Shown here piece by piece: positions 1 to 64,000 of a stretch of DNA of 64,000 nucleotides (the first letter of the stretch is position 1; each line of letters begins with the position of its first letter). This DNA is from Pseudoselenomonas ruminantium. GTDB lineage: Bacteria > Bacillota > Negativicutes > Selenomonadales > Selenomonadaceae. Where the stretch lies: positions 159,328 to 223,327 of the forward strand of contig SVBX01000001.1 in assembly GCA_015058655.1 (NCBI GenBank). Reading direction: 5' to 3'. The notes beneath the pieces are model-generated. The model did no database searches, was not told where the DNA came from, and saw only the letters and a program-made list of their open reading frames with translations. The position numbers and the translations under genes were made by a program.

Positions 1-189
1 CTTGCCCTGTTCATCATCAAGGTGAAGTTCCTTGGCCAGCAGGTCCTCAAATGTCACATAGCTGCGCTTGAACTTCGGGGTATTGACATTGGCAATATTA
101 TCGCTGATTACCTCATGGCGCATAGTGGCGGCCTGCATTCCCCTGGACAAATAATCCATATTGGGTGAATTCATGATCTGTTCCAGCAT
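1..189 (-). CDS. flgB: Flagellar basal-body rod protein FlgB, N-terminal part (runs off window start)
   Basis: Minus-strand translation from 189: MLEQIMNSPNMDYLSRGMQAATMRHEVISDNIANVNTPKFKRSYVTFEDLLAKEL, the canonical FlgB N-terminus with the ANVNTP motif. Confidence 0.88.
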   Translation of the reverse strand, partial: MLEQIMNSPNMDYLSRGMQAATMRHEVISDNIANVNTPKFKRSYVTFEDLLAKELHLDDEQGK

Positions 190-332
190 GACCGGGACTC
201 ACTTCCTTTCCATGATAGCCCAAAAGCTACCTTATGTACAGACTTCTAAGAAGATATCTTCTACATAAGGGCTTTTTATCCTGCCCGGGCCACGAAATTT
301 TTAGCATTTCATCATGATCCATCACTGCACCG

Positions 333-365
333 TAAAAAAGGACCTTCCTTCAGGGAAAGTCCTTT
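333..365 (-). terminator. Rho-independent terminator after the DUF4127 gene
   Basis: AAGGAC...GTCCTT stem followed by T-run on minus strand. Confidence 0.7.
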
Positions 366-369
366 TCCT

Positions 370-2025
370 TCAATGCTTCAAATAATCCATGGGATAAAGT
401 TCCTTCGCATGAATTATATCAGATTCAAACAAACGATTCCAGGGGAAATTGACTTCAATTTCCTTCAATGATTCGAAAGGCGGCAAATTTTCTTCCACAA
501 AACGAGTCATCATGCGGGCAGACCTTTCAGACACAGCCCTTTTCTTGCCATCCAGGCTGCCATAAACCCCATCCCCTCGCAACCAGGTAAGCTGACGGGC
601 AATGGTACCTCTCACATTGGCCTGATAGGCCCAATCATCCAGATAGCGGGTGAGCAGCAGGTCATCGACCGCCTCATCCTTCATATACTTTGCCAGCATG
701 CCCTCACCGATGACAAAGCCAGAACTGTTAGTGGGAGTATTCCAGCCACTATAAGCCTTGAGTTCGAAGAGAAGTCCTCTTTTCTTCAAGTTCTCCATCA
801 GGGCGTTATCCGAGCCGTTGGCATAAGCGACATCCGCGATGGCAAGGGGATAGCCCTTGGCCGCATATTCATTCACCAAATCCGCGAAGTAATCCGTCCC
901 CTCGCGGCTCCTGCCATCGTTGCTGCGTTCACTGGCCTCGTAAGTCCGGCCATTGGGATTAGTATTGACTGCCAGTACCAGGTCTGCCTTCTCAGGGGAA
1001 CTCACCTGAATGCCTCCGCCCACATTTATGGCCGAGTCAATGGAAGCTCCAATGGTTTCGTCCGAATAAGCGGGTATGGTCTTGCCTCCCCGCCCCCAAT
1101 TATACCGGACATACACAAAGGGAACATCGTGCTTGATATCATTGACAGCGCGGGCCAGGAGCAGCATGCCGATCTCATCTATGCCAGCCATGGCCTGGAA
1201 TTTGCTGCTCTCCAGATTTCCCGCTGCTTCTTGCAAGTGGCGGCTTTCCCTGTGGGTCTGGGAAAGCGGCGCATTATCATCCCGCCCCAGCACCATGTAA
1301 TTGAAGGTATTTGCCTTTATCAGGCTCAAGAGCTTCTCGTTGGCAGCATAATTTTTCTGCCTTCTGCCCAGCCAGTCCTGGAGATCTTTCTTCGGTATCA
1401 GTCTCTCCAAAAAACCGGCTTCTTTTTTCTCCCTCCAGGTCAGGCCTTCTGTTTCTTCCTTGTCCTTCAGCCCTGTATACCGGAATATATCAGCGCCGTA
1501 TTTCCTGTAATATGCAGGCTCTTCATGGCCAGATGCCTCCCCGCTTCTGGGCGTGCGCATGATGGAGCTGAATACATAGAGCTGCATCTTGGGATGCTCA
1601 TGCCTGAATTTCTTGAAGCGGTCTACCCTTGCCATGACCTCTGCCTGGGAGTAATTGTGCTTCCTTGAACCCACCAAACTGCCGTAAAGCATAGCATCCG
1701 AAGAAATAACCGCAGCTTCCGCCTCCCCGGAATTTTCCTCCAGCCACTGCCATAGCACTTCCGGATTGCCCAGATTAGTGCGATTTCCCAGCTTTTCATC
1801 GGGAGGAACCACTACCTGATATCCCAGTTTCCCCACCACTTCTGCAGTCTGCTTGTTGGAAATCGGACGGTTGTCGTGCGGCACATAGACAATCTTTGGC
1901 ACGGGATCAGCTGCCTTTTTCCTGGCCTCTCCTCCCAGGGGCATGAACATGAGCACCGCCAAGAATGCCGCTGTTGCCATCCTGAATTTCTTCCCTGCTG
2001 TATTTCTCATGTTATTCCCCACCAT
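370..2025 (-). CDS. DUF4127 family protein
   Basis: KIVYVPHDNRPISNKQTAEVVGKLGYQVVVPPDEKLGNR motif; signal peptide-like N-terminus. Confidence 0.8.
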   Translation of the reverse strand: MVGNNMRNTAGKKFRMATAAFLAVLMFMPLGGEARKKAADPVPKIVYVPHDNRPISNKQTAEVVGKLGYQVVVPPDEKLGNRTNLGNPEVLWQWLEENSGEAEAAVISSDAMLYGSLVGSRKHNYSQAEVMARVDRFKKFRHEHPKMQLYVFSSIMRTPRSGEASGHEEPAYYRKYGADIFRYTGLKDKEETEGLTWREKKEAGFLERLIPKKDLQDWLGRRQKNYAANEKLLSLIKANTFNYMVLGRDDNAPLSQTHRESRHLQEAAGNLESSKFQAMAGIDEIGMLLLARAVNDIKHDVPFVYVRYNWGRGGKTIPAYSDETIGASIDSAINVGGGIQVSSPEKADLVLAVNTNPNGRTYEASERSNDGRSREGTDYFADLVNEYAAKGYPLAIADVAYANGSDNALMENLKKRGLLFELKAYSGWNTPTNSSGFVIGEGMLAKYMKDEAVDDLLLTRYLDDWAYQANVRGTIARQLTWLRGDGVYGSLDGKKRAVSERSARMMTRFVEENLPPFESLKEIEVNFPWNRLFESDIIHAKELYPMDYLKH

Positions 2026-2725
2026 TTTCTGTCCTTATCTCCTCCCCTTTGCTCTTCAGCAAACCTTTCAGGTCAGCCTTCACATCATCCGGTATGTGAA
2101 GCTCTGTCTGGAACTCTATGCCATTTTCCTTAGGGATGGCCCCTTTTATTTCAATCATGTCCAGCAGCCTGTGACCATGGAAGCTGGTCTGGCCAAAGGT
2201 AGAGGCAGCCAGCACCTGGCTGCAGTCCACCCTCACATCGTTGTGTTTGATATCGACAGGCATATTTTCAAAGGTATCAACCTTGCCCATCATGCGTTCC
2301 ACCATGGAAAGCGACACCAGGGAAAAAATCCATGACATAAGGCCATGACCAGGCAATCGTTTCTTCTGCACCTGATAGACCATATAAGTCTTATCCCCTT
2401 GATGGACAAATTCCTTGATCTTTCCGGAAAGCTTCAGTTCCCCTTTCTGCGTAGAGGCCTCGATATCCAGCTTTCCATTCTCATGGGAGCGAAGCGAGAT
2501 CCGCTTCAGCCCCTGCTGCGGCTTCTTCTCCAGCCCCTTAGCCAAGGCATCGTTTATGACTTCATCTGGCACAAATAATCTGCCTTCACTGATCTCTTTG
2601 AGGCTCTCCCTGGACCAGGTTCCCTTCACTACCTTGAGGGCCGGACCATAATCCTGCACCTTTTCCTTCAGCTGCGCCCAATCAATCTTCTGTACCTGTT
2701 CAACCCAGGCTGCTGGCAAATCCAT
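2012..2725 (-). CDS. Hypothetical protein (possibly DUF2993/LmeA-like)
   Basis: 237-aa ORF overlapping neighbours in an apparent operon. Confidence 0.6.
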   Translation of the reverse strand: MDLPAAWVEQVQKIDWAQLKEKVQDYGPALKVVKGTWSRESLKEISEGRLFVPDEVINDALAKGLEKKPQQGLKRISLRSHENGKLDIEASTQKGELKLSGKIKEFVHQGDKTYMVYQVQKKRLPGHGLMSWIFSLVSLSMVERMMGKVDTFENMPVDIKHNDVRVDCSQVLAASTFGQTSFHGHRLLDMIEIKGAIPKENGIEFQTELHIPDDVKADLKGLLKSKGEEIRTENGGE

Positions 2726-3423
2726 TAACTGCTTTCCTCCTCCGCGCTTTCCTTCTTGGCGGCCCGCACATCCTCCCAGAGGTTGCGAGCCCTGTCATAG
2801 AGCTTGGAATCTGAAGTCCTGAGGCTCTGATCCCCGATGATCCTTGATAAATACTGGGTGGATTTTTCAATATCCCCCTTGCGATAATAGATGGCTCCTA
2901 TGAGAAACATGCAAAGCCCTTCCGACATGCCGTTCTGCGGATACTCCTCCGTAGTGAGTGACCTGTCATAGAGCTCTGCCGCCCTGCCAAGCATCTCCAT
3001 CTCATTTTCCCGCTCTCCGGCATCACGGAAAATCCAGGCCAGCATGAGATATAGCCCGGCCCGGCGATTGAAGGAAGCTTCTAGCATTTCAGCGTAGAAA
3101 ATCCCAAGCTTGAAGGAAGCAACTGCCTCAGCTTTGCCGCGCTCCTCCACAAATTCCAGAGCCATTTTCCTGCGGCTCAGGAATTCCGCTATCTTCTCTC
3201 TGTGCTTGGCCGGCATATTGCCGACAAATACCTTTTCTTCCGCTGCAAAGCCGCAATGCTCACAAAACCATACTTTGTAATAGTAGGGATTGAAATCCTT
3301 ATAGTGGACGCACATATCCTCATCTGTGCTCAGCGTTATGAGGCGGGCTTTGGTCTTGGACACCCGGGTCATCTTGCCACAGATAGGGCACTTTTTTTCC
3401 ACCACAAAGGTATATTCGCTCAT
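2725..3423 (-). CDS. DUF2225 domain protein
   Basis: CPICGKMTRVSKTK...CVHYKDFNPYYYKVWFCEHCGFAA zinc-binding N-terminus. Confidence 0.75.
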   Translation of the reverse strand: MSEYTFVVEKKCPICGKMTRVSKTKARLITLSTDEDMCVHYKDFNPYYYKVWFCEHCGFAAEEKVFVGNMPAKHREKIAEFLSRRKMALEFVEERGKAEAVASFKLGIFYAEMLEASFNRRAGLYLMLAWIFRDAGERENEMEMLGRAAELYDRSLTTEEYPQNGMSEGLCMFLIGAIYYRKGDIEKSTQYLSRIIGDQSLRTSDSKLYDRARNLWEDVRAAKKESAEEESS

Positions 3424-3495
3424 GGCAGTTACCTCCCATCTATTGAATTATCGCTACCACAATAGCATACCACAAATTCATGAAAAATTGAATTA

Positions 3496-3523
3496 GAGGA
3501 TTGCTGCTGGCACAGCAATCCTC
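3496..3523 (-). terminator. Rho-independent terminator downstream of the GH13-GH77 fusion
   Basis: GAGGATTGCTG/CAGCAATCCTC stem. Confidence 0.65.
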
Positions 3524-3545
3524 CTCTCATCAAGCAACATGAAAA

Positions 3546-6500
3546 TCAGCGTTCATAGCGTACGCAGAGTTCCCTAAGCCGTTCTGTGTCGATCTCCATG
3601 AGGTAGCCGGGCTTCAGGCACCACTTCCAGTTGAACCCCACGGTGCCCGGCGTGTTCATGCGGCTGCGCTCATCCAAGGCCATGAGGTCCTGCATGGGCA
3701 CCATGGCCAGCCTGGCTTCAGAAGCATAGGCAAACTCCACCAGGCGCTCGCAGACTTCCTTGGGCCTGTCGTGGCGCGCTCCCAGAAGGTCAGCCACCGC
3801 CGCCCCCATGGCATCGTCCACATCATGCAGGTACCAGCCCACGGTGGTATTGTTGTCATGGGTGCCGGTATAGACAATGCTGTTCTCCGGAGCTACGAAG
3901 CCGAAGCGTCCCATATCCCCGAAATGCAGGGTGAAGTGCAGCACCTTCATGCCCGGAAAGCCGCAGGCATCCCTGAGGGCCTCTACCTCGTCGGTGATGA
4001 TGCCCAAATCCTCGGCCACGATTGGCATATCGCCAAGGCTTTTCTTTATCTCGTCAAAGAAAGGCTTGCTGGGACCCTTGAGCCAGCGCCCGTTGATGGC
4101 AGTTTCCGCCTTGCCGTCCACTTCCCAGTAAGATTCAAACCCACGGAAATGGTCGATGCGCACGATGTCCACCAGTTCATAGAGCTTCTTGAAGCGTTTC
4201 TTCCACCAGCCATAGTTCTCCCGCTCCATGGCCTGCCAGTTATATTGCGGGTTGCCCCAAAGCTGGCCCGTAGCGCTGAAATAATCAGGCGGCACTCCGG
4301 CCACAGTCTTGGCTGTGCCATCAGGGTTCAAATCGAAGAGTCCCTGATTAGCCCAGACATCGGCGCTGTCATGGGAGATGAAAATAGGCATATCGCCCAT
4401 GATGGAAACGCCGTGTTCCCTGGCGTAATCATGGAGCCTCTGCCACTGGGTGTGGAAGAGATACTGCATGAATTTCTCAAGGCCGATTGCCTCCTGCAGC
4501 CGCGCTGCAGCTGTTTTCAGGGCCTGCTTGTCCCTGTGCCCCAAAGTCTTGGGCCACTCTGTCCAGGGAGCCCCCTTCTGCTCCTTCTTGATGGCCATGA
4601 AGAGCGCATAGTCATCCAGCCAGTAAGCCTCTTTGTAGCAGAAGGCTTCATACTCCCCATCTTGGGCCGCAGTCTTGGCAAACTGAGCGTAAGCTTTCTT
4701 GAAGCACTTGCTCTTGAAGGCCTGCACCCTCTCAAAATCCACGAAAGAACCGCCTCCGGCATAGGGCAGCCTGGCATCATTTGCAGACAGCCATCCCTTC
4801 TCGATCAATTCATCGATATCGATAAGCAAGGGATTGCCGGCAAAGGCAGAGGGAGACTGATAGGGAGAATAGCCAAAGCCCACAGGTCCCAAGGGCAGGA
4901 TCTGCCAGACAGTCTGCCCCGCCTCCTGCAGGAAGTCAATGAACTTGTAGGCCTCCTTGCCAAAATCCCCCACCCCATACTTGGAGGGCAGGCAGGTGGG
5001 ATGCAAAAGGACCCCCGCCTGCCTTGGGAACTTCCTCACAGGCTTGACAGCCTTCAGCACCAATGGCTTCAAATCCTGCAGCCGCAAATGAAGCCGTCCC
5101 CGTACCACGGAATACCTTTCCCTGTGCTCTGACAGCACATCCTCGAAGTCACCTGACGCAAAATCGCTGACATCGATGTCAATGCTTTCCCACTCCGCAT
5201 TGCGATTGAAAGCTATGATGAAAGTGCTGTCCTCTGCCGCTGCTCCGAATACATCCTTGCCCCCGCGAATGACGCGGGCATAAGCAATCACATTGCCTGC
5301 GGCGTACAGGGGCAGCACCTCTCCCGTCTGCAGGGCAGCATGCTCATTGCGCAGCTTTATGAGTTTCCTGTAGAACCCCTGTATCTCTTCATCGCCGCCG
5401 CTCCACTTGTAAGGACGACGATTGTAGGGATCCTTGAATCCCTCCATGCCGATTTCATCCCCATAGTAAATGCAGGGGACACCGGGATAAGTCATCTGCC
5501 AGGCAGCTGCCATGAGCAATCTCGCTTTCCCAAGGGAATAATGCACCGGGTCCATCTTGGCGCGGGACTGTTCCACTGCCGGCATGCCATCATAGTAAGG
5601 CGCCTCCCCCAGGAAGGTGATAGCCCTGTGCACATCATGGCTGCCAATAAGATTCATCATGGCGTAAAAATTCTCTTTAGGGTAATTCTCCCTGAGGCTC
5701 CTGAACTTGCGGGCTGCCATGTTTCCATCCACACGCCCCATCAGGAAGTCAAAGAGTATCTCCCTGAAGGGATAGTTCATGGCAGAATCCATTTCCTGAC
5801 CGCAGAGATATTCACGAGGTACTCCGTAAGCCACTTTATGGGATGCATCCTCCCATACTTCCCCAATCATCACGGCCTCAGGGTTTGTCTTCTTGAGCTC
5901 CCCATAGAAGCTCTGGGAGAATGGCTCCGGCAACTCATCGATTACATCCAGGCGCCAGCCCATGACACCTTCCTTCATCCAGTGGTGCAGCACGCTGTCC
6001 TCGTCACTGATGATGAATTTCATATACGAAGGATTAGTTTCCTGCACATTCGGCAGGGTATTGAAATCCCACCAGCTGTCATATTCATGAGGCCAGTTGC
6101 GGAAACAGAACCAGTCATAGTAAGGGGACTCTTTGGACTGATAAGCTCCCACCGTGTCATATTCACCCTTGCGGTTAAAGTAGCGGCTGTTGCTTCCCGT
6201 ATGGCTGAATACGCCATCTATGATAATGCTGATCCCCTTTTCCCTGGCAGTGTCGATAAGATGCCTGAAATCCTCATTGGTGCCAAGGATGGGATCTACC
6301 TTGTGGTAGTCGCCGGTATCATAGTGATGGTTGCTTTCTGACTCAAAGACCGGGTTCAGATAAATAACAGAAATCCCCAGTTCCTTCAGGTAATCCAGCT
6401 TTTCCTCTATGCCTTTCAAATTGCCCCCAAAGAAATCATAGGCCACGATTTCCTTGGTGTCGGGATCTTTGTAATAGCATGGATCATCTTCCCAGGCAGC

Positions 6501-7019
6501 ATGATACACAGCCCCTTTCTTGGGAATAAGCGCATTGCCATGCCTATGGAAGCGATCCGGGAAAATTTGGTACATCACGCTGTGCTTGAACCAATCAGGC
6601 GTCCTGGCTCCTTTATTGTAAACGGTAATCTGATAGGAATAGGGCACATTGTCGTACACATCCCCTTTTCCTCCCAGCATTTCCGGGTTGTTGCCGTAAT
6701 AGCATGTCCCCTGTGAAGTATTGATGATAAAATAATACCAAAGGAGGCAGCCCTTATCCGGCAATTCCAGCTCCGTGCTGAAAAAATAATCCGTCGTGCC
6801 CTCAACATGTTTTTTCACTTGCAAGGGCAACAGCGTTTCCCCTTTGCGCTCCTGCCATAGCCGCAGCAATACCTGCTTGATGGCCAGCTCCGTATGTATC
6901 CTCAGTCCCAGCCTTATCTTGGAGCCAGCTTCCGCAGCCCCTATGGTTGAACGATAGTAGACGCTATGTGAATTATGCTCGACATTATGCCTATCCAGCA
7001 TTGCCTCACCCTCCCTCAT
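3546..7019 (-). CDS. Fused GH13 alpha-amylase/neopullulanase-like enzyme + GH77 4-alpha-glucanotransferase
   Basis: N-terminal GH13 motifs (DGVFSHTG, GWRLDVIDELP, GEVWED, NLIGSHDVHR); C-terminal MalQ motifs (HPTCLPSKYGVGDFG, LGPVGFGYSPYQSPSAFAGNP, VRIDHFRGFESYW, TGTHDNNT). Confidence 0.9.
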   Translation of the reverse strand: MREGEAMLDRHNVEHNSHSVYYRSTIGAAEAGSKIRLGLRIHTELAIKQVLLRLWQERKGETLLPLQVKKHVEGTTDYFFSTELELPDKGCLLWYYFIINTSQGTCYYGNNPEMLGGKGDVYDNVPYSYQITVYNKGARTPDWFKHSVMYQIFPDRFHRHGNALIPKKGAVYHAAWEDDPCYYKDPDTKEIVAYDFFGGNLKGIEEKLDYLKELGISVIYLNPVFESESNHHYDTGDYHKVDPILGTNEDFRHLIDTAREKGISIIIDGVFSHTGSNSRYFNRKGEYDTVGAYQSKESPYYDWFCFRNWPHEYDSWWDFNTLPNVQETNPSYMKFIISDEDSVLHHWMKEGVMGWRLDVIDELPEPFSQSFYGELKKTNPEAVMIGEVWEDASHKVAYGVPREYLCGQEMDSAMNYPFREILFDFLMGRVDGNMAARKFRSLRENYPKENFYAMMNLIGSHDVHRAITFLGEAPYYDGMPAVEQSRAKMDPVHYSLGKARLLMAAAWQMTYPGVPCIYYGDEIGMEGFKDPYNRRPYKWSGGDEEIQGFYRKLIKLRNEHAALQTGEVLPLYAAGNVIAYARVIRGGKDVFGAAAEDSTFIIAFNRNAEWESIDIDVSDFASGDFEDVLSEHRERYSVVRGRLHLRLQDLKPLVLKAVKPVRKFPRQAGVLLHPTCLPSKYGVGDFGKEAYKFIDFLQEAGQTVWQILPLGPVGFGYSPYQSPSAFAGNPLLIDIDELIEKGWLSANDARLPYAGGGSFVDFERVQAFKSKCFKKAYAQFAKTAAQDGEYEAFCYKEAYWLDDYALFMAIKKEQKGAPWTEWPKTLGHRDKQALKTAAARLQEAIGLEKFMQYLFHTQWQRLHDYAREHGVSIMGDMPIFISHDSADVWANQGLFDLNPDGTAKTVAGVPPDYFSATGQLWGNPQYNWQAMERENYGWWKKRFKKLYELVDIVRIDHFRGFESYWEVDGKAETAINGRWLKGPSKPFFDEIKKSLGDMPIVAEDLGIITDEVEALRDACGFPGMKVLHFTLHFGDMGRFGFVAPENSIVYTGTHDNNTTVGWYLHDVDDAMGAAVADLLGARHDRPKEVCERLVEFAYASEARLAMVPMQDLMALDERSRMNTPGTVGFNWKWCLKPGYLMEIDTERLRELCVRYER

Positions 7020-7052
7020 CCTTCACCAAAACTCTGTTGGGTGCCTAACGAC

Positions 7053-7077
7053 AAAAGGGCGGCCAGAAGACCGCCCC
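7053..7077 (-). terminator. Terminator after glgA
   Basis: GGGCGG-tcttctgg-CCGCCCTTTT on minus strand. Confidence 0.7.
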
Positions 7078-7090
7078 GTATATCAATGTT

Positions 7091-8536
7091 TCACTTTATT
7101 TCCTTGGCCATAAGCTTCTCGTAAAGATGCTTGTACTCCCTGGCCGACTCAGCCCAGCTGTAATCTGAGGTCATGGCGTTGTTCACGATCTGACGCCACT
7201 CGCCGGGGTTCTCATAAGCCGAAAGCGCACGCTTCAGTGAATACATCATTTCGTGGGCGTTATAATCCGAGAATACGAACCCATTGCCCTGCTTGGTATA
7301 TTTATCGTAAGGCACCACCGTATCCTTCAATCCGCCGGTATCGCGCACCACCGGGATGGCACCGTAGCGCAAAGCAATGAGCTGACCGATGCCGCAAGGC
7401 TCATAGTTCGAAGGCATGAGGAAGATATCCGCTGCCGCATAGATGCGCTGGGCCAGCTGATTGGAGAAGTAAATGTTCACGGAAACCTTGTTAGGATAGC
7501 GCCATGCCAAGCCCTTGAACCAATCCTCATAAACCTTGTCACCGGTGCCCAGCAACACGAACTGGATATCCTCATGCAGGAGGATCTCATCCATCATGCG
7601 CACAATGAGATCCATGCCCTTGGCTGCCACCAGACGGGAAACCAAAGCCACCATAGGCACCTGACGCTTGCTTGGCAGCCCCAGCAGGTTCTGGAGTTCT
7701 GTCTTGTTGTCTGCCTTGCGGGAAGGATCATCCACATCGTAAGTCTCGAAGATATTCTTGTCCGTCCGAGGATTGTAGGTGTCATAATCAAGACCGTTCA
7801 CGATGCCGAAGAGATCATCCTTGCGACTGCGCAACAAGCCGTCCAGATGCTCGCCGAAATAGCCGTACTGGATTTCCTGAGCATAAGTCTTGCTGACAGT
7901 GGAGATAAAGTCAGAATATATGATGCCACCCTTCATGAAATTAACTGCATCGTAGAATTCCAGGTCGCCATTGTTGAAATACTTCCAATCCAGGGCCAGC
8001 ACATCGGACATGACATCCTTGGGGAAGATGCCCTGATATTTCAGATTGTGAATCGTATAGAGGGTGCGAATCTTCTCATAGCGCTCATCGTCCTTGTGCT
8101 CCAGCTTCAGGAAAACACTGATGAGTCCTGCATGCCAGTCATTGCTATGGATGATGTCCGGCCAGAAGTCCATGGCGGGCAGGAGGCAAAGCACCGCACG
8201 GCAGAAGAAAGAGAACCTTTCCGCATCATCGTCATAGCCGTAGAATCCCTCACGGTTGTAGTATTCCTCATTATCTATGAAATAATAGGTAACGCCCTCA
8301 TACTCCAATTTCTCAAGGCCCACATACTTGGTACGCCAGGCCACATTGATTTCGCCATCATAGACATGTTCCATCTTGGAGCGGTACTCCTCAGGAATCT
8401 TGCCAAACTTGGGCATAACGACCCGGACATCTATTCCCTCCAGGCGCAATGCCTTAGGAAGAGAGCCTGCCACATCAGCCAGTCCGCCCGTTTTAGCAAA
8501 AGGCACCGCTTCCGATGCTACATATAGTACATTCAT
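7091..8536 (-). CDS. glgA: Glycogen synthase (ADP-glucose)
   Basis: MNVLYVASEAVPFAKTGGLADVAGSLPKAL; PSNYEPCGIGQLIALRYGAIPVVRDTGGL. Confidence 0.96.
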   Translation of the reverse strand: MNVLYVASEAVPFAKTGGLADVAGSLPKALRLEGIDVRVVMPKFGKIPEEYRSKMEHVYDGEINVAWRTKYVGLEKLEYEGVTYYFIDNEEYYNREGFYGYDDDAERFSFFCRAVLCLLPAMDFWPDIIHSNDWHAGLISVFLKLEHKDDERYEKIRTLYTIHNLKYQGIFPKDVMSDVLALDWKYFNNGDLEFYDAVNFMKGGIIYSDFISTVSKTYAQEIQYGYFGEHLDGLLRSRKDDLFGIVNGLDYDTYNPRTDKNIFETYDVDDPSRKADNKTELQNLLGLPSKRQVPMVALVSRLVAAKGMDLIVRMMDEILLHEDIQFVLLGTGDKVYEDWFKGLAWRYPNKVSVNIYFSNQLAQRIYAAADIFLMPSNYEPCGIGQLIALRYGAIPVVRDTGGLKDTVVPYDKYTKQGNGFVFSDYNAHEMMYSLKRALSAYENPGEWRQIVNNAMTSDYSWAESAREYKHLYEKLMAKEIK

Positions 8537-8583
8537 GCCTTATGTCCTCCTTTATAGTAAACCTTGGTTATGTTGAATCCTAA

Positions 8584-10638
8584 TCAAGCACTTCTTGACT
8601 TTCTGCTGTCCCCTGTTTCGGCAGCTTCGGTAGAGACCTTGGAAGGCTCCTTCTCCGCCCTGCCTTTCACCTCCGTGATTCCTTCCTTTTCCGGGGCTAT
8701 GTAGCCCGCCCCGGCCTGTCCTTTGACCCTGAAGAACAGGGTAGACAAAGGCGGCAAGGTCAGAGTGATCGACTGCTCGCGGCCATGCCAGGGAACTTCC
8801 TGGGACTGGATATCCCCTGCGTTTCTTATGCCGCTGCCGCCAAACCCTTTATCATCGGAGTTGAATACTTCCACATAAATCCCCTTGGAGGGTACCCCCA
8901 CCCGGTAATTCTCACGGGTTTCGGGGGTAAAATTGCAAAGAACGATGAGAAAGTCATTTCTGTCCTTGGCCCTGCGGATGAAGGATATCACGCTGTTCTC
9001 ATTGTCATTGCAGTCAATCCATTTGAAGCCTTCCCAGTCAAAATCCACCTGCCAGAGAGCCTTGGTATCACAGTAAAACTTGTTCAAGGTCCTGCTGTAA
9101 GCAGACAGCGCTGCGTGCATGGGATATTGCTCTACCAAATGCCAGTCCAGAGCCTCATCGTAGTTCCACTCAATGAACTGGCCAAACTCTCCCCCCATGA
9201 AAAGGAGCTTCTTGCCAGGATGAGCTATCCAGTAGCCGTAGAAAGCCCTGAGGCTGGCAAACTTTTGCCAATAGTCCCCCGGCATCTTGGAAATCAGCGA
9301 GCACTTGCCATGCACTACCTCATCATGAGACAAGGGCAGCACAAAGTTCTCGCTGAAGGCATACATGAAGGAGAAAGTCACCTTGTCGTGGTTCCACTTG
9401 CGATAGATGGGATCAAGGCTCATATACCTGAGCATATCATTCATCCAGCCCATGTTCCACTTGTAATTAAAGCCCATGCCCCCCATGTAAACCGGTTTGG
9501 AAATGGAGGGCCAGGCGGTAGACTCCTCAGCAATCATCAAGGCTTGGGGATGATACTTGAAGACGGCTTCATTGAGCTTCTTCAAGAAATCCATGGCCTC
9601 GAGATTGCCAGTGTCTCCGTACTTATTGGGCTGCCATTCCCCTTCTTTCCTACCGTAGTCCAGGTAGAGCATATTGGCCACTGCATCTATGCGCAGCCCG
9701 TCAATATGAAATTCCTCAAACCAGAACATGGCATTGGAAATGAGGAAACTCTGCACTTCTGTGCGGCCATAGTCAAAATTGACCGTGCCCCATTCCCAAT
9801 TCTCCGCCAGCTGCTCATTGTCGGACTCATAGAGGTTCGGGCCATCAAAGTGCCTGAGCCCCTGCTCATCCTTGCAGAAATGTCCCGGCACCCAGTCCAT
9901 GATGACGCCGATGCCATTCTGGTGGGCCTTGTCCACCAGATAGCGGAAATCATCAGGCGTGCCATAACGGCTGGTAACTGCATAATAGCCAGTAGCCTGA
10001 TAGCCCCAGGAACCGTCGAAAGGATGCTCGCAGAGAGGCATGAACTCTATGTGGGTATAGTGCATATCCCGCACATAGGCGATGAGCTCATCTGCCAGCT
10101 CACGGTAGGAAAGGTATCCCCCGTCCTGCTTGCGGCGCCAGGAGCCGGCATGGACCTCATAGGTCAGCATGGGGCGGCTATAGGAAGAAGTTTCCCTCTG
10201 CCTTGCCTGCCACTCCCCATCCTGCCACGCATACTGGTCCATGCGATACAGCCTGGAGGCCGTTTTAGGTTTCTTCTCTGCATAGAAGCCGTAGGGGTCG
10301 GCCTTCATGATGTGAGGGCCTCCCCACTGTGGCTCTATGGCATACTTGTAGATATCTCCCTGGGAAAGTCCCTCTATGAAGACTTGCCAGATTTCTCCAT
10401 CGCCGATTCTCTCCATGGGATTCACTCTGGTATCCCAGTTATTGAAATCCCCTACTACGCTGACAGATTTGGCATGGGGCGCCCAGAGGGCGAAGCGGAC
10501 ACCGCTGCTCTCCCCCTTGGTCTCAAAATGCGCCCCGAGCATTTCGTAGGCGTGATAGTTTGTCCCTTGATGGAACAAATACAGGTCAAACTCGCTGAGT
10601 TTGGAAGTCTTCACAGACAGCCCTCCCTTATATGGCAC
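8584..10638 (-). CDS. glgB: 1,4-alpha-glucan branching enzyme
   Basis: GH13 branching-enzyme motifs: YEVHAGSW, EFMPLCEHPFDGSWGYQATGYYA, DGLRIDAVANMLYLDYGR, LPLSHDEVVHGK. Confidence 0.96.
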   Translation of the reverse strand: MPYKGGLSVKTSKLSEFDLYLFHQGTNYHAYEMLGAHFETKGESSGVRFALWAPHAKSVSVVGDFNNWDTRVNPMERIGDGEIWQVFIEGLSQGDIYKYAIEPQWGGPHIMKADPYGFYAEKKPKTASRLYRMDQYAWQDGEWQARQRETSSYSRPMLTYEVHAGSWRRKQDGGYLSYRELADELIAYVRDMHYTHIEFMPLCEHPFDGSWGYQATGYYAVTSRYGTPDDFRYLVDKAHQNGIGVIMDWVPGHFCKDEQGLRHFDGPNLYESDNEQLAENWEWGTVNFDYGRTEVQSFLISNAMFWFEEFHIDGLRIDAVANMLYLDYGRKEGEWQPNKYGDTGNLEAMDFLKKLNEAVFKYHPQALMIAEESTAWPSISKPVYMGGMGFNYKWNMGWMNDMLRYMSLDPIYRKWNHDKVTFSFMYAFSENFVLPLSHDEVVHGKCSLISKMPGDYWQKFASLRAFYGYWIAHPGKKLLFMGGEFGQFIEWNYDEALDWHLVEQYPMHAALSAYSRTLNKFYCDTKALWQVDFDWEGFKWIDCNDNENSVISFIRRAKDRNDFLIVLCNFTPETRENYRVGVPSKGIYVEVFNSDDKGFGGSGIRNAGDIQSQEVPWHGREQSITLTLPPLSTLFFRVKGQAGAGYIAPEKEGITEVKGRAEKEPSKVSTEAAETGDSRKSRSA

Positions 10639-10658
10639 CGATCAATCTCCTAAAATTC

Positions 10659-13142
10659 TCAGTTGATCATGCAGGGCTTCACGCGCCAGATTTCATTGGC
10701 ATACTCATCGATGGTGCGGTCTGAGGAGAACCTGCCGGAGTTGGCGATGTTCACCGCCGAGGACTTCAGCCAGTCGAAGCGCTGCTCATAGCGACGCATA
10801 GCCTCCTCATGCGCTTCACTGTAAGCAAGGAAATCCTTCATGATGAAGAACTCGTCATTGCTGTGAAGGATGTAATCGTAGAGGGAACGGAAATCACCGT
10901 ACCTGCCATCCACCAGCTGGTTCATGACATTGCGCACTGTCTCGTTGCTGTTGAACTCATCCCAGGCAGAATAGCTGCCGTTAGCATAATAAGCCAGCAC
11001 TTCCTCAGCCCTGAGGCCGAAGAGGATGAAGTGGTCATCTCCGCCTACAGCCTCGCGGATTTCCACATTGGCTCCGTCCAGGGTACCAAGGGTAACAGCG
11101 CCGTTCATCATGAACTTCATGTTGCCGGTACCGGAAGCCTCCTTGGAAGCAGTGGAAATCTGCTCGCTGATTTCGGCAGCAGGATAGACGATTTCGCCCA
11201 AAGACACACCGAAGTTCTCGATAAAAGCCACCTTCAGCCTGTCACGGGTGACGGGATCGTTGTTGATCTTGCTGCCAACGGCGTTGATGAGCCTGATGGT
11301 CTCCTTGGCGATATAGTAGCCCGGGGCTGCCTTGCCGCCGAAGAAGTAGGTGGTGGGCACTATGTCATAGCTGGTGTCATGCTTCAGCCTGTCATACTGG
11401 TACATGATATGCAGGATGTTCATGAGCTGCCGCTTGTAGGAATGGATGCGCTTCACCTGGATGTCGAAGATGGAGTTAGGATCCACCATGAGGCCGTTGT
11501 TGTGCTTCTGGATATAGTCAGCCAGCCTCTTCTTCCGGAGGGTCTTGATATCCCCCAGCTTGTTCAGGAAGGGCTTGTCCTCCACATAGTCATTCAGGAG
11601 ATCCAGCTGCTCCGGATAACGATGCCAGCGGCGGCTGCCGATGGTCTCATCGATGAGATCCGAAAGCTCCGGATTGGCTCCCATGAGCCAGCGGCGATGG
11701 GTGATGCCGTTGGTCTTGTTGTTGAACATGCGGGGATAGAGCTCATAGAAATCGCGCAGAGTGGTGTTCTGGAGAATCATGGAGTGGATCTCTGCCACGC
11801 CGTTGACGCTGTGGGAGCCGATGATGGCAAGTCTTGCCATGTGCACCATACCACCCTCGATGATGGAGATAGCCCGGACCTTGTTGTCATCGCCGGGATA
11901 GCGCTTGCGCACGAAGTTCAGATGGCGATGGTTGATCTCCTCGATGATCATGTAGATGCGGGGCAGCAGTTCCTTGAACATATCCACCGGCCAGGTTTCC
12001 AGCGCTTCGGGCAGGATAGTGTGGTTGGTGTAAGCCACGGTGTTACGCACCATTGCCCACGCTTCATCCCATTCCATCTTCTCCTCATCCACAAAGATGC
12101 GCATGAGTTCTGCCACAATGAGAGCCGGATGGGTATCGTTGATATGCAGGGCGATCTTCTGGGGGAAGTTGCTGAGAGCCGAGCCCGTCTTCTTATAGTG
12201 GCGGACAATGCTCTGCACCCCTGCAGACACCAGGAAGTACTCCTGGATCAGGCGGCGCTGGCGCCCTTCATAGCTGCTGTCATCCGGATACAGATAGCGG
12301 GTTATATTCTCTACGAAATGCCTGTACTGCTCCTTCTGCTGCAGCTGCTCATGGGTGATGAAGCCGTAATCTGAGAAGTCGCGGTTTACTTCTGCGTTCC
12401 AGAGGCGCAGGTTGTTCACCGTATTGTTATGGTAGCCTACCACAGGAACATCATAAGGCACAGCCATGACGGTGGTGGGGTTCTCATACACAAGCTCCAA
12501 TTCCCCATTGCCTATGTCCTTCATATAGGCATTGCCGAAGAATTTCACGTCAACGGCCTTATCAGCCTTGCGGTAATCCCAGGCAAAGCCGTTCTTCAGC
12601 CAGTTGTCGGGAATCTCCGCCTGCTGGCCGTCAATGATCTTCTGCTCGAAGAGGCCGAACTGGTAGCGGAGGCTGCAGCCGTGGCCCGCCAGGCGGTGGG
12701 CCGCCATGGAATCGATGAAGCAGGCAGCCAGGCGCCCCAGGCCCCCGTTGCCCAAGCCTGCATCCGGTTCTTCTTCGTAAATCTCAGAAAGTTCCAGTTT
12801 GAAATCGTCCTGGAGCACCTCCTGCACAGCCTCCTCAATGCCCAGATTGATGAGGTTGGACTTCAGGAGACGGCCCAGCAGGAACTCGATGGAGAAGTAA
12901 TAAACCTGCTTTTCCTGGCGCTCGTCATAAGTACGATTGGTCTTGATCCAGTTGTCGGAAATGTACTGCTTGGCAACAGAGGCCACCGTCTGGTAAATCT
13001 CGTTCTTGGTCAGTTCATGGAGCTCACGGCCCCACATGATGTGCACCGTGCTTATGAAACGCATCTTGAGCTCGTTCTTCAGCTTTTCATAAGCCTTATC
13101 CTTGACCTTATTGACTTTCTTTTCCTTTGCCAACAAAAACAC
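10659..13142 (-). CDS. glgP: Glycogen phosphorylase
   Basis: FSIEFLLGRLL, GNGGLGRLAACFIDS, QVKRIHSYKRQLMN, EASGTGNMKFMMNGAVTLGTLDGANVE. Confidence 0.96.
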   Translation of the reverse strand: MFLLAKEKKVNKVKDKAYEKLKNELKMRFISTVHIMWGRELHELTKNEIYQTVASVAKQYISDNWIKTNRTYDERQEKQVYYFSIEFLLGRLLKSNLINLGIEEAVQEVLQDDFKLELSEIYEEEPDAGLGNGGLGRLAACFIDSMAAHRLAGHGCSLRYQFGLFEQKIIDGQQAEIPDNWLKNGFAWDYRKADKAVDVKFFGNAYMKDIGNGELELVYENPTTVMAVPYDVPVVGYHNNTVNNLRLWNAEVNRDFSDYGFITHEQLQQKEQYRHFVENITRYLYPDDSSYEGRQRRLIQEYFLVSAGVQSIVRHYKKTGSALSNFPQKIALHINDTHPALIVAELMRIFVDEEKMEWDEAWAMVRNTVAYTNHTILPEALETWPVDMFKELLPRIYMIIEEINHRHLNFVRKRYPGDDNKVRAISIIEGGMVHMARLAIIGSHSVNGVAEIHSMILQNTTLRDFYELYPRMFNNKTNGITHRRWLMGANPELSDLIDETIGSRRWHRYPEQLDLLNDYVEDKPFLNKLGDIKTLRKKRLADYIQKHNNGLMVDPNSIFDIQVKRIHSYKRQLMNILHIMYQYDRLKHDTSYDIVPTTYFFGGKAAPGYYIAKETIRLINAVGSKINNDPVTRDRLKVAFIENFGVSLGEIVYPAAEISEQISTASKEASGTGNMKFMMNGAVTLGTLDGANVEIREAVGGDDHFILFGLRAEEVLAYYANGSYSAWDEFNSNETVRNVMNQLVDGRYGDFRSLYDYILHSNDEFFIMKDFLAYSEAHEEAMRRYEQRFDWLKSSAVNIANSGRFSSDRTIDEYANEIWRVKPCMIN

Positions 13143-13342
13143 TCTCCTTCGGTGTAACTAAAACCAAGCCATATTCATCCTCTGGGAAAGCCTCGTGCGA
13201 AATTTCGCACAGCTTGAGTGCGTGAAAAAGCCCATCAGCCGCTTTCCGGCTTGCTGGACTTTCACTGCACAATATAAAGAGCCGTCATAAAGGGCCCCGC
13301 CAAAAGCAGGCTGGAACCTCTTTACAACGGCTTGCCTTATCT

Positions 13343-14452
13343 TTAGATAACTACATTCTTGGTGACGATGAGGGGATAATTAGGGGCTCCCTTGAGCCAC
13401 TTGTCCTTGGTGATGACCACATTCTTGTCGCAAATGACATTCTCGATAAGGGAACCTTCCTGAATGTCGCATTTCTGCATGATGATGGAATTCTTGACCT
13501 TCACGCCCTTGGCAATCTTGACGCCGCGGAAGATGATGGAGTTCTCCACCTCGCCGCGAATCTCACAGCCATTGGCAATGAGGGAATTCTTCACATCAGC
13601 GCTCTCCTTGTACTGGACAGGCACTTCATCTTTCACCTTGGTGTAGATGGAATTGCGGCCCATAAAGAGCTCTTCCCAGTTCTCCGGCTCCAGGAGGTCC
13701 ATATTGGCCTTGTAGAAAGCCGTGGTGGAATCCACATGAGCTACATAGCCATCATGCTCGCAGGCATAGATGTTGTACTCGGAAGCCCTGCGGATAAGGC
13801 CATCCATCATGAGGTCCTGGCCGCCATGTTCGAAGGTATAGCGCACCATCTCGGCGAAAATGCGCTTCTCCATGAGGTAAACGCTCATGGCCACCTTGGA
13901 GCCGTCATAGACAGCCTGCTTCTCAGAGATATCCTCCACCAGGCCGTTCTCCGCCGTCTCAATGACCACATTGCGGCCCGGGGTCTCATGGGTGGAAGTA
14001 TAGTAAACCATGGTGATGTCAGCATCCGTATTCTGATGGAAACGGAGGAGCTGGCTGAAGTCAACATTGTAAACAAAGCTGCCGCTGGTCAGAAGCACAT
14101 ACTTCTGGGAGCTGTGTTCAAAGAAATCCAGATTGTGGTAAAAGTTCTTGAGATCGCCTTTGCGTGTTGCTATTGCTTCATCATGTGGGGCAGGGAGATA
14201 AAATAGTCCATCATGGCGACGGGCCAGATCCCAATCCTTGCCGGACCTCAGATGGTCAAGCACGGAGCGGGGCTTATCCGGCAACATGACACCGACATTC
14301 TGGATGCCGGAGTTCACCATGCTGGAAAGCGTGAAATCAATCAAGCGGTAACGACCTGCAAAAGGCAATGACTCAACAGCACGACGGTCTGTAAGTTCGC
14401 GAATCAGCTTGTTCTCTTCCTGAAGATTGATAATCCCCATTACTGTTTTCAA
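13343..14452 (-). CDS. glgD: Glucose-1-phosphate adenylyltransferase regulatory-type subunit GlgD
   Basis: Nucleotidyltransferase family paired with glgC; MGIINLQEENKLIRELTDRRAVESLPFAGRYRLIDFTLSSMVNSGI. Confidence 0.92.
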   Translation of the reverse strand: MKTVMGIINLQEENKLIRELTDRRAVESLPFAGRYRLIDFTLSSMVNSGIQNVGVMLPDKPRSVLDHLRSGKDWDLARRHDGLFYLPAPHDEAIATRKGDLKNFYHNLDFFEHSSQKYVLLTSGSFVYNVDFSQLLRFHQNTDADITMVYYTSTHETPGRNVVIETAENGLVEDISEKQAVYDGSKVAMSVYLMEKRIFAEMVRYTFEHGGQDLMMDGLIRRASEYNIYACEHDGYVAHVDSTTAFYKANMDLLEPENWEELFMGRNSIYTKVKDEVPVQYKESADVKNSLIANGCEIRGEVENSIIFRGVKIAKGVKVKNSIIMQKCDIQEGSLIENVICDKNVVITKDKWLKGAPNYPLIVTKNVVI

Positions 14453-14495
14453 TTTTTATTCACTCCGATCTCATGGTCTTCCTGTGTGAGAAGGC

Positions 14496-15650
14496 TCAGC
14501 CTGCCTGCTTGCCGCTGGCAGCTGCCTCAACCGTCTCGCCCTCAGCCACAACCGTGATGGCACCCAGCTCGCCCGTGACCTTTGCACCTTCGGCAATCTC
14601 ACAGTTCTGAGCCACAATGGCGTAATCCACCACAGCACCGTCCTTGATGACGGTGGAGGGCATGATGACAGAATTGGTGACCTTGGCTCCCTTGCCAATG
14701 CGGACTCCGGGGAAGATGATGGAGTTCTCCACCTCGCCCAGAACCATGGAGCCTTCGCTTACCATAGCCTTCTTGATCTTGGCATCCTTGCCGATATAAT
14801 GAGGCGGGAAGGGCTGGTTGGAAGAATAAATCTTCCAGTCGCCATTGAGCTCAAACGGCGGCTTGTCCTGCAGGAGATCCATGTTAGCCTGCCAGAGGCT
14901 CTCAATGGTTCCCACATCCTTCCAGTAGCCATCAAAAGCGTAAGAATAGAGACGCCCCTTGTCGGCGAGCATCTTCGGAATGATGTTCTTGCCGAAGTCA
15001 TGAGAGGAAGTCTCATCCTTGGCATCTTCTTCAAGGTACTTCTTGAGGTAGCTCTTGTTGAAGATGTAGATGCCCATTGAAGCAAGGTTGCTCTTGGGCT
15101 TAGCCGGCTTCTCCTCGAATTCAAGGATGCGGCCGGACTTGTCCGTGTTCATAATGCCGAAGCGGGGAGCCTCATCCCAAGGAACTTCGAAGACACCGAT
15201 GGTGGCTTCTGCCTTGTTCATCTTATGGGATTCCAGCATCCAGGAATAATCCATGGTGTAAATGTGGTCACCGGACAGAATGAGCACATACTCAGGATCT
15301 GCCAGGTCAATGAAGTTCAGGTTCTGGTAGATGGCATCTGCCGTACCCTGATACCAGTCTGCTCCCTTTTCGCGGGCATAGGGAGGCAGGATGAAGATGC
15401 CGCCGTCACTTTTATCCAGGTCCCAGGCACTGCCGGAAGCCAGGTAGTTGTGCAGCTCCAGCGGACGGTACTGAGTCAGCACGCCCACCTTATCGATTCC
15501 CGAGTTAGCACAGTTGCTCAGCGGAAAATCGATAATACGATATTTGCCGCCAAAAGGCACGGCCGGCTTGGCGATTTTCTTCGTCAAAGCCCCCAGGCGG
15601 CTGCCCTGGCCGCCTGCAAGAATCATTGCTAAGCATTCTGTCTTTCTCAT
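14496..15650 (-). CDS. glgC: Glucose-1-phosphate adenylyltransferase
   Basis: [45 protein letters not shown]. Confidence 0.96.
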
Positions 15651-15926
15651 AAAAAATCCCCCTTGGATATTTGTGACGACTGGCTCCCCATATTATGACC
15701 AATTCGCCTTGTTACCTCTATAATAACAGAAAACCCTCTGTTAGTATACATTATTTACACAACCAAAGTATTGTATACAGCATTTTATTCAAAAATGTAA
15801 CCCAAATTCTGTATCAGCCGATAATCCAAGGTTTTCCTTAACCCTCAACTACGAGATAACAGCTTCACTGCATACTTACTTATTCTAGCCTTAGCAGGAA
15901 TCTCCTGCCAAAAAAGAAAAAATTTC

Positions 15927-15976
15927 GCTTTTTTTCCAAATCAATTTCTTATCAAGCCACTGATTGGAAAAAAAGC
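15927..15976 (-). terminator. Terminator-like inverted repeat downstream of the small membrane protein gene
   Basis: GCTTTTTTTCCAA(A)TCA / TGATTGGAAAAAAAGC, 16 bp with one bulge. Confidence 0.55.
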
Positions 15977-15997
15977 TATTTTTTGACAATTATGTCA

Positions 15998-16333
15998 TCA
16001 AAGAAGCACCCAGATAAGGATTCCCCAGCCCAGCGCCAGGCTGAACCCCTTCAAAAAATTGGAGAGGAATCTCCCCCGCGCCCCGCCCAGGCTTCTGGCC
16101 AGCGGGTGAAGCAAATAGAGCAGCACCGAGAAACTGAAGAGGAACAGCTGCAGATCCCCAGCCCATAGCGCATAGCACACAACCATGCCAGCCAGGAATG
16201 TGCCGGCACCCTTGCCGACAGAGAATATCACCTTGGGATGTTCCTCCCTGTCTTCATCATGCCAGAGGGCACGGGAGACAGGCTGGTCAAACTCATCCTT
16301 CTCATCTTCATGGGCAAACCATCTGTAGCGCAT
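15998..16333 (-). CDS. Small hypothetical membrane protein
   Basis: 111-aa ORF with hydrophobic helices, terminator-like structure downstream. Confidence 0.5.
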   Translation of the reverse strand: MRYRWFAHEDEKDEFDQPVSRALWHDEDREEHPKVIFSVGKGAGTFLAGMVVCYALWAGDLQLFLFSFSVLLYLLHPLARSLGGARGRFLSNFLKGFSLALGWGILIWVLL

Positions 16334-16632
16334 CAGGAAGCACCCCCAAAGAAAACTTTCCTGGCTCCTGCAATGAGTTCCGGCAGCCTGGCGTACAGAT
16401 TATTCCACGCTCCCACAGCCCCCGGCAGCCAGCTGCTGTCCAGGGTGAAAAATGTAATTTTTCCAGGAATTCTCTACGTTCCATACCAACCGCCTATCAA
16501 TGAATACATATATTATAGGCAATAGCACACAAAAAATCTAGTGAAGAAAGTCATATTCTTGACGTTTTTTCAGAGGAATTTTCTGTGTGCATACAAACTT
16601 TTTCTAATTTAGCTTCTCGTCCTTCCGCCCTT

Positions 16633-18348
16633 TCAGATAGCGGAAAGCTGCCACCCTCCCTGACCGTCCAGCAGGAGTTTTTCCTCATGCTGCCTGAGCA
16701 AAGTGGAGCGGTGGCCTACGCTCATTATGCCCAAATCGGGCAGCTCATCCTTCAAAAGGCCATACATTTCCTGCTCCCGGTCTTCGTCAAGGGCAGATGT
16801 GGCCTCGTCAAGGAAGACCCAGAGGGGCTTTGCCAGAAGCACCCTGGCAAAAGCCAGCCGCTGCTGCTCGCCCAGGGAGAGGATGCGGCTCCAGTCATCA
16901 GTTTCCCCCAGCTTGTCTGTCAAGGAGGCAAGGCCCACCTTCTCCAGCACCCCCTGCAAGGTCTCCCTGTCTGCGGTCACTTCTCCCGGATAGGAAAGGG
17001 CCTGCTCCAGGCTGCCCAAAGGCAGATAGGGACGCTGGGGCAGGAAGAGCACCTGCTCGGCAGGCAGGGCAAGCCCGCCCTTGCCGTAAGGCCAGATACC
17101 AGCCAAAGTGCGCAGGAGAGTGCTCTTGCCGCAGCCAGAACTGCCCATGACCAGCACCCTGCTGCCAGCAGCAAAGTCTGCTTCCAGCCCCTGCACCAGT
17201 TCCCTGCCATCCGGCAGGGCTACCGTCAGTTCCCTGATGGCCAGGGTCTCCCCGTCGCTTTCCTTGCGACTGACTCCGTTTGCCACCTCGGACACCTCCT
17301 CCATATGGCGGCTGAAGGTACCCAGACGGCGAATGACCGCCGCCAATTGGGCGATGCTGTCGTAAGAAGTGACAAAATAGGAAAGGGCATCCTGCACTCT
17401 GCCGAAGGCAGAAAGGGTCTGCATGAAGCCGCCCAAAGCGATGGTGCCTGCAAAATACTGGGGCGCCGCCATCACGATAGGCACGATGACAGCCAGCTGG
17501 GCATAGCCGTTGATATAGAAGTTCAGCAGCTTCGTCTGACGCATGAGCTGCCAGAAATTGCCGATGACCCTGCCGAACCTCTCCCTGAAGCCCGCCCCCT
17601 CCGGAGCCTCCCCGCGATAGAAGGCAATGCTCTCGCTGTTCTCCCGCACCCGCATCATATTGAAGCGGAAATCAGCCTCATATCTCTGCTGGTCAAAGTC
17701 CAGACCGATGAGCTTTCGGCCCACCAGATGGGCAGCGCCAGTGCCCAGGACAGAATAAATGAGAGAAAACCAGAACATATAGCCATAGATGACGAACTCA
17801 TGGCCCCCGATGGGCACCGTGAAGGCACCGGAGAGGTTCCATAGCACCACGGAAAAAGCCCCCAGGGTGGTGAGTTCCTTCAGGAGCCCCACAAAGAGCT
17901 GCAAAGAGAGGCTCACAAACTGGTTGATGTCCTCGCTGATACGCTGGTCGGGGTTATCCGTGTCACTGCCCAGCACCTGCAGGCGGTAGTAGGACTGGTC
18001 TGCCAGCCAGGCGGTGAGATACCTGTCCGTCATCCAGCTGCGCCACTTGATCTGCAGCATCTGCCTGATGTAAATAGCGTACACCGCAATGATGATGTAG
18101 AGCATAGCCAGGCCGGTAAACTGCCCCACCAGCGGCAGGAAACTATCCTCATCATAGCCCTGCAGGGCATTGTAGAAGGTGTTGTACCAGTCGTTGAGCA
18201 GCACCAGCAGATACACGGCGGCCAGGTTCAGGGCAATGACCACCCCCAGAAGCCCTATAGCCTTCCACTTCTCCTCCGACTTCCAGTACCCCCGGCACAA
18301 ATGCCAGAAGGTCTTGAAATAGCTGATTTTTTCCCTAGCCACGAACAT
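16633..18348 (-). CDS. ABC transporter, fused permease/ATP-binding (SbmA/BacA-YddA type)
   Basis: LLNDWYNTFYNALQ, DNPDQRISEDINQF, Walker A MGSSGCGKSTLLRTLAGIWPYGKG, LSLGEQQRLAFARVLLAKPLWVFLDEATSALDE. Confidence 0.88.
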   Translation of the reverse strand: MFVAREKISYFKTFWHLCRGYWKSEEKWKAIGLLGVVIALNLAAVYLLVLLNDWYNTFYNALQGYDEDSFLPLVGQFTGLAMLYIIIAVYAIYIRQMLQIKWRSWMTDRYLTAWLADQSYYRLQVLGSDTDNPDQRISEDINQFVSLSLQLFVGLLKELTTLGAFSVVLWNLSGAFTVPIGGHEFVIYGYMFWFSLIYSVLGTGAAHLVGRKLIGLDFDQQRYEADFRFNMMRVRENSESIAFYRGEAPEGAGFRERFGRVIGNFWQLMRQTKLLNFYINGYAQLAVIVPIVMAAPQYFAGTIALGGFMQTLSAFGRVQDALSYFVTSYDSIAQLAAVIRRLGTFSRHMEEVSEVANGVSRKESDGETLAIRELTVALPDGRELVQGLEADFAAGSRVLVMGSSGCGKSTLLRTLAGIWPYGKGGLALPAEQVLFLPQRPYLPLGSLEQALSYPGEVTADRETLQGVLEKVGLASLTDKLGETDDWSRILSLGEQQRLAFARVLLAKPLWVFLDEATSALDEDREQEMYGLLKDELPDLGIMSVGHRSTLLRQHEEKLLLDGQGGWQLSAI

Positions 18349-18419
18349 CCACTCCTTACCCTTTTCCCGCCTTTATGATAGAATATCTATTGTAACATCT
18401 ATCCTCCAAGGAGGTTTTT

Positions 18420-19124
18420 ATGATTATCTACTCTTTAGGGGCCATTGCCCTTGTACTTCTTTTCATCTTATACAAGAAAACCCGCAGCCGCAAGGCCTTC
18501 TACGGCTTCACCCTTACCATCGGACTGGCAGGAGCCATTGCCTACTTCGCCTGGCCTGCCGCCCAATCTCCCCAGGAGGGCATCACTGACGAGCAGCGCT
18601 ATGCCGTCATGCAGGAGCAGCAAGTCTTTGCCGCCTGGTATGAAGGCTACCAGAAGGACCTCAACGAGCTGGACCGGAACTGGCAGTGGTACCACCACAT
18701 CCTGGAAAGCTTCAAAGAAGACAACATCAGCCTGCAAACCACCTACGCCCTCCTGAAGCAGCTGGAGCTGGACAGCAACCAGCTGAAAGAGCGCATGGCT
18801 GCCCGCAAGGTGCCCCTGGAGCTTTCCGACTACACCTACGACCAGACAGCCCAGCTCCTGTCCAAGACAAATGACTACATAGGAGCTCAATGCCGTGCCA
18901 TCTCACTCACCCGGGCCGCAGCTGACCCTGCCCTGATGCCCGCTGCCGAGCAGCCTCAGCAGAGCCAGCTCCTGCAGACGGTGATGATACGTGAATCCCC
19001 GGTGAAGCTCTTCATCGCCGATGAAATCGAAGCCATCAGGCACCAGCTGGAACTGCCCAAGGAAAAGACTCCCCTGCCAGAAGAAATTTCTCAAAACACA
19101 AGCAACGTCAAGCCTTCCCCTTGA
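18420..19124 (+). CDS. Hypothetical membrane-anchored protein
   Basis: 234-aa ORF with N-terminal TM helices; divergent from the ABC transporter; GGAGG RBS upstream. Confidence 0.7.
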   Translation: MIIYSLGAIALVLLFILYKKTRSRKAFYGFTLTIGLAGAIAYFAWPAAQSPQEGITDEQRYAVMQEQQVFAAWYEGYQKDLNELDRNWQWYHHILESFKEDNISLQTTYALLKQLELDSNQLKERMAARKVPLELSDYTYDQTAQLLSKTNDYIGAQCRAISLTRAAADPALMPAAEQPQQSQLLQTVMIRESPVKLFIADEIEAIRHQLELPKEKTPLPEEISQNTSNVKPSP

Positions 19125-19133
19125 GGGGAAGGC
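19111..19133. repeat. REP-like palindrome AAGCCTTCCCCTTGAGGGGAAGGC spanning the CDS end
   Basis: Same core as MITE arms at 60.93-61.07 kb. Confidence 0.6.
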
Positions 19134-19179
19134 AAAAAACTGCCGGTCCGTGCCCCAACGAGCACAGGCCGGCAGTTTT
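19134..19179. terminator. Bidirectional terminator
   Basis: AAAACTGCCGG...CCGGCAGTTTT stem with flanking A/T runs between convergent genes. Confidence 0.75.
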
Positions 19180-19190
19180 CTTCATCTCAT

Positions 19191-20636
19191 TTATCTTGCC
19201 ATGGCCGCACGCCGTGCCCTCAAACGGGCTCTCAGGCGATACCAGGCCATAGGCAGCAGCAGCATGGGCACACCGGCGTAAAGGGCTTCACGCAAATCGG
19301 GGGTGAAGGCCATCACCGCCAGGCAGAAAACCTGGGCCCAGATGCCGAAATAGGTCACATAGGGGAACAGGGGCATTTTATACGCCAGCTTCTCCACCTC
19401 TCCTGCTGCCTCCAGCGCCCTGCGGCGCCTGAGCTGGCTCCAGCAGATGGAAATCCAGGCAATGGCTCCCGTGAAGCCCGACACAGCCAAGAGGTACGTG
19501 TAGAGGGCAGAATCTGGATTGAACGCGTACAGCAGGATCACCAGCCAGCAGGTGCAGATGGAAAGCACGATGGCATGGGAAGGCATGCCCTTCCTGCTGA
19601 TATGGGACAGGGACTTGGGTGCCATATCCATCTTGCCCAGGGCATACAGGGCGCGGGCGGCCCCGTACAGGCCGGAGTTGGAGCAGGAAATGGCAGCCGT
19701 GAGGATTACCATGGCAAAGAGAGCCGCAAAGCCGTTCAGCCCGTACTCAGCCATAGCCGCTGCAAAGACGCTTTCCTCCAGGGTTGCCTTATCCCAGGGC
19801 AAAATGCTGATCAGCAGGGTAATGGGAATGATATAGAGGGCAATGATGCGCCAGGTCACATTCCGCACCGCAATGGGAATGCTCTTTTCCGGGCGCTCGC
19901 ACTCCCCGGCTGCCAGGCCGATGATTTCCGTACCCTGGAAGTTCACCAGGATAATCACCATGGTCATGACGATAGCCCAGTAGCCATTAGGGGCAAAACC
20001 GCCGCTGCCCAAAAGCACCAATGAGCCGATATAACCCTGGTCGCCAATCAGCCCCAGGCAGATAAGGCCTGCCACGATGCTGAACGCCACCAATGCCACT
20101 ATCTTGATGAGGGAAAGCCAGAATTCGCTTTCACCGAACTTGTCCACATGAAAGAGGTTCACGGCAGTGACAATCAAACCAAAGAGTACCGCCCACCAGA
20201 GCTGACTGATCTGGGGCAGGAAATTTTCCATGATGATGCCCGCCGCAATCATCTCCGAAGGGACGTAGGAAACCCAGGTAAGCCAGTAAGCCCAGCCCAC
20301 CCCACAGGCCCAGGTTGGGGAAATATTGTCCCGGGCGTAGTTTACGAAGGAACCGGAAATGGGTTTTTCCACTGCCAGCTCCGCCAGGCACAGCATGACG
20401 CACAGCACGATGAGCCCTCCCAAAAGATAGGCAAGTATCGCTGCCGGGCCAGCCTGCTCCAGCACATACCCCGTGCCGAGGAAGTAGCCGCTGCCTATGA
20501 CTCCCCCCAGGGAAATCAGCTGCAGATGGCGGTTCTTCAGCCCTCTGTTCATTTTCGACTCGTTCATGGCCTCATTAACACAACCTTTCCAGCCCCGCTG
20601 CTGTAATGCGTCTTGCATGCCAGAAAATCCGGTCAT
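19191..20636 (-). CDS. Amino acid permease (APC family)
   Basis: LKNRHLQLISLGGVIGSGYFLGTGYVLEQAGPAAILAYLLGG. Confidence 0.9.
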   Translation of the reverse strand: MTGFSGMQDALQQRGWKGCVNEAMNESKMNRGLKNRHLQLISLGGVIGSGYFLGTGYVLEQAGPAAILAYLLGGLIVLCVMLCLAELAVEKPISGSFVNYARDNISPTWACGVGWAYWLTWVSYVPSEMIAAGIIMENFLPQISQLWWAVLFGLIVTAVNLFHVDKFGESEFWLSLIKIVALVAFSIVAGLICLGLIGDQGYIGSLVLLGSGGFAPNGYWAIVMTMVIILVNFQGTEIIGLAAGECERPEKSIPIAVRNVTWRIIALYIIPITLLISILPWDKATLEESVFAAAMAEYGLNGFAALFAMVILTAAISCSNSGLYGAARALYALGKMDMAPKSLSHISRKGMPSHAIVLSICTCWLVILLYAFNPDSALYTYLLAVSGFTGAIAWISICWSQLRRRRALEAAGEVEKLAYKMPLFPYVTYFGIWAQVFCLAVMAFTPDLREALYAGVPMLLLPMAWYRLRARLRARRAAMAR

Positions 20637-20792
20637 CCGCGGGACTTAAACGCAGAGAAAAATTCTCCCCTCAAGAATACTACAAAAGGAAACCAAATAC
20701 TATAGTTTTGAAAAATTTTATACCCACTTCCTAGCCAAAAACTTTTTCATGTATTATGATACCAATATAGTTCATAAGCATCGGAGGCAATC

Positions 20793-21434
20793 ATGGAAAC
20801 TTACCGCACCATAGAAGAGAAAGACGAGGGCCTTGAGACTCTCTATGAGATACAAAAGTCAAAGTTCATCACCCACCTGCGCCATGCAGACAGCGAAGAA
20901 GAGGCCCGTGACTTCATCCAGGCCATGAAGAAGCGCTACTACGATGCCCGGCACAACTGCTCCGCCTATATCTTGGGCCAGCGCGGGGACAAGCAGAAGT
21001 CCAATGACGATGGGGAGCCTGGGGGCACTGCGGGTGCTCCCATCCTGGAAGCCATCAAGCAGAAGGGCCTCACTGATCTAGTGGTAGTGGTCACCCGCTA
21101 CTTCGGCGGCATCAAGCTGGGGGCAGGTGGGCTTATCCGCGCCTACAGCCACGCTGCTTTCCTGGGGCTGGAGGCCGCTACCAAATTGGAAATCACGCCT
21201 TTCCAGGAAATCAACATGACTTTAAGCTACGACCTGCTGGCCACATTTGAAAATTACCTGCGGAAGGAAGCCATCCGCACAGGCGAGACGGAATACGCCG
21301 AGAATGTGACCATTCCCCTGCTGCTCCCTCCTGATGAAGTCGGGCAGCGACTGACCGAGCTTACCGACCTGACTTCCGCCAGATTCACATACGAAAAAGG
21401 CAGGCTTGTGAGCCTGCCCATCAAGGTCGAATAA
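20793..21434 (+). CDS. YigZ/IMPACT family protein
   Basis: YEIQKSKFITHLRHADSEEEA...DDGEPGGTAGAPILEAIKQKGLTDLVVVVTRYFGGIKLGAGGLIRAY. Confidence 0.92.
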   Translation: METYRTIEEKDEGLETLYEIQKSKFITHLRHADSEEEARDFIQAMKKRYYDARHNCSAYILGQRGDKQKSNDDGEPGGTAGAPILEAIKQKGLTDLVVVVTRYFGGIKLGAGGLIRAYSHAAFLGLEAATKLEITPFQEINMTLSYDLLATFENYLRKEAIRTGETEYAENVTIPLLLPPDEVGQRLTELTDLTSARFTYEKGRLVSLPIKVE

Positions 21435-22259
21435 TTATTTGGTGATGTTCTTGCCGAACCACTTCTCGGAAATCCTGCCCATGGTGCCGTCCTTCTTCAT
21501 CTCGTTCAGCACCTTCTGCACCTCGTCGCGGAGCTGCTGGTTATCCTTGGCAAAGCCAATGCCGAAGGTGCTTACAGGGCCTACAGCCACATCCACGGCC
21601 TCCAGCTTGTCAGCGTGCTTGCTCATGTAGTAGCGGCCCACAATCTCATCACCCACCACGGCATCAATGCGGCCATTCTCCAAATCCATGAAGGCAGAGA
21701 CGAAGTCGGAATACTTCTTGACTTCCTTGACTTCCTTCTTGAAGAAATCATTGCCATCCATATATTCTTCGGAAGTGCTGGCGCTCTGGGTGCCTACTAC
21801 CTTGCCAGCCAGGCTCTTCTCATCTTTGATGGAAGTCTCGCCCTTCTTCACGAAGATAATCTGGCGGTTATCCATATAGGGGTCGGAGAAGAGCATATTC
21901 TCCTTGCGCTTCTCGGTGATGTCCAGGCCGTTCCAGAGCACATCCACGCGGCCGCTCTTGAGCTCGGCCTCCTTGCTGGACCAGTCGATGGCCTTGAACT
22001 CCACCTCGCGGCCCAGGCGCTTGGTGGCCTCCTTGGCCAGGTCAATGTCGAAGCCCGTGATCTGCCCGTCCTCGCCCTTGAAGCCCATGGGCGGGAAATT
22101 GTCATCAAGGCCTACCACGATGGCCTTGCCTGCAGAAGCTGAGGAAGAAGAACCAGGATTCGAAGCATTCTGCTGTCCGCCGCAGCCTGCCGCCACCATC
22201 ATCGCAGCTGCCATGCCCGCAGCCAGCAATCTCTGCCATTTCATAAACATCGCTCCCAT
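21435..22259 (-). CDS. Amino acid ABC transporter substrate-binding lipoprotein
   Basis: Lipobox-like AAGCGG; DDNFPPMGFKGEDGQITGFDIDLAKEATKRLG. Confidence 0.88.
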   Translation of the reverse strand: MGAMFMKWQRLLAAGMAAAMMVAAGCGGQQNASNPGSSSSASAGKAIVVGLDDNFPPMGFKGEDGQITGFDIDLAKEATKRLGREVEFKAIDWSSKEAELKSGRVDVLWNGLDITEKRKENMLFSDPYMDNRQIIFVKKGETSIKDEKSLAGKVVGTQSASTSEEYMDGNDFFKKEVKEVKKYSDFVSAFMDLENGRIDAVVGDEIVGRYYMSKHADKLEAVDVAVGPVSTFGIGFAKDNQQLRDEVQKVLNEMKKDGTMGRISEKWFGKNITK

Positions 22260-22334
22260 CTCTCACTTTATCATATTAAAGCACTAATACAGGGTTATTA
22301 TACCTAAGAGTTGTAATATTGTCAAGAAATCCAC

Positions 22335-22370
22335 GAAAATAAACCGGTCAGTTACGACCGGTTTATTTTC
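22335..22370. terminator. Bidirectional terminator
   Basis: GAAAATAAACCGGTC-agtta-cGACCGGTTTATTTTC. Confidence 0.8.
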
Positions 22371-22383
22371 ATTCGCTCACTTA

Positions 22384-23784
22384 TCAGAAACCATTCTGCT
22401 CGCTGACCTTTTTCATCCAGTACCCTGATTTCTTGATAGTCTTCTTCTGAGTCGCCAGTTCCACGGCAATGAAGCCATAGCGATTCTTATAGGCATTCTT
22501 CCAGGACCAGCAATCTATGGGCGTCCACATATGGTAGCCAAAACAATTGGAACCTTCCTCTATGCCTTTGTGCAGCCAGGCCAGATGCTCTTCCAGGAAA
22601 TCGATGCGATAATCATCCTCTATGAAACCATCCTGATTGCAGAATCTTTCTTCTCCTTCTACCCCCATGCCGTTTTCTGAGATAAACCACGGGATATTGC
22701 CATACTTTTCCTTCATAGTGATTGCTATATCGTAAATTGCGCGTGGATATATTTCCCAGCCGCGATAAGGATTCATGCGCGCCTCCGGGTCCTCGTACTC
22801 CTCGAAGTACTTTTCCGGCAGCCAGCCGCCTGACTGATCGAAAGCCTTATCCCTGGCTTTGGCCCTGAAAGGATGGTAATAATTCACCCCCAGGAAGTCC
22901 ACGGTATTCTCCCGTATCACTTCCAGTTCCTTGGGCAGGGACTCCCACAGCACGCCATCCTTCTCCAGGGTGGCAACCAATTTCTCTGGGAAACGCCCCT
23001 TGAGGGCAGGCTCCAGGAAGAGATTGTTTTTGAAATCTTCGGCAAACTCAGCTGCTCTCACATCCTCTTCACGATCAGAGCGCGGATAAGCAGGTGTCAG
23101 ATTAAGCACTATGCCAATCCTGCCGCCCTGCCTGCCACAAGCCGAGTCACGGAAGGCTTTGATGGCTTTGGCTGAGGCCAGGTTGAGATTGTATATTACC
23201 TGGCAGGCTTTTTTCCCATCCACCAGGTTGGGATAGTGGAACTGATAAAGGTACTCGCCCTCTGCCACCACCATAGGCTCGTTGAAAGTCACCCAGTCTT
23301 TCACCAAATCCCCAAACAGGTCAAAGCATTTCCGGGCGAAGATGGCGAACAGCTCCACCACATGCCTGGACTCCCAGCCGCCATACTTATCATAGAGTTC
23401 CACCGGCAAGTCAAAATGATGCAGATTGATGATTGGGCGAATCCCCTGGCGGATAAATTCCTCCAGCATGGCACGATAGAACCCTGCAGCCTCCTCATCA
23501 GTCTCCCCGGTTTCAAAATCCTTCAGCAGCCTTGTCCACTGAATGGAGGTACGCACGGAATTCAGCCCGATTTCCTTCATCAAAGCTATGTCGCGCACAT
23601 AATCGTTATAAAAATTCGAGGTGACATCAGGCCCTACGCCGTCCCAGAAAGCCTCCGGCTCCGTATCATACCAATAGTCGAATACATTGCGGTGCAGCTT
23701 ATGGAAGCGTCCTTCTGTCTGAGGGCCGGAGGTAGCAGCCCCCCACCAAAACCCCTTGGGGAATTCATGCTTCATGGAACTCAT
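22384..23784 (-). CDS. GH1 6-phospho-beta-glucosidase
   Basis: FPKGFWWGAATSGPQTEG, TFNEPMV, ISENGMG; linked to PTS genes. Confidence 0.92.
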   Translation of the reverse strand: MSSMKHEFPKGFWWGAATSGPQTEGRFHKLHRNVFDYWYDTEPEAFWDGVGPDVTSNFYNDYVRDIALMKEIGLNSVRTSIQWTRLLKDFETGETDEEAAGFYRAMLEEFIRQGIRPIINLHHFDLPVELYDKYGGWESRHVVELFAIFARKCFDLFGDLVKDWVTFNEPMVVAEGEYLYQFHYPNLVDGKKACQVIYNLNLASAKAIKAFRDSACGRQGGRIGIVLNLTPAYPRSDREEDVRAAEFAEDFKNNLFLEPALKGRFPEKLVATLEKDGVLWESLPKELEVIRENTVDFLGVNYYHPFRAKARDKAFDQSGGWLPEKYFEEYEDPEARMNPYRGWEIYPRAIYDIAITMKEKYGNIPWFISENGMGVEGEERFCNQDGFIEDDYRIDFLEEHLAWLHKGIEEGSNCFGYHMWTPIDCWSWKNAYKNRYGFIAVELATQKKTIKKSGYWMKKVSEQNGF

Positions 23785-24110
23785 CCCTTCTTGCCAAGAT
23801 TCTCATACATATCCACCATCAGCTGCGCCATATCTCGCACAGCCAGAGCCGTCATGAAATGATCCTGGGCGTGGATGAGCAATATGGATTTTTCCACCGG
23901 CTGCCCGTCACACTCTGCAGAAATCATGGCCGTCTGTATATCATGGGCTTCGCCTATCTCCTGCCCGGCCTCCTTGATCTTTGCCCGGGCGCCGCTGACA
24001 TCTCCCGTCCTCAGAAGATCCCTTACAGCTTCTATGACCATAGAGCGTCCGTTCCCCGCGTGAAGGATCAGCTGCATAGACTGTTCTACCGTCTTTTCAT
24101 CCATTATCAA
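23781..24110 (-). CDS. PTS lactose/cellobiose-type IIA
   Basis: ILHAGNGRSMVIEAVRDLLRTGD...LLIHAQDHFMTALAVRDMAQLMVDMY. Confidence 0.9.
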   Translation of the reverse strand: MIMDEKTVEQSMQLILHAGNGRSMVIEAVRDLLRTGDVSGARAKIKEAGQEIGEAHDIQTAMISAECDGQPVEKSILLIHAQDHFMTALAVRDMAQLMVDMYENLGKKG

Positions 24111-25450
24111 GACTCCTCCTCATCTATCTCTTCATCTTTCATCTTATTAGCCGCAATGACAAAGGGAGCGTAAATCACGATATCCATCAGCAGCCACACC
24201 AGCTGCAGCACCCCGCCCATCACCGAGCCTGTGCCAATGGTCCCGCCAAAGAAAAGCGGCATCGTCCAGGGGACCACATACTTGAACACCGGCACCAGCC
24301 CTGCAGAAATTGCCAGCCAGCCTACCACAGTATTGGCCAGGGGAGCCAGTATATAAGGCACCAGAAGGATGGGATTGAGCACAATGGGCAAGCCGAAGGC
24401 AATGGGTTCCTGGATATTGAAGAGCATGGCAGGGAAGCCCAGCTTTGCCACCGCCCTCCAGCTATCACGCTTGGAAAAGAGGAAAATAGCTATCAGCAGC
24501 CCCATGATGTGCATGAGACCCGCCTCGAAAAAGCCATTGCTGAATATATAGGCAGCATCCCCGGCCTGATTGGCCAGCTGGGCAGGCATATACACCATGT
24601 TCTGTATGGCAGCCGTAACATTATGCCCATGTATGCCAAACCACCAGAAAAACCAGGCAATGCCCTGATACAGGATAGAAAAGCCAATGCCCTGGGAGAA
24701 TCCCATCAGGGGCGCCTGAATGACAGCATAGATGAGATCGTTCAATGCCTTCTTGTCCAGGAACTGGGCCTGGGACAAAATCGTGGCAAGCACCGTGAAC
24801 AGCGATAAGGTGATGAAGACAGGCACCAGCACAGCGAATGATTTGGATACGGCAGGGGGGACGGTATCCGGCATCTTGATGCGTATCTTTTCGTTCTTGG
24901 ACAGCTTCACGAAGAGCCAGGAAGCTGCCGTAGCCACGATGATCGAAGTCAGCACAGCTTTATTGCCGAAATAGTCCAGGCTGAAAGCTCCCATGACATC
25001 GCCTGCCTTGCCAGTCACCTGCTGGGGAGTCATGATGATGAAGGCTCCCATAGAGGTAAGGGCTGTGGCAAACTTGTCACCGCCCCAGATTCCTCCCAGG
25101 CGATAGGAAAAAGCTGCCACCAGCAAAAAAGAGAAAATGCCAAAACCCACGGTCACCACATTGTTGCAGAGGCCCTGCAGCATCTGCATGACAGCCACGA
25201 AGCCCGAAGCCTTGTAGGCTTCACCGGACAGCCCCGTGAGAGCCTGCCCCAGATTCAGGCCATCCTCGCCCATGATCGTGCCCCAGGGGTCCAGCACCAC
25301 CCATTCGATGATGCCGAAGAAGGAACCCACGATAATGAAGGGCAGCAGCATGGAGAACGCATCGCGCATGGCCAGGAGATACCGATTGCCGGAAATCCTG
25401 TTTGCCAGCGGCATCATGACCTGCTCAAATCTTGAGATAACGGAATCCAT
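24107..25450 (-). CDS. PTS cellobiose-type IIC
   Basis: Multi-TM; NRYLLAMRDAFSMLLPFIIVGSFFGIIEWV; FNIQEPIAFGLPIVLNPIL. Confidence 0.92.
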   Translation of the reverse strand: MDSVISRFEQVMMPLANRISGNRYLLAMRDAFSMLLPFIIVGSFFGIIEWVVLDPWGTIMGEDGLNLGQALTGLSGEAYKASGFVAVMQMLQGLCNNVVTVGFGIFSFLLVAAFSYRLGGIWGGDKFATALTSMGAFIIMTPQQVTGKAGDVMGAFSLDYFGNKAVLTSIIVATAASWLFVKLSKNEKIRIKMPDTVPPAVSKSFAVLVPVFITLSLFTVLATILSQAQFLDKKALNDLIYAVIQAPLMGFSQGIGFSILYQGIAWFFWWFGIHGHNVTAAIQNMVYMPAQLANQAGDAAYIFSNGFFEAGLMHIMGLLIAIFLFSKRDSWRAVAKLGFPAMLFNIQEPIAFGLPIVLNPILLVPYILAPLANTVVGWLAISAGLVPVFKYVVPWTMPLFFGGTIGTGSVMGGVLQLVWLLMDIVIYAPFVIAANKMKDEEIDEEES

Positions 25451-25538
25451 CGTTCATCCTCCTAAAGACGCTTTGCAGGGAGGGACTGGCAGCGCCAGCC
25501 TTGGCCGCCGCACAATCCCTCTGCCTGAAAATAACAGT

Positions 25539-25841
25539 TCACCCCACCAGCTTCAAGGCCTTGTCCAGCACCTTTTCGCCTCTGATCATACCGTAATCCC
25601 TCATATCTATGACTTCCACAGGGCATTTGCCGGCCACGATCTTTTTCACATCCTCCAGCATATGACGGATCTGGGGTCCCAGGAGCACCACATCTGCCGT
25701 ATCAGCCTTCTGATCCAGCACCTCCACAGAAAAAGCCTCGATATGCGCATCAGCCATGCCCCTTTTTTCTGCTGCCTCCTCCATCTTCTTCACCAGGATG
25801 GAAGTGGACATCCCCGCATTGCACACCAGATAAATGTTCAT
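25539..25841 (-). CDS. PTS cellobiose-type IIB
   Basis: NIYLVCNAGMSTSILVKKMEEAAEKRG phosphocysteine loop. Confidence 0.92.
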   Translation of the reverse strand: MNIYLVCNAGMSTSILVKKMEEAAEKRGMADAHIEAFSVEVLDQKADTADVVLLGPQIRHMLEDVKKIVAGKCPVEVIDMRDYGMIRGEKVLDKALKLVG

Positions 25842-25897
25842 GATAATTCTCCTTCCTAAACAGCCGGAATCCCTGCGATCTTCACCGCTATGACTGT

Positions 25898-25927
25898 ATT
25901 ATATACCTTTCCTTATAACTTTGTCAA
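25898..25927 (-). promoter_or_regulatory. Sigma-70-type promoter for the PTS/GH1 operon
   Basis: Minus strand TTGACA-N18-TATAAT. Confidence 0.7.
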
Positions 25928-25946
25928 TAAAAGATATGTCTTTTAT
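25927..25946. promoter_or_regulatory. Candidate GntR operator palindrome
   Basis: ATAAAAGA-tatg-TCTTTTAT perfect 8-bp arms abutting the -35 box. Confidence 0.5.
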
Positions 25947-26164
25947 TTTATAAAATATTCCTATTGACAAAAGGGCATATCTTATCGTAACATCGAAAAT
26001 CATAGGATTCCCACAAGTCTATGAGCAGGGAGAAAACATGCAATCCTCCCCTTCCGGACAGCAAGGCCATTAGCGAGCAAAGCCCCTGCACCCGTACATC
26101 CTTTGATTTTCTGGTGGAAAAAATAGGGTTATGACGCTATAATGATAGTGAATATCTTTAAGGA

Positions 26165-26890
26165 ATGATAAGCATGCTGAAATACGAAAAAATTGCGGAC
26201 GACCTCTTGAAAGCCATCCGCAAGGGCCAATACTCCCCCGGTGAGCAGCTGCCTTTGGAAAAGGAGCTTTGCGAGAAATACCAGGTGAGCCGCATAACCA
26301 TCAAAAAAGCCATGGACGAATTAGTCCAGCAAGGCCTGGTCACCAAGCGGCGCGGCTCCGGCACCTTTGTCAAGACCCTGGAAGAAAACTACGCCAAGAG
26401 GCTGAGCCTGGGCACCAGCAATCAATTTTCCGGCTTCAAGCAGACCTATCCTGGCAAAAAGGTCAAAACAAAGGTCCTGCGCTTCGAAATCGTCCATCCT
26501 TCAGAAAAAGTTGCATCAAAGCTTCAGATGTCCACCAAGGACTTTGTCTATGACATCATCCGGGTGCGCTTCCTGGAAGATCTCCCCCTAGTGGTGGAAT
26601 ACACCATGATGCCCATCCAGCTGGTTCCCGGCATCCGCAATGAAATTCTGGAAGATTCCATCTACCAGCACATAGAAAAGACCCTGAAGCTGAATATACA
26701 ATCCGCGCATCGCACCATCCGCGCTGTCCGTTCCACTGAACTGGAACAAGCGGAACTTTGCATCCCGCCGGAAATGCCCATCTTGGAAATCGAGCAGGTG
26801 GCCTTCTTCAGTGACGGGCATCCATTCGAATACTCCATCTCTCATCATCGCGCTGACAAAAGCGAATTCTCTGCCATCAGCATCCGCTGA
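26165..26890 (+). CDS. GntR family (UTRA domain) transcriptional regulator
   Basis: YEKIADDLLKAIRKGQYSPGEQLPLEKELCEKYQVSRITIKKAMDELVQQGLVTKRRGSGTFV. Confidence 0.93.
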   Translation: MISMLKYEKIADDLLKAIRKGQYSPGEQLPLEKELCEKYQVSRITIKKAMDELVQQGLVTKRRGSGTFVKTLEENYAKRLSLGTSNQFSGFKQTYPGKKVKTKVLRFEIVHPSEKVASKLQMSTKDFVYDIIRVRFLEDLPLVVEYTMMPIQLVPGIRNEILEDSIYQHIEKTLKLNIQSAHRTIRAVRSTELEQAELCIPPEMPILEIEQVAFFSDGHPFEYSISHHRADKSEFSAISIR

Positions 26891-26895
26891 CAAGC

Positions 26896-26930
26896 AAAAA
26901 GCCTGCCCTTTTGCAAGAGCAGGCTTTTTA
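26896..26930. terminator. Bidirectional terminator
   Basis: AAAAAGCCTGC...GCAGGCTTTTT. Confidence 0.8.
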
Positions 26931-26935
26931 GCTTG

Positions 26936-28000
26936 TCATTTTGGATTATACTCGATGATCTTCAGCTCTGGATGGTCGTTGAGGTTGATGAGCTGCTCAT
27001 CCTCGTTGCTGATGATGGGCTGGCCCGCGTAATCCTTGGGATAAGCGGCGATGATCCCCTTGGTGCCGTCATTGAGCATAACCTTCGAGCCCAGGAAAGC
27101 ATCCGTGATATGGGTGAGCACGGGCATGCAGACACCTGGGTCAAGAGTGGTGAACATATGCTCCGTAAGGTAGGCAATGGCAGTGAAGGGAGTCTCCTTC
27201 ACAAAGCCCTCCCGCTCCGTGGTGATATTATCATAAATATCGGCTACGGCAATTATGCGGGCGTATTCATGTATGTCCGCTCCCGTAGAGCCGAAGGGGA
27301 AACCGCTGCCATCCATACGCTCGTGATGCTGCAAGACAGCCAGCTTCACCCCATCGGAAAGATTCGGAAGGGAATTCACCACCTGCTGACCATCCACCGT
27401 GTGACGGATGTATTCTTCGTACTCCTCACTCGTAAGCCTGGACACATGCTTGTCCAAAAGCTTCTGGGAAAACCTGGTCTTGCCTATATCATGCAAGAAG
27501 CCAGCCAGTATGATATCCTGGGTCTTCTGCCTGCCAAAGCGCATCCATTTGGCAATCACGCCGGCCAGGATAGATACCCGAAGGGAATGGTTGTAGATAT
27601 CGCTTGCCAGGTGGTTAAGCTCATAGAGATAATCAATCGCCCCGCTGTTCTTTGCCATAGGCGTCACATCATTTTGGATGATGGCATTAGTCTCCGCCAC
27701 AGGCACTTCTCCTGTTTTATTGGTATCCTCAAAAATCTGCTTGGCGCTGCTCACCACCCCCTCATACTCCTGCAAGAAGGCATTGCTCCGGCTGAAGATG
27801 GAGGTGGCAACCAGATAGTTCTGGCTCAGCTCATATTCATCTTTCACATAGACAACAGGTATATTGAGAAACTCAAGCCTGGTGATATGCGCTTTGGTGA
27901 GCAAAGTATTTTCTGACAAGACCACGATCATATCATCATTGATGATGGTCCTTGCCAGTGTCATGCCAGGCTTCAGGTCTTCCACTGATACTGCGCGCAC
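26936..28000 (-). CDS. HD-GYP domain protein (putative c-di-GMP phosphodiesterase)
   Basis: HDIGKTRFSQKLLDK...HHERMDGSGFPFGSTGADIHEYARIIAVADIYDN. Confidence 0.9.
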   Translation of the reverse strand: MRAVSVEDLKPGMTLARTIINDDMIVVLSENTLLTKAHITRLEFLNIPVVYVKDEYELSQNYLVATSIFSRSNAFLQEYEGVVSSAKQIFEDTNKTGEVPVAETNAIIQNDVTPMAKNSGAIDYLYELNHLASDIYNHSLRVSILAGVIAKWMRFGRQKTQDIILAGFLHDIGKTRFSQKLLDKHVSRLTSEEYEEYIRHTVDGQQVVNSLPNLSDGVKLAVLQHHERMDGSGFPFGSTGADIHEYARIIAVADIYDNITTEREGFVKETPFTAIAYLTEHMFTTLDPGVCMPVLTHITDAFLGSKVMLNDGTKGIIAAYPKDYAGQPIISNEDEQLINLNDHPELKIIEYNPK

Positions 28001-28102
28001 GATAAATCCCCTCCTAAAATCCGCCCTTCCTCTAGGGGTATAATTCTACCTCCAGCAATTAAAACCTGCCGCAGGGAAAAATAATCATAGGCACAGGCAA
28101 AT

Positions 28103-28137
28103 AAAAGCCGCAGCCTCCATGCAGAAGCTGCGGTTTT
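28103..28137 (-). terminator. Terminator after MCP gene
   Basis: AAAACCGCAGCTTCTGC...GCTGCGGCTTTT hairpin. Confidence 0.7.
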
Positions 28138-28151
28138 CTTCCTATGCGCTC

Positions 28152-29861
28152 TTACAATTTGAACCTTGCCACTTGCTGCAAGAGTTTCTTGGTTCCCTCC
28201 AGCGAAGCGGTAACCCTTTCCATGATGGTATTGGCATTGCCTGCCATATCCGTCACCTTTTCCGCAATGCGGGTGTTGCCCATGGCCCCCTCGTGAGCAG
28301 CCTTGGCAATCTCATCCATGGCCACGCTCATGTTACCGATATCGGCGGTGAGCTTGTCGGCGGATTCCGCGCTCTGGCGGGTAAAGCCATTGAGATAAGC
28401 TGCATCCTGCTTGTAACGCTCAGCAGTCTTGCCCATGGCATCGTAATCCACATGGACGGTGCCATCAATGAAATTCAGGATGTCAAAAGCTCCTTTGGAG
28501 AGATTTTCCACCGCCACGGTGACCTGGCTGGTAAGTCCCTTGATCGTGTCAGCGGTATGAGTGGACTGCTCGGCCAGCTTCCTGACTTCGTCTGCCACCA
28601 CGGCAAAGCCTCTGCCTGCTTCCCCCGCCCTGGCAGACTCGATGGCTGCATTCAAGGCCAGCAGGTTGGTCTGCTCGGCAATCTCGCTGATATCCCCCGT
28701 GAGCTCTTCGATCTTGCCCACCACCTTGGAAGACTCGATGGCTGTCTCAAGAGAAGCCTTGCTGTCTGCATAGAGCTTTTCCGCCGCCGCAATGGACTTG
28801 GCGGTGCTTTCCTGGAGCTTGCCTGCCCTCTCATCGATTTCTTCCGTATACCTCTGGCTCTTCCGCGCCTCGGCGGAATTTTCTTCGATAGAGGCCTTCA
28901 GCTGGTCGCTGAGGGTCTGCATGTTCACGGTAGAAGCGGCTGTTTCCTCCATGCCGGCAGCCATTTCCTCGGTGACAGCGGACATATCCTGGGCACTGTC
29001 ATTGAGGCTGGCAATGAGCTGCTGGATCTCTTCCACCATTTCCGCATTGCTTTCTGACTCCTGCTGGACATCTTTGAGCACTTTTCTCAAGGATTCCTGC
29101 ATAATGGACACTGCCTGCACCAGCTGGCCTATTTCATCCTGGCGTACAGTGAGTTCTTCAGGCATGGCATGGGTGAGATCCCCTTCAGCCACATTGTTCA
29201 GGCCATCCACCGTGCGTCTCAGCGGCCCCACGATGTCTTTGGCGATGTAGGTAGCGATTCCCAATCCCAAGGCCAGCCCCAGGACAATGATGACGATGAA
29301 TATCTTTATGGAACGGCTGTAGGCCTCATTATTGGCAGCGAAGAGCAGCTTGCCTTGGAACACATTGTCCGGGGTAAGCACGGACATCTGCCCGGAAATG
29401 CTGCCCACCGAACTCAATGACTCGAAGGCCTTGAGCCTATCCTCCTGGGTATTGCCCAGGTTCTCTACGCTCTTCACCTTCCCCTTGGCTTCACCCAGAG
29501 AAGCTTCCAACTGGCTGATAGCTTTCTGAGCCCGTTCACTGCGGTCAATTTCCTTTACCTTGGCAATATCGCCCTCGATGGCTGCCAGAGCGCCCTCCAT
29601 GTCCCCCACCAGGATCTTCTTTTCCTCCGGGGAGTAATTCTTCAAAAGGAGGTAGGCCACATCTGCATCCAATGTACGCAGCTGATTGTTGGCATCATTC
29701 AGGTATTGAGTAGTCATCAGGTTAGAGCTGTAGAGATCATCCACAGCCTGCTTTGACTGACCATTATAATAAATTCCCACGCCAGCTATGATGACAATGA
29801 TAAAAATCATAACTGCCGTCAGCAGCAGGATTTTGATTTTTACAGACAAATTTTCAAGCAT
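28152..29861 (-). CDS. Methyl-accepting chemotaxis protein
   Basis: 4HB-like sensor, HAMP, and [41 protein letters not shown] hairpin tip. Confidence 0.95.
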
Positions 29862-29874
29862 CTACGCCGCCCCC

Positions 29875-30837
29875 TTATTTCGCAAACTGGGAGACATTCT
29901 CCCGGGTGATGGAAGTATAGGGCACCAGCACATTATCCGGTTTCTGTCCCTGCATGGACTGCTGCACCAGAGAAAAGACTCCCTTGGCCTGACCGGCTGC
30001 ATCCTGTTTCACCGTCTGGGCCATTTCCCCTGTCTTGATAGCAGCGAGAGCATCCCCCGTTGCATCTACCCCGGAAATCAATACGCCCGAAAGGCGCCCT
30101 GCTCCTTTCAGGGCAGCGATGGCTCCCATGGCCATGCCATCATTGCCGCAGATGACACCATCAATCTGTGGGAACATATCCAGCCACAGGGACATATCCT
30201 TCATGGCTTCAGCAGTGCTCCAGTTGGCATCAGCAAAAGCCAGGAGCTTCACATCCGAGCGCTTGTCAAGGCAGTATTTCTTGAAGCCCTCCCAGCGTCC
30301 CTCTGCTGCCGCATTGCCGCTGGCACCTTTGAGGTAGACCACCTTGGCCCCCTGGGGCAGCCTCGCTGCCATAAATTCCCCTTGCATCCTGCCAGCTTCC
30401 AGATCATCTGAATAAGACTTGGAATACTCTCCTCCATCAGGGAAGCGATTCACGCAGACAATGGGAATCCCCATCTCATTAGCCTTCTGCACGGTAGGCA
30501 CGATAGAGGCACTATCCGCCGGCAAAAGCACGATCGCGGAAGGCTTTTTCTCCAGTGCTTCATTCAGCTGATCTATCTGGAAGTTGCCATCGTTCTTCCC
30601 ATCCAGGTACTCAACCTGCCAACCGGTACTGCTTGCCTGGGCCTTGAACTCATCCCGCAGCGTATCGGTGAAACCGTCCCCATCCTTGTAATTGGCATAG
30701 ATGACCGTACCGCTGCCGCCTCCGGCAGAACCGCCGCAACCGGCCAGAGCCATGACCGTCAATGCCAGGGCAGCTGTTGCTCCCAATGCTTTCTTCCTTA
30801 GCATAGATACCGACCTCCCATAAAAGCCCAAAGGCAA
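29875..30837 (-). CDS. Ribose/galactose-type periplasmic sugar-binding protein (Peripla_BP_4-like)
   Basis: Lipobox LAGCGG; IVLLPADSASIVPTVQKANEMGIPIVCVNRF; DGVICGNDGMAMGAIAAL. Confidence 0.85.
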   Translation of the reverse strand: MPLGFYGRSVSMLRKKALGATAALALTVMALAGCGGSAGGGSGTVIYANYKDGDGFTDTLRDEFKAQASSTGWQVEYLDGKNDGNFQIDQLNEALEKKPSAIVLLPADSASIVPTVQKANEMGIPIVCVNRFPDGGEYSKSYSDDLEAGRMQGEFMAARLPQGAKVVYLKGASGNAAAEGRWEGFKKYCLDKRSDVKLLAFADANWSTAEAMKDMSLWLDMFPQIDGVICGNDGMAMGAIAALKGAGRLSGVLISGVDATGDALAAIKTGEMAQTVKQDAAGQAKGVFSLVQQSMQGQKPDNVLVPYTSITRENVSQFAK

Positions 30838-30890
30838 CTCTACGGGGAATTATTTCGTTAAGAACCGCCAAAATTCCTACTGCGCAAATT

Positions 30891-30922
30891 AAAAGCAGGA
30901 AGAAAATTTTCCTCCTGCTTTT
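30891..30922. terminator. Terminator after the sensor kinase gene
   Basis: AAAAGCAGGA...TCCTGCTTTT. Confidence 0.7.
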
Positions 30923-32388
30923 CACGCATCTATATCCTGTTTCTTCTCTGCCAAAGGCACCAGCAAATGTATCCTGGTACCCTTGCCCAGTGCGCTGTCC
31001 ATGGAAATGATGATATCATGCTGCTCGGCTATCCATTTGGCAATAGACAGCCCCAGCCCCGTGCCGCCAGCCCCCGTGCCCTTGGTGCGTGAACTGTCCA
31101 CACGGTAGAAGCGCTCAAAGATCTTCTTCTGGTCCTCCTGGGCAATGCCTATGCCATCGTCAGCTAAGACGATCTCCAAGGTCCTTGCATCCGGCATCTG
31201 CCTGGCCAGGGCAGTAATATGCCCTCCCTGGGGAGTGTATTTTATGCTGTTCTCCAAGAATATCCTCAGAAGCTGGCGCAAAATCACCTTGTCGCCGCAA
31301 ACCAGCCCCTCACAGGTTTCCAGCAGTTCCACGCTGTGGGTCTTGGTCACCAGCTTCATCTTGCCCATGACTTCAGAGAGAAGCTGCCCCATATCAAGGA
31401 TTTCCTTGTGCAGCACCTGCCGCTTTTGATCCGCCCGGGCCAGGAAGAGCAGCTTCTCGATAAGTTCCTGCATATTCTCAGCTTCCGAACGAATGGAGGC
31501 TATGCCTTCGTCCAGCACCTTGGCATCCTCCCTGCCCCAGCGGGAAAGGAGGTCTGAATATCCCAGAATGACCGTCACCGGAGTCCTGAGCTCATGTGAA
31601 GCATCTGACACGAACCGCTTCTGCTGCTCAAACCCTCGTTCCAGCCGCTCCAGCATATGATTGAAAGTTTCCGCCAGCACCGCCAGCTCATCCCGGGTCT
31701 GGGGCACCTCCAGCCTCCGCCCCAGCTGCGAAACCTCTATCACGCGGGCAGAATCAGTCATGTCCCTGATGGGGCTGAGTATGCGGCGACTGACAAAATA
31801 ACCAACTACCAGAGCCATGAAACAGCCCACGAGGGTCGTTATGAAAAGGAAGCGCTGAAGCGTTGCCAGGAAATTCTTCTCAGCCGTGATGGTGCGGAAA
31901 AAATGCACCTGATATATCTGTCCCTGATAGTCCAAAGTCATCTTTGCATGATAGATGGAGAAATTCCTAAGCTCAGAGACCTTCATGCTCTGGTCAGCCC
32001 AAAACGGAGGATTGCCTATCTCATTCGCTTCTATTGTTTCTATAGAAGGATAATGGTCATCATTCTGGTAAACCATCTGCCCCGTAAGGTCTGTCACCCG
32101 CAGCACCACCCCGGGCATAACGGGGCTCTTGCGCCAGAAAGCGGGATTCTGCGCCCTGCCGCTGCTGAAATCCTCCACCAGATGCTGCATGCTCATTCCT
32201 ATCTCCACCTCTGCCTGATGGTAAAAGGAGAAGTACACCCCTAGTCCCGTCACCACGCTGGAGAGTATGAGCACAACCATCAGAATAGCCGCATAAAGTA
32301 TAGTTATTTTGGTAGAAATGCGCAGGCGCGTGATGGACTGCATTATCACCCTTGCCTTGCGATACTTTTTTTTAATCCCTGATAACAT
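30922..32388 (-). CDS. Sensor histidine kinase (HAMP-HisKA-HATPase)
   Basis: FVSDASHELRTPVTVILGYSDLL; FYRVDSSRTKGTGAGGTGLGLSIAKWIAEQH. Confidence 0.94.
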   Translation of the reverse strand: MLSGIKKKYRKARVIMQSITRLRISTKITILYAAILMVVLILSSVVTGLGVYFSFYHQAEVEIGMSMQHLVEDFSSGRAQNPAFWRKSPVMPGVVLRVTDLTGQMVYQNDDHYPSIETIEANEIGNPPFWADQSMKVSELRNFSIYHAKMTLDYQGQIYQVHFFRTITAEKNFLATLQRFLFITTLVGCFMALVVGYFVSRRILSPIRDMTDSARVIEVSQLGRRLEVPQTRDELAVLAETFNHMLERLERGFEQQKRFVSDASHELRTPVTVILGYSDLLSRWGREDAKVLDEGIASIRSEAENMQELIEKLLFLARADQKRQVLHKEILDMGQLLSEVMGKMKLVTKTHSVELLETCEGLVCGDKVILRQLLRIFLENSIKYTPQGGHITALARQMPDARTLEIVLADDGIGIAQEDQKKIFERFYRVDSSRTKGTGAGGTGLGLSIAKWIAEQHDIIISMDSALGKGTRIHLLVPLAEKKQDIDA

Positions 32389-33064
32389 ACCCTACCCCAC
32401 GCACCGTGTAGATGTATTTCTTGTTGAAACGGTCATCCAGCTTGGCACGCAGATAACGGATATAAACATCCACCACATTCGTGTCCCCAGAATAATCATA
32501 TCCCCAAACCTGCTCCAATATCTGGTCACGAGTCAGTACCGTGCGCTTGTTGCGCATCATAAATTCCAGCAAATCATACTCTCTGCGGGTAAGCTGCACA
32601 GGTTCACCTGAAACCTCAACTTCATAGGTATTGGGGTAGAGCACCAAATCGCCGACCCGATAGCTGTCCCCTTTGGCAACGCCATCGTTCCTCCCGGATT
32701 TGCGCAGGGCATTCCTTATCCGGGCGAACAATTCCTGGATGGCAAAAGGCTTGGTCATGTAGTCATCAGCCCCGATATCCAGGCCATTGACCTTGTCCTC
32801 CACCTCATCTCTGGCAGTCAGCATTATGATAGGCACCTGGGAGAACTCCCTCACCTGCTGGCAAATCGTCATTCCATCCATCCCCGGCAACATGAGGTCC
32901 AAAAGAATCAAATCGAAATTTTCCTTTTTAATGAGCTCAAAAGCCCTGGCACCATTTTCCTCAACAGTGACCCTGAACCCCTCATGTTCCATCTCTATCT
33001 GCAGGAACCTGGCAATGCGCAGCTCGTCCTCTACGATAAGAATATGTGTATTGCTGTTTTCCAT
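32372..33064 (-). CDS. OmpR/PhoB-type response regulator
   Basis: ILIVEDELRIARFLQIEMEHEGF...LLDLMLPGMDGM...winged helix VWGYDYSGDTNVVDVYIRYLRAKLD. Confidence 0.95.
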   Translation of the reverse strand: MENSNTHILIVEDELRIARFLQIEMEHEGFRVTVEENGARAFELIKKENFDLILLDLMLPGMDGMTICQQVREFSQVPIIMLTARDEVEDKVNGLDIGADDYMTKPFAIQELFARIRNALRKSGRNDGVAKGDSYRVGDLVLYPNTYEVEVSGEPVQLTRREYDLLEFMMRNKRTVLTRDQILEQVWGYDYSGDTNVVDVYIRYLRAKLDDRFNKKYIYTVRGVGYVIRD

Positions 33065-33190
33065 GGAATACTTACCTCCGAAATCAAAACCTCAGCCTGA
33101 TAAACTCCGTGCGAAACAGTTTTCCGCCCCCCCTTGCACGAACACCCAGCTACCGCTGCGCCTGCGGCTTGCATTCTCTAAGCGCTCATA

Positions 33191-33222
33191 ATAAAAAGGG
33201 GTATAGCCGAGCCTATACCCCT
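33191..33222 (-). terminator. Terminator after lysR-type gene
   Basis: AGGGGTATAG-gctcgg-CTATACCCCTTTTT on minus strand. Confidence 0.75.
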
Positions 33223-33313
33223 ACTATATACCGTTAGCAAAAAGTTGAAAAGATGCTTGATGAAAATTTAACTCATTTTTAATTTTTATTTAATGAACAT
33301 CTAATGGATGTCC

Positions 33314-34201
33314 TCAGCTTCTCTCCCCAAGGTACATTTCCCGGAAAAGGCGGATGAGGTGAGCGCTGGAGGTAGAAAGGGTACGATTCTTGAGCCAGGC
33401 GATTACCGTATGCGTGCTCATCTCCGGCTCCACCAATTTCTTGTAGATGAGATTGCCGTCCGTGAGAAGAGTCTTGGAAGAAACCGGCAGGAGCGCCATC
33501 CCCATGCCCATTTTAGTTAGCAGCAAATCCTGCACGATACTGTCACTGACACAGACTATGCGGGGATCAAATCCCAGTTTCTTGCAGTTGGCAGCAAAAA
33601 CAGACTGCCAGCGCAAAGGCACCAGCAGAGGCACATCCCTCAGCTCCGAAAGCTTTACCTCCCTCTCAGATTCCCCGATTTCCTGTTCCCTGTTCATGAT
33701 CACCACCAGAGGTTCATTGGGCAGCACTATGGACTCGTAAACCTTGGCATCCACCTGAGTGCGGGTAATGCCTATCTCGATGACCCGGTTGTCCAGGAGT
33801 TCCAGTATGCGTGCTCCCTCCGCCTCCCAGATCTGGTAGGTAACCTGTGGATAGCGGCGATGGAACTCAGAAAGGAGCTCCGGCACCAGCATGGCTCCTG
33901 AGGTAGTGATGGTGCCCAAACGCACTGCCCCGGCCACACCGGACCCCATCTCCGTAATCTCCCGCACAGCCCCGTCCACAATTCCCAAGATATGCTCCAC
34001 CCGGGCATACATGACCTTGCCCGCATCTGTCAGCCGTATGCGTCGGCTGCCTCGCTCAAACAGCTGCACCCCCAGTGAAGTCTCCAGGCGCTTCATCTGC
34101 CTGGAAAGCGCAGGTTGCGCAATATCAAGGCGCTGAGCAGCATGGCTGATATTCCCTTCCTCTACGATAGCGTAAAAAGCGCGCATATCCTTGATTTCCA
34201 T
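33314..34201 (-). CDS. LysR family transcriptional regulator
   Basis: MEIKDMRAFYAIVEEGNISHAAQRLDIAQPALSRQMKRLETSLGVQLFERGSRRIRLTDAG. Confidence 0.94.
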   Translation of the reverse strand: MEIKDMRAFYAIVEEGNISHAAQRLDIAQPALSRQMKRLETSLGVQLFERGSRRIRLTDAGKVMYARVEHILGIVDGAVREITEMGSGVAGAVRLGTITTSGAMLVPELLSEFHRRYPQVTYQIWEAEGARILELLDNRVIEIGITRTQVDAKVYESIVLPNEPLVVIMNREQEIGESEREVKLSELRDVPLLVPLRWQSVFAANCKKLGFDPRIVCVSDSIVQDLLLTKMGMGMALLPVSSKTLLTDGNLIYKKLVEPEMSTHTVIAWLKNRTLSTSSAHLIRLFREMYLGERS

Positions 34202-34561
34202 ATAATAACTCCCTTTCCGTCAAAGCCTAGTATAAGGATAGGTTATATCATCTATAACTTTTGGTTTACCATTACAGCTATTATACTTTTTCCTCAAAAA
34301 AACCGCAAGGGAAAAGGCAGATTCTGCATAGAAGATTGACTTTCCCAATCACCGCAGACCTTGCAAACTGTAAAAAAAGACATGGCAGAAGGACAAGGAA
34401 TGATTGCAGTAATATGACATATGCAACTTTGTTTATCTGCTCTTATATTTCTGTCAATTCACACTTGTGCTCTAGATTATATATGGTATAATGGATTAAC
34501 ATAATAGCCTTGATAAAAGGTAAGCAGAAACATATATCGTATAGAAGGAGAAAGATTTTTC

Positions 34562-35185
34562 ATGACCAGAATCAAAGACGCCCTGGATGCCGTAGCAGCC
34601 GCCATCATTGCACAGAAGGATTACCTCTGCAGCCTGGATGCCAAGACCGGTGACGGTGACCACGGGCTCAATATGGCTCGCGGCTTCTCTGCCGTACGCG
34701 ATGCGGTAGATGAAATGACTGACACGACCAAGCCCGGCCCCGTCCTTGAAATCATCGGCAAGACTATGATCGAAAATGTTGGCGGCGCCGCTGGCCCCCT
34801 CTATGGCACAGGCTTCCTGAAGGCTGCCAAGGTCTGCGATGATGATACAGCCATGAACATCAAAAGCTTTGAAACCCTGCTTGGCGCTGCCATTGAGGGC
34901 ATCAAGGGCCGTGGCCGTGCCGAAAAGGGCGACAAGACCATGCTGGATGTGCTCATTCCCATCCACCAGTGCTTCCTGCCGGAAAACGCCGAGGGCAAGA
35001 GCCTCTTCGCAGTGCTGGAGGATGCCAGCCACGCCGCCAAGGCCGGAGTGGACTACACCAAGACCATCGCTGCCAAGAAGGGCCGCGCCAGCCTGGTGGG
35101 CGAGCGCAGCATCGGCTATGAAGACCCCGGCGCTGTAAGCTCCATGCTCATGTACCGCGCCTTGTATGCGTTCTTGAAGAAATAA
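34562..35185 (+). CDS. dhaL: Dihydroxyacetone kinase subunit L-type protein
   Basis: DAKTGDGDHGLNMARGF...GGAAGPLYGTGFLKAA...GRASLVGERSIGYEDPGAVSS. Confidence 0.9.
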   Translation: MTRIKDALDAVAAAIIAQKDYLCSLDAKTGDGDHGLNMARGFSAVRDAVDEMTDTTKPGPVLEIIGKTMIENVGGAAGPLYGTGFLKAAKVCDDDTAMNIKSFETLLGAAIEGIKGRGRAEKGDKTMLDVLIPIHQCFLPENAEGKSLFAVLEDASHAAKAGVDYTKTIAAKKGRASLVGERSIGYEDPGAVSSMLMYRALYAFLKK

Positions 35186-35201
35186 AGATTGCCATCCCCT
35201 T

Positions 35202-35229
35202 AATCCCTTGCATCGCGAGGGATTTTTTT
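35202..35229 (+). terminator. Terminator after dhaL
   Basis: AATCCCTtgcatcgcgAGGGATTTTTTT. Confidence 0.75.
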
Positions 35230-35342
35230 CTGCCCTCCTTCAGGAAGGCTTTTTATCATGTCCTTTTCTTTTGCATTATCATGTAGTATACTCTATTAAG
35301 TTAAATGAAAGTGAACGAGTCTTATCTATAGGAGGAAGTAAA

Positions 35343-36803
35343 TTGACTGAGAAACAAGTCCGCACCCGTTTTGCCCCCAGCCCTACGGGTTATATGCACA
35401 TCGGCAACCTGCGCACCGCCCTTTACGGCTACCTCTTTGCCAAGAGCCAGAAGGGCACCTTTATCCTGCGCATCGAGGACACGGACCGCGCCCGCTATGT
35501 GGCGGATGCCGTGGACTTCATCGTCCGCACCCTGGACGCTGCCCGCATCGTGCCGGACGAAGGCCCGGATATCGGCGGCGATTACGGCCCCTATGTCCAG
35601 AGCGAACGCATGGAAATTTACAAAGAATACGCTGAGAAGCTGGTAGAGCTGGGCCATGCCTACTACTGCTTCTGCGACCCGGACGAGAATCATTCCACCG
35701 GCGAGTTTGGCGGCTATGACCGCACCTGCCGCGACCTCTCCCCGGAGGAAATCAAGGCTCATCTGGAAAATGGTGACCCTTATGTCATACGCCAGAAGAT
35801 GCCCCTCACGGGAGAAACCACCTACTTCGATGTGCTCCATGGCAACATCACCATCCCCAACAGCGAACTGGAAGATCAGGTGCTCCTGAAGCGTGACGGC
35901 ATGCCCACTTACAACTTTGCCAATGTCATTGACGACCACCTCATGGGCGTCACCCACATCATCCGCGGGGCAGAGTTCATCACCTCCACTCCTAAGCATG
36001 TGCTGCTCTATCAGGGCTATGGCTGGGAACTGCCCACCTTCATCCACCTGGCTCCTGTCATGGGCAAAAACGAGGACGGCAGCGTTTCCAAGCTCTCCAA
36101 GCGCCATGGCGCCACCAGCTTCGACGACCTGGTGAAGATGGGCTACCTGCCCGAGGCCATCACCAACTATGTGGCTCTCCTTGGCTGGAATCCCAAGACC
36201 ACCAATCAGGAAATCTTCTCCATGGAAGAACTTATCGGCGCTTTCTCTCTCGAAGGCCTCTCCAAGTCCCCCGCTGTCTTTGACTATGACAAGCTGGGCT
36301 GGCTGAACGGCGAGTACCTCAAGGCTATGAGCGACGAGGAATTCGCTGAAAGAGCCAAGGGCTTCGTGGAGAATGTGCCTGATTACCTTGAAAAGAACTG
36401 GGGCAAGCTCTGCTCCCTGCTGCGCACCCGCGTAGCCCGCTTCGGCGAGATTGGCGAGCAGATTGCCTTCCTCATCGAGCAGCCCGCCTTCGATGCCTCC
36501 CTCTATGTGAACAAGCGCAACAAGGTCACGGTAGAAAAGGCCCAGGAACTGCTGCCTGATATGATTGCTCTCCTCGAAACCGTTGACGAAGCTGGCTGGA
36601 ATAATGACAACCTCTATGCCAAGCTGGAAGCCTACATCGCCGAGAAGGAACTGAAGAAGGGCCTGGCCATGTGGGTGCTGCGCATCGCCGTAGCAGGCCA
36701 GAGCGTCACCCCTGGCGGAGCTACGGAGCTCTTGGAAATGCTGGGCAGAGAAATTTCTTTGGAAAGATTGAAAAAAAGTCTTGCAAACCTCACAGCTTTG
36801 TAA
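35343..36803 (+). CDS. gltX: Glutamyl-tRNA synthetase (TTG start preferred over the ORF-track start)
   Basis: TEKQVRTRFAPSPTGYMHIGNLRTALYGYLFA; KLSKRHGA; AGGAGGAAGTAAA RBS just before TTG at 35343. Confidence 0.95.
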   Translation: MTEKQVRTRFAPSPTGYMHIGNLRTALYGYLFAKSQKGTFILRIEDTDRARYVADAVDFIVRTLDAARIVPDEGPDIGGDYGPYVQSERMEIYKEYAEKLVELGHAYYCFCDPDENHSTGEFGGYDRTCRDLSPEEIKAHLENGDPYVIRQKMPLTGETTYFDVLHGNITIPNSELEDQVLLKRDGMPTYNFANVIDDHLMGVTHIIRGAEFITSTPKHVLLYQGYGWELPTFIHLAPVMGKNEDGSVSKLSKRHGATSFDDLVKMGYLPEAITNYVALLGWNPKTTNQEIFSMEELIGAFSLEGLSKSPAVFDYDKLGWLNGEYLKAMSDEEFAERAKGFVENVPDYLEKNWGKLCSLLRTRVARFGEIGEQIAFLIEQPAFDASLYVNKRNKVTVEKAQELLPDMIALLETVDEAGWNNDNLYAKLEAYIAEKELKKGLAMWVLRIAVAGQSVTPGGATELLEMLGREISLERLKKSLANLTAL

Positions 36804-36809
36804 TATAAT
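36781..36809 (+). promoter_or_regulatory. Promoter for the tRNA-Glu array, embedded in the gltX 3' end
   Basis: TTGCAA-N17-TATAAT; -10 starts immediately after the gltX stop codon. Confidence 0.6.
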
Positions 36810-36852
36810 TATCTCTGTCACTAAGGGCAACGCCCTTACAAACTGAATATGT

Positions 36853-36927
36853 GGCGCCTTCGTCAAGTGGTTAAGACACCGCCCTCTCACGGCGGGTTCA
36901 TGGGTTCGAATCCCATAGGCGTCACCA
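36853..36927 (+). tRNA. tRNA-Glu(CTC), copy 1
   Basis: Cloverleaf: acceptor GGCGCCT/AGGCGTC, anticodon arm CCGCC-CTCTCAC-GGCGG, T arm ATGGG-TTCGAAT-CCCAT, encoded CCA. Confidence 0.95.
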
Positions 36928-36930
36928 ACT

Positions 36931-37005
36931 GGCTCCTTCGTCAAGTGGTTAAGACACCGCCCTCTCACGGCGGGTTCATGGGTTCGAATCCCATAGGAGT
37001 CACCA
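36931..37005 (+). tRNA. tRNA-Glu(CTC), copy 2 (acceptor variant GGCTCCT/AGGAGTC)
   Basis: Same cloverleaf with compensatory 4:69 change; encoded CCA. Confidence 0.95.
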
Positions 37006-37008
37006 ATC

Positions 37009-37083
37009 GGCGCCTTCGTCAAGTGGTTAAGACACCGCCCTCTCACGGCGGGTTCATGGGTTCGAATCCCATAGGCGTCACCA
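37009..37083 (+). tRNA. tRNA-Glu(CTC), copy 3
   Basis: Identical to copy 1. Confidence 0.95.
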
Positions 37084-37092
37084 AGAAATTAC

Positions 37093-37119
37093 AGCCCGAA
37101 GCATTGCTTCGGGCTTTTT
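37093..37119 (+). terminator. Terminator after the tRNA array
   Basis: AGCCCGAAGC-att-GCTTCGGGCTTTTT. Confidence 0.85.
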
Positions 37120-37200
37120 AGTATATAAGATGTGGCTTGATACTACTTATCGTGATAAAATCAATATATAAAGCCTACACACGAAACGGAGGGATACATC

Positions 37201-37524
37201 ATGAAGCTATGGAACGCTGTAGCCAAACCTTTCAAGAACATCCACAGGATTTTCCCTACCCAACAGGCCGAAATAGCGAAAATGATTGATGTATGCAAGG
37301 CAATCCCCAACATCAAGCGTATCATAATATTCGGCAGCAGCATAACCCCTCAATGCAACCCGTGGAGTGACATTGACATTTTCTTCGATCTCAGCCAGGA
37401 AATGACCAAGCTCCCCGTGGTAAAAGACACCGAAACTGTCTGGGACAAGTGGGATACCTTCTCCGTGGATAAGAACCTGCTGGACGAAATTCTCAGCACG
37501 GGGGTAGTTGTTTATGAACGATAA
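37201..37524 (+). CDS. MNT-type nucleotidyltransferase domain protein
   Basis: RIIIFGSSITPQCNPWSDIDIFFDLS (GSS...SDIDI motif). Confidence 0.82.
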   Translation: MKLWNAVAKPFKNIHRIFPTQQAEIAKMIDVCKAIPNIKRIIIFGSSITPQCNPWSDIDIFFDLSQEMTKLPVVKDTETVWDKWDTFSVDKNLLDEILSTGVVVYER

Positions 37525-37633
37525 ATCATTAACCAACGATACTCTTCTTGGCATGGCCAGGATGAGGCACAATGTTCTCTTGTCTATCTGCCTATACTTT
37601 TTTAGGTGGCACCTCCTCCGGCAGTCCTTCTGA
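37514..37633 (+). pseudogene. Probable truncated partner ORF of the nucleotidyltransferase (possible HEPN), 3' end replaced by MITE-like sequence
   Basis: ATG overlaps the preceding gene; MNDKSLTNDTLLGMARMRHNVLLSICLYFFRWHLLRQSF then stop within repeat-like DNA. Confidence 0.4.
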
Positions 37634-37784
37634 CTGCCACTGCCTGGGAGCCCACTGGGCTCCCGCGCCTACGCGCCCCCTCAAGGGGAAAGCTTAACTT
37701 AATGACATTGGCACCACAATACGAGCAAAAACTGGCTATTTCATCAGAAATTTGCTTGCCACAACTATCACAAATCCTTCCCAC
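37602..37784 (-). pseudogene. Zinc-ribbon N-terminal ORF with C-terminus encoded by the MITE remnant
   Basis: GTG start; GRICDSCGKQISDEIASFCSYCGA then NVIKLSFPLEGARRRG... read from the element. Confidence 0.45.
37605..37710. mobile_element. Degenerate copy of the 60.9-kb MITE (right TIR intact, left end eroded)
   Basis: Ends in GCTTAACTTAATGACATTG identical to the right TIR of the 60920-61104 element, preceded by CTCAAGGGGAA; left boundary approximate. Confidence 0.6.
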
Positions 37785-37930
37785 AGTACATTCCTTCTAC
37801 GATCAAGCATCACACACTTCCTTGTCATGTTCACATCTATTCTACATCTATCTCCAGTTCACCTGCTACATGAGCAAAAACGCCTACAGTCCTCACCGCA
37901 AGCGCTTTCTATTACAGTTATTTGATTCAG

Positions 37931-38341
37931 CTACATTTTTCTGAGAAGTTCCTCTGGAGTACAGATTGCTACTCCCAACTCCCAAAAGCCTTTCTTGTCC
38001 CGAGTGACAATGGTCTCACATCCTATTGCCTTAGCACACACTGCCACCAGACAATCCTCGAAGTCGTACGCCCTTTGCCGCAATGCTTCCTTCACATCAG
38101 ATTCATGCACATCACAGACCTTCAAAATTTTAAGAATTTTGTTCACCGCATCATAGGCATCATCACTACTGTGCAGGTGTTTCCTAACAATGTAGAAAAT
38201 ATCTGTTATACAGGAGGCAGTAGTATACCCATCCAACATCCCCGCCTCAAATAAGCTCAGCACCTTAGCCGAAGCCTCTGCAAACGGTTCCTGGTCTAAG
38301 AGAACATCAAGAATTATGTTTGTGTCACACATGACTTTCAT
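37931..38341 (-). CDS. PIN-domain toxin (VapC-like)
   Basis: MCDTNIILDVLLDQEPF...DFEDCLVAVCAKAIGCETIVTRDKKGF. Confidence 0.87.
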   Translation of the reverse strand: MKVMCDTNIILDVLLDQEPFAEASAKVLSLFEAGMLDGYTTASCITDIFYIVRKHLHSSDDAYDAVNKILKILKVCDVHESDVKEALRQRAYDFEDCLVAVCAKAIGCETIVTRDKKGFWELGVAICTPEELLRKM

Positions 38342-38552
38342 ATCTTTCTAGACGCTCCTCTCTTATAGACCGCGCAGTTATCCCTGACGGCGCATCCTTC
38401 AAAAGACCTCTAAGAGAGTCCACGACGCTTTCCCTTGGCTGCGTCATCTGGGCAACGGTCTTCCCATTTGCCGTTATGAAAATATCTTCCTGACTGACCA
38501 TGGCAAGATACTTATCCATGTTGGCCTGAAAGTCCACTGTTGTAACATACAT
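38325..38552 (-). CDS. Phd/YefM-type antitoxin
   Basis: TTVDFQANMDKYLAMVSQEDIFITANGKTVAQMTQP; overlaps the PIN gene. Confidence 0.82.
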   Translation of the reverse strand: MYVTTVDFQANMDKYLAMVSQEDIFITANGKTVAQMTQPRESVVDSLRGLLKDAPSGITARSIREERLERYESHV

Positions 38553-38640
38553 AGTGCTCCCTCCTCATACAACCACATCCTTCTTTGTCTTTATTTTATG
38601 ACTTTAGTCTTCGGAAGACAACCCTTTATTCCCATATGTA

Positions 38641-38678
38641 AAAAATAGCGCAGCCTCAACAAAGAGGTCTGCGCTATC
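38641..38678 (-). terminator. Terminator after the 64-aa ORF
   Basis: GATAGCGCAG...CTGCGCTATTTTTT on minus strand. Confidence 0.7.
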
Positions 38679-38706
38679 GCTTCTGGCAATGTTCGTCGTT
38701 ATTCAT

Positions 38707-38901
38707 TTATGCTACGCTTTCTGCGGCCTGCTCGCCTGCTCTATCCAGCCACTGTCCCACAGCACTGCGCTCGTCGCTGCTCTCGCCGGCATAAGCCGCG
38801 AAGCTCTGACAGCCCATCAGTTTTGCTGCCCTGCTGAATTGCTTCACCCTAGCGGGAATAAATACTTCCTCCATCCACTGGGAATAAATCTGTATCTTCA
38901 T
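38707..38901 (-). CDS. Small hypothetical protein (64 aa)
   Basis: AAGGAGGGACTTATC-ATG RBS and own terminator. Confidence 0.55.
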   Translation of the reverse strand: MKIQIYSQWMEEVFIPARVKQFSRAAKLMGCQSFAAYAGESSDERSAVGQWLDRAGEQAAESVA

Positions 38902-39060
38902 GATAAGTCCCTCCTTGATCCTTGTTCGATTGAGGCCAGCGCCAAAGTGTCATCCTCGACACCAGTACGCTGGCTGCCTTCAGGTTCCTTTACTGAAGCT
39001 TCTTACAAATGTTATCGAACAATGCATCCCAAAACTTAAGCATCCCAACCAACATTGCCA

Positions 39061-39117
39061 GAGAAAAAATAAGTCCAGCTGAGGTGAGCTAACCCTTCCC
39101 TCAAATTCTGGACTTAT
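39061..39117 (-). terminator. Terminator after the PHP-family phosphatase gene
   Basis: AATAAGTCCAG...CTGGACTTATTTTTT on minus strand. Confidence 0.75.
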
Positions 39118-39191
39118 TATACACTAAGTGGATGCAATTAGTCAAGAATTTAATAAATTTTCATTATTGTTTCATAAATGTGTAACATCAT

Positions 39192-40040
39192 TTACACTAA
39201 TGACACCAAAGAACGCTCCCTCTGGGAAAAATTCCACATCTTTGTAAACCCGAAAGAATGGGCGTATTTTACTGCCTCCTGGTGATAGGCACCGCAGTCC
39301 TCCGGCCTATGGGCATCGGAGGTGATGATGATGGGCAAATCGTACTTCTCGGCTATTTTCATGAAATCCGGATAAGGTGAAATCTCCTCGATGGGATAGC
39401 GGTAGTAAGTGCCCGTGTTCACATCAATGCCCATCTTCGCTTTGGAAAGAGCCTCTGCCACCCTTTCCAGATAAGGGGTCACATCGAAGTCCGGCAATAT
39501 CTTGAACAGCCGTATATTGAAGGGGTGCCCCAGCACATCATAAAGGCCGGAGTCTGCCAGCTTCTCCGCCTCCTCCGCATACCACTCATAAATCTCCCGC
39601 AGGTCATGGTTCTCCCACTCTGCCTTGATTTCCGATGAATCATAGGCCCAGCCCCGCAGGAAGTGGACGGAGCCGATCAAGTAGTCGAAATCATAGTCCT
39701 TGAGGATATCCGCCACCTTGCCCTGGTCCTGGAAGTTGCACACCTCCATGCCGATCTTCACCTGATGGTCTTTCTGCAGTTCCCGCATAAAGGCAAAATA
39801 TTCGTCTATGGTGTACTTGAATTTATTGCTCTGCAACCATTTCTGCTGAAAAGCCCCCACAAAGGAATCGTCCAGGATCAGATCCTCATAGTAAAGCTCC
39901 TTGAACTCCGGGAAGGTATGAGAGTGCTCAGAAATGCCGATTTCTTCCAAGCCACGCTCCTTCGCCGCCTTGAAAAATCCTTCCACCCAATCCTTGTCGT
40001 AGGAGCCCTTCTCAAAGTGCATATGGTAGTCTGCCTTCAT
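39192..40040 (-). CDS. Histidinol-phosphatase-like PHP domain protein
   Basis: MKADYHMHFEKGSYD...IGISEHSHTFPEF...IITSDAHRPEDCG. Confidence 0.85.
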   Translation of the reverse strand: MKADYHMHFEKGSYDKDWVEGFFKAAKERGLEEIGISEHSHTFPEFKELYYEDLILDDSFVGAFQQKWLQSNKFKYTIDEYFAFMRELQKDHQVKIGMEVCNFQDQGKVADILKDYDFDYLIGSVHFLRGWAYDSSEIKAEWENHDLREIYEWYAEEAEKLADSGLYDVLGHPFNIRLFKILPDFDVTPYLERVAEALSKAKMGIDVNTGTYYRYPIEEISPYPDFMKIAEKYDLPIIITSDAHRPEDCGAYHQEAVKYAHSFGFTKMWNFSQRERSLVSLV

Positions 40041-40104
40041 TCTTCTCTAGTCCCCTTTCCCGGTCAGAAATCCCGCCGACCCAAGTAGTATACTTTAGAG
40101 TTAA

Positions 40105-41352
40105 CTACTTTGGAGTATAACATGACAGGTGCTTCATTACCTCCCGCTTGAAAAGCAAGCGTATTTCTCTGTTAGGAATACGCATGGTACCGCGAACTTC
40201 ATCTTCATAGGGGTCGGGGTAATCCACCATAGTGAGGTAACCCGTGGTGAGCAGCATGGTGTACAGAGCATCGCTGTTCCGATATATCTCGTTATATATG
40301 ACACCTTCATCCAAAACTGCTTTTATTTTCCCACCATGCAGCAGATCTGCCAGAGCCTTGCTCTGAGATGGTTTTGCATGCTGCAACATATGGTGGAGGA
40401 TGGTATTGCCTGAGGTGTTGACCCAATAGGCAGCGGGACGACAATTTTGACGGAAATAGTTGATGACTGACCAAGGATTATATATCTCTTGTCCTGAAAA
40501 ATTGTATCCATCATACCAGTCCTTGATCTCAAGCAATTTATCCTCGGCCTGAAAGTCAGCCGCCATTTTTTTTATTTCCTCAAAGGTGAATCCCATGGCA
40601 TCAAGGTATGCTCCCGAAGCTACGCTGGCCACATCCAAATTGTTGAGCGAACTGAAAATGCTCTCCTTGGCAATCCTGAGCACTCCCGTCAGCACCGCAA
40701 AGTCAAGATGAGAATTGGACTTCAGCACAGAGCTTAGGTAATTCCTCATGAAGACTATTGCCTCATCGTAATAACCATAGTCCCAGGCATACTGCAGGGG
40801 AGCGTCATATTCATCTATCAGCACCAACGCAGGCCGCCCATGAAAGCGAGCCAAAAAAGCTGTCAAATTCTTGAGAGAAAGCTGCAGATCTATTTCTGAA
40901 GCCTCTCCATCCCAGACTCTCTGATAATATTTCTTTTCTTGTGCAGAAAACATCGTCCCTTCTTGCAGATAAGAGAAGGAATCGTAGAGAGCCTGCATAC
41001 AAGCCCCCAGCATCTCCAGCATTCCTTTCATGCTGGCCTGTTTGATGTCCTTGAGGCTGAGGAAGACCACAGGCCTCACCCCTTGCTCTGCCATGTACCG
41101 CTCCCCGGCCTTCTCTATCTTGCAGCCTTCAAAAAGCACGCGGTTAGCCTCGGCATCCTTCAGGGTAAAGAAATAGTAAAGCATGCTCATGGCCAGCGTC
41201 TTGCCAAAGCGACGGGGCCTGGTGATCAAAGTAGCCGCCGCATGGCCGTCAATCAAGGTCTTCACCAGGTCTGTCTTATCCACATAATAATACTGTTCCC
41301 GTACCCTCTTGAAATCATCTTCCCCCACGGGCATCACATAATGCTGCTTCAT
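40105..41352 (-). pseudogene. AAA-ATPase-like protein (PF09820 type) probably missing its C-terminal PD-(D/E)XK domain
   Basis: MPVGEDDFKRVREQYYYVDKTDLVKTLIDGHAAATLITRPRRFGKTLAMSML...VLIDEYDAPLQYAW; ORF ends after RLLFKREVMKHLSCYTPK. Confidence 0.7.
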
Positions 41353-41555
41353 GCCTGCACCCCCTCCTTCTAAAATATTCCCCCCATATTAGCGTAAACA
41401 GCCACTTTATCAATCCATTTAAATCACCCTCATTACAGTCGTTGATACTACATGTAAATATAGCAATTGTGTAGAGAGAAATCCGATACATTCTGTCCTT
41501 TTCTATGTCATAAAATATAATCTGATTGCTTTTGGCATGTGCTTTCTCCCCAATT

Positions 41556-42281
41556 TCAAAAGTCCGTCCTTAAAAGTCCTTTTTCATTCATCTCAAGTAT
41601 GCGATATAACATAGCTTTTGGTGTAACATGAAAGGCCTCAGCCAAAATTTTTATCATGTCTTTTATTAGAGTATTTTTTGCAAAACAGTCCTTTGTTAAA
41701 GCATACATTCTGTTGAAAGCACTACATACATCCTTCTCTGGCATAAGAAAACAAGCTGCAGCATAATTAGCCTGCCATTCTACTCTTTCCAGTGCTGTGG
41801 TAAATTTTTTATGTGGTTTTCGTGACTTAAAAAATTTATCCATTCGGTTTGCAACAGCAACACTCTTCCCTAATGGTGTAAAATAGTTCTGATGTAACAG
41901 CCAGTGGAAAACTTCATGCATGACAGTAAAATTTTCTCTACCTATAGGGCCTTTTTCTGATAAGCTACTTTCTATGAGAATAGTCCCTCTTTCCACAAGT
42001 AAAGGTCTTGATGTATCAGTAGGATTACCATAATTATCTTCAAATACATCAACGTATCCTGTCTGAAAAACTGTTGTACCCAAAATAGAACCATCTATCG
42101 AAAGGCGTTTCCAATCATATTGATTTATTTTTTCATTGTCCACACGCAGACATTTTTCTATAACTTGATAAACATCAAAATCATTCGAATGTTTTTGTGA
42201 CATTTTGTCGCGATATTGTTGAAGTAGCTCCTCTGCAACAGCTTGGAGCTGCTTCTTGTTGTACATTTTATATGTGCTCAT
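41556..42281 (-). CDS. ImmA/IrrE family metallopeptidase
   Basis: NFTVMHEVFHWLLHQ HExxH motif; overlaps XRE gene. Confidence 0.88.
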   Translation of the reverse strand: MSTYKMYNKKQLQAVAEELLQQYRDKMSQKHSNDFDVYQVIEKCLRVDNEKINQYDWKRLSIDGSILGTTVFQTGYVDVFEDNYGNPTDTSRPLLVERGTILIESSLSEKGPIGRENFTVMHEVFHWLLHQNYFTPLGKSVAVANRMDKFFKSRKPHKKFTTALERVEWQANYAAACFLMPEKDVCSAFNRMYALTKDCFAKNTLIKDMIKILAEAFHVTPKAMLYRILEMNEKGLLRTDF

Positions 42282-42643
42282 TTTTCATCATTAAATAAAC
42301 GAATAACTTCTTCCCACTTATCTTCTGTTATATTATTTTTCTTTGCCGTTCGCAAAGCTTGGCGGGCTTTTTGTGATTCCATTATATAATCGGAAATATC
42401 CTGCGATACAGCTTCTTCTTTTTCATCAGCAGCCAAATCAAACATATCATCACGCTCAGCCTCTGTTAATTCAAGAATCCTGGCCATATCATACAGTTTT
42501 TCCCTATCTGGCGGATAGCGGCGTCCTTTTTCTATATCGCTCATGTAAGCGGGAGCAATACCTAACTCACTAGCCAATTTGCGCAGTGTCATATCTCTAG
42601 CTGTGCGTTTTTCACGGATATATGCTCCAAATTCTCCTGTCAA
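42278..42643 (-). CDS. XRE-family HTH regulator
   Basis: GAYIREKRTARDMTLRKLASELGIAPAYMSDIEKGRRYPPDREKLYDMA. Confidence 0.92.
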   Translation of the reverse strand: MTGEFGAYIREKRTARDMTLRKLASELGIAPAYMSDIEKGRRYPPDREKLYDMARILELTEAERDDMFDLAADEKEEAVSQDISDYIMESQKARQALRTAKKNNITEDKWEEVIRLFNDEK

Positions 42644-42658
42644 AGCAATGACCTCCCC

Positions 42659-42679
42659 ATGTAAGCAGTACGCTTACAT
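42659..42679. promoter_or_regulatory. Candidate XRE operator
   Basis: ATGTAAGC-agtac-GCTTACAT perfect palindrome between promoter and XRE start. Confidence 0.6.
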
Positions 42680-42695
42680 ATAAATTCACCCCTTG

Positions 42696-42724
42696 ATTAT
42701 ATAAGCACAATCAGGCAGTGTCAA
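42696..42724 (-). promoter_or_regulatory. Consensus sigma-70 promoter for XRE-ImmA
   Basis: TTGACA-N17-TATAAT on minus strand. Confidence 0.75.
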
Positions 42725-42738
42725 GACATGACACTGCC
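42714..42738. promoter_or_regulatory. Perfect 10-bp inverted repeat overlapping the -35 box
   Basis: GGCAGTGTCA-agaca-TGACACTGCC. Confidence 0.5.
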
Positions 42739-42764
42739 ACAACCACCAACCTTCAGAGCTATAT

Positions 42765-43118
42765 TCACCGTATTAGCGGCTCTCCCTCATCCACCCATGT
42801 TAAATCTTTTTCTACCTGCCAAAAACTCTTTCCTTCGAAAATAGGTGCTATTAGAAACTGTTTTTTCAACATTTCCATATCAGTTCCGTGAATCTCTAAA
42901 TCTTCCTTATACCCCTGTGGCTCCCCTATTTTATCTTGATATGTTCTATAAAATTTTCCATCTGGACACTCTGCTTCCCAAGAATCTACAAAGAAAGTAG
43001 AAATTCCAGTATCAGAATCAGTAAATCCTTCACACCAATAAACCCGACCTTCATAGTATAACGTAGATTCCATATACCAACCAGTATCCAAAAAAATCTC
43101 TATATCACCATTTTTCAT
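42765..43118 (-). CDS. Small acidic hypothetical protein (immunity-like)
   Basis: Start codon overlaps stop of preceding gene (TAATG). Confidence 0.65.
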   Translation of the reverse strand: MKNGDIEIFLDTGWYMESTLYYEGRVYWCEGFTDSDTGISTFFVDSWEAECPDGKFYRTYQDKIGEPQGYKEDLEIHGTDMEMLKKQFLIAPIFEGKSFWQVEKDLTWVDEGEPLIR

Positions 43119-43495
43119 TATTCAGTCCCCCTTAAATACCTAGAATATTTCTTTCTTATTTCTTCTGTTAACCTTTTCGCATTTTTTCTGGATAAGTCTT
43201 CCTCAAATGTATGGTAGTGTAAAACCTTTTCATGACGATTACCTGTCAGATGCTTTTCTCCATGATATCCAATTTCAATTATTGGAAATCCGGTTTTATC
43301 GTATTCTCTAAGCTCTCTGAATGAACCATCACTATTTTCTTTGATATAGATTCTATTTGGTGTATGCGAGTAGTCAGGCAATCCATGCTGAGTCCCTGTG
43401 CCAACTAACACTTTTGCTCCTTCAAATTCTCTTACACATCTAAACTCTTTAGTGGTTACATGCCCATTCTTTGTTCTAGACCCTCTTGATGACAT
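43118..43495 (-). CDS. Small basic His-rich hypothetical protein (toxin-domain-like)
   Basis: Start chosen at MSSRGSRTKNG (GGAGGGGTGTAAAATG RBS); GLPDYSHTPNRIYIKENSDGSFRELREYDKTGFPIIEIGYHGEKH...HEKVLHYHTFEEDL. Confidence 0.65.
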   Translation of the reverse strand: MSSRGSRTKNGHVTTKEFRCVREFEGAKVLVGTGTQHGLPDYSHTPNRIYIKENSDGSFRELREYDKTGFPIIEIGYHGEKHLTGNRHEKVLHYHTFEEDLSRKNAKRLTEEIRKKYSRYLRGTE

Positions 43496-43496
43496 T

Positions 43497-44213
43497 TTAC
43501 ACCCCTCCTGCCACTTTAGATACAGAACAATCCCAGTTAAAAAGTGCTGGCTGCCAATAATCTTGATACCTATCCCATGATCCAAAACTCTCTTCAAAAG
43601 GGATGTAACAAACATCGCTATCCATCCCCGGAAAAGCGTTACCAACACATATCAGCTTAGAATCCGGAAAGCGACTCCTAAGTTCATAATAACCAGCCAA
43701 AAATCCCTGACCATTGTTGATGCCATGCGTCCCTATAGTTGAGATAATAAATATACCGCCATTGCGGAGGCCACTGAAGGTAATGTTAAAATATTCCTCA
43801 GTTGTCCAGCCTACAGTAGGAATTACCATCTTTCCATTTGCCTGTAAAAAAGCACCTGACCATCTGTTCCTGAATGTCGCATCTATGATCTGCGCCTCCG
43901 TAAATGTATCATCCATACTGAAGTCAAGGGTTGTCACAGCGTAATACTGACCTATCTTCTGCAAAAAACGATATGGGTTGTTGTACTGACGCATTAACAC
44001 TTCGTCCCTAGAAAAGCCATGCACAATTTTACGATATGCGTATTTATCCTTACTCCCTGCGTGGTCAAGATTGATTAGCCATTTCCCATTGTTCAGGTCA
44101 GAGATATCTATAGAATCAACCTCCACAAAAGGGATGCCATAGATATCACGCTCGACATATTTAGGTAACGGATGGACAATACGGACATATTCAAGATTCT
44201 TATAAACTGGCAT
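43497..44213 (-). CDS. DUF4417 family protein
   Basis: AVTTLDFSMDDTFTEAQIIDATFRNRWSGAFLQANGKMVIPTVGWTTEEYF pattern. Confidence 0.78.
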   Translation of the reverse strand: MPVYKNLEYVRIVHPLPKYVERDIYGIPFVEVDSIDISDLNNGKWLINLDHAGSKDKYAYRKIVHGFSRDEVLMRQYNNPYRFLQKIGQYYAVTTLDFSMDDTFTEAQIIDATFRNRWSGAFLQANGKMVIPTVGWTTEEYFNITFSGLRNGGIFIISTIGTHGINNGQGFLAGYYELRSRFPDSKLICVGNAFPGMDSDVCYIPFEESFGSWDRYQDYWQPALFNWDCSVSKVAGGV

Positions 44214-44315
44214 AAGACTCCTCCTCCCTGTTGCATTTATGCTTGTTAGCTAATTTCTAACACATTTTAGCAAACGTCTGTTCTTTTGTCAACATCCTAA
44301 TTGCAATCAAAACAA

Positions 44316-44359
44316 GAGCCGTTCTACCAGCCTCCTACACTCAACTGGTAAAACGGCTC
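44316..44359 (-). terminator. Terminator-like hairpin after hsdR
   Basis: GAGCCGTT(c/a)TACCAG...CTGGTAaAACGGCTC. Confidence 0.6.
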
Positions 44360-44366
44360 ACTCTGT

Positions 44367-47318
44367 TCACACTCTAGCCTGATATGTCTGGTCAAACACT
44401 TCTCTGAGCAGCCAGTTCTTGAAAGCCTCGTTCTCGTGTACTGCCTTGTAGAGTTCTATCCCCGTTCCCATAGTCTCCAACACGGCGTCCAGCGTGGCTC
44501 TATCGCTCTCCACTCTGGCATTTTGGGCATCCGAGTTTTTCATGGCATTTCGATAGAGCTCATCACGTTTCACGGCATCCGGCAAGCTGGCAATTTGCTT
44601 AGCAGCATTTTCCTCATGTTCAGGTGGGAAAATCTTGCCACCGCCCCATGTAGCATGAAAATCTTTGATGATAGCTGAAAGATTTTCCATCTCCGGCACC
44701 GGAACCCCGGTTCCTCTACTGATAGGTACAGGTTCCAGTTCTCCATCTTCATTAGCCAGCGACAAAGACATTTGCTCCTGCGCCTCTGCTCGATAAGATT
44801 CCAAATCAACGGATTCCAACAACCCTGCGGTCAAATCCTCCCCCTCTGGTGATGGCAATTTCATCACCAAAAGTTTCAGGAAAATCGCCTTTTTCTCCCA
44901 CTCATGGGAACCATAAGGAAGAATTGCGGCCAAAAAGTTGTATGTGCGAACGAAACTCTTTGCCGAACTTTTGAAATCTATCTGGTCATCGACAGATAGT
45001 GCATTATATTCCTCGACCACAGCATCCAATATCGGGTCAAGCTCCTGTCTGGGCGCATTCCCCAAATAAAGCTCCACAAAACGGTCTACCTGTTCTTCCC
45101 CATATACCTGCAACGCCTCCATGTCCTCCAAAAGCTCATTGAGCTTGTTGGCATCGGTCTCCCCGGATAGAACCGTGGTCTTGTAGTATTTATTAAAGGC
45201 CGTTACTATATTCTCCGGGTCATTAGCGAAATCCAACACGAAAGTGTCCTTCTTGTCTGCATGGCTGCGATTCAGCCGGGAAAGCGTCTGTACTGCCATA
45301 ATGTCAGCCAGCGTCTTATCAACATACATGGTATGTAGTAGCGGCTCGTCAAATCCCGTCTGGAACTTGTTCGCCACTACTAAAATGCGATAAGGGTCTT
45401 CCTTGAAGCGTTTCTCAATATCCGCAGAAGGAAAGCCATTGAAGGACGCTTCTGTCATTGGCTTACCGTTGTACTCCTTTTCTCCAGAAAAGGCAATGAT
45501 GGCCTTGTATGGACTCTTGCGCTCCTCAAGAAGCCTTGTTATCGCCTGATAATACTCGATAGCCTGCTTGATGCCCTTGGTTACAACCATAGCTCTGGCC
45601 TTGCCACCAATCTTTCCACGAGAAATTACCTCGGTATGGAAATGCTCAACCATAATGGCAGCCTTGGCCGCTATGGTCTTGGGCTGTGACTCCACAAAGC
45701 TGCGCAAAAGACGCTCCGATTTCTTCTTGTCAAACTTGGGGTCATCTGCCGCCGTCTTGATAATGCGGTAGTAACTCTGCACCGGGGTATAGTATTTCAG
45801 CACATCCATTATGAAGTGCTCCTCGATGGCCTGTTTCATCGTGTAAACATAATGCGGCTTATAGCCGTTCTCATCTTCGTTTTTGGGCACCTTCTTGCCG
45901 AAAACCTCCAAAGTCTTGTTCTTTGGCGTGGCAGTAAAAGCATAATAGCTGGCGTTTTTCAGCATTTTACGCTTCTTTATGCGTTCATCCAAAGCAGCGT
46001 TCACTGAATCCTCGAAAGCATCTGCGTCCTCTTCATCCGAGAGCACCATGTTCATCTTGGCCGACAAGCTGCCGTTTTGGCTGGAATGCGCCTCATCAAT
46101 GAGTATAGCAAAGTTAGACTTATGATGTATCTCGTGTATATCCTTCAGGATAAACTGGAACTTATGAACGATTGTGATGATAATCTTCGTCTTGGCGTCC
46201 AAAAGTTTCCCAAGCTCCGCTGAATCCTTAGCCCAGCCCACAGTGGACGACACCTGCATAAACTGCTTAATGGTGTCACGAATTTGCCTATCAAGATTGA
46301 CTCGGTCTGTCACGATAATGACGCTGCCGAAAATCTCCTTGCCGTCCTTGCCCTTCAGTGCCGCCAGCTGATGCGCCAGCCATGCGATTTCGTTAGATTT
46401 GCCAGAACCGGCACTGTGTTGTATCAAATAGCGATGCCCCACACCGTCCCTCTTGGTATCGGCCAACAAGGATTCCACCAAATGCAGCTGATGATAGCGC
46501 GGGAAAATCTGTTTGTAGCTCTTGCGCCCTGTGATTTTGTCCTTTTCCTCAGTAAGCTGGACATAATTCTCGATGATACAGGCAAGATTCTCTTTGGTCA
46601 AAATACTCTCCCAAAGGTAAGATGTCTTCAGGCCATGCGGATTCGGTGGATTGCCAGCGCCATCCTTATAACCCTGATTGAAGGGTAAGAACCATGATTT
46701 CTTCCCTTTCAGCTCCGTACACATCTGCACTGTGCTATCATCCACAGCAAAATGTACCAAACAACGCTTGAAGCTAAACAGAGCCTCCGAAGGTTCCCTG
46801 TCTGTCCTATACTGATGCACCGCATCGGCAGTGCTCTGCTTGGTCAGCTGATTCTTCAATTCAAAGGTAATGATAGGCAGGCCATTGAGGAAAATGACCA
46901 AATCCGGCGCTAGCTTGGGATTGGTCGCCGAATAATGCACCTGTCGAGTGACGCTAAAAATATTCTTGCGGAATAGCACCCCTGCCAAAGGATTATCCTC
47001 TGAAGGGCGCACATAGAAGAAGTCAAGATGAAGATGGTTATACTTCAGCCCCTTGCGCAGAATATGGATTATTCCCTCACTCCGCAGCCGCTTATCCAGA
47101 TATTGCAAGAACTTCTTCTTGGTAAGCTCGCTGTCACATATATGGAGTTCTTCAAGCTTCCGGGGCTGGGTATCCTCCAGAAACCAGAACAGACGGGTAG
47201 CATCCACTGCAAACGGCACAGAATAATCCTCATTCGTGCCTACCTCATAATCATTCTGGTCATGCAGGTAGTCAACAATCAGTTTCTCCAGCCCGTTCTC
47301 CTTCGTATTCGTCGCCAT
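44367..47318 (-). CDS. hsdR: Type I restriction endonuclease subunit R
   Basis: QHSAGSGKSNEIAWLAHQLA, FAILIDEAHSSQNG, YYAFTATPKNKTLEVFG, QTGFDEPLLHTMYVDK. Confidence 0.94.
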   Translation of the reverse strand: MATNTKENGLEKLIVDYLHDQNDYEVGTNEDYSVPFAVDATRLFWFLEDTQPRKLEELHICDSELTKKKFLQYLDKRLRSEGIIHILRKGLKYNHLHLDFFYVRPSEDNPLAGVLFRKNIFSVTRQVHYSATNPKLAPDLVIFLNGLPIITFELKNQLTKQSTADAVHQYRTDREPSEALFSFKRCLVHFAVDDSTVQMCTELKGKKSWFLPFNQGYKDGAGNPPNPHGLKTSYLWESILTKENLACIIENYVQLTEEKDKITGRKSYKQIFPRYHQLHLVESLLADTKRDGVGHRYLIQHSAGSGKSNEIAWLAHQLAALKGKDGKEIFGSVIIVTDRVNLDRQIRDTIKQFMQVSSTVGWAKDSAELGKLLDAKTKIIITIVHKFQFILKDIHEIHHKSNFAILIDEAHSSQNGSLSAKMNMVLSDEEDADAFEDSVNAALDERIKKRKMLKNASYYAFTATPKNKTLEVFGKKVPKNEDENGYKPHYVYTMKQAIEEHFIMDVLKYYTPVQSYYRIIKTAADDPKFDKKKSERLLRSFVESQPKTIAAKAAIMVEHFHTEVISRGKIGGKARAMVVTKGIKQAIEYYQAITRLLEERKSPYKAIIAFSGEKEYNGKPMTEASFNGFPSADIEKRFKEDPYRILVVANKFQTGFDEPLLHTMYVDKTLADIMAVQTLSRLNRSHADKKDTFVLDFANDPENIVTAFNKYYKTTVLSGETDANKLNELLEDMEALQVYGEEQVDRFVELYLGNAPRQELDPILDAVVEEYNALSVDDQIDFKSSAKSFVRTYNFLAAILPYGSHEWEKKAIFLKLLVMKLPSPEGEDLTAGLLESVDLESYRAEAQEQMSLSLANEDGELEPVPISRGTGVPVPEMENLSAIIKDFHATWGGGKIFPPEHEENAAKQIASLPDAVKRDELYRNAMKNSDAQNARVESDRATLDAVLETMGTGIELYKAVHENEAFKNWLLREVFDQTYQARV

Positions 47319-48636
47319 CCTCCGTCACCTCCATGTCCTGCTCTTGGACATATTCCGGCACCACAACGTCCCTTACATCCAACGCTCCTGTTACCACATC
47401 AGAAATCAAACGAGTGCGGCGCTCTCGTAAAAGCTCTATTTCCTTTTGCAAAGAAGTTCGTGCCTTATCAAGCCTAGCATTTTTCTCTACTAACGAATCT
47501 AGTATCTCTTTCTGTTCATTTAATGATGGAACTGGAAGAACAATTGTATTGAAATCATCAGTATATAGTCGCCAAAAACCTTCCGTTATCCCTCTTACCC
47601 TGATTCGTAACTCTCGTCTACAAGCGTCTGATTTCAAAACCATTTCAGCAAATTTTGGAAGTATCTTTTCCTCTTTTACCCTTAAAACGGTATAATCAGG
47701 ACTAACTACACCTAATTGTGGAGCTAACGCAAATACTCCTAAATGAGCCTTTAATCTATTCAACACCAAATCATTTTTATGACAAATTTTTGCTCCTGCA
47801 TAAGATTCGGAAACAGTATGCCTTTCCTTAAGTTTTTCCTCAGGTATAAGTCCATATTTTTGACTCATGGAAAGATGCGTTTCAGAACCATCTAAAGACC
47901 TTAAATCCAACTCGGTAAAGAGCATTTTACAACGCATTGTTGGCCAATGTTCAGGAATATATCCCAACCATTCCACGCCGCTATCCTTCATCGCTACGCC
48001 CTTACGAATCCCCTTTGTAACGGCCTCGTTGATAACTGCTGTCTTGCGCTCCTCAAGCAAGGAAATCAGCCGTTCATAGCCATGAATCAGATGATTGATT
48101 TGCGAAGTTTTCCAATCAAGATAACGGACTATTTGTTGCTGTTCTTGCAACGGAGGAACGGGAAACTGCATCTTCTTCATATCAGAAAATGACATTGTTA
48201 GTCTTATTCCTGTCCCCATACCATGAAAAATCTTTTTATCATCGATTGTTTTCAACAAATATACAGCATAATTATTGTCATAAACCGGGCGACAATTCAT
48301 AGAAATATATGCTGATGTTATGATTCCTTCTTCTTTTACAATACCTACTCTTTGGCTTACAAAATCATAGTTAAGATTCAAGCCGTTAATCATTATTGTA
48401 TTAGGTGTGACACGAGTATATTTTTCATAAACATCTATATCACCATCCCACACATTTTGAAATGATTTCGGTACTATTTTACCATAGTTAAATTGCAGAA
48501 TTATTGGTTTTGTACCCGCTATGTATTTTTCTTTATTTTCTGCGAAACATGCGCTTCCATACAGAAAACTCCAATGGCTTGGAATAGGTGTTTCTTGTGT
48601 TTGAATTGTGCATTTTTTGTAAGAAGGATAAGCCAT
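47272..48636 (-). CDS. hsdS: Type I restriction specificity subunit S
   Basis: Two TRD/coiled-coil halves: PPLQEQQQIVRYLDWKTSQIN...LISLLEERKTAVINEAVTKG; SGVEWLGYIPEHWPTMRCK. Confidence 0.93.
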   Translation of the reverse strand: MAYPSYKKCTIQTQETPIPSHWSFLYGSACFAENKEKYIAGTKPIILQFNYGKIVPKSFQNVWDGDIDVYEKYTRVTPNTIMINGLNLNYDFVSQRVGIVKEEGIITSAYISMNCRPVYDNNYAVYLLKTIDDKKIFHGMGTGIRLTMSFSDMKKMQFPVPPLQEQQQIVRYLDWKTSQINHLIHGYERLISLLEERKTAVINEAVTKGIRKGVAMKDSGVEWLGYIPEHWPTMRCKMLFTELDLRSLDGSETHLSMSQKYGLIPEEKLKERHTVSESYAGAKICHKNDLVLNRLKAHLGVFALAPQLGVVSPDYTVLRVKEEKILPKFAEMVLKSDACRRELRIRVRGITEGFWRLYTDDFNTIVLPVPSLNEQKEILDSLVEKNARLDKARTSLQKEIELLRERRTRLISDVVTGALDVRDVVVPEYVQEQDMEVTEDGDEYEGERAGETDC

Positions 48637-50741
48637 TATTTATCCCCCACAATCTCATCCAAAAGCCCGGACATTTCCTGCTTAGTGGCCAGAATGTCAG
48701 CATCAATCTCCGCAAGGCTGCGCAGCTTGACCGGCTCATAGAAATACTTCGTGAAGCTCAACTCATAGCCGATAGTGATGGACTTTTCTACCATCCAGCC
48801 GTCCGGAGCATAAGGTCTGACCTCCTGCTCCATGAACGCTTCTAATCCGCCAGGATAGGTTAGAGGCACCTGTTCTGTCTCTTTGAGGTTACTGTCTGCC
48901 TCGTACTCTACACAGCCTTTCTCGGCCTTATAGCGGCCATACAGAGGCTCTGCCTCCCCTTTGCTATGTTTGGCTATCACAGGCTGGGCTGTCTCGCTCA
49001 CCTCGGTGAGGTGGACACGCAGCAGAGTTTCCATTTTCTTGGTAAAGCGGATGTCCTTTTCCTTAGCTATACTCTTCACACGCTCTAGGAAGCCCGTGAA
49101 GGCCTCTGAATAACCTTTTGGGTATTCAGGTATACATTGCACCACTAAATCCGCCAGAGAGGCGTCTGCGCGTCTCAGAGAGGCTATATCCTCCTCCCCC
49201 AGTCTTACATGCAAACGCAAAGGTCTTGCTACATCCACGGAGTAGTAGCCAAATTCCTCATTGGGGAAGACCTTGCTATACTTGGGGTCAGCTTTATCAA
49301 AGGCCTGATACAACTCCATGATTTTCTTTCGGAGAGAACGGCTGATTTCGCAGTTCTTCTGTCCGATGTTCTTCCGCAGGGGCTTTTTCATGCTAGTAGC
49401 ATCTATGAGCTGTACCTTCCCCCGGCGCTCCTCACTCTTGCGATTGGTGACAATCCAGAGGAACGTGCCAATGCCTGTGTTGTAGAACATGTTCTCCGGG
49501 ATGGCCACGATGGCCTCCAGCATGTCCTGCTCGATGATATAGCGGCGCAGGTTGCTGTTGCCGCTACCAGCCTTGCCGTTGAAGAGAGATGAGCCATTAT
49601 GTACCTCCACGATACGACTCCCCAGCTCCGTGTCCTCTTTCATCTTGCTGATATTGTTGGCAAGGAATAGCATCTGCGGGTCACCAATATCCGGCACCAA
49701 GCGGAATTCTTCGCCCTGATACTGCTTAACAAAGCGCAGGTCAGTGATTTCCTCTTTTTTCTTGTAACCCCATGCCACCATGTCTTTCTTCCACGGTGTA
49801 CCGAATGGAGGATTGGATAATGCGAAGTCGAAAGTCTCTGCCGCAAACTGGTCATCAGAGATGGTGGAGCCGAATTTGATATGGCTTGTTTGTGCATCCT
49901 CGCCTTTCAGTAGCATATCGGCCTTGGCAATGGCATAAGTTTCATCGAAGTTCTCCTGTCCGTAGATGTGAACGGAAACTTTCTCCCCTGTTTGTTCTGC
50001 CAACTCTTTGATACGCTCTTCACCTACCGTGAGCATACCACCAGTACCACAAGCCCCATCGTAGATACGATAGGTGCTAGACTTAATCTTGTCCTGTACA
50101 GGGACGAAGGCCAGCTCTGCCATCAGACGCACCACGTCACGAGGGGTGAAATGCCGCCCTGCATCGGTGACATTCGTTTCCTCGTTGAAACGACGAATAA
50201 TCTCCTCAAAGGCTGTGCCCATTGTGTGATTATCCAAAGCAGGAAGCCTCTCTGAGCCGTCATCATTGAGTACAGGACGGCTGGAAAGGTTGATTTCCGG
50301 GCTGGTGAATCGTTTGATTAAGAGCCCCAGCACATCATTGCTGGAGAGCTTTTCTATCTGCTGACGGAACTCAAAGCGGTTGATGATGTCCTGTACGTTG
50401 TCACTGAAACCGTCCAGATACAGGTTGAAGTCAGCCTTGAGCTGCTGCTGGTTGGTACGTGAACGCAAATCCATCAGTGTGTAAGGGGAGCTATTGCAAA
50501 AAGCCTCTCCTGCAACTTTGCAAAGAGCAGGAGCAATATTCGTCATTCCCTGACCTTCCAGATTCTCCTTCATTGCTAGAACCTTCTCCTTGGTAGGCTC
50601 TAGTACCGCATCGAAGCGGCGAATAACCATGAAAGGCAGTATTATCTTGCGGTAATCTCCCACATCGTAGATGTCTACTAAGCAGTCTGAAGCGATAGCC
50701 CAGATGAAAGAGACGAGTTTGTTATAGACTTGCTGTTCCAT
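48636..50741 (-). CDS. hsdM: Type I restriction methyltransferase subunit M
   Basis: GRHFTPRDVVRLMAELAF, YDGACGTGGMLTVGEE, FALSNPPFGTPWKKD. Confidence 0.95.
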   Translation of the reverse strand: MEQQVYNKLVSFIWAIASDCLVDIYDVGDYRKIILPFMVIRRFDAVLEPTKEKVLAMKENLEGQGMTNIAPALCKVAGEAFCNSSPYTLMDLRSRTNQQQLKADFNLYLDGFSDNVQDIINRFEFRQQIEKLSSNDVLGLLIKRFTSPEINLSSRPVLNDDGSERLPALDNHTMGTAFEEIIRRFNEETNVTDAGRHFTPRDVVRLMAELAFVPVQDKIKSSTYRIYDGACGTGGMLTVGEERIKELAEQTGEKVSVHIYGQENFDETYAIAKADMLLKGEDAQTSHIKFGSTISDDQFAAETFDFALSNPPFGTPWKKDMVAWGYKKKEEITDLRFVKQYQGEEFRLVPDIGDPQMLFLANNISKMKEDTELGSRIVEVHNGSSLFNGKAGSGNSNLRRYIIEQDMLEAIVAIPENMFYNTGIGTFLWIVTNRKSEERRGKVQLIDATSMKKPLRKNIGQKNCEISRSLRKKIMELYQAFDKADPKYSKVFPNEEFGYYSVDVARPLRLHVRLGEEDIASLRRADASLADLVVQCIPEYPKGYSEAFTGFLERVKSIAKEKDIRFTKKMETLLRVHLTEVSETAQPVIAKHSKGEAEPLYGRYKAEKGCVEYEADSNLKETEQVPLTYPGGLEAFMEQEVRPYAPDGWMVEKSITIGYELSFTKYFYEPVKLRSLAEIDADILATKQEMSGLLDEIVGDK

Positions 50742-50861
50742 GTAACATTCTCTCCTTGTTATTCGATAAGTCCATTATAATGCCTCTATTCCTGATTTGA
50801 CAAAGGCAATATTCCTATTATGGTGAAAAATTACATTGAACCATTGTTGCAACAACATAGC

Positions 50862-50925
50862 AAGAAAGCGTCGAATGCTGTAAAGCCCCTAATATCAAAG
50901 CTTCACAATACATCGACGCTTTCTT
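50862..50925. repeat. Inverted repeat AAGAAAGCGTCGA / TCGACGCTTTCTT
   Basis: 13-bp perfect arms read directly. Confidence 0.8.
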
Positions 50926-50940
50926 CACATTGAAACGAAT

Positions 50941-51080
50941 TATAAGGCCATTGTTCCAGTTTTGCCGTAGGCAAAACTTCCTCTTGGCCTTTCAACGAGG
51001 CGGAAGATATTAACTCGCCTTATGTTAGTAGTTTGTCCCCCCACTTATGGAAGTGGGGGACATCTTGTTACTCGTTATAC
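50941..51080 (-). repeat. Dispersed ~140-bp hairpin repeat, copy A
   Basis: Reverse complement shares long blocks with 61115-61243 and 63854-63952. Confidence 0.85.
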
Positions 51081-51099
51081 TTTCTTCACAGCCCCATAT

Positions 51100-51942
51100 T
51101 TACTTCTTCTCTCCGCACATGCCGCTCTGCAAGAGTTCCCTGATCTGCACCATGACCCCGTGCTCGGCGTTGCTCTTGGCCTCGAACCTGGCCAGTTCCT
51201 TCACCTTGGGGTGGGCGTTGGCCATGGCGTAGCTGTAATACACGGAACTCATCATCTCCGCGTCATTCATGTAGTCGCCGAAGGCAGCACACTCCTTGGG
51301 AGTAATCTTCAGCTTTTTCTGCACCTGCTGGATGGCCATGCCCTTGTTGATGCCGAAGCCTATGACATCCACCCAGTAGGCGCTGGCCAGCACCACCTGC
51401 AGGCGGCCGTTGAACTTCTTCAGATAGGGATAGATGGTCTTATCGGCCTGGGCGCTGGGGTCAAAAAAGGACACCTTGATAATCTCATCATCTATGCCAT
51501 CGAAGCTCGCCACGGTTTGGGCATGGGTGAAATACTTGTGCATCTCTGCCTGGAATTCTTCCGTATACTGATGTTCCAAGGCGTAGGCGCTTTTCTTGCC
51601 GCAAGCTACAGCATAGCCGGAGGTATTTTCCAGCGCCGTCCTGAGCACCTTCAGGGCCAGTTTCCTGGGCATGGGGCTGGAGGAGATTTCCTTGCCTTTA
51701 TACATCACCATGGTGCCGTTTTCGGCCACAAAGAGGAATTCATCCTTATAAGCCGGGAAACTGTCCAGCAGAGAATAATACTGGCGGCCTGAGGAGGGGG
51801 CAAAAAGCACCCCATGGGCTTTCATTTCCTCTACCACCTGGGGAAATTCCTCCGGCAGATTCCCCTGCTCATCCAAAAGAGTGCCGTCCATATCCGAAAA
51901 GATGATTTTTATCATGGTGTCACTTCTCCCTGTCACTTTCAC
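51100..51942 (-). CDS. Cof-type HAD-IIB family hydrolase
   Basis: KIIFSDMDGTLLDEQGNLPEE; ECAAFGDYMNDAEMM. Confidence 0.93.
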   Translation of the reverse strand: MKVTGRSDTMIKIIFSDMDGTLLDEQGNLPEEFPQVVEEMKAHGVLFAPSSGRQYYSLLDSFPAYKDEFLFVAENGTMVMYKGKEISSSPMPRKLALKVLRTALENTSGYAVACGKKSAYALEHQYTEEFQAEMHKYFTHAQTVASFDGIDDEIIKVSFFDPSAQADKTIYPYLKKFNGRLQVVLASAYWVDVIGFGINKGMAIQQVQKKLKITPKECAAFGDYMNDAEMMSSVYYSYAMANAHPKVKELARFEAKSNAEHGVMVQIRELLQSGMCGEKK

Positions 51943-53255
51943 TTCTTGCTGAGACCCTGGGTGAGCCAGCCAAAATGCTGCTGCAAATACGCCCCTACCC
52001 GCTCACCGATATGCTTTTTGCCAATATAATCAGGATGCAGACCATCAGAAGTGTATTCTGCTCTCAGATTACCCTCCGCATCTGTCAAAGCGGAAGACAC
52101 ATCCAGGCTATGGGGCTGGCTGAGCACCCACTCATTCACATACTGCTGGTGCACCTGCCAGTCAGACGGCGGTACAACAATGCCGGGAATGCGATGCACC
52201 ATCATATAGGCATTGATAGGAGTAGCCGTGAGGAACACGGGGATAATGCCATAGGCATGGCATTTATCCCGGATGGCAGAAAGATTCTCCACCGTTTCCC
52301 AGCCCAAGGTGCCCTGCCGGAAATCATTGACTCCCCCCATGATTACCAGCACTCTGGGCTTCCAGGGCAGTACATCGTCTTCAAAACGCTCCAGCATGGC
52401 CGCCGTAGTGTTGCCGCTCAGGCCCAGATTCTTGATGGGCACAGCGCTGTAAGTCTCCCAGTTATACATGGTATAGCCTGGCGGCACAGAAACAGCTCCG
52501 CCCCCGTGGGTGATGCTGTCCCCCAGAGCCGCTATAGGCGCCGGCTCACCGCTGATGGAAAAATGGCTGGGTTCTGACCAGCTGCTCCTGGCCCCGGAAG
52601 GATACACGGAGCGCACACGCCAATAGTACTCCCCCGGATGAGTGTAGCCATAGTATTCATATACATCATATTCCCCGGCTTCGAGGCTGCGGATCTTCAC
52701 ATCGCCTCCCGGACTCTGACGGTAAACCTCTACCTCATGCTCCTTGACCCCGGCCTGAGGTATCCAGGAATAAACGGGGTACATGGGCATATAGTCCATC
52801 TTTTCAAATTCCGTCGTGGGCTTGGGGGCAGGAGGATTTATCTCAGCTCCCTCCACAGGCTGAGGCTCGGTGAAGCTTCCCATATAGTTGCCATGGAAAT
52901 CCATGGCGCAGACCTTCCAGTAGCAGTCCTTGATTTTATTTCTGAAACGACTCACTTCCACATCCACGCCATTGGTGTAGATTTCCCGCTGGCGCAGCAG
53001 CACATTGGCCTTGATGTTCTCCGGGCCCTTCAGCAGCACGAACTCATACTGCACAGCCCCGGGCACGGCCTCCCACTGAAAGCGCATCTCGCTTATCTGG
53101 CTGGCTTCGACACCGGCAGTATTTTCCGCTGCCACAGGATCCGGGTTCAGCACCCCTGCCAGGAGGCACATCAAGCCCGCCAAGATATTTTTATGACAAG
53201 AACCAAAATTTCGCATCTTACAACTCTCCCACAAATGAGGCAGGCGGCCCTTCAC
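51939..53255 (-). CDS. Secreted SGNH/GDSL hydrolase
   Basis: IAALGDSITHGGG; VIMGGVNDFRQG; SDGLHPDYIG; signal peptide. Confidence 0.88.
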   Translation of the reverse strand: MKGRLPHLWESCKMRNFGSCHKNILAGLMCLLAGVLNPDPVAAENTAGVEASQISEMRFQWEAVPGAVQYEFVLLKGPENIKANVLLRQREIYTNGVDVEVSRFRNKIKDCYWKVCAMDFHGNYMGSFTEPQPVEGAEINPPAPKPTTEFEKMDYMPMYPVYSWIPQAGVKEHEVEVYRQSPGGDVKIRSLEAGEYDVYEYYGYTHPGEYYWRVRSVYPSGARSSWSEPSHFSISGEPAPIAALGDSITHGGGAVSVPPGYTMYNWETYSAVPIKNLGLSGNTTAAMLERFEDDVLPWKPRVLVIMGGVNDFRQGTLGWETVENLSAIRDKCHAYGIIPVFLTATPINAYMMVHRIPGIVVPPSDWQVHQQYVNEWVLSQPHSLDVSSALTDAEGNLRAEYTSDGLHPDYIGKKHIGERVGAYLQQHFGWLTQGLSKK

Positions 53256-53340
53256 TGCCGCCCGCTATACTCTTCGGGACGCATCCCAAAGGATTTTCCT
53301 CATTCTATTTTAAGAGCCACGGCCTGCTTTTGTCAAACCT

Positions 53341-55008
53341 TTAGAATAGTCCCGTAATGCGCCCTTCGGCATCGATGTCCATCTTCTCTGCCGCAGGGTG
53401 GGCGGGCAGGCCCGGCATGGTAAGGATGCTGCCCGTGAGGGCCACAATGAAGCCGGCCCCGGCGGAAACACGCAGCTCGCGCACAGTGATGGCAAAGCCC
53501 TGGGGACGGCCCAGCTTCATGGGGTCATCGGAAAGAGAATACTGGGTCTTGGCCACGCAGACAGGCATCTTGTCAAAGCCCAGGGCTTCGATTTCCTCCA
53601 GCTGCTTCTGGGCAGAGGGAGCAAAGATGACCTTGTCTGCCCCGTAAATCTTCTGGGCAATGGCCGTGAGCTTTTCGGGGATAGTCTGCTCAGTCTCATA
53701 CATCAGCTGGAAGTCAGCAGACTGCTCCATGGCAGAGAGAACCTTCTCAGCCAGAACCTGACCGCCCTCACCGCCTTTGGCCCAAACTTCGGAGATGGCC
53801 ACCTGGGCGCCATGCTTATTGCACTCATCTTCCACGAACTTCAATTCCTCAGCCGTATCCGTGGGGAAGGCATTCACTGCCACCACAGCAGGCAGGCCGA
53901 AACCCTTGATGCTCTCGATATGCTTGGAGAGGTTGGCCAGGCCCTTCTTCAAGGCCTCCATATCTACCTGGCCAAGCTGATCCTTGGCCAGGCCGCCGTG
54001 CATCTTAAGTGCCCTGACCGTAGCCACAATCACCACCGCATCGGGGTGAACACCCATAAAGCGGCACTTGATATCCAGGAACTTCTCCGCCCCCAGGTCG
54101 GCGCCGAAGCCTGCCTCCGTCACTACGATGTCGGAGAGCTTCAGAGCGTGCTTGGTGGCCATGACGCTGTTGCAGCCGTGGGCGATATTGGCAAAAGGCC
54201 CGCCGTGGATAAAGGCAGGGGTTCCCTCCAGAGTCTGAACCAGATTGGGCTTGATGGCATCCTTGAACAGCAGGGTGAGAGCCCCGGTGACGCCCAGCTC
54301 GTCAGCCCGCACAGCCCTGCCGCTGCGGGTGTAAGCCACCACAATCTGCCCCAGGCGCTTCTTCATATCCTGCAGATCGGCAGCCAGACAGAGAATGGCC
54401 ATCATCTCAGAAGCCACAGTGATATCAAAGCCCGTCTCACGGGGCACGCCGTGGGCTTTGCCCCCCATGCCCACCACCACATGGCGCAGGGCGCGGTCAT
54501 TTAAGTCCAGCACCCGCTTCCACACGATGCGGCGCACATCCAGATCCAGGGCATTGCCCTGCTGCAGGTGGTTGTCTATGACAGCTGCCAGCAGGTTATG
54601 GGCGGTGGTGATGGCGTGGAAGTCTCCGGTGAAGTGCAGGTTGATGTCCTCCATGGGCACCACCTGGGCATAGCCGCCCCCGGCAGCGCCCCCCTTGAGA
54701 CCGAAGCAAGGCCCCAGGGAAGGTTCCCGCAGGGCCACGCTCACTTTTTTCCCCATGCGGTGCAGGGCATCTGCCAGTCCCACGCTGGTGGTTGTCTTGC
54801 CCTCCCCTGCAGGAGTGGGGTTGATAGCAGTCACCAGCACCAGCTTGCCGTTCTCCCTGTCCTTTACCTTCTGCCACACCTCAGAGGTGAGCTTGGCCTT
54901 GTACTTGCCGTACAGCTCCAGATCGTCCTCCGTCAGTCCCAGTTCTGCGGCAATCTCCTTGATAGGCTGCATCTTGGCTTCCTGTGCAATTTCCACATCG
55001 GTTTTCAT
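53341..55008 (-). CDS. fhs: Formate--tetrahydrofolate ligase (start [13 protein letters not shown] preferred)
   Basis: [64 protein letters not shown]. Confidence 0.96.
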
Positions 55009-55039
55009 GGCATTTCCTCCTAAAGTTTCAGTCAACAAT

Positions 55040-55918
55040 TCAGCCCAGCTGCATTTCTGCAGCCTGCACCACATTTTCCATCAGCATAGCCACGGTGAGG
55101 AGCCCTACGCCGCCCGGCACAGGGGTGATGGCGCCCGCCACCTCTTTCACCGCCTCGAAGTCCACATCGCCCACCAGCTTGCCCTTGGCTCCCGGCTCGG
55201 CGGGAGGCAGACGGTTGATGCCCACATCGATGACCGTTGCTCCTTCCTTCACCATCTCGGCGGTGATGAATTTGGGACGGCCCACGGCTGCCACCAGGAT
55301 ATCTGCCTCCCTGGTGACGGCAGGCAGATTCTCTGTGCGGGAATGGCAGACGGTGACGGTGGCATTCTTGGCCAGCAGCAGGTGCAGCATGGGCTTGCCC
55401 ACGATATTGCTGCGGCCCACCACCACGGCTTTCTTCCCCTCCAGGGGAATGCCCGCCAGCTCCAGCATCTTCAGGCAGCCGTGGGGAGTGCAGGGCAGCA
55501 GGGCCTCCTCTCCCTTCACCATGCGGCCCACATTGACCGGGTGGAAGCCGTCCACATCCTTCACCGGGTCAATGCTGTCCAGGATTTCCGCTTCGGCAGG
55601 GCGCAGAGCCTTGGGCAGGGGCAGCTGCACCAGGATGCCGTGGATTTTCCCGTCCTTGTTCAGGCTGTCAATCCTGGCCAGGATTTCCTCTTTCGTGCTC
55701 TCCTCCGGCATCTCAATGACCTCGGAGTAGATGCCCAGTTCCTCACAGGCCTTGTGCTTGTTCCGCACATAGACCTCGGAAGCTGGGTCATGGCCCACGA
55801 TGATGACCGCCAGCCCCGGGCGCACACCGTATTTTTCCTCCAGCCTGTCTGCCCTTTCTTTGGCATCTTCTTTGAACTGCCCGGCAAAAACTTTTCCTTC
55901 CAGTAATCTTGCTGACAA
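55040..55918 (-). CDS. folD: Methylenetetrahydrofolate dehydrogenase/cyclohydrolase
   Basis: [59 protein letters not shown]. Confidence 0.96.
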
Positions 55919-55974
55919 ATGAACCCCTCCATACGATAATAAGCTGTCTTCAATGAGGTGAAGCCAAGCCTGTT

Positions 55975-56140
55975 TAGGGCGTGTTGATTAAATGAACTTG
56001 GCACAGATTTATGGGGATTGGCTGTCCATTGCAAGGCGACAAACCGGAGGCATAGCGGTGCTATGTCGAGGATTTGTCAACGACGCAGGGACAGTCAAGA
56101 CCCGTGAAGATGGGCTGAGTGAATTAATCAACACGCCCTA
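55975..56140. mobile_element. 166-bp MITE with 17-bp perfect TIRs
   Basis: TAGGGCGTGTTGATTAA ... TTAATCAACACGCCCTA; internal hairpin GACAAACC...GGATTTGTC. Confidence 0.8.
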
Positions 56141-56191
56141 GCTGGCACAGTTCAAAACGCCGCACCTCATCCACCGCTTCGCGGTCCCCCT

Positions 56192-56215
56192 TCCCCTCAG
56201 GGGGAAGGCTTTATA
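56192..56215. repeat. REP-like fragment related to the 60.9-kb MITE arms
   Basis: CACCTCATCCACCGCTTCGCGGTCCCCCTTCCCCTCAGGGGGAAGGCT nearby resembles 61021-61073. Confidence 0.5.
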
Positions 56216-56218
56216 TCA

Positions 56219-56248
56219 GAAAAACGCCGGCAGAAACTGCCGACGTTC
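56219..56248 (-). terminator. Terminator after the UbiA-like gene
   Basis: AACGTCGGCAG-ttt-CTGCCGGCGTTTTT. Confidence 0.8.
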
Positions 56249-56251
56249 AAC

Positions 56252-57121
56252 TCAAAGATAATAGCTCACCCAGGCGCAAAGGCAGATAGCCACAGAAACA
56301 ATGCCGTTGCGCAGGAAATAAGCCTGGGTCACCCGGGAAAAATCCGCAGGGGACACAATGCTGTGCTGATAGTACAAGGTGCCTGCGGCAATGCCTACGC
56401 CCACAAAATAAAGGGAATGCAGGGAGAGCATCATGCCCACGGCAAAGAAGCAAGCAACACAAATAACATGAAGCACCTTGGCAATCCTGAAGGCACCCAC
56501 ACCACCATAGGAAACCGCCAGGGAATGGAGGCCCTGGCTCTTGTCGAATTCTTCGTCCTGTGCCCCGTACATGGCATCAAAGGCCCCAATCCACAGGGCC
56601 ACTGCCGTGCACAGCACAATCATGGGCGCATCAATAGTGCCCCGGACAGCCACCCAGCCCCCGGCGGGAGCCATGGCAATGGCCAAGCCCAGGAAGAGAT
56701 GCACCCAGCCTGTGACGCGCTTCAGATAGGGATAGACCAGGCAGGGAATAGCCGCTACCGGCAAAAGGTAGAGGCAGATAGGCGGCAGCTGGGCCACGGA
56801 CAGGACCATGAGCGCCAGGCAGATGACGATGAAGACCTTCGCCTCCCCCTTGGTGATCTCCCCCCGCACCATGGCACGGTAAGAAAGCCGGGGCTGCTGG
56901 CTGTCGTATTTCAGGTCAGCCAGATTGTCCATAGCCATAGCCGCAGCCCGCCCCGTAGTGATGGCCAAAGCCACCCAGAGAAGCACCATGGGGTCCGGAT
57001 GACCATCAGCGGCCAAAACCGCAGCCATCAGGCCAAAGGGCAGGTCGAAGATGGTATGGTGCAGGGCCACGTTATTGATATGGGCCTTCAAACTAATCAA
57101 TCCAGTCCTAGCTCCTTCCAT
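56252..57121 (-). CDS. UbiA-family prenyltransferase
   Basis: MAMDNLADLKYDSQQPRLSYRAMVRGEIT; GAFDAMYGAQDEEFDKSQGLHSLAVSYG. Confidence 0.9.
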   Translation of the reverse strand: MEGARTGLISLKAHINNVALHHTIFDLPFGLMAAVLAADGHPDPMVLLWVALAITTGRAAAMAMDNLADLKYDSQQPRLSYRAMVRGEITKGEAKVFIVICLALMVLSVAQLPPICLYLLPVAAIPCLVYPYLKRVTGWVHLFLGLAIAMAPAGGWVAVRGTIDAPMIVLCTAVALWIGAFDAMYGAQDEEFDKSQGLHSLAVSYGGVGAFRIAKVLHVICVACFFAVGMMLSLHSLYFVGVGIAAGTLYYQHSIVSPADFSRVTQAYFLRNGIVSVAICLCAWVSYYL

Positions 57122-58557
57122 TTTGCATCTACACGCGCCTTGATGGCGTCAGGGGTGGCCACTTCCTCAGGCCACTCACGAGCATGGCCCTCCTCGGGCC
57201 AGGTCTTGGTGGCATCAATGCCCAGCTTGGCGCCCCACTTGGCCATAGGCGAGGAATGATCCAATACATCCAGGGGGCCATGCACGATTTCCAGATCGTG
57301 GTCGGCGTCGATGTTGTTGAACACCCGCCAGGCCACCTGGGCATAGTCCTGCACATCCACATAGTCATCCACCACGATAATCATCTTCACATTCATCATC
57401 TGGCCCATGCCCCAGAAGGCATGCATGACCTTGCGGGCGTGCATGGGGAACTGCTTCTTGATGGAAACAAGGCAGCAGTCATGGAAAACGCCCTCAATGG
57501 GCATATTGATATCCTTCACCTCCGGCAGCATCTGCTGCAGGAGAGGCAGGAAAATACGCTCCGTAGCCTTGGCCAGGTAGGCATCCTCCATGGGTGGCCT
57601 GCCCACCACCGTGGCAAAGTAGATGGGGTCTTTCCTGTGGGTGATAGCGGTGATATGGAACACAGGGTACTCGTCCGCCAGGGAATAATAACCTGTATGG
57701 TCGCCAAAAGGCCCTTCGATGCGGCTCTCATGGGGCAGCACATAGCCCTCCAATATGATTTCCGCCGTGGCGGGCACCTCGATATCCACGGTCTTGCACT
57801 TCACCATTTCCACGGACTTGTGTCTGAGGAACCCGGCGAAGACCATTTCGTCGATGTCCCTGGGCAACGGCGCGGTAGCCGCATAGGTCAGCACCGGGTC
57901 GGTGCCGATGGCCACAGCGCACTCGATTTTCTCGCCGCCGGCAGCTTCCATATCCCGGTAGTTCTCCGCCCCGTTCTTGTGGATATGCCAGTGCATGCCC
58001 GTGGTGCGGCTGTCGTACTTCTGCAGGCGGTACATGCCCACATTGCGCTTGCCGGTCTTGGGATTCTTGGTAAAGACCAACGGCAGGGTCACGAAAGGCC
58101 CGCCATCCTCAGGCCAGCACTTCAAAATGGGGATTTCGTCCAGATTGGGATTTTCCGTCTCCACCACTTCCTGGCAGGGAGCGTTCTTCACATACTTGGG
58201 GAAATTCACCGCATTCTTGATCATGGGAATCATGGTGATGACACTCATCTTGTTCTGCAGGGACACATAGGGCAGCTTCAGCATTTCCCGCAGTTCCTCT
58301 GCGATATCATCAAGTTTCTCCACTCCCAGAGCCAGGGACATGCGTTCGTAGCTGCCAAAGGCATTGATGAGCACAGGCATGGAGGAACCTTTAACATTCT
58401 CAAAGAGAATGGCCACATTCTTGTCCTCCGGCCCCTTGGAAATGCGGTCCACAATCTCCGTGATTTCCAGCTCCGGGTCAACTTCCGTCTTGACGCGTTT
58501 CAAGAGTCCCCGGCCTTCCAGCACCTCCATGAACTCGCGCAAATCCTTATATGCCAA
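57097..58557 (-). CDS. UbiD-family decarboxylase
   Basis: MAYKDLREFMEVLEGRGLLKRVKTEVDPELEITEI; ESRIEGPFGDHTGYYS; DYVDVQDYAQVAWRVFNNID. Confidence 0.93.
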   Translation of the reverse strand: MAYKDLREFMEVLEGRGLLKRVKTEVDPELEITEIVDRISKGPEDKNVAILFENVKGSSMPVLINAFGSYERMSLALGVEKLDDIAEELREMLKLPYVSLQNKMSVITMIPMIKNAVNFPKYVKNAPCQEVVETENPNLDEIPILKCWPEDGGPFVTLPLVFTKNPKTGKRNVGMYRLQKYDSRTTGMHWHIHKNGAENYRDMEAAGGEKIECAVAIGTDPVLTYAATAPLPRDIDEMVFAGFLRHKSVEMVKCKTVDIEVPATAEIILEGYVLPHESRIEGPFGDHTGYYSLADEYPVFHITAITHRKDPIYFATVVGRPPMEDAYLAKATERIFLPLLQQMLPEVKDINMPIEGVFHDCCLVSIKKQFPMHARKVMHAFWGMGQMMNVKMIIVVDDYVDVQDYAQVAWRVFNNIDADHDLEIVHGPLDVLDHSSPMAKWGAKLGIDATKTWPEEGHAREWPEEVATPDAIKARVDAKWKELGLD

Positions 58558-58591
58558 TGAGATTCCTCCTTAAAAAAAGCCCGTTTGTTCC

Positions 58592-59386
58592 TTACTTATG
58601 CAAAACATAACGGACAATGACATACCCCACGCCGTAAAGCAAGAACATGGGCAGGGCAATCATAGACTGGGTGAAGATGTCCGGCGTGGGGGTGATGATG
58701 GCGCCTATCACGAAGGACAGGAATATCACGATGCGGAAATGCCGCCCCAAAAAGGCCGAGCTCACCAACCCCATCTTGCCTAAGATAGTGATAATGAGCG
58801 GCAACTCGAACACAAAGCCGAAGGGCAGCACAAAGGTCAGCACGAAGTCAAAGTAATTCCCCACGGAGAACATGGCCTCCAAATCCGCGCCCCCAAAGCC
58901 CATGAAGAACTTCACCGCCGTAGGCAGCACCAGGAAAAAGGAAAAGGCCAGGCCGATGAAAAAGAGCACCACCGAAGCAGGCACGATAAGCCCCAGCACC
59001 ATGCGCTCCCGCACTGTGAGAGCAGGCAAAAAGAACCGCCAGACATGGAAGAAAACCACCGGCAGTGCCAGCAAGAAGCCCACGAATACCGACACCTTCA
59101 GATAGGTGAAGAATGCCTCCGAGGGCTGCATGAAGTAGAGCTTCCCCACGGGCAGGGTGAGGTAGTGCATGATGGTCTCGATGAAGTAATAGCCCACGCA
59201 GCTGCCCAGAGCCACGGCAATAAGGCTCTTGATGAGGCGGCTCCGCAGTTCCGTCAGATGGGCCGTCAGGCTCATGCTGCCGTCGTCGTCCGCCTCCGTC
59301 ACCTCGGAGATGATCTCACCGCCCGCCTGAGCCGCCGGTAAGGCCTGCTCTGCCTGTTTGTTATTCTCTAACTCTGCCAAAGCCAT
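58592..59386 (-). CDS. tatC: Twin-arginine translocase TatC
   Basis: MSLTAHLTELRSRLIKSLIAVALGS; PSEAFFTYLKVSVFVGFLLALPVVFFHVWRFFLPAL. Confidence 0.95.
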   Translation of the reverse strand: MALAELENNKQAEQALPAAQAGGEIISEVTEADDDGSMSLTAHLTELRSRLIKSLIAVALGSCVGYYFIETIMHYLTLPVGKLYFMQPSEAFFTYLKVSVFVGFLLALPVVFFHVWRFFLPALTVRERMVLGLIVPASVVLFFIGLAFSFFLVLPTAVKFFMGFGGADLEAMFSVGNYFDFVLTFVLPFGFVFELPLIITILGKMGLVSSAFLGRHFRIVIFLSFVIGAIITPTPDIFTQSMIALPMFLLYGVGYVIVRYVLHK

Positions 59387-59598
59387 CAGCCCTTATCATT
59401 CTTTTCGGAGAGTTCCTTGGGCTGCTCCGTCACATTCACCATCTTCTCCTCATTCTTCTCCGGCTCCGTAGTGGCAGACTTGAACTCCCGTATGCTCTTG
59501 CCCAAAGCCTTGCCCACATCAGGCAGCTTGCCGGGGCCAAAGAGCACCAGACCGATAATCAGTATAATAATAAGTTCCGGTACACCTAAACCAAACAT
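59386..59598 (-). CDS. tatA: Twin-arginine translocase TatA/E
   Basis: MFGLGVPELIIILIIGLVLFGPGKLPDVGKALGKSIREFK. Confidence 0.95.
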   Translation of the reverse strand: MFGLGVPELIIILIIGLVLFGPGKLPDVGKALGKSIREFKSATTEPEKNEEKMVNVTEQPKELSEKNDKG

Positions 59599-59686
59599 TG
59601 ATAATACCTCCCCTTCCTCAATATAAACAGATATTATTATTGTAACACTATTGCTCAGATTTTGTCGACAGACAAATTCGCAGTAA

Positions 59687-59875
59687 TCACTTCTCTACTC
59701 TTATCGCTCCCACCGGGCAGTCCTCTGCTGCCTGCAGAGCATCATCTATGGCGTAGTCAGGCAGTTCCCGATAGCCCTCTGCCAGCCCCTGCTCTCCCAT
59801 GCGGAACCCTTCGGGGCAGGCCTGGGCGCAGAGGCCGCAGGCCAGACAGAGTTTTTCGTCCACATATCCTCTCAT
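59687..59875 (-). CDS. 4Fe-4S ferredoxin
   Basis: CLACGLCAQACPEGF...AEDCPVGAIRVEK. Confidence 0.88.
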   Translation of the reverse strand: MRGYVDEKLCLACGLCAQACPEGFRMGEQGLAEGYRELPDYAIDDALQAAEDCPVGAIRVEK

Positions 59876-60825
59876 GGCTGCCTCCTTACGCCCCTGCCGT
59901 CGAAGTCAGGCACATATTCCTCGCTGGCGGCTCTCCGTTCCTGGATATAGCAGCGGGTAATGCCCAGCTCACGGGCGTGCTCCACCACAGACTCATACTC
60001 GAAGGTAGTGAGGCGGCGGTTCAGATGCTTGAACTCTCCAGCCCGGTACATGGGAGTATACTGGCTCATAAGGCTTATCTGCACCTCATCGCCGAACTCC
60101 TGCCAGAGCCAGTCGAGAATGGCCATGCTCTCATGGCGGTGGCCGGGCAGCACCATGTGGCGGACTATGACACCACGCTCAAGACTGCCTTCCTCATGGA
60201 ACCGCAGCGGCCCCACTTGCCGGAACATAGCCCTGATGGCAGCTTTAGCTGCCTCAGGATAGTCCGATGCCGCAGAATATGCCCCCGCGCTTTCCCCACT
60301 GAGGTACTTCAAGTCAGGCAGGTAAATATCCACATACCCTTTCAAAGCCTCGATGGTTTCTTCCCTTTCGTAAGCGCCGGAATTGTAAACCACAGGCAGG
60401 ACAAATCCCCTTTCCTTCGCCATGGCCAGGGCATGGATAATCTGGGGCACATAGTGGGTGGGAGTCACCAGATCAAGGGTGGCAGCTCCCCGCTCTTGCT
60501 GCTCCAAGAAGATTTCCGCCAAACGCTCGTCCGTCACTTCCTCCCCCTTGCCCCCATGGCTGATTTCATGGTTCTGGCAAAAACAACAGCGCAGGTTGCA
60601 ATAGGAAAAAAAGACCGTGCCCGCCCCCTTGTCCCCCGTGAGACAAGGTTCCTCCCAAGGGTGCAGGGAAACAAGGGCTATGCGAGCTTTTTCACCCGCA
60701 CCGCAGAAGCCGGCCCGCTCATACCTATCCACGCCGCAAGCCCTGGGGCAAAGGCGGCAGTCATGCAAATCAATAGTCATAGTCAAAACACTCCTTGCTA
60801 AAAAGGCTAACACCTGCCGCATCAC
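59872..60825 (-). CDS. Radical SAM protein (PflA/PflX-like)
   Basis: CRLCPRACGVDRYERAGFCG; FFSYCNLRCCFCQNHEIS CX3CX2C. Confidence 0.88.
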   Translation of the reverse strand: MMRQVLAFLARSVLTMTIDLHDCRLCPRACGVDRYERAGFCGAGEKARIALVSLHPWEEPCLTGDKGAGTVFFSYCNLRCCFCQNHEISHGGKGEEVTDERLAEIFLEQQERGAATLDLVTPTHYVPQIIHALAMAKERGFVLPVVYNSGAYEREETIEALKGYVDIYLPDLKYLSGESAGAYSAASDYPEAAKAAIRAMFRQVGPLRFHEEGSLERGVIVRHMVLPGHRHESMAILDWLWQEFGDEVQISLMSQYTPMYRAGEFKHLNRRLTTFEYESVVEHARELGITRCYIQERRAASEEYVPDFDGRGVRRQP

Positions 60826-60898
60826 TTGGCAAGAGGAGAGGAAAAACTTGCAGGAAAAGCCTTTTATGATATGTCCACGATGATATAACTCGGAAGAA

Positions 60899-61243
60899 GA
60901 TGTCCCCCACCTCTGTAGGCAATGTCATTTAGTTAAGCCTTCCCCTTGAGGGGAAGGTGCCCCGTTAGGGGCGGATGAGGTGGAGCGTTCTCTCGTTAAT
61001 CTGCCTTATCTTGTTCATTTGCACCTCATCCGTCAGCCTTCGGCTGCCACCTTCCCCTCAAGGGGAAGGCTGTTGAGACAATGATGCTTAACTTAATGAC
61101 ATTGCCTCTGTAGGTGGGGGTGGCTAATATCATAACAGGCGGGAGCGCATATCTCCCGCCTCGTGCGACGCGAAGCTAGTCCCTGTGGGAAAAGGCCAAG
61201 AGGAAGCTTTGTCTATCGACAAAGCTGGAACAATGGCCTTATA
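60899..61243 (+). repeat. Dispersed ~140-bp hairpin repeat, copy B, interrupted by the 185-bp MITE
   Basis: GATGTCCCCCACCTCTGTAGG [MITE] CCTCTGTAGGTGGGGGTGGC...AACAATGGCCTTATAA. Confidence 0.8.
60920..61104. mobile_element. 185-bp MITE with 18-bp TIRs (17/18) and 10-bp TSD
   Basis: CAATGTCATTTAGTTAAG ... CTTAACTTAATGACATTG flanked by CCTCTGTAGG at 60910-60919 and 61105-61114. Confidence 0.9.
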
Positions 61244-61274
61244 ATAGAGAAACACTATCCTAAGGAGGAATTTC

Positions 61275-61859
61275 ATGTCAGAAGAAGAACTTGCCCGGGT
61301 GCGGAAGGACACGCCCCATTTTTTCTGGGAACTTTTCAAATCCACCTTTCTCATCAGCGCCTTTACCGTAGGGGGCGGCTTTGTGATCATACCGCTGCTC
61401 CGCGCCAAATATGTAGACGAATACGGCTGGCTGGACGACAAGGAGACCCTCAATCTCGTTTCCATCGCCCAGTCCATGCCAGGAGTTGTGGCCTGCAACT
61501 CTGCCATCATGCTGGGCTACCGCATGGCGGGCCTTGCAGGCACCCTCACCACCCTTTTTGCCACCATTCTGCCGCCGCTCATCACCATTTCCATCATCTC
61601 CTGCTTCTATGATCTCTTCGCCCATAACGAATATGTGCGCTACGCCCTCAAGGGCATGCAGTGCGGCGCCACTGCCATCATCATCAATGTGGCCTATGAC
61701 CTCTTGAAGAAGCAGCTCAAAAAGAAACTGGCCCTGCCCCTGGCCATTATCGCAGGCACTTTTATCGCCAATTACTGCTTCGGCATAAACATCATGCTGC
61801 TGGTAGTGCTGGACGGCCTTATTGGCCTTGCCCTCATGCGTGACAGCAAGTACAACTAA
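61275..61859 (+). CDS. Chromate transporter, half-length subunit 1
   Basis: FWELFKSTFLISAFTVGGGFVIIPLLRAKYVDEYGWL; SIAQSMPGVVACNSAIMLGYRMAG. Confidence 0.9.
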   Translation: MSEEELARVRKDTPHFFWELFKSTFLISAFTVGGGFVIIPLLRAKYVDEYGWLDDKETLNLVSIAQSMPGVVACNSAIMLGYRMAGLAGTLTTLFATILPPLITISIISCFYDLFAHNEYVRYALKGMQCGATAIIINVAYDLLKKQLKKKLALPLAIIAGTFIANYCFGINIMLLVVLDGLIGLALMRDSKYN

Positions 61860-61869
61860 GGAGACCCCC

Positions 61870-62442
61870 ATGATATATTTACATCTTTATCTTGAATTTG
61901 TTAAAGTAGGCCTCTTCTGCGTAGGGGGCGGCTATGCCTCCATGCCCCTCATCCAGGCTGCCGTGGTGGAAGGCAATCACTGGCTCTCCCTCAGCGAGTT
62001 CGTGGACATCTTCACCATCTCCCAGATGACCCCCGGCCCCATCGGCATCAATGCCGCCACCTTCGCAGGCATGAAGGTGGCGGGACCAGGCGGCGCCATC
62101 CTCGCCACCCTTGGCTTCGTCACCCCCTCCCTCATACTCTGCATCATCGTGTCCAAGCTCTTTTTCAGATACGGTGATATCGGCCCCATACGCGGCCTCC
62201 TGAATGGCCTGCGCCCCGCCGTCATCGCCCTCATCTGCTCCGCGGGCCTGGGCTTCATCATTCTCTCCCTCTGGAACGAAGAAACCCTGCCCGCCAGTCC
62301 CCTCGAAAACCTCGACCCCATCGGCATCATCATGCTCATAGCCACCTTCATCGCCGTACGCCTGAAGGTCAGCGTCATCAAACTGCTGGCAGGCTCAGGG
62401 GTCTGCGGTCTCCTGCTGGGCATGATGGGAAAATTCTTCTAA
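61870..62442 (+). CDS. Chromate transporter, half-length subunit 2
   Basis: YLEFVKVGLFCVGGGYASMPLIQAAVVEGNHWLSLSEFVDIFTISQMTPGPIGINAATFAG. Confidence 0.9.
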   Translation: MIYLHLYLEFVKVGLFCVGGGYASMPLIQAAVVEGNHWLSLSEFVDIFTISQMTPGPIGINAATFAGMKVAGPGGAILATLGFVTPSLILCIIVSKLFFRYGDIGPIRGLLNGLRPAVIALICSAGLGFIILSLWNEETLPASPLENLDPIGIIMLIATFIAVRLKVSVIKLLAGSGVCGLLLGMMGKFF

Positions 62443-62461
62443 GGCCTCATTTCAAAAGGGC

Positions 62462-62508
62462 AGTCCGATTAAATCGACATTCCACTGTTGATTTAATCGG
62501 ACTTTTTT
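62462..62508 (+). terminator. Terminator after the chromate transporter pair
   Basis: AGTCCGATTAAATC-N14-GATTTAATCGGACTTTTTT, 14-bp perfect stem. Confidence 0.85.
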
Positions 62509-62515
62509 GCTATAC

Positions 62516-62553
62516 TTCGATTAAACAAACAATCCACTGCTGATTTGATCGAA
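62516..62553. repeat. Second imperfect palindrome related to the preceding terminator hairpin
   Basis: TTCGATTAAACAAACAATCCACTGCTGATTTGATCGAA; 28/34 identity to the first unit. Confidence 0.7.
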
Positions 62554-62565
62554 TGGTAACAAAAT

Positions 62566-63822
62566 ATGTATATAAATCGTACTATTGAAGAAGCCATCAA
62601 GAAGATGGGCGAATCATTTCCCTGCATTGTCATATACGGTGCCAGACAGGTAGGTAAGTCCACCACCATCAATCACATCTTTGGCGAAAACTACGCCAAA
62701 GTTACCTTAGACGATGCAGAGGATCGCAACCTTGCCCTAAACAATCCCAAGCTGTTCCTCGAAACCTACGGCTGGCCCCTAGTCATTGATGAAATACAAA
62801 AAGCTCCTCTGCTGCTCGATGAGATAAAGAAGCGCATAGACGAACAGCGGCTAGCCTGGCTGAACAGCAACCAGACTCGACAGCTCATGTATATTCTCAG
62901 TGGCTCCAACCGCTTCGAACTCCAGCAAGGGGTATCTGATTCACTGGCCGGACGCTGCGGAATCCTGGAAATGACCTCCTTTTCCCAGGCAGAAAAGCAA
63001 AACTCCATCGGCAGCCTTTTCCAGCCGGAAATCCCCCCACTGCTCAAGCGTGAGAAACAACTGAAAATCCCCTATCGCTCCCGCAAGGAAATCTTTGCGG
63101 ACATCTTCCAAGGCGGTATGCCGGACATCTGCACCCAAGTATCCGAGCGAGAACTATACTTCAAGTCCTATGTCAATACCTACATCGAGAAAGACATCCG
63201 CAAAATAATCGCCGCCGACAATGAACTTACCTTCCGCAACTTCATTTCCCTCCTGGCCCTGCGCACCGCCCAAGAATTCCATCCCGGAGAGCTGGCCAAT
63301 GCCGTGGGCATCGACACCCGCACCTGCAAAAGATGGCTTTCCATACTTGAAACCTCTGGTATTATCTTTCTCTTGCAACCCTATATGGCCAAAATGTCCA
63401 AGCGCATCATCAAGGCTCCAAAGGTCTATTTCATGGATACGGGTCTCTGCGCCTATCTCTGTAAATGGCCCAATGCCGAAATGCTGGAAAGCTGCGCCAT
63501 GAGTGGTGCTTTCTTCGAAACCTATGTGGTAAGCGAAATCCTGAAAAACGCCCATGCCCACGGCCTTGACCCCAAGGCTTATCTTTTCTGCTACAGGGAT
63601 ATAGACCAGAAAGAGGTAGACCTTATCTATGTCCAGCAAGACAGTATCTATCCCATAGAAATAAAAAAAGGCCTGAACCCCAATAACCCCACCAAGAACT
63701 TTTCCGTCCTAAAAAAATATAACCAGCCCATAAAAACCGGACTGGTTATTGATACCTGCGATAAAATACGTCCTATCAACGAGGAAGCCTGGACATATCC
63801 TGTATATTTGCTTGGAATGTAA
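62566..63822 (+). CDS. AAA ATPase with C-terminal DUF4143
   Basis: CIVIYGARQVGKSTTINHIFGENYAKVTLDDAEDRNLA; YIEKDIRKIIAADNELTFRNFISLLALRTAQEF; FFETYVVSEILKNA. Confidence 0.9.
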   Translation: MYINRTIEEAIKKMGESFPCIVIYGARQVGKSTTINHIFGENYAKVTLDDAEDRNLALNNPKLFLETYGWPLVIDEIQKAPLLLDEIKKRIDEQRLAWLNSNQTRQLMYILSGSNRFELQQGVSDSLAGRCGILEMTSFSQAEKQNSIGSLFQPEIPPLLKREKQLKIPYRSRKEIFADIFQGGMPDICTQVSERELYFKSYVNTYIEKDIRKIIAADNELTFRNFISLLALRTAQEFHPGELANAVGIDTRTCKRWLSILETSGIIFLLQPYMAKMSKRIIKAPKVYFMDTGLCAYLCKWPNAEMLESCAMSGAFFETYVVSEILKNAHAHGLDPKAYLFCYRDIDQKEVDLIYVQQDSIYPIEIKKGLNPNNPTKNFSVLKKYNQPIKTGLVIDTCDKIRPINEEAWTYPVYLLGM

Positions 63823-63853
63823 ATCCTAACTTCAGCAATGGTGTATAATATTG

Positions 63854-63952
63854 GTATAACGAGTACAAGATGTCCCCCACTTCCATAAGTGGGGGCGGCA
63901 AACTACTAACAGGCGGCGAGTTAATATCTCCCGCCTCGTGCGACGCGAAGCT
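63854..63952 (+). repeat. Dispersed ~140-bp hairpin repeat, copy C (homology ends at 63952)
   Basis: GTATAACGAGTACAAGATGTCCCCCACTTCCATAAGTGGGGG...GGCGAGTTAATATCTCCCGCCTCGTGCGACGCGAAGCT. Confidence 0.85.
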
Positions 63953-64000
63953 GTTATGTAGTGACTTTTGTCAAGCCCCAATTTTGGGGAATTTTCACCC

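Follow-up and report, generated by a model that had tools for sequence, protein, structure and literature searches.

The 185-bp element at 60920-61104 of the window (the whole 64,000-nucleotide stretch analysed) is a MITE, a real example of an element whose family and mechanism are already known, and it lies in the hairpin of an older dispersed repeat. The explanation that we favour as a whole, with a probability of roughly 93%, is that an IS4-family transposase mobilises the MITE in trans, that targets are cut with a 10-bp stagger at the centres of inverted repeats, and that the insertions are close to neutral. The only part that could surprise specialists is the preference for hairpin centres.

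The element and its copies in the genome

The features of the locus are, in order:

60884-60888, strand not assigned: TATAA on the left of the outer repeat, part of its 5-bp duplication; a single TATAA is present in the empty sites of G001, G003 and G004
60889-60919, plus strand: outer repeat, left part (CTCGGAAGAAGATGTCCCCCACCTCTGTAGG) with the left hairpin arm; ~40 genome copies, 78-100% identity
60910-60919, plus strand: left copy of the target site duplication (TSD) CCTCTGTAGG, exact 10-bp duplication
60920-61104, plus strand: MITE, 185 bp; 9 full-length genome copies, 93-100% identity
60920-60937, plus strand: left terminal inverted repeat CAATGTCATTTAGTTAAG; ends shared with the IS at G000:C11:175-1596 and the intact IS of G060
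about 60936-61071, strand not assigned: core, a palindromic repeat with two half-hairpins (GCCTTCCCCTTGAGGGGAAGG...) that is dispersed and also occurs by itself or in another inverted-repeat element
61087-61104, minus strand: right terminal inverted repeat, CAATGTCATTAAGTTAAG on the minus strand
61105-61114, plus strand: right copy of the TSD CCTCTGTAGG, exact 10-bp duplication
61115-61239, plus strand: right part of the outer repeat
61240-61244, strand not assigned: TATAA on the right of the outer repeat, part of its 5-bp duplication

The original prediction of a 185-bp MITE with 18-bp terminal inverted repeats and a clean 10-bp target duplication was correct to the base. The ends, CAATGTCATTTAGTTAAG and CTTAACTTAATGACATTG, match at 17 of 18 positions with position 11 as the sole mismatch, and the duplication is exact on both sides. 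The interior had been described as a long imperfect hairpin, and the single-stranded DNA fold of the element indeed reaches -65.3 kcal/mol compared to -24.1 +/- 3.4 for shuffled sequences (z = -12). A scan of the element against Rfam gave no RNA family above threshold. The element is thus short, without coding capacity and bounded by terminal inverted repeats, it is present in multiple copies with unrelated flanks and TSDs, and its ends are common to an autonomous-type element (of which the copy in this genome is probably inactive and that in G060 intact).

The genome holding the window is of the Selenomonas type and comprises 3.12 Mb. A search for further copies in it had been proposed, and the nine full-length ones, three of which are identical, differ in their flanks and TSDs. 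Including variants with other interiors, 25 end pairs can be read genome-wide. Seventeen of these have exact TSDs (14 of 10 bp, one of 9 bp, and two of 11 bp), in agreement with the ~10 bp of the IS4 family, and near-duplications are found at some of the end pairs without an exact TSD. As a control, the end pattern was read backwards, which gave no pairs in the genome. A chance match is excluded by the nine full-length copies, whose flanks and TSDs differ from place to place. The prediction was to be given up if neither further copies nor an IS with the same ends existed and if the direct repeat was also present without the element; all three points turned out otherwise.

Two partial cases were noted in addition. 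A one-ended remnant of the MITE, whose right end adjoins a core half-hairpin, is located at 37677-37710 of the window (minus strand), and no second end was found for it. The region C39:29030-35021 was considered as a large transposon, but its ends are 6 kb apart, enclose unrelated chromosomal ORFs and have no TSD, so that it is better described as two separate remnants.

The insertion sequence with matching ends

A full IS with the same terminal inverted repeats and ~10-bp TSDs had been proposed as the partner of the MITE. Such an IS was found and belongs to the IS4 family, with the ~10-bp TSD seen only at the MITE copies. The copy in the genome (G000:C11:175-1596) has a length of 1422 bp, MITE-type ends and a 364-aa ORF. 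This ORF matches NCBIfam NF033592 at 122.7 bits (cut-off 115) as well as Pfam PF01609, which identifies its product as an IS4-family transposase, and contains the IS4 motif Y-(2)-R-(3)-E-(6)-K as YRMRWGIETSFRFLK. Its nearest named matches are from S. ruminantium and a Selenomonas MAG, and it is from them that the genus of the genome was deduced. Compared to the 428-aa transposase of G060 and to a Paenibacillus relative it is without ~77 residues between D2 and E, and its catalytic spacing of 73 and 53 does not fit the D(60-110)D(100-150)E of the IS4 family (PMC2266710). Because the G060 and Paenibacillus relatives retain the longer D2-E stretch, and because a spacing of 53 stands against the published 100-150, the 1422-bp copy is probably a degenerate and inactive IS4-family element. 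Given the missing residues and the fact that no TSD is readable at this sole IS copy in the genome, it may not be the active helper. Apart from the genome's own copy, the search for an intact close transposase among 189 genomes of the family revealed only fragments.

An intact IS is present in G060, which belongs to another family of the class. It is 1598 bp long and encodes a 428-aa transposase (NF033592, 191.5 bits), and its ends are identical at 18 of 18 positions, with CAATGTCATTAAGTTAAG on both sides. A simple direct-repeat TSD is not readable at either of the two G060 copies. These copies (L102 and L107) are inverted, and each is situated within long inverted repeats (CCCTTGCAATAGACAGTT...). 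Deletion derivatives with preserved IS ends, 208 and 343 bp in length, are present in G004, the 343-bp form being also found in a Selenomonas MAG. These derivatives show a route from the IS to small forms. We infer that an IS4-family transposase would recognise the CAATGTCATTWAGTTAAG ends and move the non-autonomous MITE in trans, and that a cut-and-paste reaction with a 10-bp stagger in the target would leave the CCTCTGTAGG duplication.

Members of subgroup IS4 are characterised by ends of the form -AATR--------WTW-, TSDs of 10-13 bp and a size of 1400-1650 bp (PMC2266710 Table 1), and some of them show a strong target-arm specificity (PMC2266710). The end CAATGTCATTAAGTTAAG fits this consensus, and the likeness extends to the TSD length, the single transposase ORF, the YREK motif and the IS size, the latter for both the genome's own copy and that of G060. 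What sets the genome's own copy apart from the subgroup is the shortened region between D2 and E. The IS231 subgroup was considered first based on TSD length and a GTTAAG end. This subgroup is found mainly in the Bacillus cereus group, with ends CAT-------AA--TAA and TSDs of 10-12 bp (PMC2266710). It shares the TSD length and some insertion specificity, but the ends found here start with CAA and not with CAT, and the published consensus of subgroup IS4 fits better.

Target preference for hairpin centres

The MITE and its IS relatives appear to favour the centres of inverted repeats, both the outer-repeat hairpin and intrinsic terminators. Five of the 21 MITEs with reconstructed sites share one position in the CCCCCA...TGGGGG hairpin of the outer repeat, a coincidence with a probability of about 1e-15. 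This position is also occupied in G004, by seven IS-type left ends with ~80% identity to the left end of the G000 IS; the contigs stop inside these seven elements, whose transposase is deduced from their ends. With G004 included, this hairpin position has been hit in 12 copies of the outer repeat. Six of the remaining 16 sites are terminator-like hairpins with A- and/or T-runs (C1:37435, C9:40474, C9:145726, C9:162004, C32:11811, C34:15832), and about half of the sites outside outer repeats do not contain a strong hairpin. The hairpin score of these 16 sites is higher than that of random window positions (Mann-Whitney P = 7e-6, with a background that includes coding DNA).

It might be argued that the hairpin bias reflects selection instead of a choice by the transposase, insofar as insertions into genes would be lost, those into terminators and intergenic repeats would survive, and intergenic DNA is rich in hairpins. 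This explanation would concern the target preference only, and we regard it as rather improbable. Pairing is not just raised in intergenic DNA but has its peak precisely in the middle of the duplicated target (mean 5.7/12 versus 2.8 +/- 0.45 in the rest of these flanks), and the centre value is still 4.5 versus 2.8 +/- 0.49 if the outer-repeat sites are left out. In addition, the 12 outer-repeat copies, including those of G004, have been hit at the identical hairpin position.

A transposase preference for inverted-repeat centres would have led here to the hairpin of the older ~140-bp repeat. The symmetrical MITE would fold as one long hairpin, and its insertion at a hairpin centre would lengthen the stem without a break. 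In predicted RNA folds the original stem is retained beneath the MITE hairpin in eight of eight filled sites, which suggests that terminators survive MITE insertion. Insertion into intrinsic terminators is therefore probably close to neutral, since the hairpin is lengthened instead of broken. It is a more speculative and on balance doubtful idea that a group of IS4-type transposases recognises hairpins as such, perhaps as extruded cruciforms, with a hairpin MITE stacking on the target hairpin and the terminators still working. A literature search for terminator-targeting IS elements found no direct precedent in the papers covered. Whether an IS4-type element chooses inverted-repeat centres as targets, those of intrinsic terminators among them, where a hairpin insert would do little harm, can be put to the test in this system. 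If true, this would help to explain how MITEs reach a high copy number without damage to genes. New in the present data are the hairpin-centre bias, the predicted survival of the stem, and the finding that the interior of the MITE is a third dispersed palindromic repeat.

The core repeat inside the MITE

Among 30 core copies examined, 17 have MITE ends, four are in a TTTCATAAA inverted repeat, three show a one-sided match and six have neither. The element hosting the four copies has GCGTTTCATAAA ends, and the core is carried by at least two different inverted-repeat elements. Because the MITE interior is a dispersed repeat that also occurs without MITE ends, the nest consists of three and not two layers, namely outer repeat, MITE, and core repeat. 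The 20-bp palindrome of the core occurs 84 times in the genome (both strands). Of 399 genomes sampled from the phylum, only two others contain it in exact form; both belong to the same family, in which related forms are common. The core seems to be largely restricted to this bacterial family.

The occurrence of the core without CAATG ends could also mean that the core itself is the mobile unit, with the CAATG ends belonging to the target. This is very unlikely given that the duplications adjoin the CAATG ends and not the core, and that the same ends are found with another interior (C41:33507 and C9:42015) and at the IS itself. The core may, however, have moved separately in the past.

The core (CCTTCCCCTTGAGGGGAAGG) has exchangeable inner hairpin modules, and half copies are present in the window at 19111-19132 and 56156-56211. 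The loci L013, L014, L017 and L021 contain another inverted-repeat element with ends like GGGGCGTTTCATAAAT that carries the core and possibly has a degenerate flank repeat of 12-14 bp.

The outer repeat and the order of insertion

Nesting in a ~140-bp repeat had been predicted, and deleting the 185-bp element together with one TSD in fact leaves CCCCCACCTCTGTAGGTGGGGG. Nearly all of the ~40 genome copies of the outer repeat are bounded by TATAA on both sides, as read by eye from the flanks. At the present locus the nest is situated between a radical-SAM gene (59872-60825, minus strand) and a chromate transporter gene (61275-61859, plus strand). The search for an empty site elsewhere was successful in three congeners: the orthologous intergenic site in G003, G004 (flank 98% identical) and G001 has a single TATAA and neither outer repeat nor MITE. 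In a fourth congener, G002, an outer-type repeat is present at the same TATAA and the MITE is absent. This might be a parallel insertion because G001, which is similar in its flanks, is empty.

To judge from these sites, the outer repeat is itself an insertion at TATAA. It was placed there, upstream of the chromate transporter gene, before the MITE entered its hairpin, because the three congeners are empty of both and the outer repeat is bounded by TATAA. The order of insertion is thus readable from the comparison, as had been claimed. This makes the locus a nest of small elements in three layers, with the order fully resolved and with orthologous empty sites available.

That outer repeats carry the 185-bp unit along, so that it does not spread by its own ends, would account for several MITE copies sharing one position inside outer repeats, but it has next to no chance of being right, since copies that have TSDs of their own in unrelated flanks refute it. 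Most full-length copies are found away from outer repeats, and their TSDs adjoin the CAATG ends exactly; the copies inside outer repeats differ in interior type and mostly also in TSD sequence, and the hairpin of most outer repeats is empty.

Mutual nesting is also found in other bacteria, and the pneumococcal BOX, RUP and SPRITE repeats insert in one another (PMC10969869). Like these and bacterial MITEs in general, the elements described here are short, non-autonomous, hairpin-forming and mutually nested, but they have other ends and belong to other families. A literature search for such elements in Selenomonas found no paper. At the present locus the outer repeat splits a TATAAT-like motif upstream of the chromate transporter gene. 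Other copies of the outer repeat in the window are located at 50939-51083 (minus strand) and at about 63854-63952.
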